Origin: Paracoccaceae bacterium
GTDB taxonomy: Bacteria; Pseudomonadota; Alphaproteobacteria; Rhodobacterales; Rhodobacteraceae
Direction of reading: 5' to 3'
Assembly: GCA_020629115.1 (NCBI GenBank)
Contig: JAHDDY010000003.1
Coordinates: 9,792-47,358 of the forward strand
Length of the DNA: 37,567 nucleotides
Part shown: in pieces, positions 1-37,567 of the stretch
How positions within the stretch are numbered: the first letter of the stretch is position 1
Layout: the number at the start of each line of letters is the position of its first letter
Program-made: the position numbers and the translations under genes
The notes under the pieces: model-generated
Told to the model about the DNA's origin: nothing
Database searches by the model: none
Seen by the model: the letters and a program-made list of their open reading frames with translations, nothing else

Positions 1-138
1 ATTGGCCTCGGCGAAATGGTAGTGGCTGCCGACCTGCACCGGGCGGTCGCCGGTATTGGCCACCGTCAGCGTGGTGCGCTCGGCGCCGTCGTTGAGGGCG
101 ATATCGCCGCTCGCGCAGAGGATTTCTCCGGGGATCAT
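1..138 (-). CDS. ureB: Urease subunit beta (N-terminal part, cut by window edge)
   Basis: This is the beta subunit of the nickel enzyme urease, which hydrolyses urea to ammonia and carbamate in the cytoplasm. The first 46 residues are visible. They begin MIPGEIL and contain [18 protein letters not shown], a strongly conserved UreB signature. The ATG overlaps the TGA of the upstream HD-domain gene (ATGA), so translation is probably coupled. The reading frame is open to the window edge. ureC and the remaining accessory genes would be expected beyond it, which I cannot see. The family assignment is secure; only the length is unknown. Confidence 0.93.
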
Positions 139-683
139 GGGCTGGCCTCCAGGGATTGGCGCGCGCGGGCGGCGGCGCGGTCGAACTCGGCTTCGAGGGC
201 GGGATCGACGCCCCGGCATCCGGCGGCGACCGCCTCGGCCCAGTCGACATAGGCCGCCATCCGCTCGGCGGGCCATTCGGCGGGCGGGCTGTCGGCGAGG
301 GCGGTCAGGTTGCTCGCCTTGTCGGCAAGCTTGAGGCGCTTGGCCCCGGCGCTCTTGGCCGGTGCGCCCTCGACCTGCCGCCGCTTGCGCTCGGCCTTCG
401 GGAGGGACTTGTCGTCCGTCACCTCCCCGACCAGCGCAGCGACTTCCGGGCCGAAGCGGGCGATGATCTCCTCCGCCGTGCCATCGGTATCCTCCACCAC
501 GTCGTGCAGCAGGGCCGCCGTCACGAGGGTCGGGTCCGCATCCGGCGAGCGGGCGACCCGCGCGGCCACGTCGATCACGTGGTTGACGTACGGTTCCGCC
601 GCCACGCCCTTGCGCGTCTGGCCGACGTGGCGCTCGGCGGCGTAGCGGCAGGCGTCCATCACGGTGGCGAGGGATGCACTCAC
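135..683 (-). CDS. MESH1-like HD-domain phosphohydrolase inserted in the urease operon
   Basis: This 182-residue protein matches the single-domain SpoT/MESH1 hydrolase fold. It has His19, His35, the His60-Asp61 pair in [10 protein letters not shown] and a later Asp121 in [11 protein letters not shown]. That is the spacing of metal ligands and catalytic residues in MESH1, a family known to hydrolyse (p)ppGpp and, in animals, NADPH. There is no synthetase, TGS or ACT domain. The gene sits between ureA and ureB, with four-base stop-start overlaps on both sides (680-683 and 135-138), so it must be co-translated with urease subunits. A role in nucleotide housekeeping or in linking nitrogen supply to alarmone level is inference. 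The family call is firm and the substrate is not. Confidence 0.85.
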
Positions 684-982
684 CGGATCGGCTCGTGCAC
701 GGTCACCAGCTTGGTCCCGTCCGGGAACGTCGCCTCGACCTGCACGTCGTGGATCATCTCGGCCACGCCCTCCATGACCTGCGCGCGGGTTATGACATGC
801 GCGCCCGCCTCCATCAGGTCGGCGACGCTGCGCCCGTCCCGCGCACCCTCGACCACGGCGTCGGTGATGAGGGCGACCGCCTCGGGGTGGTTGAGCCTGA
901 CCCCGCGTTCCAGCCGCCGGCGCGCGACCTGCGCGGCCATGCTGACGAACAGCTTGTCCTTCTCCCTCGGCGTCAGGATCAT
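680..982 (-). CDS. ureA: Urease subunit gamma
   Basis: The 100-residue product is the normal length for UreA, the small structural subunit of urease. It starts [20 protein letters not shown] and contains [21 protein letters not shown], the typical UreA core, with a conserved VTVHEPIR end. The ATG at 982 was chosen because the family begins exactly there; the frame stays open upstream only as antisense-like sequence. It lies 10 bases after ureD and its stop overlaps the start of the HD-domain gene. It forms the apoenzyme with UreB and UreC. Confidence 0.96.
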
Positions 983-992
983 CGCGGTTCCC

Positions 993-1790
993 TCATATCG
1001 ACCATACCTTCGGCAGCGGCCCGTCGCGCAGGCACTCGACCGTGCGCTCCAGCGCCCGGCGCAGCATGGCCCCACTATCGGCCACGATGCGCGCCGCAAG
1101 CAAGCCGTTCCATGCGCTCGCTGCACAGTTTTCGTCCAGCGTATCCCGAACTGCCCCCAATCGGTCAGGCGCATCGGCGGCGACGTACAGAAGAGAGGCA
1201 CAGGCGATGCGCCCGCCGAAGGTCCCCGGCGCGGCGATCAGCGTCTCGATGTCCCCGCCCAGCCGCAGCGCGTCGGCATAGACCGGCACCCCGTCCCGAT
1301 GCACGCGCCAGGCATCGTGCAGGCTACCCTTTATGACCCGCTCGCCCATCGCCGCCCGGCCCAGCACCAGCGGCTCGATGGCCAGAAGCGTCGCATCGCC
1401 GGGCATGTGCACCGTCAGCGTCCGGCGCAGGCGCGCGCCCTCGAACAGGATCGTCTCCTGCGGCAGCCAGTCGAGCCGCGCCCCCGCACCCAGGCTCAGC
1501 GTGTTGGCGATGCGCCCGTCATCGCCCGTGGAGCGGTAGAGGCGCTCGGCGGTCTGGGTGGTGACGGTCAGGGCGGTATGCGGGGCGGCCTCGATGCGTG
1601 CGTCGAACCGGTCGCCCCCGGTCACGCCCCCGGCCGTGTTGAGCAGCACCGCCTCGCAGCGTTCCCCGCGCGGCAGGCGCAGCTTGGCCGATCCGGCCTG
1701 ATGCAGCCGCTCGACGACCGTCGCCGCCCCGCGCCGCTTGAAGGAGGCGCGCACGGTGCCCCGCGCGCGCTGCATCGTCGGCGCTGTCAT
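993..1790 (-). CDS. ureD: Urease accessory protein UreD (UreH)
   Basis: This 265-residue product is the scaffold that binds apo-urease and, with UreF and UreG, allows nickel delivery to the active site. Family features are [13 protein letters not shown] near residue 50, the [13 protein letters not shown] stretch near 75, and [17 protein letters not shown] near 108. The ATG at 1790 overlaps the TGA of crtI, so ureD translation is probably coupled to a carotenoid gene, which is an unusual partner. The other urease maturation genes are not in the window and may lie beyond ureB. Confidence 0.95.
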
Positions 1791-3301
1791 GCGCCCGTGA
1801 AAGCCGCCGGGTCGGGGACCAGCTCGTCGAGGATCTTCGCCGAGGCGATGACGCCCGGCACCCCCGCGCCCGGATGCGTGCCCGCGCCGACGAGGTAGAG
1901 GTTCGCCACCTCCTCGCTGACGTTGTGGGGCCGGAACCAGGCGATCTGAGTCAGTTGCGGCTCGAAGCTGAAGCCCGCGCCGTTGTAGGACAGGTAGTCG
2001 CGCTCGAAATCGGGCGGCGTGAGCAGGCGCGAGGTGACGACACGGTCCCGCAGGCCGGGCAGGACGGTCGCCTCCAGATGCGCCTCGATCTTGCGCCGGT
2101 ACGGCTCGGCCTCCGTCTCCCAGTCGATATTCCCCGACAGGTTCGGCACGGGCGAGAGCACGTAGAAGGCGTCGTGCCCGGCGGGGGCCATCGACGGGTC
2201 GGTCGCGGTGGGCCGGTGCAGGTAGAGGCTGAAATCCTCGGCCAGCACGCGCCTGTCGAAGATGTCCTTCAGCAGCGGGCCGTAGCGCGGCCCCATCATG
2301 ATGGTGTGATGCGGGACGGCCTCGTACTGCCGATCCGTGCCGAAATACCAGACGAACAGGCCCATGGAATAGGCCGCGCGCCTGAGCTTGGCTTCCGACC
2401 AGCGCCGCCCGGGGGGCAGCAGCTTCGAGTGGGTCCAGGCGGCATCGGCGTTCGAGACGACCACGTCGGCGAACAGCGTCTCGCCGTCCACCAGCTTGAC
2501 CCCCCGCGCCGCACCGCCCGCGGTCAGGATCTCGGCCACCTCCGCCCCGTAGCGCATCGTCCCGCCCTGTCCCTCGGCCAGGGAGGCGAGGGCGAGGGCG
2601 AGGGTGTTCGTCCCACCCATCGCGTAATGCACGCCCGCCTCCTTCTCCAGATGCAGGATCAGGCCGAACATGGAGCTGGCGCGCATCGGGTTGCCGCCGA
2701 TGAACAGCGGATGGAAGCTGAACGCCTGGCGCAGGCGCTCGTCCTTCAGGTAGCCGCTGACCATCGAGTAGATCGAGCGGTAGGCGCGCGTGCGCAGGAG
2801 GTCCGGCACCGCCCCGGCCATGCGCCCGATCGAGTGGAACGAGCGGTCGACCATCTTCACGAAGCCGATCTCGTAGCAGCGGCGGCTCTCCTCCAGCAGG
2901 CGTTCGTACCCGGCCACGTCGTCCGGGTTGAAGCGGGCGATCTCGGCGCGCATGAACTCGGGGTCGGCGCTGTAGCGCAGCTCCGTCCCGTCGTGGAAGC
3001 GCACGGTGTAGAAGGGGGTGAGTGGCTGGAGCGTGACGTGATCCGCCATCCGTTCGCCGCACAGGTCGAACAGCTCCTCGAACAGGAAGGGCGCGGTGAC
3101 GATGGTCGGCCCGGCATCGAAGGTGAACCCGTCCTGCCGGAAGATCCGTGCCCGCCCCCCCGGCTGGTCGAGCTTGTCGAGCACGGTCACGCGGTAGCCC
3201 CGCGCCCCCAGCCGGATCGCCGCCGCCAGCCCGCCGAAGCCCGCGCCGATGACGATGGCGTGGGGGCGGCCCTCCTGCGGGGTATGCGATAGATCGTTCA
3301 T
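1787..3301 (-). CDS. crtI: Phytoene desaturase CrtI
   Basis: CrtI is an FAD-dependent, membrane-associated desaturase that turns phytoene into neurosporene or lycopene by successive desaturations. The 504-residue product has the N-terminal dinucleotide-binding loop GAGFGG (about residues 19-24) followed by LDKLDQPGGRAR, and the C-terminal CrtI signature VGAGTHPGAGVPGV near residue 470. Both are diagnostic and the length is normal. It starts 12 bases after the membrane protein gene and overlaps ureD by ATGA. No crtB or crtA is adjacent, so the carotenoid genes are split. The number of desaturation steps cannot be read from sequence by eye. A CrtD-type desaturase is possible but less likely. 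Confidence 0.9.
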   Translation of the reverse strand: MNDLSHTPQEGRPHAIVIGAGFGGLAAAIRLGARGYRVTVLDKLDQPGGRARIFRQDGFTFDAGPTIVTAPFLFEELFDLCGERMADHVTLQPLTPFYTVRFHDGTELRYSADPEFMRAEIARFNPDDVAGYERLLEESRRCYEIGFVKMVDRSFHSIGRMAGAVPDLLRTRAYRSIYSMVSGYLKDERLRQAFSFHPLFIGGNPMRASSMFGLILHLEKEAGVHYAMGGTNTLALALASLAEGQGGTMRYGAEVAEILTAGGAARGVKLVDGETLFADVVVSNADAAWTHSKLLPPGRRWSEAKLRRAAYSMGLFVWYFGTDRQYEAVPHHTIMMGPRYGPLLKDIFDRRVLAEDFSLYLHRPTATDPSMAPAGHDAFYVLSPVPNLSGNIDWETEAEPYRRKIEAHLEATVLPGLRDRVVTSRLLTPPDFERDYLSYNGAGFSFEPQLTQIAWFRPHNVSEEVANLYLVGAGTHPGAGVPGVIASAKILDELVPDPAAFTGA

Positions 3302-3313
3302 GGTCGCGTGTTC

Positions 3314-4060
3314 CTACTCTGCCGCGATGCCGGGGGAGCGGGGCGCGCGTGCCCCGCGCGTCTTTCGCCAGATATCCCACCAGTGATAGAGGATGATCGA
3401 CAGCCCCGTGATGCACGGTGCGGCCCAGAGCACGGGCGAGAGCGCCAGTTCCGGGGCGAGGCGCACCGCGCCGAAGGCGAAGAAGGCCGTGTAGACCGAT
3501 ATCCCCGCCCCCACGAGGCCCTTGAGATGCTGGCGCAGCCATGCCTGCCGGTCCGTCCCGTCCGAGTAGATGAACCACAGGTTCGTCCCCACGGTGGCGA
3601 AGCCGATGGCGGAAATGCCGATCATCAGCGGCTCGCCCGCCATTGCCCCCCGCAGCGCGCAGTTGAGCGTCGCCGCGAGCAGCAGGGCCTGCAGCGCCAG
3701 ATGCGGCCACGCCCGGTTGCGCCGGTGGTCGCGCCGGTTGGCGATGCAGGCGAGGCCGTAGCACACGAGATTGATGGTCAGGATCGCCAGATACAGCATC
3801 ATCCAGCCGAAGACATTCGCGATGAAGGCCGGCTCGAAGGTCATGTGCGGATGCGTGCCCGCCGGGTCAAGCAGCGTCGTCCCGCTGATCCCGATGGCCA
3901 GCACGCCGACCGCGAGCATCGAATACGCGAAGACCGTCCCCCAGTTCCGATGCGGCGTCCCGCCCTTCCGCCCGAAGACCGGAACCCAGAACGCCACGAG
4001 GCCCACCGAGCCGATGACGATGTGGGCGGCGATGAAGAGATCGTGGAGGGTGTGGATCAT
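3314..4060 (-). CDS. Polytopic membrane protein, DUF2306-like
   Basis: The 248-residue product has about seven hydrophobic segments and little else. The first segments contain HIVIGSVGLVAFWVPVF, then a short basic loop GRKGGTPHRNWG. This His, Gly-rich segment and KG-x-x-HR-x-x-G arrangement recalls DUF2306 and related small membrane families. I do not recognise a specific function. It ends 12 bases before crtI, so it should be co-transcribed with it, and a role in carotenoid handling is possible but unproven. The start at 4060 is the first Met before the first hydrophobic segment. No convincing ribosome binding site is visible and a slightly longer start (MRRRAPPM) exists. Confidence 0.7.
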   Translation of the reverse strand: MIHTLHDLFIAAHIVIGSVGLVAFWVPVFGRKGGTPHRNWGTVFAYSMLAVGVLAIGISGTTLLDPAGTHPHMTFEPAFIANVFGWMMLYLAILTINLVCYGLACIANRRDHRRNRAWPHLALQALLLAATLNCALRGAMAGEPLMIGISAIGFATVGTNLWFIYSDGTDRQAWLRQHLKGLVGAGISVYTAFFAFGAVRLAPELALSPVLWAAPCITGLSIILYHWWDIWRKTRGARAPRSPGIAAE

Positions 4061-4111
4061 GGGAGGTGCCCGTCGGCGCATGACCCGAATTGCCGCCGAT
4101 CGCATAGCGCG

Positions 4112-4204
4112 GTCACCCTCGGGCTTGACCCAAGGGTCCATCTCCCCGTCCCGCCGGTCGGTTCGAACCGAAAGCTGGATGCCCGGGTCAAGCCCGGGCA
4201 TGAC
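4112..4204. repeat. Family B bipartite palindromic repeat, copy 1
   Basis: Two imperfect palindromes face each other: a left arm with CTCGGGCTTGACCCAAGGGTCCA and a right arm with GGATGCCCGGGTCAAGCCCGGGCA, outer ends GTCA and TGAC. The pair sits in the divergent region between the membrane protein gene and the P450. It resembles REP-type elements common in alphaproteobacterial intergenic DNA. Other family B copies start near 11206, 19998, 21739 and 37329. Confidence 0.75.
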
Positions 4205-4344
4205 GGCGCATAGCTTGGACGAGGCCGAGGGGTGCCTGCGGACGCCACCCCCGCCGAAGGCGAGGCAGAGCCTATCTTCAAGACTGACGATACCGTCACG
4301 GGACGTTTTCCTTGCCGTCGCGTCGAGGGGGCGATACGCCTTAA

Positions 4345-4372
4345 TGTCAAGTAAAGTTGACAGTGGTGTCAA
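4345..4372. promoter_or_regulatory. PpsR/CrtJ-like operator with an extra half-site
   Basis: TGTCAAGTAAAGTTGACA at 4345-4362 fits TGT-N12-ACA, the recognition pattern of the light- and oxygen-responsive repressor PpsR/CrtJ of purple bacteria, with the favoured TGTC and GACA ends. A third half-site TGTCAA at 4367-4372 makes a second palindrome (TTGACA-GTGG-TGTCAA) with the first site. The cluster ends a few bases before the P450 start and lies in the region shared with the membrane protein-crtI operon. Binding is inferred from the motif and the carotenoid context. Confidence 0.6.
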
Positions 4373-4377
4373 TACAA

Positions 4378-5754
4378 ATGAATGTCCACGCCTACATTCC
4401 CCCCCGCCCCGCGCCTCTCCCCGCCACGCTCTCGCTCCTGCGGGTGATCTGGCAGCGGGAGGGGGACCTGCTGACCCTGTTGCCCGCCAATGCCTACCGG
4501 GTGGAGGCGGGGTGGCTCGGCTGGTCGCGGCGGTCGATCCTCATCGTGAACGAGCCGGCCACCGTGCGGCACCTGCTGGCCGACCCGGACGGCATCTTTC
4601 CGAAGAACGACCTGATGACCGGGGCGGTCGAGCCGCTGATCGGCGATTCGATCTTCGTGTCGTCGGGGGCGACCTGGCGGCGGCAGCGGCGCATGGTGGC
4701 CCCCGCCTTCGGCAGCCTGCACCTCGCCAAGGCCTTCGCGGCGATGGACGAGGCGGTCGATGCGCGCGAGGCGGCGCTGGACGCGGCGGCGGCGGTGGGC
4801 GAGACGGTCTCGCTCGACCTGACGATGAGCTGGCTGACGGCGGACGTCATCTGCCGCACCGTCTTCTCGGCCCCCCTCGCGCCGGGGGTGGCGGAGGACG
4901 TGTACGACGACTTCAAGGTGTTCGAGCGGTCGGCGGCGCATGTGGAGCTGAAGCGCCTGATCCTGTCGCCCGCCTTCGACGATATTCCCCAGCATCCGCA
5001 TGTGTTGGAGGCCTGCGCCCGCATCCGGCGGCATCTCGGCGCGATGGTCGATCCGCATCTGGCGGACGGAGCCGCCTTCGACGATATCGCCTCGGCCGTC
5101 ATCGCTGCGCGTGACCCGGAGACGGGCAGCCCCTTCACCCGCGAGGAGCTGATCGACCAGCTCGGCGTGTTCTTCCTCGCCGGGCACGAGACCTCGGCCA
5201 GCGCGCTGACCTGGGCCTTCTTCATCGCCGCCACCCGGCCCGAGGCGCTGGCGCGCATCCGCGAGGAGGTGGACGCGGTCTGCGGCGATGGGCCGGTCGA
5301 ATTCGAGCACATGCCGCGCCTGACATATCTGAAGAACTTCTTCCGCGAGGTGCTGCGCCTCTACCCGCCCATCACCTTCATCCCCCGCGTCGCGCTGAAG
5401 GGGACGGAGATCCTGGGCCACAAGGTCAAGCGCGGGACGATGGTGATGATCGCGCCGTGGACCATCCACCGTCACCGCCTCTACTGGGAGGCGCCGGAGA
5501 CGTTCGACCCCGACCGCTGGCTGCCCGAACGGGCCGGGGAGCTGACGAAGGACGCCTACATCCCCTTCGGCATCGGCCCGCGCGTCTGCGTCGGTGCGGC
5601 CTTTGCCAGCATGGAGGCGGCGCTGATCCTCGCGCGGCTGCTGCGCCGCTACGATTTCGACGTGCAGGACGCGGATGCCGTGCGCCCCGCCGCCCGCCTG
5701 ACCACCCGCCCCGGCGCGCCGGTCATGGTGACGCCCCGGCGGCGGGCAGGATGA
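4378..5754 (+). CDS. Cytochrome P450 divergent from crtI
   Basis: This 458-residue haem monooxygenase has all the family landmarks: the I-helix AGHETSA near residue 266, the K-helix ExxR in REVLRLYPP near 324, the PERF-like FDPDRWLPE, and the haem loop FGIGPRVCVG with the Cys ligand at about 404. It has no fused reductase, so it needs separate electron carriers. Position next to crtI behind a PpsR-like site suggests a carotenoid substrate, as in CYP175-type hydroxylases, but this is inference. The ATG at 4378 is preferred over TTG or GTG codons upstream, which would overlap the operator. No clear ribosome binding site precedes it, so a leaderless message is possible. Confidence 0.9.
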   Translation: MNVHAYIPPRPAPLPATLSLLRVIWQREGDLLTLLPANAYRVEAGWLGWSRRSILIVNEPATVRHLLADPDGIFPKNDLMTGAVEPLIGDSIFVSSGATWRRQRRMVAPAFGSLHLAKAFAAMDEAVDAREAALDAAAAVGETVSLDLTMSWLTADVICRTVFSAPLAPGVAEDVYDDFKVFERSAAHVELKRLILSPAFDDIPQHPHVLEACARIRRHLGAMVDPHLADGAAFDDIASAVIAARDPETGSPFTREELIDQLGVFFLAGHETSASALTWAFFIAATRPEALARIREEVDAVCGDGPVEFEHMPRLTYLKNFFREVLRLYPPITFIPRVALKGTEILGHKVKRGTMVMIAPWTIHRHRLYWEAPETFDPDRWLPERAGELTKDAYIPFGIGPRVCVGAAFASMEAALILARLLRRYDFDVQDADAVRPAARLTTRPGAPVMVTPRRRAG

Positions 5755-5796
5755 TCGAAAGGTTTGGTGCGGTAGGATGACGGGACGGCTTTTCCC

Positions 5797-6141
5797 ATGA
5801 CGGTCCAGAGGGTCTTTCGCGTGGTCTTTTGCATCGGTCTGCTGGTTGTCGTGATCTTCAGCCTCGAACCCCGCCCGCCTCAGGTCCTCCTGAGCCAGGG
5901 CGATCTCGTCGCGCATCTGGCCGCGTACGGCGCGCTGGGCCTCGCGGCGGGGCTGGGCTGGCCGGGGCGGCTGTCGCTGGTGCTGGTGGCCATGCCGCTT
6001 TGCGGGTTCGCGCTGGAACTGGCGCAGATCCCGGTGCCGGGGCGGGCCTTCGAATGGTCGGATGCGATGGCGAACACGGTCGGCGCGCTGCTCGGCGTCC
6101 TCGCGGCGTGGGCCGCACGGCGGGTCATGCCTGCCGCCTAA
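5797..6141 (+). CDS. VanZ-like small membrane protein
   Basis: The 114-residue product has three to four hydrophobic segments. It shows the VanZ-type pattern: an early FSLEPRPPQ, then a polar D-x-x-x-H (GDLVAHLAAYGALGL), and a late ELAQIPVPGRAFEWSDAMANTVGALLG. The ELxQ...R...DxxxNxxGxxxG arrangement is characteristic of the family. VanZ proteins are linked to glycopeptide tolerance in enterococci, but most chromosomal members have no known function. It stands alone 42 bases after the P450 on the same strand and may be read through from it. No strong ribosome binding site is visible. Confidence 0.8.
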   Translation: MTVQRVFRVVFCIGLLVVVIFSLEPRPPQVLLSQGDLVAHLAAYGALGLAAGLGWPGRLSLVLVAMPLCGFALELAQIPVPGRAFEWSDAMANTVGALLGVLAAWAARRVMPAA

Positions 6142-6151
6142 GGAAAGCGGC

Positions 6152-6418
6152 CTATACCCGCCCCTCCGCCGCCAGCGCCGCGAACAGCGTCGCCTCGGCC
6201 CGCGCGTCCCCCGCTTCGAGCGCGTAGACGTAGGCGTGGGTGCGGTGGAAGGCGACCTTCTCGGCATCGTCCGCCCAGTACTCGGCGGCCAGCCTGTGCA
6301 GCGCGCACAGCTCCCCCGCCCGCCCCGACCCGTGCAGGTCGCGCAAGGCCCGGTCGAGCGGGCCGCGCGCCGCCGCGCGGTCGCGGGCCATCAGCGCGGC
6401 GATGGCGTCCGGGGTCAT
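6152..6418 (-). CDS. Small hypothetical protein coupled to fabI
   Basis: I do not recognise this 88-residue protein. It is predicted to be soluble and helical, rich in Ala, Arg and Asp, with no signal peptide or membrane segment. A segment LHRLAAEYWADDAEKVAFHRTHAYVYAL may form a compact helical hairpin. The ATG at 6416-6418 overlaps the TGA of fabI, so it is translated with the fatty acid enzyme. It ends 10 bases from the convergent VanZ-like gene. Coupling supports that it is real; the function is open. Confidence 0.65.
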   Translation of the reverse strand: MTPDAIAALMARDRAAARGPLDRALRDLHGSGRAGELCALHRLAAEYWADDAEKVAFHRTHAYVYALEAGDARAEATLFAALAAEGRV

Positions 6419-7230
6419 CCGGCGGTGGTGATGTCCGGCGCGTCCTCGGCCTTCATGCCGACGACGTGATAGCCGCAATCGACGTGATGCGTCTCGCCCG
6501 TCACGCCGGAGCTGAGATCGGAGCACAGGTACAGCCCCGCCCCGCCCACGTCGTCGCGGCTGACGTTGCGGCGCAGCGGCGAGTTGTACTCGTTCCACTT
6601 GAGGATGTAGCGGAAATCCCCGATGCCGGAGGCGGCGAGCGTCTTCATCGGCCCGGCGGACAGCGCGTTCACGCGGATGCCCTGCTTGCCGAGATCCATC
6701 GCCATGTAACGCACCGACGCCTCCAACGCGGCCTTGGCCACGCCCATGACGTTGTAATGCGGCATGACCCGCTCGGCCCCGTAATAGGTCAGCGTCAGCA
6801 GGCTGCCCCCCTCGGGCATCAGCTTCTCGGCGCGCTGGGCGATGGCGGTGAAGCTGTAGCAGGAGATGTTCATCGTGCGGTCGAAGTTGGCCTCGGTCGT
6901 GTCGACGTAGCGGCCCTTCAGCTCGGCCTTGTCGCTGTAGGCGATGGCGTGGACGACGAAGTCGAGCGTGCCCCAGTCCTTCTCCAGCGTCTCGAACACC
7001 GCGTCCATCGAGGCCGCGTCCGTCACGTCGCAGGGCAGGACGTGCTTCGAACCGACGCTCTCGGCCAGCGGCCCCACGCGCTTCTTCAGCGCGTCGCCCT
7101 GGAAGGTGAAGGCCAGTTCGGCCCCGTGCTCGGCGCATTGCTTCGCGATGGCCCAGGCGATGGAGCGGTCGTTGGCGACGCCCATGACGAGGCCGCGCTT
7201 GCCGTGCATGATCGGGGAGGGAGAGGTCAT
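6415..7230 (-). CDS. fabI: Enoyl-[acyl-carrier-protein] reductase FabI
   Basis: FabI catalyses the last, NADH-dependent reduction of each fatty acid elongation cycle in the cytoplasm. The 271-residue product starts the Rossmann fold with GKRGLVMGVANDRSIAWAIA, the FabI form of the glycine motif. It has the catalytic Tyr159-x6-Lys166 (YNVMGVAK) and the preceding TYYGAERVMPHY typical of FabI, and ends in VDCGYHVVGM. The ATG at 7230 gives a short leader; an internal Met before HGKRG is an alternative start. It is followed without gap by the 88-residue gene. The family is the target of triclosan-like inhibitors. Confidence 0.94.
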   Translation of the reverse strand: MTSPSPIMHGKRGLVMGVANDRSIAWAIAKQCAEHGAELAFTFQGDALKKRVGPLAESVGSKHVLPCDVTDAASMDAVFETLEKDWGTLDFVVHAIAYSDKAELKGRYVDTTEANFDRTMNISCYSFTAIAQRAEKLMPEGGSLLTLTYYGAERVMPHYNVMGVAKAALEASVRYMAMDLGKQGIRVNALSAGPMKTLAASGIGDFRYILKWNEYNSPLRRNVSRDDVGGAGLYLCSDLSSGVTGETHHVDCGYHVVGMKAEDAPDITTAG

Positions 7231-7396
7231 TGGCAAGGTCCGTGTCGGAAGGCCGGTCCGGGACCGCCCCGGACGTGTGCGGCGCATCCTACACGACGGG
7301 GCGGGGGCGTCAACGTGGCGCCGGCACGCCCCGCGCCTTTCCCGCGCGGCGGTTCCGTGCCATCAGGGGCCGGGCGAACGGGGGAGGGCGAGCGCG

Positions 7397-8227
7397 ATGG
7401 CCATCGGCAAGCAGTGGCGGCGGAGACGGATGATGCTGCGGACGGCGCTGGGCGGCGCGCCGCGCGGCTTCTTCATGCCCTATCGCTACGCGGCCTCGGC
7501 CCGCCCGGCGAGCGGCTATCCCGAGATCGGGGCGCGGTTCGATGCGTTGCGGGGCGATTTCGCGGCCCTGCTCGCCCGCGCCGCCGCCCTGCGCCCGGTC
7601 TTCGACGGCTTCGAAGGCCCGCCCCCGGCCCCGCGCTGGGATCAGTCGTGGTTCCCCACCCTCGACGCGGCCATCGCCTGCGCGGTGCTCGACGAGGCGC
7701 GGCCCCGGCGCGTGATCGAGGTCGGGTCGGGGCATTCGACGCGGTTCCTGTCGCGCATGGCCGGGGAGGGCGTGGTGACCTGCATCGACCCCGAACCCCG
7801 CGCGGCGGTCTCGGCCCTGCCGGTGAGGTGGGAGCGCGCGCTGTTGTCGGAGGATCACCTGCCGCTGTTCGATGCGCTGGAGGCCGGGGACGTGGCGTTC
7901 TTCGATTCGAGCCATCTGCTGTGGCCCGGTCTCGACGTGGACCTGATCCTCAACCGCATCCTGCCCCGCCTCGCGCCGGGCGTGCGGGTGCATGTCCACG
8001 ACATCCTGCTGCCCGACCCCTATCCCGACGCATGGGAGTGGCGGGGCTATACCGAGCAGAACGCCTTGGGCGGCTGGCTGATGGGGGGCGCGTTCACGCC
8101 GCTCTTCGCCAGCCACTACGCCGCCACGCGCATGGGCGCGCTCGATCATCCGGCGGTGGCCGGGCTGCCCCGCCATCCCGAATCCCTCGACACGAGCCTC
8201 TGGATGGTGAAGAACGCGGTCCCATGA
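7397..8227 (+). CDS. Class I SAM-dependent methyltransferase-like protein
   Basis: The 276-residue product has a Rossmann core with motif I VIEVGSGHSTRFLSRM, an acidic second strand (TCIDPEP), and a later FFDSSHLLWPGLDVDLIL resembling the post-I and motif IV region of class I methyltransferases. The last part, VHVHDILLPDPYPDAWEW, fits the Methyltransf_24 type. The substrate is unknown. A purine-rich GGGGAGGG lies 9 to 16 bases before the ATG, which supports this start. Its TGA overlaps the start of trmJ, so the two are coupled. Confidence 0.75.
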   Translation: MAIGKQWRRRRMMLRTALGGAPRGFFMPYRYAASARPASGYPEIGARFDALRGDFAALLARAAALRPVFDGFEGPPPAPRWDQSWFPTLDAAIACAVLDEARPRRVIEVGSGHSTRFLSRMAGEGVVTCIDPEPRAAVSALPVRWERALLSEDHLPLFDALEAGDVAFFDSSHLLWPGLDVDLILNRILPRLAPGVRVHVHDILLPDPYPDAWEWRGYTEQNALGGWLMGGAFTPLFASHYAATRMGALDHPAVAGLPRHPESLDTSLWMVKNAVP

Positions 8228-8979
8228 GCGAGAGCATGGCAAAACCCCGCATCGTGCTGGTCGAGCCGCAGATGGGCGAGAACATCGGCGCGGCGGCGCG
8301 CGGCATGTGGAATTTCGGGCTGGAGGACATGGCCGTCGTCGCCCCGCGCGATGGCTGGCCGTCCGAGCCGGCGGTGGCGATGGCCGCGGGCGCGACGCAT
8401 GTGCTGGAGCGCGCGGAGCTGTGCGCGACCACCCGCGAGGCGGTGGCGGGCTGCACCCACGTCTACGCCACCACCGCCCGCCCGCGCGGCATGACCAAGC
8501 GCGTCGTCACCCCGCGGCAGGCCGCCGCCGAGATGCGCGCCCGGGCCGCCGACGGCGAGCGGGTCGCCGTGCTCTTCGGGCGGGAGCGGTCGGGGCTGGG
8601 GACCGAGGATATCGTCCTGTCGAACACCATCGTCACCGCCCCCGTGAACCCCGCCTTCGCCTCGCTCAACCTCGCCCAATGCGTGCTGCTGGTCGCCTAC
8701 GAGTGGATGCAGGCCGCCGACGGCACGCCCCCCGAGACCTACGACCCCGGCAAGGGCGGCATGGCCGCGCGCGAGCAGGTCGAGACGCTGCTGGACTTCG
8801 TCGAGGGCGAGCTGGAGGGCGAGGGGTTCTTCTACCCCGAGGAGAAGGCCCCGACCATGAAGGCGGCGCTGCGCAACCTCTTCCACCGCGCCCCGCTGAC
8901 GGTGGCGGATACCGGCATCCTGTGGGGCGTGGTCCGCACGCTGGTGGGCAAGCGGAGGAGCGGGGGGGAGAGCAGGTAG
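8224..8979 (+). CDS. trmJ: tRNA (cytidine/uridine-2'-O)-methyltransferase TrmJ
   Basis: TrmJ methylates the ribose of nucleotide 32 in the tRNA anticodon loop. The 251-residue product is a SPOUT-class enzyme. It starts PRIVLVEPQMGENIGAAARG, then has YATTARPRG, the knot motif VLFGRERSGLGTEDI, and the third SPOUT motif FASLNLAQCVLLVAYEW. A C-terminal helical extension of about 80 residues (LLDFVEGELEGEGFFYPEEK) is typical of TrmJ rather than of TrmL. It overlaps the methyltransferase gene upstream by ATGA. Confidence 0.92.
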   Translation: MSESMAKPRIVLVEPQMGENIGAAARGMWNFGLEDMAVVAPRDGWPSEPAVAMAAGATHVLERAELCATTREAVAGCTHVYATTARPRGMTKRVVTPRQAAAEMRARAADGERVAVLFGRERSGLGTEDIVLSNTIVTAPVNPAFASLNLAQCVLLVAYEWMQAADGTPPETYDPGKGGMAAREQVETLLDFVEGELEGEGFFYPEEKAPTMKAALRNLFHRAPLTVADTGILWGVVRTLVGKRRSGGESR

Positions 8980-8984
8980 TGCCC

Positions 8985-9073
8985 CGCCCCCGGAGCTGCG
9001 CGCGGCACGAGGACCGGGGGCCTCGATGGACAATGCGCCTTGTGGCAACAGGCCCCGGATCGAGTCCGGGGCG
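8985..9073. repeat. Family A-like palindromic repeat between trmJ and the oxidoreductase gene
   Basis: The right half is a clean palindrome, GCCCCGGA-TCGAG-TCCGGGGC, near 9052-9072. The left half has diverged but keeps CCCCCGG and CCGGGGG arms around 8986-9020. It lies between the ends of the convergent trmJ and IolG-like genes and may help end both transcripts. It resembles the cleaner family A copies near 13276, 15100, 18735 and 35992. Confidence 0.6.
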
Positions 9074-9084
9074 GAGTGCTTTTC

Positions 9085-10074
9085 TCACACTTCCCCCACC
9101 GCCACCGTCCGCCCCTCGGCCAGCGAGCGGTTCGCCGCCTCGGCCATGGCCAGCGCGTTCACGCCGTCCTCCACCGTCGCGGGCACCTTCCCCCCGTCCA
9201 GCACCGCCGCGACGAAGGCGGCCCATTCGATCGCGTAGGCCCGGGCGTAGCGTTCGAGGAAGAAATGCATCGGCTTCGCGCGGCTCACCCCGGCGGCGGT
9301 CGCGCGCACGACCGTATCCTCCGTCACGTTCTCCGCCGCCAGCATCCCCGCCGACCCCAGCACCTCGACCCGCTGGTCGTAGCCGTAGGCGGCGCGGCGG
9401 GAGTTGCGGATGACGGCGAGGCGACCGTCGGCCCAGGCCAGCAGCACCATCGCCGTGTCGATATCCCCCGCCTCGCCGATGGCCGGGTCGACGAGGCACG
9501 CGCCCTGCGCCGTCACCGTCTCCGGCATCCCGAACAGATGCGCGGCCATGTCGAGATCGTGGATCGTCATGTCCCGGAACAGGCCGCCCGACACGCGGAT
9601 GTACTCGACGGGCGGCGGGGCGGGGTCGTGGGAGGTGATCGTCAGCGTCTCCCCCCGCCCGATCTCGCCCGCCTCCAGCGCCGCCTTGAGCGCCGCGAAG
9701 TTCGGGTCGAAGCGGCGGTTGAAGCCCAGCATCACCGGGCGGTCGTGCCCGGCGGCGACGGCCTGCACCGCGCGCGCCCGCGCCAGCGACAGGTCGATGG
9801 GCTTCTCGCAGAACACCGCCTTGCCCGCCCGCACCCCCGCCTCGATCAGGTCCGCATGGGTGTTGGTGGAGGAGGCGATCAGGATGGCGTCGATGCCGTC
9901 ATCGGCGAGGACGTCCGCGATCCCGCGCACCGGGACGCCGTGCTCCCCGGCCAGGGCGCGGGCGGCATCGGGCATCGGGTCGCTGACGGCGGCGAGGGTC
10001 GAGCGCGGATCGGCGGCGATGGCGGCGGCGTGGACGCGGCCGATGCGGCCCGCGCCGAGCAGGGCGGTTCTCAT
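9085..10074 (-). CDS. Gfo/Idh/MocA oxidoreductase, inositol 2-dehydrogenase-like
   Basis: This 329-residue NAD(P)-dependent dehydrogenase has the N-terminal GAGRIG nucleotide loop (residues 7-12), the family EKP motif in VFCEKPIDL near 92, the substrate-side GGLFRDMTIHDLDMA, and YGYDQRVEVLGS. The last two are close to the IolG pattern, so myo-inositol or a related polyol is the most likely substrate. It is transcribed away from a carbohydrate ABC importer across a 137-base shared promoter region. No other iol genes (iolB, iolC, iolD, iolE) are nearby, so a different cyclic polyol or aldose is possible. The family is certain and the substrate is inferred. Confidence 0.85.
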   Translation of the reverse strand: MRTALLGAGRIGRVHAAAIAADPRSTLAAVSDPMPDAARALAGEHGVPVRGIADVLADDGIDAILIASSTNTHADLIEAGVRAGKAVFCEKPIDLSLARARAVQAVAAGHDRPVMLGFNRRFDPNFAALKAALEAGEIGRGETLTITSHDPAPPPVEYIRVSGGLFRDMTIHDLDMAAHLFGMPETVTAQGACLVDPAIGEAGDIDTAMVLLAWADGRLAVIRNSRRAAYGYDQRVEVLGSAGMLAAENVTEDTVVRATAAGVSRAKPMHFFLERYARAYAIEWAAFVAAVLDGGKVPATVEDGVNALAMAEAANRSLAEGRTVAVGEV

Positions 10075-10080
10075 GGGGTG

Positions 10081-10211
10081 TCTCCCTCGATATCTGCACG
10101 GGGCAATTTTTCCGTTCCATCCCGCGTCCGATTATGGTGAAGTCCGCCCCGGTGCTACACCGAATATTCGAAAACGGGAGACAATCCCGTCACGGTCCTT
10201 AGGGAGGAACC
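10081..10211. promoter_or_regulatory. Divergent promoter region of the carbohydrate locus
   Basis: The 137 bases between the dehydrogenase and the binding-protein gene are less GC-rich than their surroundings. They contain a perfect palindrome CGAATATTCG at 10161-10170, a candidate operator, and a tandem GGAACGGAA on the minus strand near 10110. A strong ribosome binding site AGGGAGG precedes the ATG at 10212. The cognate regulator is not in the window. The operator call is inference. Confidence 0.45.
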
Positions 10212-11132
10212 ATGACCAACTTCTTCAAGACGGCGGCCGTCGCCGCCGCGATCGGCTTCGCCGCGCCCGCCATGGCCACCGACATCATCGTCGTGTCCCA
10301 CGGCCAGGCGAACGACCCCTTCTGGTCGGTCGTCAAGAACGGCGTCGACAAGGCCGCCGAGCATACCGGCGCGAACGTCGACTACCGCGCGCCCGAGACC
10401 TTCGACATGGTCGCCATGAGCCAGCTCATCGACGCCGCCGTGAACCAGGAGCCGGACGGCATCGTCGTCTCCATTCCCGACGGTGACGCCCTCGGCCCGT
10501 CGATCGAGCGCGCCGTCGCCGCCGGCATCCCGGTCATCTCCATGAACTCCGGCTCCGACGTGGCCGCGACCCTGGGCGTCAGCCTGCATGTCGGCCAGTC
10601 CGAGTACGACGCGGGCGTCGCGGCGGGCGGGATGCTCGCCGGAATGGGTGGCACGAACGCCATCTGCGTCAACCACGAGGTCGGCAACGTCGCGCTCGAC
10701 CTGCGCTGCTCGGGCTTCGAGGAAGGCTTCGGCGGCGCGGTCACCGTCCTGCCCACAGGCAACGACCCCGCCGAGATCGAGGCGAAGGTCAACGCCGCGC
10801 TCGCCTCGGACGAGAGCATCGACACGGTCATGGCGCTGGGCGCGGGCCTCGCGGGCGAGCCGTCCGTCACCGCCGCCCAGAACTCGGGCCGCGACGTGAA
10901 CGTGGCGTCCTTCGACCTGTCGGCCAACTTCCTGCAGCACATCGTCAACGGCGACGCGGCCTTCGCCATCGACCAGCAGCAGTTCCTGCAGGGCTACCTG
11001 CCGGTCGTCATGCTGGCCATGAACGCCGAATACGGCCTGATGCCCGGCGGCGACGTGCCTTCCGGCCCGAACCTGGTCACCCAGGACAAGGCCGGCCAGG
11101 TGATCGAGCTGTCCGCGCAGGGCATCCGCTGA
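10212..11132 (+). CDS. Periplasmic sugar/polyol-binding protein of an ABC importer
   Basis: The 306-residue product has a signal peptide with likely cleavage after AAPAMA and then TDIIVVSHGQANDPFWSVVKNG, the opening of RbsB-like (Peripla_BP_4) binding proteins. PDGIVVSIPDGDAL and the later FDLSANFLQHIVNGDAAFAIDQQQFLQGY complete the two-lobed fold with its family motifs. It should deliver a sugar or polyol to the permease and ATPase downstream. AGGGAGG before the ATG supports strong translation. A terminator follows, so the gene is probably expressed above the membrane components. The ligand is unknown; inositol, fructose or an aldose are plausible. Confidence 0.92.
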   Translation: MTNFFKTAAVAAAIGFAAPAMATDIIVVSHGQANDPFWSVVKNGVDKAAEHTGANVDYRAPETFDMVAMSQLIDAAVNQEPDGIVVSIPDGDALGPSIERAVAAGIPVISMNSGSDVAATLGVSLHVGQSEYDAGVAAGGMLAGMGGTNAICVNHEVGNVALDLRCSGFEEGFGGAVTVLPTGNDPAEIEAKVNAALASDESIDTVMALGAGLAGEPSVTAAQNSGRDVNVASFDLSANFLQHIVNGDAAFAIDQQQFLQGYLPVVMLAMNAEYGLMPGGDVPSGPNLVTQDKAGQVIELSAQGIR

Positions 11133-11162
11133 TCGCGATGCCGACGTTCGGGTAACGAGAAG

Positions 11163-11196
11163 GACCGTGGCGTCGAGACGCGCCACGGTCTTTTTT
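11163..11196 (+). terminator. Intrinsic terminator after the binding-protein gene
   Basis: A perfect 10-base-pair stem GACCGTGGCG / CGCCACGGTC encloses an 8-base loop and is followed at once by TTTTTT (11191-11196). It lies 30 bases after the binding-protein stop and 150 bases before the permease. It probably gives partial termination and a high ratio of binding protein to permease. Confidence 0.9.
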
Positions 11197-11205
11197 CGCG
11201 CAGCC

Positions 11206-11297
11206 GTCATCGTCGGGCCTGTCCCGACGATCCATGTCTCGGACCGAACGGCTGTACGGGTCGAAGAATGGACCCTCGCAACGGGTGCGAGGGTGAC
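11206..11297. repeat. Family B bipartite palindromic repeat, copy 2
   Basis: The left palindrome is CGTCGGGCCTGTCCCGACGATCCA and the right one GGACCCTCGCAACGGGTGCGAGGGT, bounded by GTCAT and GTGAC. It lies between the terminator and the permease gene, so it would be in the leader of a read-through or separate permease transcript. It is less regular than the copy at 37329-37417. Confidence 0.65.
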
Positions 11298-11350
11298 GGG
11301 ACCGGGATGGGTCGCTGTACGGGAAAGCGACCGAGTTGAAGGGGGAACCG

Positions 11351-12460
11351 ATGACGGACGTCTCGGCCAATGACGCCGCCGACGAGCGGCTCGGCAAGGA
11401 AAGCCTCGGCGCGCGGCTGATGAAGCGCCCGGAGCTGGGGGCCATCGCGGGGGTGGTGCTCGTCACCATCTTCTTCCTCGTCACCGCCGACCCGGCGATG
11501 TTCACGCTGTCGGGCGTCATCAACTTCATGACCCCCGCCGCCCAGCTCGGCATCCTCGCCATCGGGGCGGCGATGCTGATGATCGGGGGGGAGTTCGACC
11601 TCTCCATCGGCTCGATGGTCGCCTTCGCGGGCCTGTTCTTCGCGGCGATGACGGTGACCTTCGGCCTGCCGCTGATCCTCGCCATCCCGATGACCTTCGT
11701 GTTCGCCGCGATGGTCGGCTCGCTGAACGGCTTCATCGTCATCAAGTCGGGCCTGCCCTCCTTCATCGTCACGCTCGCCTTCCTCTTCATCCTGCGCGGC
11801 CTGTCGCTGGTGGGGCTGAAATACGCCACCGGCGGCTCGACCCAGTTGCGCGGGGTGCGCGACGCGACCGAGAATGACCCGCTCGCGCCGTTCTTCTCGG
11901 GCGACGCCTTCGGCGGCCTGTTCCGCTGGCTCGCCGCGAACGACTACGTCGAGACCTTCAAGAACGGCACGCCCAAGGTGCCGGGCATCCCCGTCGAGAT
12001 CATCTGGTTCGTCATCATCGCCCTCGTCGCGACCTGGGTCCTGCTGAGGACCCCGGCGGGCAACTGGATCTTCGCCGCCGGGGGCGACACGAACGCGGCC
12101 ACCAATTCGGGCGTGCCGGTGCGGCGGGTGAAGATATCGCTGTTCATGGTCACGGCCGCCTGTGCCGCCATGGTCGCCATCATCACCGTCATGGATGCCG
12201 GCTCGACCGATTCGCGGCGCGGCTTCCAGAAGGAGTTCGAGGCCATCATCGCCGCCGTGATCGGGGGCTGCCTGCTGACGGGCGGCTACGGCTCGGCCAT
12301 CGGGGCGTTCTTCGGGTCGATCATCTTCGGCATGGTGGTCATCGGGCTGACCTACACCGATTTCGACCAGGACTGGTTCCAAGTCTTCCTCGGCGGGATG
12401 CTCCTGCTCGCGGTCCTGTTCAACAACGCCATCCGCAAGCGCGTGACGGGGGAGCGCTGA
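11351..12460 (+). CDS. Carbohydrate ABC transporter permease (RbsC/FrcC type)
   Basis: This 369-residue inner-membrane protein has about nine to ten hydrophobic segments. It carries the family motifs [15 protein letters not shown] near residue 80 and [29 protein letters not shown] near 310, the hallmarks of RbsC-like permeases. It starts at ATG 11351 with AAGGGGG a few bases upstream; a TTG five codons earlier is unlikely. The gene is followed after one base by the ATPase gene. It carries the substrate of the upstream binding protein. Confidence 0.93.
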
Positions 12461-12461
12461 C

Positions 12462-13265
12462 ATGACTGAACCCATCGCGCGGAACGGCGCGGAACCAATC
12501 GTCCGGATGCGCGATATCGAGAAGCATTTCGGCAACATCATCGCCCTCGCCGGGGTCAGCTTCGACGTGCGCCCCGGCGAATGCCACTGCCTCCTCGGCG
12601 ATAACGGGGCGGGCAAGTCGACCTTCATCAAGACCATGTCGGGCGTCCACAAGCCGACCAAGGGCGAGATCCTGTTCGAGGGCCGGACGATGGATTTCTC
12701 CAGCCCGCGCGACGCGATGGAGGCGGGCATCGCCACCGTCTTCCAGGATCTCGCCATGATCCCGCTGATGAGCGTCACCCGCAACTTCTTCATGGGGCGC
12801 GAGCCGACCGTGGGGCGCGGCCCGTTCAAGCGCATGGACGTCGAGCGCATGAACGAGATCACCATGGCCCAGATGCGCGAGATGGGCATCAACCTGCGCG
12901 CCCCCGACCAGGCCGTCGGCACCCTCTCGGGCGGCGAGCGCCAGACCGTCGCCATCGCCCGCGCGGTGCATTTCGGGGCCAAGGTGCTGATCCTCGACGA
13001 GCCGACCTCGGCTCTCGGCGTGCGCCAGACCTCGAACGTGCTGGCCACCATCGACAAGGTGCGCCGGCAGGGCGTCGGCGTCGTCTTCATCAGCCACAAC
13101 GTCCGCCACGCTCTGGCCGTCGGCGACCGCTTCACGGTGCTCAACCGTGGCAAGACCCTCGGCACCGCCACCCGCGGCGAGATCACGCCGGAGGAATTGC
13201 AGGACATGATGGCCGGCGGGCAGGAGATGGCCACGCTGGAGGGATCGCTGGGCGGGACGGTTTAG
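12462..13265 (+). CDS. Carbohydrate ABC transporter ATP-binding protein (single ABC domain)
   Basis: The 267-residue ATPase has Walker [10 protein letters not shown] (near residue 47), the signature LSGGERQ, Walker [13 protein letters not shown], and the switch His in [11 protein letters not shown]. It has one ABC domain only. Many sugar importers of this class use a double-length ATPase (about 500 residues); a single-domain form is typical of FrcA-like systems in alphaproteobacteria. LDEPTSALG carries Gly where RbsA-type proteins usually have T/S. It probably works as a dimer with the upstream permease. Confidence 0.93.
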
Positions 13266-13275
13266 AAATAGAACT

Positions 13276-13357
13276 CTTCTGCCCCGGACTTGATCCGGGG
13301 CCTCTTGCAGTAAAGCGCTCTCTTCCGACAGGCCCCGCATCAAGTGCGGGGCAGAAG
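13276..13357. repeat. Family A bipartite palindromic repeat between ATPase and SDR genes
   Basis: Left arm CTTCTGCCCCGGACTTGATC with CCGGGGC, right arm GGCCCCGCATCAAGTGCG with GGGCAGAAG. Each arm is itself a palindrome, and the arms pair with each other with a few mismatches. It separates two co-directional genes that probably belong to one locus and could slow or stop transcription between them. Confidence 0.8.
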
Positions 13358-13384
13358 GTATTCTATAATCCGAAAGGCCCCCCA

Positions 13385-14134
13385 ATGACCCAGTTCGCCA
13401 CCTACCCCAGCCTCAAGGACAAGGCCGTCATCGTCTCGGGCGGGGCGTCCGGCATCGGGGCCGAGACCGTGCGCGCCTTCGCGGCGCAAGGGTCCCGCGT
13501 CGGCTTCCTCGATTTCGACGCCGAAGGGGGCAGGGCCATCGCCGAGGAGACTGGCGCGGCCTTCGCCGAGTGCGACCTGCGCGACATCGACGCCCTGCGC
13601 GCGGGCATCGACGCGCTGCGTGCCGCCAACGGCCCCGCGAGCGTGCTGGTCAACAACGCCGCCCGGGACGACCGCCACGACTGGCGCGACGTGACCCCCG
13701 AATACTGGGACGAGCGGCAGGCGACCAATATCCGGCACATGTTCTTCGCCATCCAGGCCGCGGCCCCCGACATGATCGAGCTGGGGGCCGGGTCCATCGT
13801 CAACATGGGGTCGAACTCGTGGTGGGAGGCGGGGGGCGGCTTTCCGGCCTACACCACCGCGAAATCCGCCGTCCACGGCCTGACCCGGACCATGGCGCGC
13901 GACCTCGGAGACCATCGCATCCGGGTCAACACCGTCGTTCCCGGCTGGATCATGACCGAGCGGCAGAAGGACCTGTGGGTGACCCCGGAGGCCATCGAGA
14001 AGCACCGCGACCGGCAATGCCTGCCCGACCTGATCGAGCCGGTCTACCTCGCCCGCATGGTCCTGTTCCTCGCCTCGGACGATTCGGCCATGTGCACGGC
14101 GAGCAACTTCATGGTCGAGGCGGGGTCGATATGA
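13385..14134 (+). CDS. Short-chain dehydrogenase/reductase
   Basis: The 249-residue product has the SDR cofactor loop SGGASGIGAE near residue 19, the LVNNAA motif, and a catalytic YTTAK preceded by VNMGSNSWW, followed by RVNTVVPGWIMTE. This pattern is common in aldose 1-dehydrogenases such as L-arabinose, L-rhamnose or L-fucose dehydrogenases. Its stop overlaps the start of the aldo/keto reductase gene (14131-14134), so the pair is coupled, downstream of a sugar importer. A sugar substrate is likely; which one is not visible. Confidence 0.85.
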   Translation: MTQFATYPSLKDKAVIVSGGASGIGAETVRAFAAQGSRVGFLDFDAEGGRAIAEETGAAFAECDLRDIDALRAGIDALRAANGPASVLVNNAARDDRHDWRDVTPEYWDERQATNIRHMFFAIQAAAPDMIELGAGSIVNMGSNSWWEAGGGFPAYTTAKSAVHGLTRTMARDLGDHRIRVNTVVPGWIMTERQKDLWVTPEAIEKHRDRQCLPDLIEPVYLARMVLFLASDDSAMCTASNFMVEAGSI

Positions 14135-15093
14135 AGCGCGTCCCCCTCGGCGGCACGGGCCTGTCCGTCACCCCGATCTGCTTCGGCACCTCCAGTCTCG
14201 GCGACATGCCCGACACCTACGGCTACGGGGTGGACGAGGCGCGCGCGCGCGCGACCCTGCGCGCGATCTTCGACGGGCCGGTGAATTTTCTCGACACGTC
14301 GAACAATTACGGCCATGGCCGCAGCGAGGCGCGCATCGGCGACGCCATCCGCGAGCGGGGCGGCCTGCCCGAGGGCTTCGTGCTCGCGACCAAGCTCGAC
14401 CGGGAGATGGAGACGGGCCGGTTCGACGCAACCCGCGTGCGCCGGTCGGTGGAGGAGAGCCTGGAGCGGCTCGGCCTCGACCGCTTCGCGCTCCTGCATC
14501 TCCACGACCCCGAGCACGCCCGCGACCTGGGCGAGATCACGCGCGCGGGCGGGGCGCTGGACGAGGCGTTCAAGCTGAAGGAGGAGGGCATTGCCGGGGC
14601 CGTCGGGCTGGCCATGGGGCGGCTCGACATCATGGAGCCGATGCTGCGCGACCGGCCCTTCGACGCGCTGGTCAGCCACAACCGCTACACCCTCCTGAAC
14701 CGCGCCGCCGAGAGGATGTTCGAGGAAGCGCACGGGCGCGGCATCGCGATCCTCAACGCCGCGCCCTATGCCGGGGGCGTGCTGGCCAAGGGGGCCGAGG
14801 CGATGCCGCGCATCACCTATCAGCCTGCGGACGATGCGGCCCTCGCCCCCGTCCGCGCCATCGAGACCGCCTGCGCCCGCCACGGCATCGCCTCCGGCGC
14901 GCTGGCCCTGCAGTTCTCCATGCGCGACCCGCGCGTGACCGCCACCATCGTCGGCGTGACCAGGCCCGAGCGCGTGGCGCAGACGCTCGACTGGGCGGCG
15001 GCCGAGATTCCGCCCGCGCTGTGGGAGGAGGTCGAGGCTCTGGGCCATGCCACCGACGACCCGGAAGCGGGGCGGGTGTACAGGCCGGGGTGA
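14131..15093 (+). CDS. Aldo/keto reductase, aldose 1-dehydrogenase-like
   Basis: The 320-residue TIM-barrel enzyme starts with LGGTGLSVTPICFGTSSLGD. It has the catalytic Asp and Tyr in NFLDTSNNYGHGRSEARIG, the Lys in VLATKLD and the His in LLHLHDPE. This form is typical of the D-threo-aldose/L-fucose 1-dehydrogenase branch rather than of general reductases. It overlaps the SDR gene. Two NAD(P)-linked sugar dehydrogenases next to an importer suggest non-phosphorylative oxidation of an aldose. The branch assignment is from memory of motifs, so the substrate stays tentative. Confidence 0.85.
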   Translation: MKRVPLGGTGLSVTPICFGTSSLGDMPDTYGYGVDEARARATLRAIFDGPVNFLDTSNNYGHGRSEARIGDAIRERGGLPEGFVLATKLDREMETGRFDATRVRRSVEESLERLGLDRFALLHLHDPEHARDLGEITRAGGALDEAFKLKEEGIAGAVGLAMGRLDIMEPMLRDRPFDALVSHNRYTLLNRAAERMFEEAHGRGIAILNAAPYAGGVLAKGAEAMPRITYQPADDAALAPVRAIETACARHGIASGALALQFSMRDPRVTATIVGVTRPERVAQTLDWAAAEIPPALWEEVEALGHATDDPEAGRVYRPG

Positions 15094-15099
15094 AGAGCG

Positions 15100-15181
15100 C
15101 TTCCGCCCCGCACCCGATGCGGGGCCTGTCGCCGCTATGCGCGTTGCCCGAAAAGTCCCCGCATCGAATGCGGGACAGAAC
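15100..15181. repeat. Family A bipartite palindromic repeat after the aldo/keto reductase gene
   Basis: Left arm CTTCCGCCCCGCACCCGATG with CGGGGCCTGTC, right arm GTCCCCGCATCGAATGCG with GGACAGAA. The core has changed from CCGG to CGCA/TGCG on both arms, which keeps each palindrome intact. It lies between the convergent aldo/keto reductase and puuA genes and could act as a two-way transcription end. Confidence 0.75.
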
Positions 15182-15187
15182 CTTTCC

Positions 15188-16540
15188 TCACAGCTTGTGC
15201 AGATACGTCCGGTACTCCACGTCCGACACCTCCGCCGCCAGCATGGCGATCTCCGACCGGCGCAGTTCCACGTAGGCGTGGTGGAACGCCTCCCCGAAGA
15301 TGCGCCTGGCGATACCGGATTCGCGGAACTCCTCCACCGCCGACAGCCAGTCGTGGTGCAGCCGCGCGCCCGTCACCGCCGCGCCCGCCGCCACCGGCGC
15401 GGGCGGTTCGACCGCGCCGTCCAGCCCCGCCTCGATCCCGCCCAGGATGCCCGCCAGCGCCAGATACGGGTTCACGTCCGCGCCGCAGATGCGATGCTCC
15501 AGCCGCGCGCCCGGCCCGGCGGTCTCCGGCAGGCGCACGGCCACCCCGCGATGGTCCAGCCCCCAGGCCGCGACGGTGGGCGCGTAGGAGCCGGGCTGGA
15601 AGCGGCGGTAGCTGTTGGCATGGGGGGCGAAGACGGCCTGCAGGGGCCGCATCGTCGCCAGTGCCCCGCCGACCGCATGGCGCAGCGGCGCGGCGATGCC
15701 GTCGGCGCCGCCGCTGCGCGCGCCATCGAACACGTTCGCGCCGGCCGCGTCGATCAGGCTGACATGCGCGTGCATCCCGCTGCCCGCATGGTCGCCGCCA
15801 TAGGGCTTGGCCATGAAGCTCGCGCGCAGGTCGTGCGCCCGGGCGCAGCCCTTGACCAGTCGCTTGAACAGGATCGACTGGTCCGCCATGGCCAGCGCAT
15901 CCGCCGTGTGGTGGAAGTTGATCTCGAACTGCCCCGGCCCGAACTCGGCGATCAGCACGTCCGCGCCGATGCCCTGCACCGCGCAGGCGTGCTGGATATC
16001 CTCCAGGCAGGGCGCGAGGGAGGCGACCGCGCTCATGTCGTAGACCTGCGCGCCCTCCAGCCCCTTGGGCGGAACGGGCGCCGCCCCCGGCTCGCCCGGC
16101 GCGTGGAGATAGAATTCCAGCTCCGTCGCCACCACCGCCGTCAGCCCCCGCGCGGCCAGCCGCGCCACCGCCTCCGCCAGCCGGGTGCGCGGGTCGTAGG
16201 CGCAGGGCGCGCCGCCCGGCGTCGTCATGGTCATCAGCACCTGCGCGGCCGGCGAGGGCGACCACGGCTTGACCGCCAGCGTCCCCGCCACGGGCCAGCC
16301 GTACCCGTCCGGATCCCCGCTCGCCAGCGCCAGCCCGGTCCCGTCCACGTCGTTGCCCGCGATGTCGAGCGCGTAGGTCGACATCGGCAGCCGCACCTTG
16401 CCGCCCGCCAGCTTGTCGATGCTGTCGGGCGAATACCACTTGCCGCGCATCACCCCGTTCATGTCCGGGAACAGCAGTTCGATGCGCTCGGTCTCGGGGT
16501 GCTTGGCGAGAAAGGCGGGCAGGTCGGACAGGGAGATCAT
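15188..16540 (-). CDS. puuA: Gamma-glutamylputrescine synthetase-like protein (glutamine synthetase family)
   Basis: This 450-residue glutamine-synthetase relative ligates glutamate to putrescine, the first step of the gamma-glutamyl polyamine pathway. It has ELLFPDMNGVMRGKWYS near the start, the metal and glutamate motifs VVATELEFYL, EFGPGQFEINFHH and GSGMHAHVSL, the NSYRRFQPGSYAP stretch, and RLEHRICGADVNPYLALAG. It lacks the adenylylation region of type I enzymes. Its start overlaps the membrane protein gene in a putrescine transporter operon, which strongly supports the substrate. Other glutamate-amine ligases of this family cannot be fully excluded. Confidence 0.85.
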   Translation of the reverse strand: MISLSDLPAFLAKHPETERIELLFPDMNGVMRGKWYSPDSIDKLAGGKVRLPMSTYALDIAGNDVDGTGLALASGDPDGYGWPVAGTLAVKPWSPSPAAQVLMTMTTPGGAPCAYDPRTRLAEAVARLAARGLTAVVATELEFYLHAPGEPGAAPVPPKGLEGAQVYDMSAVASLAPCLEDIQHACAVQGIGADVLIAEFGPGQFEINFHHTADALAMADQSILFKRLVKGCARAHDLRASFMAKPYGGDHAGSGMHAHVSLIDAAGANVFDGARSGGADGIAAPLRHAVGGALATMRPLQAVFAPHANSYRRFQPGSYAPTVAAWGLDHRGVAVRLPETAGPGARLEHRICGADVNPYLALAGILGGIEAGLDGAVEPPAPVAAGAAVTGARLHHDWLSAVEEFRESGIARRIFGEAFHHAYVELRRSEIAMLAAEVSDVEYRTYLHKL

Positions 16541-17037
16541 GCGCGCACCGCCTCCCGGTTGCCGAGGGTGAAGACCCGCAAGGCGCCGCCGAGGAAGGTG
16601 CCCGCGCTCGCGCCGATCAGGGCGGCGAAAAGGGCGACGAAGGCGGGCGTTTCGAGCGCGCCGGGTGCCATGGACTCAAGGACGCCGCGGACGAAGTTCG
16701 AGAGGAAGATCGTCATCAGGACCAGCAACGTGACCCTCTCGCCCGCCAGACGCATCCTTCGACCGGACTTGCGAAGGATCAACCCGTCCTGCCATCGGAA
16801 CGACAGGGCCACGCTCACCAGCAGGGCGATGCAGAAGACGATCCAGTTCAGCGGCGCGATGGCGAGGCTGTCGATCATCCCTGCCGCCGTCACGACGAAC
16901 AGGGGATAGAGCGCGAAATAGGCGCTGTGGGTCTCTCGGGTACGCATCGCGCGCAGGCCGACGACGACCAGCACGACGAAGAGCGGCCAGACCCATGTCG
17001 GTGCGTTCTGCCACACGCCCAGAAGGAAGGTGCTCAT
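16537..17037 (-). CDS. Small polytopic membrane protein in the putrescine operon
   Basis: The 166-residue product has four to five hydrophobic segments and resembles the DUF6622 type of uncharacterised membrane proteins (start with W-x-W-P-LF, followed by GLRAMRTRE). I recognise no catalytic motif. It overlaps potI (ATGA at 17034-17037) and puuA (16537-16540) by four bases each, so it is translated between a transporter subunit and the first catabolic enzyme. A role in polyamine uptake or sensing would be guesswork. Confidence 0.7.
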   Translation of the reverse strand: MSTFLLGVWQNAPTWVWPLFVVLVVVGLRAMRTRETHSAYFALYPLFVVTAAGMIDSLAIAPLNWIVFCIALLVSVALSFRWQDGLILRKSGRRMRLAGERVTLLVLMTIFLSNFVRGVLESMAPGALETPAFVALFAALIGASAGTFLGGALRVFTLGNREAVRA

Positions 17038-17825
17038 GGGTCGGCCCTCCCCTCCATCCGCTTGCCCGCCAGCGAGGCGGCGACGACGCCCAGCGCGACC
17101 ACGCCGATCAGGAGCGTCGACAGCGCGTTGATCTCGGGCGTGACGCCGAGGCGGACCTGGGAGTAGATCTTCATTGGCAGGGTCGTCGCGCCGGGGCCGG
17201 AGGTGAAGGACGCGATGACCAGATCGTCCAGCGACAGCGTGAAGGCCAAGAGCCACGCCGCGACGATGGCGGGCGTGATGACCGGCAGGGTGACGGAGAA
17301 GAACGCTTGCACCGGCGTGCACCCCAGATCGCAGGCTGCCTCCTCCAGCGAGGCGTCGAAGGCGACCAGCCGCGAGGACACCACCACGGAGGCGAAGCAC
17401 ATGCCGAAGGTGATGTGCGCCAGCGTGATCGTCACGATCCCCCGGTCCATGCCGATGGAGATGAACAGCAGCAGCAGCGACAGGCCCGTGATGACTTCCG
17501 GCATCACGAGGGGCGCGTAGATCATCCCGCTGAACAGCGTACGCCCCCGGAACCGCCCCGCCCGCACCAGCGCATAGGCCGCGAGCGTCCCCAGCACCGT
17601 GGCCACCGTCGCCGAGACCAGCGCCACCCGCAGCGTCACCCAGGCGGCTTCCAAGAATTGCTCGTTCCGGAACAGTTCCCCGTACCATTTCGTCGAGAAC
17701 CCGCCCCAGACAGTCACGAGGCGCGACTCGTTGAAGCTGTAGACCACGAGGATCAGGATCGGCAGGTACAGGAACGCCAACCCCAGCGCCAGCGAGGTCG
17801 CATTGAACCACGAGAAGCGCCTCAC
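17034..17825 (-). CDS. potI: Putrescine/spermidine ABC transporter permease PotI
   Basis: This 263-residue inner-membrane permease has six hydrophobic segments and the cytoplasmic EAA loop FDASLEEAACDLGCTPVQAFFSVTLPVI that contacts the ATPase. The start SWFNATSLALGLAFLYLPILILVVYSFN is typical of PotI/PotC. The start is GTG at 17825, overlapping the potH TGA (GTGA), so it is translationally coupled to potH. It forms the membrane channel with PotH. Confidence 0.92.
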   Translation of the reverse strand: MRRFSWFNATSLALGLAFLYLPILILVVYSFNESRLVTVWGGFSTKWYGELFRNEQFLEAAWVTLRVALVSATVATVLGTLAAYALVRAGRFRGRTLFSGMIYAPLVMPEVITGLSLLLLFISIGMDRGIVTITLAHITFGMCFASVVVSSRLVAFDASLEEAACDLGCTPVQAFFSVTLPVITPAIVAAWLLAFTLSLDDLVIASFTSGPGATTLPMKIYSQVRLGVTPEINALSTLLIGVVALGVVAASLAGKRMEGRADP

Positions 17826-18721
17826 GTCCCGATCTCCTGCCGCATCTGCTGACGCTGAAACAAGACGATGGGGACGATGAGCAGGGCGAGCAGGACGATG
17901 GCCACGGCGCTGGCGAGGGGCCAGTCGCGGTTGTTGAAGAACTCGACCCAGAGCGTCTTGCCGATCATCAGCGTCTCGGACCCGCCGAGCAGGTCCGGGA
18001 TGACGAATTCGCCGATGGCGGGGATGAAGACGAGGAAGCATCCGGCCAGCACCCCCGGCAGCGACAGCGGCAGCGTGACGAGGAAGAAGGCGGCGAGCCG
18101 GGAGGAGCCGAGGTCGGCGGCGGCCTCCAGCAGGCTCTCGTCCATCTTCTCCAGCGTCGCGTAGACGGGCAGGACCATGAAGGGCAGGTACGAGTAGACG
18201 ATGCCGATATACACGGCCGTATTCGTGTTCAGGATGGTCAGCGGCTCGCCGATCAGGCCTACGGACAACAGCGCCTGGTTGAGCAGCCCTTCGGTCTTGA
18301 GAATGCCGATCCAGGCGTAGACCCGGATGAGGAACGAGGTCCAGAACGGCAGGATCACCAGCATCACCAGCGTGGGCCGCCACCGCCGGGGCGCGCGGGC
18401 GAGCGCGTAGGCGATGGCGTAGCCGATGAGCAGGGTGATGACGGTCGAGATCGCCGCGATGCGCAGGCTCGACAGGTACGCGTTGATGTAGAGACTGTCC
18501 TCCGCGAGGAAGACGTAGTTCTCGACATCCAGCGCGTCCACGAACGCCGCCACCCCCGCCCAGCCCTCCGACAGGTCGAATTGCGGCATGTAGGGCGGCC
18601 GGGCGACGGCGAGATCCGACAGCGATATCTTGAGCACGATGAGGAACGGCGCGAGGAACAGCACCAGCAGCCACAGATAGGGCAGGGCCACGAGCAGGCG
18701 CTGGCCAGGGGTGCGGGTCAT
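17822..18721 (-). CDS. potH: Putrescine/spermidine ABC transporter permease PotH
   Basis: The 299-residue permease has six hydrophobic segments, a large first periplasmic loop, the RVYAWIGILKTEGLLNQAL segment conserved in PotH/PotB, and the EAA loop MDESLLEAAADLGSSRLAAFFLVTLPLSLPG. The ATG at 18721 was chosen because the mature family start (RLLVALPYLWLLVLFLAPF) follows directly. The open frame before it is only repeat sequence. It is separated from potG by 130 bases that hold a family A repeat. Confidence 0.92.
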   Translation of the reverse strand: MTRTPGQRLLVALPYLWLLVLFLAPFLIVLKISLSDLAVARPPYMPQFDLSEGWAGVAAFVDALDVENYVFLAEDSLYINAYLSSLRIAAISTVITLLIGYAIAYALARAPRRWRPTLVMLVILPFWTSFLIRVYAWIGILKTEGLLNQALLSVGLIGEPLTILNTNTAVYIGIVYSYLPFMVLPVYATLEKMDESLLEAAADLGSSRLAAFFLVTLPLSLPGVLAGCFLVFIPAIGEFVIPDLLGGSETLMIGKTLWVEFFNNRDWPLASAVAIVLLALLIVPIVLFQRQQMRQEIGT

Positions 18722-18734
18722 CGCGGGGAACCCT

Positions 18735-18810
18735 CTGCCCCGGACCCCGATCCGGGGCCTTTCGCAACGAAGCGCCCTGCCCGGAAAGGCCCCGCCGCTG
18801 CGCGGGGCCA
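18735..18810. repeat. Family A bipartite palindromic repeat inside the pot operon
   Basis: Left arm TCTGCCCCGGACCCCGATCC with GGGGCCTTT, right arm AAAGGCCCCGCCGCTGCG with CGGGGCCA. The inner AAAGG / CCTTT parts also pair. It lies between potG and potH, genes that must be made together, so it could act as a processing or stability element in the messenger. Confidence 0.7.
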
Positions 18811-18851
18811 TCCACGTGCGGGGCGAAGCGTCATCCGTGCTGTCGTCATCC

Positions 18852-19976
18852 TCATGCCTGCAACAGGACGCCCGCATCCTCCTCCCAGCTCACCCAGACC
18901 GCGTCCTCCCACGTGATGCCGCGGCGGTTCGCGCCGAAGCGGTTCGACTCCTGCGCCTTCACCACCCGCCCGTCGGCCAGCGCCACGTGATAGGTCGAGA
19001 GATTGCCGAGATAGGCGATGTCGAGCACCGTTCCCGGGAGGGCGTTGTCGGCCCCCTCGGGCCGGTCCGGCGTGATGGTCACCGTCTCGGGGCGCAGGGC
19101 GAGCCACGCCGTCTCGCCGAGGGGCGGCAGCGTGTCGGTCGCAACGCGCAGGTCCGGCGCGCCCTCCATCGCCGACAGCGTCGCCCCCACCGCGTCCGCC
19201 CCGCTCACCCGCCCTTCGAGGATCGTCACCTCGCCGATGAAGTCGGCGACGAAGCGGCTCTCGGGGCGTTCGTAGAGATCCGCGGGGGTGGCCACCTGTG
19301 CCAGTTCGCCCGCGCGCATGACGGCGATGCGGGACGAGACGGTCATCGCCTCCTCCTGATCGTGGGTGACGATGACGAAGGTGGTGCCGAGGGTCTCCTG
19401 AATGTTCATTAGCTCGAACTGCGTCTCCTGCCGCAGCTTCTTGTCCAGCGCGCCCAAGGGTTCGTCGAGCAGCAGCAGGCGCGGGCGCTTCACCAGCGCG
19501 CGGGCCAGCGCCACGCGCTGACGCTGGCCACCCGAGAGCTGGTCGGGCTTGCGCCGGGCGAAATCCGTGAGCTGGACGAGGCGCATGATATCGGTGACAC
19601 GCTCCGCGATCTCGCCCGATGGCGTGCCCTCGCGCTTCAGGCCGAAGGCGATGTTCTTCTCCACCGTCAGGTGCGGGAACAGCGCGTAGGACTGGAACAT
19701 CATGTTCACGGGCCGCTTCGCGGGCGGAACGGGCGACAGGTCCTCCCCGTCCAGCAGAATCGCCCCCTCGCTCGGCGTCTCGAACCCGGCGAGCATCCGC
19801 ATCAGGGTCGTCTTCCCGCATCCCGACGGGCCGAGGATGGCGAAGAACTCGCGCTCGTAGATGTTCAGCGACAGGGACTTCACCGCCTCGAACGCCCCGA
19901 ACCGCTTGGTCACGTCGCGGATCTCGATCAGCGGCGAGGCGGCGGGATCGGCCCAGGGGGCGAAGGGGGCGGTCAT
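18852..19976 (-). CDS. potG: Putrescine/spermidine ABC transporter ATP-binding protein
   Basis: The 374-residue ATPase has Walker A GPSGCGKTT near residue 53, the Q-loop MFQSYALFPHLTV, signature LSGGQRQRVALARAL, Walker B LLLLDEPLGALD, and switch His in VTHDQEEAMT. A C-terminal TOBE-type domain follows (LRPETVTITPD...DIAYLGNLSTYHV). It powers uptake through PotH and PotI. The choice between PotG and PotA follows from the PotF-type binding protein and PuuA in the same operon. Confidence 0.93.
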   Translation of the reverse strand: MTAPFAPWADPAASPLIEIRDVTKRFGAFEAVKSLSLNIYEREFFAILGPSGCGKTTLMRMLAGFETPSEGAILLDGEDLSPVPPAKRPVNMMFQSYALFPHLTVEKNIAFGLKREGTPSGEIAERVTDIMRLVQLTDFARRKPDQLSGGQRQRVALARALVKRPRLLLLDEPLGALDKKLRQETQFELMNIQETLGTTFVIVTHDQEEAMTVSSRIAVMRAGELAQVATPADLYERPESRFVADFIGEVTILEGRVSGADAVGATLSAMEGAPDLRVATDTLPPLGETAWLALRPETVTITPDRPEGADNALPGTVLDIAYLGNLSTYHVALADGRVVKAQESNRFGANRRGITWEDAVWVSWEEDAGVLLQA

Positions 19977-19997
19977 GGCGCTTGCACCACTCCTACA

Positions 19998-20098
19998 GTC
20001 ATCACCCGTATGCCCCGCGCGGCGGTTGACCGGGTGATCCAGGGTTTCAAAAGTCGGCGTGTGCCGCTCTGGATCGCCCGGTCAAGCCGGGCGATGAC
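19998..20098. repeat. Family B bipartite palindromic repeat between potF and potG
   Basis: The right arm GGATCGCCCGGTCAAGCC with GGGCGATGAC is nearly perfect. The left arm GTCATCACCCG...GTTGACCGGGTGATCCAG is interrupted by about 16 extra bases. It lies inside the operon, between the binding-protein gene and the ATPase gene. It could protect or terminate the potF part of the messenger and raise the ratio of binding protein to transporter. Confidence 0.75.
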
Positions 20099-20130
20099 AG
20101 TATCGGTGTGGAGCGAGAGGTGATGCCTCC

Positions 20131-21222
20131 TCACTGCCCCGTCTTCACCCTGGTCCACAGGCGCGTGACGGTGCGGTTCACGCGCGGGGCGTAGGCGGTG
20201 ACGGTGTAGAGGTTCTCCAGCGTCCCCTCGTCCGGGTAGATGGCGGTATCGCCGATCACGTCCTCGTTCAGCATCTCCTGCGAGGGGAGGTTGCCGTTGG
20301 CGTAGTAGACGTAGTTCGAGGCCTTCGCCATCACGTCGGGGCGCAGGATGTAGTCGATGAAGGCGTGCGCGTTCTCGGGGTTCGGGGCATCGGTGGGGAT
20401 GGCCATCTGGTCGAACCACATCAGCGCGCCCTCCTTCGGGATCGAATACTCGACCTCAACCCCGTTATCCGCCTCCGCCGCCCGGTCGCGGGCCTGGAGG
20501 ATATCGCCGGACCAGCCGAAGGCGACGCAGATGTCGCCGTTGGCCAGGGCGTTGATGTATTCGGAGGAGTGGAACTTCTGGATATGCGGGCGGATGGCCA
20601 TGAAGACCGCCTCGGTCTTGGCGATGACCTCCGGGTCCTTGGAATCGGGGTCCTCGCCCAGATAGGTCAGCGCGGCGGGGATCATTTCCGTCGGCGCGTC
20701 GAGCACATGGATGCCGCATTCGGCGAGCTTTTCGGCGTTCGCCGGGTCGAAGATCAGCGCGAGGCTGTCGACCGGCGCATCCTCGCCCAGCAGCTCCGTC
20801 ACCTTGCCGACGTTGTAGCCGATGCCGGTCGTGCCCCACATGTAGTTGATGGAATAGGCATTGTCCGGGTCGTACTTGGCCGTGCGCTCCTGGATCGTGT
20901 CCCAGGCGTTGCCCTCGTTCTCCAGCACGTCCATGTCGAGCTTCCGGAACGCGCCCGCCTGGATCTGGCGGCTGAGGAAGGTGCCGGTGGGGACGACCAC
21001 GTCGTAGCCCGACCCGCCCGCGAGCATCTTGGTCTCCAGCAGCTCGTTGGAGTCGAACACGTCGTAGTTGACCTTGATGCCGGTCTCGGCCTCGAATTCC
21101 TCCAGGATGGCTTCGTCGATATAATCCGACCAGTTGTAGACGTTGACGACCTTCTCCTGCGCGATGGCGGCGGTGGCGAGGGCCGCGAGCGCGGCGGCGC
21201 CGAGGATGGAACCGAGTTTCAT
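20131..21222 (-). CDS. potF: Periplasmic putrescine-binding protein PotF
   Basis: The 363-residue product has a signal peptide (cleavage likely after ATAAIA) and then KVVNVYNWSDYIDEAILEEFEAETGI, the classical PotD/PotF opening, with DVVVPTGTFLSRQIQAGAF and a C-terminal YILRPDVMAKASNYVYYANGN. The Trp and Tyr around NVYNWSDY line the polyamine pocket in the family. It is the first gene of the operon potF-potG-potH-potI-membrane protein-puuA. Putrescine is favoured over spermidine by the linked puuA. Confidence 0.93.
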   Translation of the reverse strand: MKLGSILGAAALAALATAAIAQEKVVNVYNWSDYIDEAILEEFEAETGIKVNYDVFDSNELLETKMLAGGSGYDVVVPTGTFLSRQIQAGAFRKLDMDVLENEGNAWDTIQERTAKYDPDNAYSINYMWGTTGIGYNVGKVTELLGEDAPVDSLALIFDPANAEKLAECGIHVLDAPTEMIPAALTYLGEDPDSKDPEVIAKTEAVFMAIRPHIQKFHSSEYINALANGDICVAFGWSGDILQARDRAAEADNGVEVEYSIPKEGALMWFDQMAIPTDAPNPENAHAFIDYILRPDVMAKASNYVYYANGNLPSQEMLNEDVIGDTAIYPDEGTLENLYTVTAYAPRVNRTVTRLWTRVKTGQ

Positions 21223-21276
21223 GCGTGGTCTCCCGAATCTGTGGTTGCCGGAAGCTTAACAGGGGATTCGCGAAAG

Positions 21277-21705
21277 TCAGGGGTTTTCGTGCGCCGCACC
21301 ATCCGGCTCGCCGGGCCAGCGGTCGACGCCCTCGGGGATGACGACCCAGGGCAGCTTGCGCGCGGTCCAGATATGGCGCGTCGGCTCGGGCGTCTCGTCC
21401 AGCGCCCCGCCCTTGACCGAGACGAACCCCCCGCCCGAATGCCACAGCCGCGAGCCGCAATCCGGGCAGAAGGCGCAGACCATCGACCCGCCGCTATCGG
21501 TGGCCCGGCTCCATTCGCGCGGCGTCCCCCGCAGCAGAGCCACCCCGCCCGGCGGCACGAGGACGGAGATGCCGAAGGCGCTGGCCGACTGGCGGCGGCA
21601 TTCGAGGCAGTGACAGCAGTAGACCGCGCTCGGCGCGGCGGTCAGCCGGAACCGCACCGCCCCGCACTGGCACCCGCCTTGCGCAACGCTTTCGGTCCCG
21701 CTCAT
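21277..21705 (-). CDS. GFA (glutathione-dependent formaldehyde-activating)-like protein
   Basis: The 142-residue product has the zinc-binding cysteines of the GFA/CENP-V fold: GGCQCGAVRF near residue 11, YCCHCLECRRQSASAFG near 29, and FCPDCGSRLWH near 79. Gfa was named for promoting formaldehyde-glutathione adduct formation, but most members have no proven function. A separate S-formylglutathione hydrolase lies 3 kb away on the same strand. It stands alone, 54 bases before potF's start region, in the same direction. Confidence 0.85.
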   Translation of the reverse strand: MSGTESVAQGGCQCGAVRFRLTAAPSAVYCCHCLECRRQSASAFGISVLVPPGGVALLRGTPREWSRATDSGGSMVCAFCPDCGSRLWHSGGGFVSVKGGALDETPEPTRHIWTARKLPWVVIPEGVDRWPGEPDGAAHENP

Positions 21706-21738
21706 CGGCCGCGTGTCGACGGGTACGACCCTGACGAT

Positions 21739-21824
21739 GTCATTGCCCGGCTCGACCGGGCAATCCAGGGCGGCAAGTGCCGGCGCTCGTGGCTCTGGAT
21801 CACCCGGTCGCGCCGGGTGATGAC
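21739..21824. repeat. Family B bipartite palindromic repeat, copy 4
   Basis: Left arm GTCATTGCCCGGCTCGACC with GGGCAATCCAG, right arm CTGGATCACCCGGTCGCGCC with GGGTGATGAC. Each arm is a near-perfect palindrome and its two halves carry matching changes (GTCATTGCC/GGCAATCC). It fills most of the gap between the divergent GFA-like gene and the SDR gene. Confidence 0.8.
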
Positions 21825-21937
21825 GGTTCCTCTCCGACGGCTTTCGACGTGATCCATCACCCTGCTCCCGCCCCGTTTGACATCCCGCATCCCTCCCGCT
21901 CATATCGCCGTCGCAGACATAGCAGGGGGAGCATGGC

Positions 21938-22687
21938 ATGGCACAGGGCAGACTGGTGGGCAAGCGGGCCTTCGTCACGGCGGCGGGGCAGGGGATCGGG
22001 CGCGCGACGGCGCTGGCCTTCCTGCGCGAGGGGGCCGAGGTCGTCGCGACGGACCTGAACGCGGACCTTCTGGTCAAACTGGCTGAAGACGGTCCCGGAA
22101 TCGTCACCCGTCCCCTCGACGCGCTCGACACGGATGCCGTCCATGCGGCGGCGCGGGAGGCGGGGCGGGTCGACATCCTGTTCAACTGCGCGGGCTTCGT
22201 CCATGCGGGCGACATCCTCGCCGTGGACGAGGCGGCATGGGATTTCAGCTTCGACCTGAATGTGAAATCGCTCTGGCGCACGCTGAACGCCTTCGTGCCG
22301 GGGATGCTGGAGCGGGGGGGCGGGTCGATCGTCAACATGTCGAGCGCGCTCCAGACCATCAAGGCGGTACCCAACCGCGCGCTCTACACCGCGACCAAGG
22401 CGGCCGTTGCCGGCCTGACCAAGGCGGTCGCCGCCGATTACGTCGGACGCGGCATCCGCTGCAACTGCATCTGCCCCGGCACCGTGCAGTCGCCCTCGCT
22501 GGAGGAGCGCATCCACGCCATGCCCGGCCCCTACGAGGAGGCCCGCGCCGCCTTCGTCGCGCGCCAGCCCATGGGCCGCATCGCCGAGCCGGAGGAGATC
22601 GCGCATCTGGCGGTGTACCTCGCCAGTGACGAGAGCGCCTTCGTCACGGGAGGCGAGCACGTCATCGACGGCGGCTGGTCGCTGTGA
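21938..22687 (+). CDS. Short-chain dehydrogenase, DHRS6/2-keto-3-deoxy-L-fuconate dehydrogenase-like
   Basis: The 249-residue SDR opens RLVGKRAFVTAAGQGIGRATALAF, has NCAGFVHAG, the catalytic VNMSSA and YTATK, and RCNCICPGTVQSPSLEERI. TAAGQGIGRA and the CPGTVxSPSLxxRI segment are typical of the DHRS6 branch. This branch includes bacterial 2-keto-3-deoxy-L-fuconate dehydrogenases and animal 3-hydroxybutyrate dehydrogenase type 2. AGGGGGA sits 8 bases before the ATG. Its stop overlaps the next gene's GTG start. Link to the sugar dehydrogenases at 13-15 kb is possible but not shown by proximity. Confidence 0.85.
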   Translation: MAQGRLVGKRAFVTAAGQGIGRATALAFLREGAEVVATDLNADLLVKLAEDGPGIVTRPLDALDTDAVHAAAREAGRVDILFNCAGFVHAGDILAVDEAAWDFSFDLNVKSLWRTLNAFVPGMLERGGGSIVNMSSALQTIKAVPNRALYTATKAAVAGLTKAVAADYVGRGIRCNCICPGTVQSPSLEERIHAMPGPYEEARAAFVARQPMGRIAEPEEIAHLAVYLASDESAFVTGGEHVIDGGWSL

Positions 22688-23685
22688 GGGCGGCCTTCTA
22701 CGAGACGGCGGGACCGGCGCGCGACGTGCTGCGGGTGGGCGAGATGCCCGATCCGGTCGCCGGGCCGGGGGAGGTGCTGGTCCGCGTCGCCGTCTCCAGC
22801 GTGCACCCGTCCGACGTGAAGCTGCGCGCGGGCGGGCGTCCGGGCGTCGAGGGCATCGGCCATCCGCGCATCGTGCCGCACAGCGACGGGGCGGGGACCG
22901 TGGAGGCGGTGGGCGAGGGTGTCGATCCGGCCCGCGTGGGCCAGCGCGTCTGGATCTGGAACGGACAGTGGCAGCGGGCGCACGGCACCTGCGCCGACCT
23001 GATCGCCCTGCCGCAGGCGCAGGCCGTGCCCCTGCCGGACGCGGCGAGCTTCGAGGCCGGGGCCTGCATGGGCATTCCCGCGATGACGGCCCATGCGTGC
23101 CTGTTCGGCGGCAACGGGTCGGAGGGCGCGCTTGCGGGCAGGACGGTGCTGGTCACGGGCGGGGCGGGGGCCGTGTCCTTCTACGCCATCCAGATGGCCG
23201 CGGCGGCGGGCGCGCGGGTTCTGACCACCGTCAGCAGCCCGGAGAAGGCCGATTACGCGCGCGGCGCGGGGGCCGACCGCGCCATCGACTACCGGCGCGA
23301 GGACGTGGCGGCGGCCATCATGGCGGCGACCGACGGCTACGGCATCGACCATGCCGTCGATCTGGAATTCGGCGCGAACATCGACGCGCTGGCCGAGGCG
23401 ATCCGCCCGAACGGCACCATCGTCGCCTACGGCTCGGCGGCGGTGCGCGAACCGGCTCTGCCGTTCTACGCGCTGATGTTCAAGCGGGTCACGCTGCGCA
23501 CGGAGCTGGTCTACCTTCTGCCGGATGCGCCCCGCGCCGCCGGGATCGCCTACCTGACCGAGGCGCTGGCACGGGGGACGCTGACGCATAGCATCGCCGC
23601 CGAGTTCCCGCTGGCCGAAGCCGCCGCCGCGCACGAGCTGGTCGAGAGCGGCGACCGACGCGGCTGCGTCCTCGTCACCCTTTGA
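22684..23685 (+). CDS. Medium-chain NADPH:quinone reductase-like oxidoreductase
   Basis: The 333-residue product is a zinc-free MDR enzyme. It opens MRAAFYETAGPARDVLRVGEMP, has the GroES-like VAVSSVHPSDVKLRAGG, and a cofactor loop TVLVTGGAGAVSFYAIQMA near residue 155. VLTTVSSPEKADYARGAGADRAIDYRRED then follows, as in quinone oxidoreductases. Zinc-ligand cysteines of alcohol dehydrogenases are absent. The GTG start overlaps the SDR stop (GTGA), so the pair is coupled. Its end overlaps the convergent DUF1127 gene by 11 bases. The substrate is unknown. Confidence 0.87.
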   Translation: MRAAFYETAGPARDVLRVGEMPDPVAGPGEVLVRVAVSSVHPSDVKLRAGGRPGVEGIGHPRIVPHSDGAGTVEAVGEGVDPARVGQRVWIWNGQWQRAHGTCADLIALPQAQAVPLPDAASFEAGACMGIPAMTAHACLFGGNGSEGALAGRTVLVTGGAGAVSFYAIQMAAAAGARVLTTVSSPEKADYARGAGADRAIDYRREDVAAAIMAATDGYGIDHAVDLEFGANIDALAEAIRPNGTIVAYGSAAVREPALPFYALMFKRVTLRTELVYLLPDAPRAAGIAYLTEALARGTLTHSIAAEFPLAEAAAAHELVESGDRRGCVLVTL

Positions 23686-23914
23686 ACGAGCGGTCCGCCG
23701 CGAGGCAGCGCTCGGCATGGGCGGGGATCTCGTGCCGCGCGATACCAATGCGCGCAAGGGCGTCGTCGTCCATCTCGTGCAGGGCGCGGATCATCCGGGC
23801 ATAGGCCAGCGAGCGAAGCAGGCTCCGGCCCCCGGCGCGAAGGGACGCGAGGAACCCGCCGGCGCGGTCGAGGAGGCCGGGGGCGGCGGGGCGGTCGAGT
23901 TCGTAGAAGCTCAT
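23675..23914 (-). CDS. DUF1127 domain small protein
   Basis: The 79-residue, Arg- and Leu-rich product ends with the DUF1127 helix ALHEMDDDALARIGIARHEIPAHAERCL. Small DUF1127 proteins are abundant in alphaproteobacteria; some help in phosphate and carbon metabolism or bind RNA through an Arg-rich segment, though this member is longer than the minimal 45-residue type. I chose the ATG at 23914 because AAAGG lies 9 bases upstream; ATG codons at 23923 and 23935 are in frame but poorly placed. It overlaps the convergent oxidoreductase gene by 11 bases. Confidence 0.8.
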   Translation of the reverse strand: MSFYELDRPAAPGLLDRAGGFLASLRAGGRSLLRSLAYARMIRALHEMDDDALARIGIARHEIPAHAERCLAADRSFKG

Positions 23915-24015
23915 CTCATCCATCCTTTGCTGCATTGCGGCAAAAGTGGGGATGCACCCCGTCCCCGCGTAGCCCCCGATCGTGCAAAGCCGGTATGCGC
24001 GGGACGCATGGCCCC

Positions 24016-24120
24016 CCGCCCCACCCCCGGCGAAGACCGGGGGTGGGGGCGGATAATGCGTAGCGTTTGAAGGTAGAGCATCGCCCTGCGAGGTTCCCGG
24101 TCTTCGCCGGAGACTGGGTC
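24016..24120. repeat. Family C palindromic repeat pair
   Basis: A 15-base-pair stem with one bulged base (CCGCCCCACCCCCGG at 24016-24030 against 24037-24052) encloses the loop CGAAGA. The central CCGGCGAAGACCGGG (24027-24041) recurs in inverted orientation as CCCGGTCTTCGCCGG at 24096-24110. This makes a third type of bipartite palindromic element. It lies between the DUF1127 gene and the end of the S-formylglutathione hydrolase gene. Confidence 0.7.
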
Positions 24121-24124
24121 TCTT

Positions 24125-24964
24125 TCAGCCCCGCCCCAGCCACGCCGCATGGAACGCGACGTGGTCGGGGATGAAGGTCGAGACGAAGTGATAGCTGTGA
24201 TCGTATCCCGGGCGCATGGTGATCGTCGCGTCCTGCCCCCGCGCCGCGCAGGCGTCGATCAGGCTCTGCGTCCTCAGCAGGTCGAGGAAGTCATCCGCTT
24301 CCCCCTGATCCACGAGGATCTCCCCGTGCCAGCCCCTCTCCCGCACCAGCGTCGACGCATCGGTCTGCCCCCACGCCCCCTCGTCCGCGCCGAGATAGGC
24401 CGACAGCTGCTTGCGGCCCCAGTCGGAGGCGTGCGGGTTGCAGATGGGGGCGAAGGCCGAGACGGAGCGGTAGCGGTCAGGGTTGACCAGTGCCAGCGTC
24501 AGCGCCCCGTGCCCGCCCATCGAATGCCCGGTGATGCCGCAGCGATCCAGATCGAGCGTCCCGCCGAACTCGGCCCGCAGCAGGGCGGGCAGCTCGTCGC
24601 GGACGTAGCTGTTCATGCTGAAATGCGGCGCCCAGGGCGCTTCGGTCGCATCGACGTAGAAGCCCGCGCCCTGCCCCAGGTCGTAGGCGTCATCGTCGGC
24701 CACGCCCTCCCCGCGCGGGGAGGTGTCGGGGAAGACCACCGCGACCCCGTGCTCGGCGGCGGCCCGCTGCGCGCCCGCCTTCTCCATCGCGTTGGCATGG
24801 GTGCAGGTCAGGCCCGACAGGTACCACAGCACCGGCACCGGCCCGTCCGCCGCCTGGGGCGGGGTGTAGACCGCGAAGGTCATGTCGCAGGCGCAAGTCT
24901 CCGAGGCATGGCTGTAGACGCCCTGCGTGCCGCCGAAGCTGGCATTGGTCGATACGGTGTCCAT
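24125..24964 (-). CDS. fghA: S-formylglutathione hydrolase
   Basis: This 279-residue serine esterase of the esterase D family splits S-formylglutathione to formate and glutathione, the last step of glutathione-dependent formaldehyde removal. The nucleophile is Ser148 in GHSMGGHGAL. The acid is in VDQGEADDFL and the His in GYDHSYHFVSTFI, which completes the triad. LWYLSGLTCTHAN and FPDTSPRGEGV are also conserved. The ATG at 24964 follows AGGGGGAG. The class III alcohol dehydrogenase that usually precedes it is not next to it. Confidence 0.95.
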   Translation of the reverse strand: MDTVSTNASFGGTQGVYSHASETCACDMTFAVYTPPQAADGPVPVLWYLSGLTCTHANAMEKAGAQRAAAEHGVAVVFPDTSPRGEGVADDDAYDLGQGAGFYVDATEAPWAPHFSMNSYVRDELPALLRAEFGGTLDLDRCGITGHSMGGHGALTLALVNPDRYRSVSAFAPICNPHASDWGRKQLSAYLGADEGAWGQTDASTLVRERGWHGEILVDQGEADDFLDLLRTQSLIDACAARGQDATITMRPGYDHSYHFVSTFIPDHVAFHAAWLGRG

Positions 24965-25038
24965 CGTGGCGGTTCTCCCCCTCGCGCGTCGATCCGCGCA
25001 CGGTGGCGCAGGGGGCCGCGCCGTGCAAGGGGCGGCGT

Positions 25039-25605
25039 TCAGGAATCGGGCGCGAAGCGGTTCCACACCGACCGCGCCGCCGGGGCCGACGCGCACCGTT
25101 CGAGCGTCAGCGCGCGCCAGCGATGCGCCGGGCTGAAGGTCGCCGCGCTCTCCGTCCCCACCGTCAGGCACAGGTCCGCCCCCGTCAGCGCGATGCGCCC
25201 GTCCGGGCGGTGGGTGAAATCCTGCAGGGCCGCATCGACGAAGGGCGCGCGGGACGCGTCGATATCGCCCGCGCATGGACGCAGCATCACCGGCGCGCCG
25301 GGCAACGAGGTCCCGTTCAGCCCCACCGCGGTCACGCAGCCCTCGTAGGCCGGAAAGCGGATCGGCCCCGGCGCGGCGAACCTCACCGCCTCGTCGGCGA
25401 AGAGGCCGGGGCGCTTGCAGTTATGGGCATTGAGCGGCATCGAGAAATCCACCCAGTCGCCCGAACCGGGCAGGTCGAGGCAGTAGCCGTCTTCGGGCCG
25501 GTCGAGCCGGTCCGCCAGCTCCAGATATCCCGCTCCGTCCTGCCAGGCAGCGGCGGGGGTGGCGAGAAATGCGGTGAAGATGGCGGCGGGCAGGGCGCGG
25601 GGCAT
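25039..25605 (-). CDS. Secreted protein of unknown function, weakly ricin B-lectin-like
   Basis: The 188-residue product has a signal peptide (cleavage likely after TPAAA before WQDG). The exported part has six or so cysteines, and repeated motifs YCLDLPG, GCVTAVG and LCLTVGT...WRALTLERC that recall the repeats of ricin-type beta-trefoil lectins (C-L plus Q/R-x-W). GGGAGAGAG precedes the ATG at 25605. I do not recognise a specific family. Carbohydrate binding in the periplasm or outside the cell is a guess. It lies beside the tandem non-coding element. Confidence 0.75.
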   Translation of the reverse strand: MPRALPAAIFTAFLATPAAAWQDGAGYLELADRLDRPEDGYCLDLPGSGDWVDFSMPLNAHNCKRPGLFADEAVRFAAPGPIRFPAYEGCVTAVGLNGTSLPGAPVMLRPCAGDIDASRAPFVDAALQDFTHRPDGRIALTGADLCLTVGTESAATFSPAHRWRALTLERCASAPAARSVWNRFAPDS

Positions 25606-25710
25606 GGGTCTCTCTCCCGAAGAACTGTCGTTGTTCCACGAACTGGGATATCCGGGAGCGGCGTCAAACCCGCGGGAGGAAAATTCAATCACTTTAAAAG
25701 CGATGCGCTG

Positions 25711-25996
25711 TACTTGGACCGCCTACAATTTTACACGCTTCTTCGGTTCTTCTTCGATGCGGATCGGCGGGTATGTTCATGTTTGACGGGCATAGTCCAT
25801 CTTATCGGAAGACGGGGACGGTCGACCGATACGGTGGCTCGGGGGAGCCACGGGACAGCACAACAAGGAAGCGCAAGACTTCCGGGGGACGACGGTGGCA
25901 CGGGGTTCGGGGGAACCCGGTGCCGATGGGGAGGGGAAGGTCGGGGGGCCTTCGTCGGGAAAGGGCCGGGCATCACGCCCGGCCCCTTTCGTTCGT
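25711..25996 (+). ncRNA. Candidate structured small RNA, tandem copy 1
   Basis: This is the first of two similar units in an 800-base gap without a credible gene. From about 25803 it folds into successive hairpins. TATCGG/CCGATA (25803-25831) has a loop containing GGGG. GTGGCTC/GAGCCAC (25834-25851), GGGTTC/GAACCC (25903-25918) and GAAGGTC/GGCCTTC (25936-25953) each have the loop GGGG and the shared apex TCGGGGG. GGAAG/CTTCC (25867-25883) lies between them. It ends in GGGCCGGGC-ATCAC-GCCCGGCCC (25963-25985) followed by a T-rich stretch, which favours the plus strand. Shared sequence starts abruptly at TACTTGGACCGCC, possibly marking the promoter. Overlapping frames show no conserved protein features. 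The 5' end is uncertain and the opposite strand cannot be excluded. Confidence 0.6.
25963..25996 (+). terminator. Terminator-like hairpin of tandem copy 1
   Basis: A 9-base-pair GC stem, GGGCCGGGC / GCCCGGCCC, with loop ATCAC is flanked by AAA on the left and C-TTT-CG-TT on the right. The T-tract is weak and interrupted by CG. The same structure exists in copy 2 with a better tail. Confidence 0.6.
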
Positions 25997-26030
25997 GCCG
26001 CCGACAACCGGCGCGTGGATAGTGTTGCGA

Positions 26031-26316
26031 TACTTGGACCGCCTACAATTTTACACGCTTCTTCGGCTCTTCTTCGATACGGTCGGTGGGTATGTTCATG
26101 TTTGACGGGCATAGTCCATCTTATCGGAAGACGGGGACGGTCGACCGATACGGTGGCTCGGGGGAGCCACGGGACAGCACGACAAGGAAGCGCAAGACTT
26201 CCGGGGGATGAGAAGACGGCGCGGGGTTCGGGGGAACCCGGTACCGATGGGGAGGGGAAGGTCGGGGGACCTTCGTCGGAAAAGGGCCGGGCATCACGCC
26301 CGGCCCTTTTCGTTTC
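26031..26316 (+). ncRNA. Candidate structured small RNA, tandem copy 2
   Basis: This unit starts 320 bases after copy 1 and is about 90% identical by eye from TACTTGGACCGCC to the terminator. The GGGG-capped hairpins recur at 26153-26170, 26224-26239 and 26257-26274. In the last one the stem is GAAGGTC/GACCTTC, where copy 1 has GGCCTTC, so an A-U pair replaces a G-U pair and the helix is kept. The changed segment before the second GGGG hairpin (TGAGAAGACGGCGC instead of CGACGGTGGCAC) weakens its outer stem. It ends in a strong terminator. The gene on the minus strand beyond it (secreted low-complexity protein) ends about 90 bases away. Confidence 0.6.
26280..26316. terminator. Terminator hairpin of tandem copy 2, potentially two-way
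   Basis: AAAA-GGGCCGGGC-ATCAC-GCCCGGCCC-TTTT forms a 13-base-pair stem followed by CGTTT on the plus strand. On the minus strand the same hairpin is followed by TTTTCC, so it may also stop transcripts from the secreted low-complexity protein gene. Confidence 0.75.
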
Positions 26317-26406
26317 TGCCATCGTCGGAATGACGATCCATCGCGCCGCTGTACCCGAACCGGGCAACCCCCGGAAGGTCGGCAGCGGTGTGCGATGCCC
26401 CGATGC

Positions 26407-27045
26407 TCAGGGGCTGGTGGTGGTGGTGGTCGACGAGCTATCATCGTCGTCGTCATTGGCGACGACCGCGATGAGGCCGACGAGCGCGGCGGCACCCAAT
26501 GCCCCCCCGACGAGGGCGGCATTGCTCAGACCGGCGGCCTGGAACGGCACCGCCGCGTAGGCGGGCGGAGCTGCCGCAGCGACGATCGGTGCCGGAGCCA
26601 CCGGAGCGACGGGCGTCGGGACCACCGGCGGCGGTGCCACGGGTGCGGAGGCGGGAACGATGGGCGCGGGGGCCGGCGTGCCCGAGTAGCCTACGAACTC
26701 CTGGAAGGTCGCGGGATTGAGATCGAGAGGCTGGCCGCAATCCTCGATCAGAAGGGCGCCGCCGATGGCGCTGGCGTTGGCGTTCGCTCCCGAAGGGTTG
26801 CACTGATACGTCTCCGCCAGCTGCCCTACGTTGACGGGGTTGTAGTTCTGCGCCCCTTCGCCGCTGATCTGGGTCTGGTACCGCGTGGGTTCGACCGGCG
26901 TGAGCGTGACGCATTGCTGGCCGGACGGCGTAAGGCCCGTGGCCGGATTGCAGCTGGACAGGACGCTCTGTCCGAAGGACATGCTCGTCGCCGGAAAATA
27001 GAAAGCGCCGGCCGCGATGACGAAGGTTGCGATAGTGTTTTTCAT
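26407..27045 (-). CDS. Secreted or membrane-anchored low-complexity protein of unknown function
   Basis: The 212-residue product has a hydrophobic N-terminus (MKNTIATFVIAAGAFYFPAT) that looks like a signal sequence. A region with several Cys residues follows, then a Pro/Ala-rich stretch (about residues 120-165), a Gly/Ala hydrophobic segment (GGALGAAALVGLIAVV) and the tail NDDDDDSSSTTTTTSP. Hydrophobic-then-acidic tails of this type occur in many uncharacterised Rhodobacterales proteins. GAGGGAGA precedes the ATG at 27045. I do not recognise a family. A surface-exposed anchor is inference. Confidence 0.75.
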   Translation of the reverse strand: MKNTIATFVIAAGAFYFPATSMSFGQSVLSSCNPATGLTPSGQQCVTLTPVEPTRYQTQISGEGAQNYNPVNVGQLAETYQCNPSGANANASAIGGALLIEDCGQPLDLNPATFQEFVGYSGTPAPAPIVPASAPVAPPPVVPTPVAPVAPAPIVAAAAPPAYAAVPFQAAGLSNAALVGGALGAAALVGLIAVVANDDDDDSSSTTTTTSP

Positions 27046-27430
27046 GGTCGTCTCCCTCAAGGTGAAAGGCCGTCTGCTGACAGTCATAATAAAAGGTTTG
27101 CTTTCGGTATCATGTCGGCTCCGGTCCGTTTGGAGCGCTGAATGTTCGACTGTGTAAGATCAGAAAGCGTTCTCTATTCCAAGATGTAGAACCCTCGACA
27201 CCTTGGCATCGAGGGTTCCTGTGCCGTAGTATGATCAAAGTGCCCACTCTAACCATCCGTATGTGGTAGCATTGGTTTGAGCGTGTTTCAAGATAGAACA
27301 AATATTACTTATATCAACCTAAGGGTTATTGTCAGATGTCGGACCAATACGGTGAACATCCTACCGTCACAGGGCTGTTCATTCCTGTACGGCGCACCGG
27401 CGCTTTGATCGTTCGATGGTCGACGCGGTC
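27046..27430. other. AT-richer intergenic region with one hairpin
   Basis: This gap is clearly richer in A and T than the rest of the window, with AATATTACTTATATC near 27300. It holds a perfect 10-base-pair hairpin GAACCCTCGA / TCGAGGGTTC (27189-27218) with a 10-base loop and no T-tract. A short frame on the minus strand shows no protein features. The half nearest 27045 should contain the promoter of the low-complexity protein gene. I see no RNA gene that I recognise. Confidence 0.6.
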
Positions 27431-28705
27431 CTACACCCCCAGCCGGTCGCGCAGCCCGTACCACCACGACCCCATGGTTGAGTAGAGCGGCCCGAAGGTT
27501 CGCCCGCCGGGGAAGGGCAGCCAGCGCATGTCCGCGAAGACGTCGAACTCCGACACGTCCCCGTGGATGGCGTCCGCCAGGATGCGTCCGAAGAGATGCG
27601 AGCCGGTGACGCCGTGGCCGCTGTAGCCATGGGCGAAGTAGACCCCGTCCTCCAGCCGCCCCATCTGCGGCACCCGGGTGAAGGACAGGGCGAAATTACC
27701 GCTCCAGGCATAGTCGAGCGCGACGCCCTCCAGTTGCGGAAACACCCTCTCCAGCGCCGGTCGCAGCTTTGCCCGCACGTCCGCCGGGTCGGTGCCGCCA
27801 TAGACGGTACCCCCGCCGAAGATCAGCCGTCTGTCGGCGGAAAGGCGGAAATAATCGAGAATGTAGCGCGCGTCCTCGACGCAGATATCGGTGGGCAGCA
27901 GGGCATCGGCCCGCTCGCCCAGCACCGCGGTCGTCACCATCTGCGTCGAGACGGGCATCACGCGGCGGGTCAGGGCGGGCACCGTGTCGCCCAGATAGGC
28001 ATTGCCGCACAGGACCACCGCCTTGCAGCGCAAGGTGCCGCCCGGCACGTGCAGCGTCGTTCCCTCCTGCCGCACCAGCGGCGTGCCCTCGTAGACCTGC
28101 CCGCCCAGGTCCTCCAGCGCCTCGGCCTCGCCCAGCGCCAGGTTGAGCGGGTGCAGGTGCCCGCCCGTGCGGTCGATCATTCCGCCGGCATACACGTCGC
28201 TCGCCACGTGGCGCTTGACCTGACCCGCGTCGAGCATCTCGTGGTCGTCCATGCCGTAGGTCCGCCAGAGGCGCTGCTTCGCCTCGAATTCGGCCATGTG
28301 CTTGGGCGTATAGGCGGTGAAGAGGTTGCCGTCCTTCAGGTCGCAGGGGATGCCGTAATCGGCGACGATGCGCCGGATGATGCGCCCGCCCTCCTGCACC
28401 AGCCCGCCGACGAAGGCCGCGCGTTCGTCGCCGAACTGGCGGGCGATCTTGTCGAGGCCGGCGTTCAGGCCGTTGACGATCTGCCCCCCGTTGCGGCCCG
28501 ACGCGCCCCAGCCGACCCGGTTCCCCTCGATCACGGCGACCGAATGGCCCCGCTCGGCCAGGTGCAGCGCGGCGGACAGGCCGCTGTAGCCGGCCCCGAC
28601 GATGCCGATATCGGCCTCGGCCTCGCCGTGCAGCGGGGGGCGGGGCCGGGCGGGGTTGGCGCTGGCGGCGTAGTAGCTGGGCGGATAGGGGGCTGGTGTG
28701 CTCAT
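27431..28705 (-). CDS. puuB: Gamma-glutamylputrescine oxidase-like FAD oxidoreductase
   Basis: PuuB oxidises gamma-glutamylputrescine to the aldehyde, the step after PuuA. The 424-residue product begins YPPSYYAASAN, a motif typical of this branch. The FAD loop is IGIVGAGYSGLSAALHLAERG near residue 33, then GWGASGRNGGQIVNG, and the DAO-family end VYFAHGYSGHGVTGSHLFGRILAD. The ATG at 28705 was chosen because the motif follows at once. puuA lies 11 kb away on the same strand, so pathway genes are split. Other amine or amino acid oxidases of the DAO family are possible. Confidence 0.85.
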   Translation of the reverse strand: MSTPAPYPPSYYAASANPARPRPPLHGEAEADIGIVGAGYSGLSAALHLAERGHSVAVIEGNRVGWGASGRNGGQIVNGLNAGLDKIARQFGDERAAFVGGLVQEGGRIIRRIVADYGIPCDLKDGNLFTAYTPKHMAEFEAKQRLWRTYGMDDHEMLDAGQVKRHVASDVYAGGMIDRTGGHLHPLNLALGEAEALEDLGGQVYEGTPLVRQEGTTLHVPGGTLRCKAVVLCGNAYLGDTVPALTRRVMPVSTQMVTTAVLGERADALLPTDICVEDARYILDYFRLSADRRLIFGGGTVYGGTDPADVRAKLRPALERVFPQLEGVALDYAWSGNFALSFTRVPQMGRLEDGVYFAHGYSGHGVTGSHLFGRILADAIHGDVSEFDVFADMRWLPFPGGRTFGPLYSTMGSWWYGLRDRLGV

Positions 28706-28766
28706 GGGTTTCGCTCTACACCCGAATTCGCGCGCTTCCAAGGCGACAGATGGGTGAGGATCGGCC

Positions 28767-29189
28767 ATGCGAAGACCCGAACGCCTCGTCCGCCGCTTCT
28801 ACGACGAGGTGTGGAATCGCGAGGATACGGACGCGGCCCGCGCGATCCTGCACGCGGATTTTCGCTTTCGCGGCTCGCTCGGACCGGAGCGGGTCGGGCC
28901 GGAGGGCTTTATCGCCTACATGCGCGCCGTCCATGCCGCGCTCGGGGATTACCGTTGCGATATCGTGTCGCTGGTCGGGACCGATACGAGAGCCGCCGCG
29001 CGGATGGACTTCCATGGCATCCACCGGGGCGACTTCTTCGGCGTCCCCGCCACGGGGCGGACGATTCGCTGGTCGGGCGCGGCCTTCTTCGAGACGCGCG
29101 GCGACAGGCTCGGCTCGCTCTGGGTGCTGGGCGACGTGGACGCGATGAAGGCGCAGCTCGGGGCGGGCGGCGACGCGCGGTTCGGATGA
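28767..29189 (+). CDS. SnoaL-like/NTF2-fold protein
   Basis: The 140-residue product fits the ester cyclase-like SnoaL family. It has LVRRFYDEVWNREDTDAARAILHADFRFRGSLG at the start, then GFIAYMRAVHAALGDYRCDIVSLVGTD, and GDFFGVPATGRTIRWSGAAFFE. This fold forms a small cone-shaped pocket, and family members range from polyketide cyclases to proteins without known activity. GTGAGGA precedes the ATG. Its TGA overlaps the start of the GNAT gene, so both are coupled. Confidence 0.85.
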   Translation: MRRPERLVRRFYDEVWNREDTDAARAILHADFRFRGSLGPERVGPEGFIAYMRAVHAALGDYRCDIVSLVGTDTRAAARMDFHGIHRGDFFGVPATGRTIRWSGAAFFETRGDRLGSLWVLGDVDAMKAQLGAGGDARFG

Positions 29190-29665
29190 GCGGCACGATC
29201 CTGCGCCCGATGCGCGCGGACGACGTGCCCGCCCTGTGCGCGCTGTTCCACGCGGCGGTGCGCGAGGGTACGGCGGGCCATTACGACGCCGCCCAGTGCG
29301 CCGCTTGGTCGCCCGCCCCGCCCGATCCGGCCGCCTGGGCCGTACGCTTGGCCGGGCAGAGCGTGACGGTGGCAGAGGAGGGCGGCACGGTGACGGGGTT
29401 CATCGCCCTGCGCGCGGACGGCCATATCGACCTCGCCTTCGTCGCGCCGGAGCGGGCCGGACGGGGCATCGGCCCCCGTCTGCTGCGGGCTGTGGAGGAC
29501 GAGGCCCGGACGCGGGGCCTCGCGCGTCTGACCGTCGAAGCCAGCCTCGTCGCCCGCCCTCTCTTCGCCCGCGCCGGATGGCGGACGGTGCGGCGGCAGT
29601 CGGTCGAGCGGGCGGGTGTCGCGCTGACGAATTTCGCGATGGAGAAGCGGCCGGCGAGCGGCTAG
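29186..29665 (+). CDS. GNAT family N-acetyltransferase
   Basis: The 159-residue product has the GNAT order: an N-terminal LRPMRADDVPALCALFHAAV, a central strand TVTGFIALRADGHIDLAFVAPERAGRGIGPRLLRAVEDEA with the acetyl-CoA loop R-A-G-R-G-I-G, and LTVEASLVARPLFARAGW before the C-terminal strand. The acceptor substrate is unknown. It overlaps the SnoaL-like gene by ATGA and ends 10 bases before mutL. Confidence 0.9.
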   Translation: MSGTILRPMRADDVPALCALFHAAVREGTAGHYDAAQCAAWSPAPPDPAAWAVRLAGQSVTVAEEGGTVTGFIALRADGHIDLAFVAPERAGRGIGPRLLRAVEDEARTRGLARLTVEASLVARPLFARAGWRTVRRQSVERAGVALTNFAMEKRPASG

Positions 29666-29675
29666 ATTGTCCCGC

Positions 29676-31523
29676 ATGGCCGCGCCCCCCCGCATCAACC
29701 GCCTGTCCGAAGCCACCGTCAACCGCATCGCGGCGGGGGAGGTGATCGAGCGGCCGGCGGCGGCGGTCAAGGAGCTTGTCGAGAACGCCCTCGACGCCGG
29801 GGCGACGCGCATCGACGTGACGATCCGGGGCGGGGGCCGGGCGCTGATCCGCGTCGCCGACGACGGCCACGGCATGACGCCGGGCGACCTGACCCTCGCC
29901 ATCGAGCGGCACGCTACCTCCAAGACGGACGGGGCCGATCTCCTGGACATCCGCTCCTTCGGCTTCCGGGGCGAGGCGCTGCCCTCCATCGGGGCCGTCT
30001 CGCGCCTGTCGCTCAGCTCCCGCGTGCCGGGCGCGGCGCAGGCGTGGCGGCTGGCGGTCGAGGCGGGGGCGGTCTCGCCGCCCGAGCCTGCCGCGCTGTC
30101 GGGCGGGACGGTGGCCGAATTGCGCGACCTGTTCTTCGCCACCCCCGCGCGGCTGAAGTTCCTGAAGACCGAGCGGGCGGAGACCGGCGCGGTGGTCGAG
30201 ATCGTGCGCCGGCTCGCCATGGCCCATCCCGGCGTCGCCTTCACCCTCAAGAGCGAGGACCGCACGCTGTTCGAGGCCCGGGCCGAGACGGGCGACCTGT
30301 TCGAGGGGCGGCGCGCGCGGCTGCATGTGGCGATGGGCCGGGACTTCGCCGCCCAGGCCCTGCCCATCGACGCCGAGCGGGACGGCGTGCGCCTGACCGG
30401 CTACGCCTCGGCCCCGACGGATCATCGCGGCAACGCCATGGCGCAGCATCTCTTCGTCAACGGGCGGCCCGTGCGCGACCGGATGCTCTCGAGTGCGGCG
30501 CGCGGGGCCTATGCCGACGTGGTGCCGCGCGGGCGGCATCCGGCGCTCGCCCTCTACGTCGATCTGGACCCGCAGGGCGTCGACGTGAACGTGCATCCGG
30601 CCAAGACGGAAGTGCGCTTCCGCGACCCGAACGGGGTGCGCGGCCTGATCGTCGGGGCCTTGCGGCAGGCGCTGGCCGGGGCGGGGCACCGGGGCGCGGC
30701 CCTGGGCGATATCGGCGCCCTGGGCGCGCAGGCCCCCGCCGCGCCCGAGGGGATGCGCTACCGGATGCCGTCCCGCCCCCCCGACCGCCTGCCGCGCGGG
30801 TTGGCCGAGACGGCGACGGCGTGGCAGGGGCCGACCGCCGCCGACCTCGCCCCGGCCCCGGCACAGCCGGGCATGGATGTCGGCGGCTGGGCGAGCCGCG
30901 AGGCGACGGCCGCCCCGGCCGCGCCCGGGGCGGAGGCCGCCCTCGACCTGCCCCTCGGCATCCCCCGCGCCCAGCTCCACGAGACCTACATCGTCTCCCA
31001 GACGGCCCGTGGCATCGTGCTGATCGACCAGCACGCCGCGCACGAGCGCCTCGTCTACGAGCGCATGAAGGCGACCATGGCGGACGGCGTCCTCCGGCAG
31101 GGCCTCCTCATCCCCGAGATCGTCGAGCTGTCCCCCGGCGAGGCGGACGCCCTGCTCGTCCATGCCGACATGCTGGAACGATTCGGCCTCGCCATCGAGC
31201 CGTTCGGGACCGATGCCGTCTGCGTGCGCGAGACCCCGGCCATGCTCGGCGCGGTCGACGTGCCCGCCCTCGTGCGCGACCTGGCGGAGAATGCCGAGAC
31301 GCTGGCCGAGGCGAACGCGGTGGACGACCGCCTGCGCCACGTCTGCGCGACCATGGCCTGCCACGGGTCGGTGCGCGCGGGGCGGCGGCTGAACCACGCG
31401 GAGATGGACGCCCTCCTGCGCGAGATGGAGGCGACGCCCAACTCCGGCACCTGCAACCACGGCCGCCCCACCTCGATCACCCTGACCCTGGCCGAGGTCG
31501 AGCGCCTGTTCGCGCGGCGTTAG
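29676..31523 (+). CDS. mutL: DNA mismatch repair protein MutL
   Basis: MutL links mismatch recognition by MutS to strand cutting. The 615-residue product has the GHKL ATPase motifs RIAAGEVIERPAAAVKELVE, NALDAGAT, DDGHGM and SFGFRGEALPSI in the first 110 residues, then ATPARLKFLKTE, a Pro/Ala-rich linker (about 340-430) and a C-terminal dimerisation domain. The endonuclease metal motif DQHAAHERLVYE (DQHA-x2-E-x4-E) is intact near residue 450, and CHGSVRAG and CNHGRPT follow. MutL therefore probably cuts DNA itself, as in bacteria without MutH. The ATG at 29676 is preferred over a TTG three codons earlier. Confidence 0.96.
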   Translation: MAAPPRINRLSEATVNRIAAGEVIERPAAAVKELVENALDAGATRIDVTIRGGGRALIRVADDGHGMTPGDLTLAIERHATSKTDGADLLDIRSFGFRGEALPSIGAVSRLSLSSRVPGAAQAWRLAVEAGAVSPPEPAALSGGTVAELRDLFFATPARLKFLKTERAETGAVVEIVRRLAMAHPGVAFTLKSEDRTLFEARAETGDLFEGRRARLHVAMGRDFAAQALPIDAERDGVRLTGYASAPTDHRGNAMAQHLFVNGRPVRDRMLSSAARGAYADVVPRGRHPALALYVDLDPQGVDVNVHPAKTEVRFRDPNGVRGLIVGALRQALAGAGHRGAALGDIGALGAQAPAAPEGMRYRMPSRPPDRLPRGLAETATAWQGPTAADLAPAPAQPGMDVGGWASREATAAPAAPGAEAALDLPLGIPRAQLHETYIVSQTARGIVLIDQHAAHERLVYERMKATMADGVLRQGLLIPEIVELSPGEADALLVHADMLERFGLAIEPFGTDAVCVRETPAMLGAVDVPALVRDLAENAETLAEANAVDDRLRHVCATMACHGSVRAGRRLNHAEMDALLREMEATPNSGTCNHGRPTSITLTLAEVERLFARR

Positions 31524-31611
31524 AGTGAAACGCGATCAAGTCGGGTCAGGAATTGCGCCAAGACGTGCGCATTTCCTGACACTCTGTGGCTCAACCTGAT
31601 CGCGTTTCACT
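31524..31611. repeat. Inverted-repeat element between mutL and a dehydrogenase gene
   Basis: Perfect 15-base arms AGTGAAACGCGATCA (31524-31538) and TGATCGCGTTTCACT (31597-31611) enclose a second pair GTCAGGAA (31544-31551) and TTCCTGAC (31573-31580) and a small GCGC/GCGC core. The element spans 88 bases from one base after the mutL stop to five bases before the convergent dehydrogenase stop. It could fold as a long hairpin in both transcripts. It carries no gene and no obvious target-site duplication. Confidence 0.8.
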
Positions 31612-31615
31612 ATAG

Positions 31616-32584
31616 TCAGCCCCGCGCCTCCGGGTTGATCATGTGGATCGGCGACCCGGCGGCGTAGGCGTTCACCTGCTCGAAGATGTCGCGGAACTGC
31701 AGGTCGAACTCGTCCTCCGTGACGTAGCCGATATGCGGCGTCGGGATGACGTTCGGATGGGTGAGTAGCGGGTGCGCGGGGTCGCGCAGCGGCTCGGTGT
31801 CGAACACGTCGACGGCGGCATGGATGCGCCCGCGCGCGATCTCCGCCTCCAGCGCGCCGGGGGCGACGAGGCCCGCGCGCGACGTATTGACCAGCAGCGC
31901 GCGGGGGGCCATGGCGGCCAGGTCCCCGGCGGTGACGATGCCGCGCGTCGCGGGCTTGAGGCGGACGTGCAGACTGACGATGTCGGAGGTCGCGAAGAAC
32001 GCCTCCCGGCTTTCGGCCACCCGCGCGCCGTCCGCCCGCGCCCGTTCGCGACCCGCCTCGGAGGCCCACCACTGCACCGTCATGCCCAGCGCCTCGGCAT
32101 AGCCCGCCACCGCCCCGGCGATGCGCCCGTAGCCGTAGAGGCCGAGCGTGCGCCCGCGCAGGGTGCGCCCGACCCCCGCCTGCCACGCCCCCGCCCGGAT
32201 CGAGGCGACCTGCGCCGGGATCTGGCGATAGCTGGCCAGCATCAGCGACAGCGTCATCTCGGCGGCGGCATAGGAGGGGGTGCCGCCGTGCATGTTCGAG
32301 CACAGCAGCACGCCGTTTCGCGTGCAGGCATCGACGTCGATATGCGGATACACCGACCGCTGCGAGATCAGCCGCAGGGTTGGCAATCGCGCCAGCAGGT
32401 CCGCCCCGATGGCCGTACGCTCGCGGAAGAGGACCAGCGCCTCGGCCTCCCGCACCCGGTCGGCGAGGCGCGCAGGGTCCGGCTCGTGATCCGTCCAGAC
32501 CGTCACGTCATGGCCGTCGAGCAGCGCGAAGCAGAGCAGGCCGCGCAGCGTGTCGAACCAGTCGTCGAGGATGTGGACCTTCAC
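31616..32584 (-). CDS. D-isomer-specific 2-hydroxyacid dehydrogenase
   Basis: The 322-residue product has the Rossmann loop TLGLYGYGRIAGAVAGYAEALGM near residue 145 and the catalytic Arg (NTSRAGLV), Glu (FDTEPL) and His (TPHIGYVTE) of the family. The start is GTG at 32584, overlapping the stop of the 77-residue gene (GTGA). It reduces or oxidises a 2-keto/2-hydroxyacid with NAD(P). The neighbouring PrpF/GalD-like tautomerase and tricarboxylate transporter suggest that the acid is part of a carboxylate degradation path. The substrate is unknown. Confidence 0.88.
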   Translation of the reverse strand: MKVHILDDWFDTLRGLLCFALLDGHDVTVWTDHEPDPARLADRVREAEALVLFRERTAIGADLLARLPTLRLISQRSVYPHIDVDACTRNGVLLCSNMHGGTPSYAAAEMTLSLMLASYRQIPAQVASIRAGAWQAGVGRTLRGRTLGLYGYGRIAGAVAGYAEALGMTVQWWASEAGRERARADGARVAESREAFFATSDIVSLHVRLKPATRGIVTAGDLAAMAPRALLVNTSRAGLVAPGALEAEIARGRIHAAVDVFDTEPLRDPAHPLLTHPNVIPTPHIGYVTEDEFDLQFRDIFEQVNAYAAGSPIHMINPEARG

Positions 32585-32814
32585 CGGCTTTCGACCCCCG
32601 CGCCGGGCGCGAGGGTGCGCGGGGTCGGTACGAAATGCGGGGTGTCGAGCGCGCGGAGCGCTTCGGCGATGGCCCCGCGCTGGCCGATCATGTGGTTGTA
32701 CTGGGCATCGCACCCGGAGACGGGCGTCGGGTAGGCGCGAATCTCCGCGTGCAGCGCCGCCTGCGCCTCGCGCAGCGCGTCGCGGGCGGCATCGAGCGCG
32801 GTCTCGTAGCTCAT
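32581..32814 (-). CDS. Small hypothetical protein coupled to the hydroxyacid dehydrogenase
   Basis: I do not recognise this 77-residue protein. The first half is a regular amphipathic helix (SYETALDAARDALREAQAALHAEIRAYPTP), followed by CDAQYNHMIGQRGAIAEALRALDTPHFVPTPR. There is no signal peptide. GGAGG lies 6 bases before the ATG at 32814, so this start is favoured over GTG at 32826. Its stop overlaps the dehydrogenase GTG. Conserved position in the operon would be the best sign of function. Confidence 0.75.
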   Translation of the reverse strand: MSYETALDAARDALREAQAALHAEIRAYPTPVSGCDAQYNHMIGQRGAIAEALRALDTPHFVPTPRTLAPGAGVESR

Positions 32815-32859
32815 GATATCCTCCACGGTCCGTCCGATCGCATACGATGTACCCTGCGG

Positions 32860-33951
32860 CTATCCCGTCGTCCACGCGGCGGACGGGACGAAGACCTCGC
32901 CCGAGGCCAGCTTGCGCGCCGTGCGGGTCAGCCCGGCGGATATATCGGTGACCGTCCCGCCCGCGCGGCGATAGTCCAGCAGCACGTCCAGCATCCCCGC
33001 CGGATGCTCCAGCCGCATCGCCACCGGCCCGGCATCGGGCAGATCGGCCAGCCCCGCGCCCACCGTCCCCGGCGCGACGAGGCAGGCGGCGAGGCACTGG
33101 GAGCCGGTGACCGCCAGCGCCGGATGGCAGGCCTTGGGCATGAAATACCGCGTTAGCGCCGTGCCCCCCGCCCGCGCCGGGGCGAGGAGGCCGACCTTGG
33201 GCGTGACGGAGGCGGACACGTCGCCCATGCCCATCCGCCGCCCCGCCTCGACCCGAATCGGCTCCATCCGGGCGTAGAAGTCGCGGTTCGCGTCCAGCTC
33301 GGCGGCGCTCTCGGACCCGGTCAGGCCAAAGGCCTCGGCCCGGGCGATCATCATCGGCATGGCGACGTCCATGCAGGTGACGGCGATGCCGTCGATCGTG
33401 TCGATGCGGTTGCCGGTCGGGAACATCGCCCCCGTCGCCCCGCCCACCACGTCGCGGAACATCAGCTCGACCGGCGCGGCGGTGCCCGGCACCCCGTCGA
33501 TGCGCGCGTCGCCGTCGTAGACGACCGCGCCGCCGCGCGTGCGCACCGTCGCGACGACCCGCGCGCCCGTGTTCACCGCGCGGATGCGCACCTCGGTCGT
33601 CTCGCCGGTGGCCGGAACCAGCCCCATCTCGATGGCCGCCGGGCCGACGCCGACGAGGATGTTGCCGCAGGTCGGCCTGAAATCGACGCGCCCGTCCTCG
33701 ACGCCCACCTGCGCGAAGAAATAATCCACGTCCGCCCCCGCGTCGTCGGACGGCGAGAGCATCGCCACCTTCGTCGTCACCGCCGCCCCGCCGCCGATGC
33801 CGTCGATGTTGAGCGGATGCCCCGACCCGATCATCGCGACCAGCACCCGCGCCAGCGCCGCGCGATCCGCCGGCAGGTCGGCCCGGTTCATATACGGTCC
33901 CCGTGAGGTGCCCCCGCGCATGAAGAGGAAGGGGATGGGGATTTGGGTCAT
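32860..33951 (-). CDS. PrpF/GalD-type isomerase (4-oxalomesaconate tautomerase-like)
   Basis: The 363-residue product opens IPFLFMRGGTSRGPYMNRADLP and has IDGIGGGAAVTTKVAM, DFRPTCGNILVGVGPAAIEMG and MFPTGNRIDTIDGIAVTCMDVAMP. These are the motifs of the PrpF/DUF453 fold, which includes 4-oxalomesaconate tautomerase (GalD) and methylaconitate isomerase (PrpF). The ATG at 33951 overlaps the stop of the transporter gene (ATGA). With no AcnD or PrpC nearby, the GalD-like reading is preferred, but the exact tautomer is unproven. Confidence 0.83.
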   Translation of the reverse strand: MTQIPIPFLFMRGGTSRGPYMNRADLPADRAALARVLVAMIGSGHPLNIDGIGGGAAVTTKVAMLSPSDDAGADVDYFFAQVGVEDGRVDFRPTCGNILVGVGPAAIEMGLVPATGETTEVRIRAVNTGARVVATVRTRGGAVVYDGDARIDGVPGTAAPVELMFRDVVGGATGAMFPTGNRIDTIDGIAVTCMDVAMPMMIARAEAFGLTGSESAAELDANRDFYARMEPIRVEAGRRMGMGDVSASVTPKVGLLAPARAGGTALTRYFMPKACHPALAVTGSQCLAACLVAPGTVGAGLADLPDAGPVAMRLEHPAGMLDVLLDYRRAGGTVTDISAGLTRTARKLASGEVFVPSAAWTTG

Positions 33952-35969
33952 CCGAGCGGCCATGGCAGTTTCACGACGTCCTGCAGCAATCCGGCGGGGA
34001 AATCGCGGTTCAGCAGCCCCGCCATCGCGCAGATGAAGGCGATGCCCGCCGCCGTGTAGAGGGCCGCGAAGCCCCATCCCCGTCCCGCCCGGAAGCGGAT
34101 GAAGGCGAGGAGGAAGACGCCGAGCGCCAGCACGAAGCCGACCAGCGCCGTCAGCGCGAGCAGTCCCGCGAACCAGGCCAGCGTCGACCACAGGCCGTGC
34201 CGCATCGTCTCCCCCGCCTCGCGGTCTGCGAAGAGGGGGCTGGTCTCGTCCGCCCGCATCATCCGCACCAGCAGCACGAGGCAGGCGACGATCGCGACGC
34301 CCGAGACGAAGCGGGGAAAGACGCGATCCGCCGACGCGTAGTCGGGGATCAGCGAGGCGTTCACGAAGGCGACGAGCAGGTAGCCCAGCACCAGGAGCAG
34401 GAACGCCACCGGCGCGCGCTTTCGCCCGCTCTCCACCGCGCCCTCGGCCATGATGGTCTTCGCCTGGCGCAGGCCGACGACCGCCGAGACGACCGTGATG
34501 ACGATCAGCACGAGGACGATGGGCGAGAAGACGTAGTCGATCCCCTCCGCGAAGCCCTTGCGGAACCGCGACTGGGCGATCTGCACCGCCTGGTTGGCGT
34601 AGGTCTCCGCCGGGTTCGACAGGACGAAGCCGATGAGGAAGGCGGGCCGCGACCAGTCGAAGCGGCGCATGAGGATGCCGAGGAGGCCGATGGCGAAGAG
34701 CGCGACGAGGTCCCAGATATCCTGCCCCGACTGGAAGGCGGCGAAGGCGATGATCATGAACAGGAATGGCGCGAGCAGCGAGAACGGCACCGTCGTCAGC
34801 CGCGCGATTCCCCCCGAGGCGGCGATGCACAGCAATGTGCCGACCACGTTCGCCAGCGCCAGCAGCCACACGATGGCGTAGGTGATGTCGAGGTTGTTCT
34901 TGAGCATCGACGGCCCGACCTCGATCGAGCCGGAGCCGAGCAGCGCCACCGCGCCGATGAAGATGGCCATCGAGCCGGAGCCGGGGATGCCGAACAGGAG
35001 CGTCGGCACCAGCCCGCCGCCTTCCTTGGCGTTGTTCGAGCTTTCCGGCCCGATCACGCCGCGCACCTCGCCCGAGCCGAAGCGCGACTTGTCGGGCGTC
35101 GTCTGGACGGCGTGGCCGTAGGCGATCCAGTCCACGACCGAGCCGCCCAAGCCCGGGATGACGCCGACCACGACCCCGATGATCGAGCACCGCACCGAGA
35201 GCCAGATGTTGGCGAACCAGTCGCGCACCCCCGTCGCCCAGCCGCCGCCCAGGGGCTTGCGGTCGGCGATGGCGCGGTCCTGGCGCAGGAGGGCGATGAT
35301 CTCGGGGATGGCGAAGATGCCGAGGCCCACGATGACGAGCTTCAGCCCGTCCACGAGGTAGGGCATGTCGTAGGTCGCCATGCGCAGTTCGCCCGCGCTG
35401 TCGCCCTCGCCGGTGGTGCCGATCATCATCCCGAGGCCCGCCGCCGCGATCCCCTTGAGCGCCACGCGCCCGGCGAGGATGCCGACCATGGACAGGCCGA
35501 AGATCGTGATCATCAGCAGTTCGGGCGTGCGGAACTCCAGCACGATGGGCCGGGCGACGAGGATGAACACCGTGAGGAACGCCGCCCCCACCAGCCCCCC
35601 GAACAGCGACGAGGCGAAGGCCGCCGAGAGCGCCCGCGCCGCCTCGCCCTTCTTGGCCATGGGAAAGCCGTCGAGCACGGTCGCCTGGGAGGCCGACGAG
35701 CCGGGGATGCCCATGAGGACGGAGGCGAAGGTGTCCGAGGTCGGCACCACCGCGACCATCCCGATCATCAGCGCGAGGCCGTAGACCGGCTCCATCCCGA
35801 ACATGAAGGGTAGCAGCAGGGACAGTCCCGCGATGCCCCCCAGCCCCGGAAACACCCCGATGCACAGCCCCATCACCACGCCGAGCACCAGATACCCCAG
35901 CACGGTGGGCTGAAGGATCAGCGCCGCCGCGTCGTTCAGCGCGGGCAGGGCGACGGAGAGGAGGTCCAT
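33948..35969 (-). CDS. Tripartite tricarboxylate transporter, fused TctA-TctB
   Basis: The 673-residue product begins with a full TctA (large, about 12 hydrophobic segments). Its motifs are GVFPGLGGIAGLSLLLPF, GIPGSSASQATVLDGFP, and the internal repeat GVIPGLGGSVVDWIAYGHA with FGIPGSGSMAIFIGA. TctA proteins usually have about 500 residues. The remaining part from near residue 510 (RKRAPVAFLLLVLGYLLVAF...) has four hydrophobic segments and fits the small TctB subunit. No separate tctB is present between the binding-protein gene and this gene. It imports a di- or tricarboxylate delivered by the binding protein. Confidence 0.88.
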   Translation of the reverse strand: MDLLSVALPALNDAAALILQPTVLGYLVLGVVMGLCIGVFPGLGGIAGLSLLLPFMFGMEPVYGLALMIGMVAVVPTSDTFASVLMGIPGSSASQATVLDGFPMAKKGEAARALSAAFASSLFGGLVGAAFLTVFILVARPIVLEFRTPELLMITIFGLSMVGILAGRVALKGIAAAGLGMMIGTTGEGDSAGELRMATYDMPYLVDGLKLVIVGLGIFAIPEIIALLRQDRAIADRKPLGGGWATGVRDWFANIWLSVRCSIIGVVVGVIPGLGGSVVDWIAYGHAVQTTPDKSRFGSGEVRGVIGPESSNNAKEGGGLVPTLLFGIPGSGSMAIFIGAVALLGSGSIEVGPSMLKNNLDITYAIVWLLALANVVGTLLCIAASGGIARLTTVPFSLLAPFLFMIIAFAAFQSGQDIWDLVALFAIGLLGILMRRFDWSRPAFLIGFVLSNPAETYANQAVQIAQSRFRKGFAEGIDYVFSPIVLVLIVITVVSAVVGLRQAKTIMAEGAVESGRKRAPVAFLLLVLGYLLVAFVNASLIPDYASADRVFPRFVSGVAIVACLVLLVRMMRADETSPLFADREAGETMRHGLWSTLAWFAGLLALTALVGFVLALGVFLLAFIRFRAGRGWGFAALYTAAGIAFICAMAGLLNRDFPAGLLQDVVKLPWPLG

Positions 35970-35991
35970 GCGGGGCTTTACCGATAATGCA

Positions 35992-36071
35992 CTCTGCCCC
36001 GGACTTGATCCGGGGCCTGTCCGAACGATGCGTTCCGCTCGAAAAGGCCCCGGATCAAGTCCGGGGCAGAG
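35992..36071. repeat. Family A bipartite palindromic repeat with perfect arms
   Basis: The two 27-base arms are perfect reverse complements over their full length (from CTCTGCCCCGGACTTGATCC at 35992, to GGATCAAGTCCGGGGCAGAG ending at 36071). Each arm is itself a near-palindrome around CCGGACTTGATCCGG. The spacer is about 26 bases. It lies between the binding-protein gene and the transporter gene of the same operon. It is the cleanest copy in the window. Confidence 0.85.
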
Positions 36072-36091
36072 GCCTGTTCATACGGGACGGC

Positions 36092-37207
36092 CTACTTCAG
36101 CGAGACGCCGTAGCGGTCCATCAGCCAGCCGGTGACGAAGTCCTTCGCCTCCTGCGGCACGCTGGTCGCCGAGGACAGCGCGCCCGCCGCCTCGTCGCCC
36201 GTCATCTGCGGATACTTGCCGAGGCGGCCCGAGGAAATCTCCGCGAAGTCGTCGCGCGCCTTCACGGCCTCGAAGGCCTCCGTGTAGGTCGCGATGGCCG
36301 CGTCCGACGCGCCGGCGGGCAGGAAGACCATCTTCTGCGCCGGGAAGCCCGCGACGAAGAACGCCTTCCACGCGTCCCAGCGCTCGCCTGAGGTCTCGCA
36401 GCCGGGGGTCGCGTCGCAGACCTCCTTGAAGGTCGGCATGTCGGGGAAGGTCGGGTCGCGCACGATGTCGCCATCCGCGTCCAGCGCGCCCCAGCTCATC
36501 ATCGGCACCGCCGTGCCCGCCTCGACCAGCGGGGTCACGCCCTTCAGGTACGAGGAGGAGGTCTGGTAGTCGATGTTCGCCTCGCCGCGCTCGAACATCA
36601 GCCGCCCGTCGCCGCGGCCCTTGATGCCGAAGACCGGCTCCACGTTGAGGCCCAGCATCTCCCATGCCAGCAGCGGCACCAGATCGAGGCGCGTCGCCCC
36701 CTGCGAGCCGTAGATGAAATCCGTGTCCTGGAGCGGGGTCGCGTCCAGCCCGTCCATCTCGGCGGCCAGGTCGGGCGGCAGGTAGGCGACGCCGCCGGTG
36801 CCCGACGCGAGGACCACGTTCCAGTCGTCGTATTCGTAGCGCACGCGCGGATCGCCGAGCAGGTACGGGAACTGCGTCGAGCCGGAGGAGCCGAAGATCA
36901 CCGTGCCCTCGCTATCCTCGAACTTCTCGCCCTGGAACCAGTTGGCCCCCTTGGTCGAGCCGGCGCCGGGCATGAACTTGACGACGACGGTCGGCTGGCC
37001 GGGCAGGGCCTCGGACAGCAGGGGGGCGTAGAAGTTGGCCCATTTGGCCGAGCCGCCGGTCTCCGAGAACGGGATGATCCATTCGACGGTCTTGCCGCTC
37101 ATGTCCATGGTGTGCCCGCCCGCATGGGCCTGGGGGGCGGCGAAGGCGAAGGCGGCGGTGGCCAGGAGGGCCGTCGCCGTCCGGCGCGCGAGCGCGGTGA
37201 ATGTCAT
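36092..37207 (-). CDS. Tripartite tricarboxylate transporter substrate-binding protein, TctC type
   Basis: The 371-residue product has a signal peptide (cleavage likely after PQAHA). TVEWIIPFSETGGSAKWANFYAPLL then follows, the TctC/Bug opening with a variant of IVPFxxGG, and VVVKFMPGAGSTKGANWF. It is a two-lobed periplasmic protein that gives its carboxylate to the TctA-TctB fusion. It is longer than usual for Bug proteins (about 320) and lacks some of their motifs, so it belongs to a divergent branch. GGGAGAGAG precedes the ATG at 37207. A family A repeat lies after its stop. Confidence 0.87.
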   Translation of the reverse strand: MTFTALARRTATALLATAAFAFAAPQAHAGGHTMDMSGKTVEWIIPFSETGGSAKWANFYAPLLSEALPGQPTVVVKFMPGAGSTKGANWFQGEKFEDSEGTVIFGSSGSTQFPYLLGDPRVRYEYDDWNVVLASGTGGVAYLPPDLAAEMDGLDATPLQDTDFIYGSQGATRLDLVPLLAWEMLGLNVEPVFGIKGRGDGRLMFERGEANIDYQTSSSYLKGVTPLVEAGTAVPMMSWGALDADGDIVRDPTFPDMPTFKEVCDATPGCETSGERWDAWKAFFVAGFPAQKMVFLPAGASDAAIATYTEAFEAVKARDDFAEISSGRLGKYPQMTGDEAAGALSSATSVPQEAKDFVTGWLMDRYGVSLK

Positions 37208-37328
37208 GGTCTCTCTCCCTGTCATGCGACCGCTTGTGCGGTGTTTTGCCCGCCATCTTGCGCATTCGGTCTTCGATGACAAGGGCGGACACGGGGGAAT
37301 CGGGTGAGGCATGTCTTGACACACGTGA

Positions 37329-37417
37329 GGTTATTGTCGGGGTTGACCCGACAATCCATGGCTGCGGCATGTGCAGGTCTTGCGATCCTGGATCGTCGGG
37401 TCAAGCCCGACGATGAC
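37329..37417. repeat. Family B bipartite palindromic repeat, copy 5
   Basis: Left arm GTTATTGTCGGGGTTGACCC with GACAATCCA, right arm TGGATCGTCGGGTCAAGCCC with GACGATGAC. It lies upstream of the tctC-type gene, in the gap towards the possible LysR gene, and is one of the more regular family B copies. Confidence 0.8.
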
Positions 37418-37458
37418 TGCTTTCATTGCTGTCATGAAAATCCATTCACCCGATTGTC

Positions 37459-37567
37459 CTATGGGGCGCCACGGCAATCGCCCAGAAACCCTCTCACCGC
37501 CCCGATCGCCGGCCGCACCGGCCCGGCGGCGCGGGACATCGCCATCGCAACGCGCGAGGCCCGCGCG
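37459..37567 (-). CDS. Possible C-terminus of a LysR-type regulator (cut by window edge)
   Basis: An open frame enters from the right edge and ends with TAG at 37459. Its 35 visible residues end SRAAGPVRPAIGAVRGFL and GDCRGAP. The end resembles the P-A-x-x-A-x-x-x-F-L pattern near the end of LysR regulators, which often sit beside carboxylate transporters. With so few residues this is a weak call; a spurious frame in GC-rich DNA is quite possible. Confidence 0.3.
   Translation of the reverse strand, partial: ARASRVAMAMSRAAGPVRPAIGAVRGFLGDCRGAP

Follow-up and report, generated by a model that had tools for sequence, protein, structure and literature searches.

A tandem pair of structured units with GGGG-capped hairpins in a Paracoccaceae genome: probable small-RNA genes and a possible role as G-rich sponges

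What are two near-identical, highly structured units doing in a stretch of DNA without a gene? The question arose for a sequence of 37,567 nucleotides (the window), in which an earlier note had described two units of about 290 bases recurring with a period of about 320 bases in a gene-free gap of about 800 bases. This description was accurate. The units are direct repeats on the plus strand, about 290 bases each, and both lie inside an 802-base gap (Table 1). They are approximately 94% identical overall (93–98% in individual blocks) with a period of 319–321. No further copy turned up when the full assembly (4.3 Mb, 98.8% complete) was searched. The left neighbouring gene (25039–25605, minus strand) diverges from the units and the right one (26407–27087, minus strand) converges on them; thus, the units stand alone. 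The spacer between them has no clear likeness to the flank of either unit (local alignment, P = 0.07 for the left and P = 0.67 for the right flank). This suggests that the duplication is not fresh, or that selection or gene conversion keeps the units alike. The head of the unit contains TACAAT without a recognisable -35 element, and a promoter scan of the units recognised none.

Around this locus lie metabolic and transport genes of an ordinary kind. The left gene codes for a small protein with weak similarity to ricin-B-lectin; it adjoins and overlaps a long open reading frame of S-formylglutathione hydrolase, and this block is conserved in the genus. The product of the right gene looks secreted; it is rich in Pro and Ala, its C-terminal part has a hydrophobic stretch, and its tail is DDDDDSSSTTTTT. 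It has paralogues in its own genome (three matches) and relatives in 14 of 14 genomes of the genus, and matched no Pfam or NCBIfam family. Phage families gave no match to the neighbouring genes.

Table 1. Positions of the repeat units and their elements in the window.
Feature	Position	Strand	Basis
Unit 1, proposed sRNA gene 1	25711–25999	+	Direct repeat blocks; own-genome search
Unit 2, proposed sRNA gene 2	26031–26320	+	Direct repeat blocks; own-genome search
Spacer, 31 nt, without clear likeness to either unit's flank	26000–26030		Local alignment
AT-rich unit head, 36 nt, same in both copies	25711–25746	+	Repeat comparison
Hairpin TATCGG...CCGATA, GGGG in loop	25803–25831 (unit 1); 26122–26150 (unit 2)	+	Fold prediction
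GGGG-capped hairpin 1, GTGGCTC-GGGG-GAGCCAC	25834–25851 (unit 1); 26153–26170 (unit 2)	+	Fold prediction
Hairpin GGAAG...CTTCC, then GGGGGA	25867–25883 (unit 1); 26186–26202 (unit 2)	+	Fold prediction
GGGG-capped hairpin 2, apex GGGTTC-GGGG-GAACCC	25897–25924 (unit 1); 26218–26245 (unit 2)	+	Fold prediction
G/A-rich site GGGGAGGGGA against alpha-R8 core UUUCCUCCCU, unit 1	25928–25937	+	Complementarity; opening 4.4 kcal/mol
G/A-rich site GGGGAGGGGA, unit 2	26249–26258	+	Complementarity; opening 6.8 kcal/mol
GGGG-capped hairpin 3, GAAGGTC-GGGG-GGCCTTC	25936–25953 (unit 1); 26257–26274 (unit 2)	+	Fold prediction
GC hairpin resembling a terminator, T tract weak (unit 1)	25960–25992	+	Repeat/terminator analysis
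GC hairpin resembling a terminator, followed by T tract (unit 2)	26279–26316	+	Repeat analysis

The earlier note had assigned to each unit three hairpins with one shared apex (a stem ending in UC, the loop GGGG and a stem resuming with GA), one more stem with GGGG in its loop, and an end hairpin followed by a T-rich tract. Each unit has three hairpins of six or more pairs capped by GGGG, as well as the additional stem (25803–25831 in unit 1). In hairpin 2 of unit 1 the capped portion of at least six pairs is 25903–25918. The shared apex has one exception: the last hairpin of copy 1 reads UC-GGGG-GG and not GA, i.e. the closing neighbour in hairpin 3 is U-G in unit 1 and U-A in unit 2. A GC hairpin does end each unit; the T tracts 3' of it are weak (CTTTCGTT and TTTTCGTTT). 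Three GGGG-capped hairpins in unit 1 compare with a mean of 0.08 in shuffled sequences, and none of 2,000 shuffles reached three. In the 37 kb of the window outside the units there are only three such hairpins with at least six pairs, which is chance level. The octamer TCGGGGGA by itself shows no enrichment in the window (5 occurrences, 3.4 expected); what is unusual is its concentration on hairpin tips. The capping GGGG loops are predicted to be unpaired with a probability of 0.96–1.0. The predicted folds of the cores have z-scores of -5.48 (25803–25957) and -4.01 (26122–26278), and none of 200 dinucleotide shuffles folded as well. The z-scores of the whole units are weaker (-2.55 for unit 1 and -3.95 for unit 2). 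In a fold scan of 750 segments of the window those from the units ranked first, third, sixth and eleventh.

Do the differences between the copies respect these helices, and do they indicate a strand? Four pairs differ on one side and remain paired. The earlier note had the copies keeping their helices, which does not hold throughout: an outer pair of hairpin 2 turns into a broken C-A in copy 2. Two-sided covariation between the two copies was not found, and conservation of a structure cannot be proved from two copies. The hairpins fold on both strands. The four one-sided changes are between A-U and G-U or between G-C and G-U on the plus strand; on the minus strand they would be A-C mismatches. 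Because of these G-U compatible changes, and because a terminator-like hairpin lies at the plus-strand end of the units, the plus strand is preferred. The minus-strand alternative would expose CCCC loops, but its 3' end is without a terminator.

Next to be considered are readings without a trans-acting RNA. The claim of the earlier note that the units are non-coding agrees with their codon score, which is negative in six of six frames when confirmed genes nearby serve as the reference for codon usage; the neighbours score positive (+0.36 for the left and +0.14 for the right gene). Nevertheless, an open reading frame at 25773 (MFMFDGHSPSYRKTGTVDRYGG...) has the same start in both units and might be a gene for a small protein. 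Over 120 nt only one synonymous change separates the copies, and a G-rich stretch lies ahead of the second ATG. Yet its codon score is -0.48, its GC3 is 0.65–0.68 compared to 0.90 in reference genes, the two copies differ in how the frame ends, and neither Pfam nor NCBIfam gave a match. We consider such a gene highly improbable. A cis-acting leader or riboswitch was rejected: the next downstream gene lies on the opposite strand and is convergent, therefore the units cannot be its leader. A MITE or other mobile repeat, against which the earlier note had already argued, was rejected as well; there are no terminal inverted repeats apart from the terminator hairpin, and the genome has two copies, both at this locus.

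The distribution of the units was examined in genome samples holding one genome per species, in the family about one species per genus, and the large searches were run under stricter filters; rare relatives can therefore be missed. The covariance-model and Rfam searches proposed by the earlier note turned up no relative. No homologue was detected by DNA search or covariance model in 14 genomes of the same genus or in 397 genomes of the family, and none by covariance model in 385 genomes of the class. The model used, R1, was built from the unit core and was run on the 397 family, 41 near and 385 class genomes; its matches of up to about 25 bits had no GGGG loops and were judged to be chance. 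DNA searches gave matches outside the window mainly to the terminator region (101 relatives), and in the 397 family genomes only scattered chance-level matches of 18–52 nt. Without a homologue anywhere searched there is no covariation to draw on. In several genomes of the genus the neighbouring block is conserved as far as 25573, and the units are absent there. Viral contigs, plasmids and phages contained no homologue of the units, and Rfam gave no match at its gathering cut-off. A search of genome contigs for the triple-loop pattern yielded a single match, which was rejected as unrelated: a degenerate tandem array of TTCGGGGGAACAT-like units on a Bacteroidetes MAG contig (L047, 7200–7580).

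How do the units compare with known RNAs? CcsR/cuckoo RNAs, named in the earlier note as the closest known idea, are C-rich. Like the units, these RNAs of Rhodobacterales are tandem, homologous and structured. The units differ in being G-rich, in lying apart from DUF1127 genes and in carrying a terminator-like hairpin each, whereas CcsR RNAs are located 3' of a DUF1127 gene and derive from one processed transcript (PMC10253847). In this genome DUF1127 genes are on contigs C228, C175, C18 and C76 and none is on C37, the contig of the units. Lacking both the CcsR motif CUCCUCCC (the plus-strand loops are GGGG) and a position downstream of DUF1127, the units were not counted as CcsR/cuckoo members. 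A genome search for cuckoo RNAs by paired CUCCUCCC gave one match, not above the reversed-pattern control, and no CUCCUCCC RNA was found downstream of the DUF1127 loci. SorX (RF02784) was also discarded; the units score 29.0 and 24.1 bits against a cut-off of 46.6, mainly through a shared GC terminator. The repeated-loop design is matched by no family searched.

G-rich loops that lie exposed suggest C-rich RNA as a pairing partner. The earlier note had raised this possibility, which is plausible given two precedents, although the CcsR/cuckoo partner it had in mind was not found where checked. CrfA of Caulobacter crescentus sponges the alpha-R8 RNAs (SisA-D) via a G/A-rich stem loop directed against the core UUUCCUCCCU (PMC12559287). 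It is a stand-alone alphaproteobacterial sRNA with a G/A-rich segment complementary to UUUCCUCCCU (PMC12559287); the units have a segment of this type, too. The units are different in being tandem, in carrying three GGGG-capped hairpins, and in being known here from sequence alone; the comparison was made by described features, and the units match no Rfam family above cut-off. RosA of Bacillus subtilis, a stand-alone sponge about 225 nt long, has three G-rich regions and its own terminator and binds RoxS and FsrA (PMC8216469). RosA and RsaI/RsaOG of Staphylococcus aureus resemble the units by two to three G-rich regions, which in these sponges bind C-rich sRNAs (PMC8216469). They belong to another phylum, are single-copy and CcpA-regulated, and have no demonstrated sequence kinship to the units.

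We consider it most likely that the units are two lineage-restricted genes for trans-acting sRNAs on the plus strand. As siblings in tandem, each would end at its own GC-hairpin terminator. The transcripts might then act in trans as G-rich sponges: the exposed GGGG loops and single-stranded GGGGAGGGGA would capture C-rich sRNAs of the anti-Shine-Dalgarno type, the likeliest being an alpha-R8/MmgR-like RNA whose core is UUUCCUCCCU, and the capture would relieve repression of the mRNA targets of this partner. Transcription, its strand, the partner and the sponging are the parts of this explanation which we infer. Taken as a whole it is the best one that we have and is held tentatively, somewhat below an even chance. 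GGGGAGGGGA, which is identical in both units, forms 10 of 10 contiguous pairs with UUUCCUCCCU, three of them G-U, at -15.7 kcal/mol. In the predicted fold part of the site is paired, and opening it costs 4.4–6.8 kcal/mol. Because such a G/A-rich site arises in 7% of unit shuffles (a chance of about 0.07 per unit), the sponge role, our leading hypothesis, is offered as a lead and not as a result. In addition, GGAGG is a plain Shine-Dalgarno-like string and would suit any anti-Shine-Dalgarno string.

As a partner, an RNA carrying the alpha-R8/MmgR core is a better candidate than a CcsR/cuckoo RNA. We take RF00519 (mmgR) and alpha-R8 to be one family; the RF00519 consensus carries UUUCCUCCCU. In this genome one candidate lies in an intergenic region beside two DUF1127 genes (L096, 1840–1738, minus strand, contig C228 of genome G000). 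It first drew attention in the DUF1127 loci for being C-rich, before the comparison with CrfA. Its features are UUUUCCUCCCUUU, a weak hairpin of the CUUG/CAAG type and a seven-T terminator. RF00519 is its best Rfam match with 23.7 bits, below the cut-off of 41, and in this alignment the core of the candidate is not aligned to that of the family. By raw duplex energy 99% of stretches of the same length pair better than this candidate; at about 70% GC, RNA duplex energy is uninformative as a target predictor. A plasmid search with the candidate gave no match. Separately, the minus strand carries TTTCCTCCC at 25674–25682, just upstream of the left gene and about 30 bases from unit 1; it has 9 of 10 letters of the alpha-R8 core, with 0.23 expected by chance in the window.

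The same anatomy can be read in other ways. Duplicated palindromic DNA without a functional RNA, be it an old tandem duplication, a set of protein-binding hairpins or the remnant of an unknown mobile element, would agree with the negative promoter scan, with the lack of homologues in the searched genomes, with folding on either strand and with the absence of the units beside the conserved neighbour block in the genus. However, a terminator-like hairpin closes each unit, the one-sided changes fit RNA pairing on the plus strand, and the units have remained 94% identical next to a spacer which resembles neither flank; they exist in two copies only and are devoid of terminal inverted repeats. We regard this as quite unlikely. 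Titration of a protein comes to mind since the hallmark of CsrB/RsmZ is an apex sequence that recurs from hairpin to hairpin, a trait which the units share with CsrB, RsmY and RsmZ; RsmZ also gave a weak match (E = 0.96). The identical loops could then sequester an RNA-binding protein, possibly an undescribed one. Against this, the unit loops are GGGG closed by C-G and lack the A(N)GGA recognition string, and CsrA (PF02599) was absent from the 98.8%-complete genome while control genomes were positive, which also disfavours the CsrA-like binding mentioned in the earlier note. We know of no other candidate protein, and judge titration to be quite unlikely as well.

Tandem sRNAs might, instead, pair directly with C-rich mRNA leaders via their GGGG loops, as trans antisense RNAs and without a sponge function. 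Several identical loops would suit many mRNAs with CCCC tracts, and in a genome of about 70% GC targets of the CCCC type are abundant. At this GC content target prediction has no discriminating power, however, and the two best-matched G-rich precedents target sRNAs (PMC8216469, PMC12559287). We view this as rather unlikely. A more elaborate form of sponging, in which the pair captures several C-rich sRNAs of the anti-Shine-Dalgarno type simultaneously (CCCC-bearing RNAs by the GGGG loops, the alpha-R8 family by the G/A strand), as a lineage-specific device that arose independently of CrfA and RosA, we also think unlikely.

In summary, the tandem pair at this locus is real, strongly structured and restricted to its lineage, and its members are most likely sRNA genes whose general kind is already known. 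If they are no more than two orphan sRNAs, they would join the many lineage-specific ones as a routine case. If the units are transcribed and sponge an alpha-R8-like RNA, another lineage would have built its own equivalent of CrfA and RosA independently, with its genes in duplicate and its loops repeated. One could then test whether C-rich anti-Shine-Dalgarno sRNAs are generally checked by unrelated G-rich sponges. And if several loops and the G/A strand did work simultaneously, in a device of independent origin, this would show repeated evolution of G-rich sponges.
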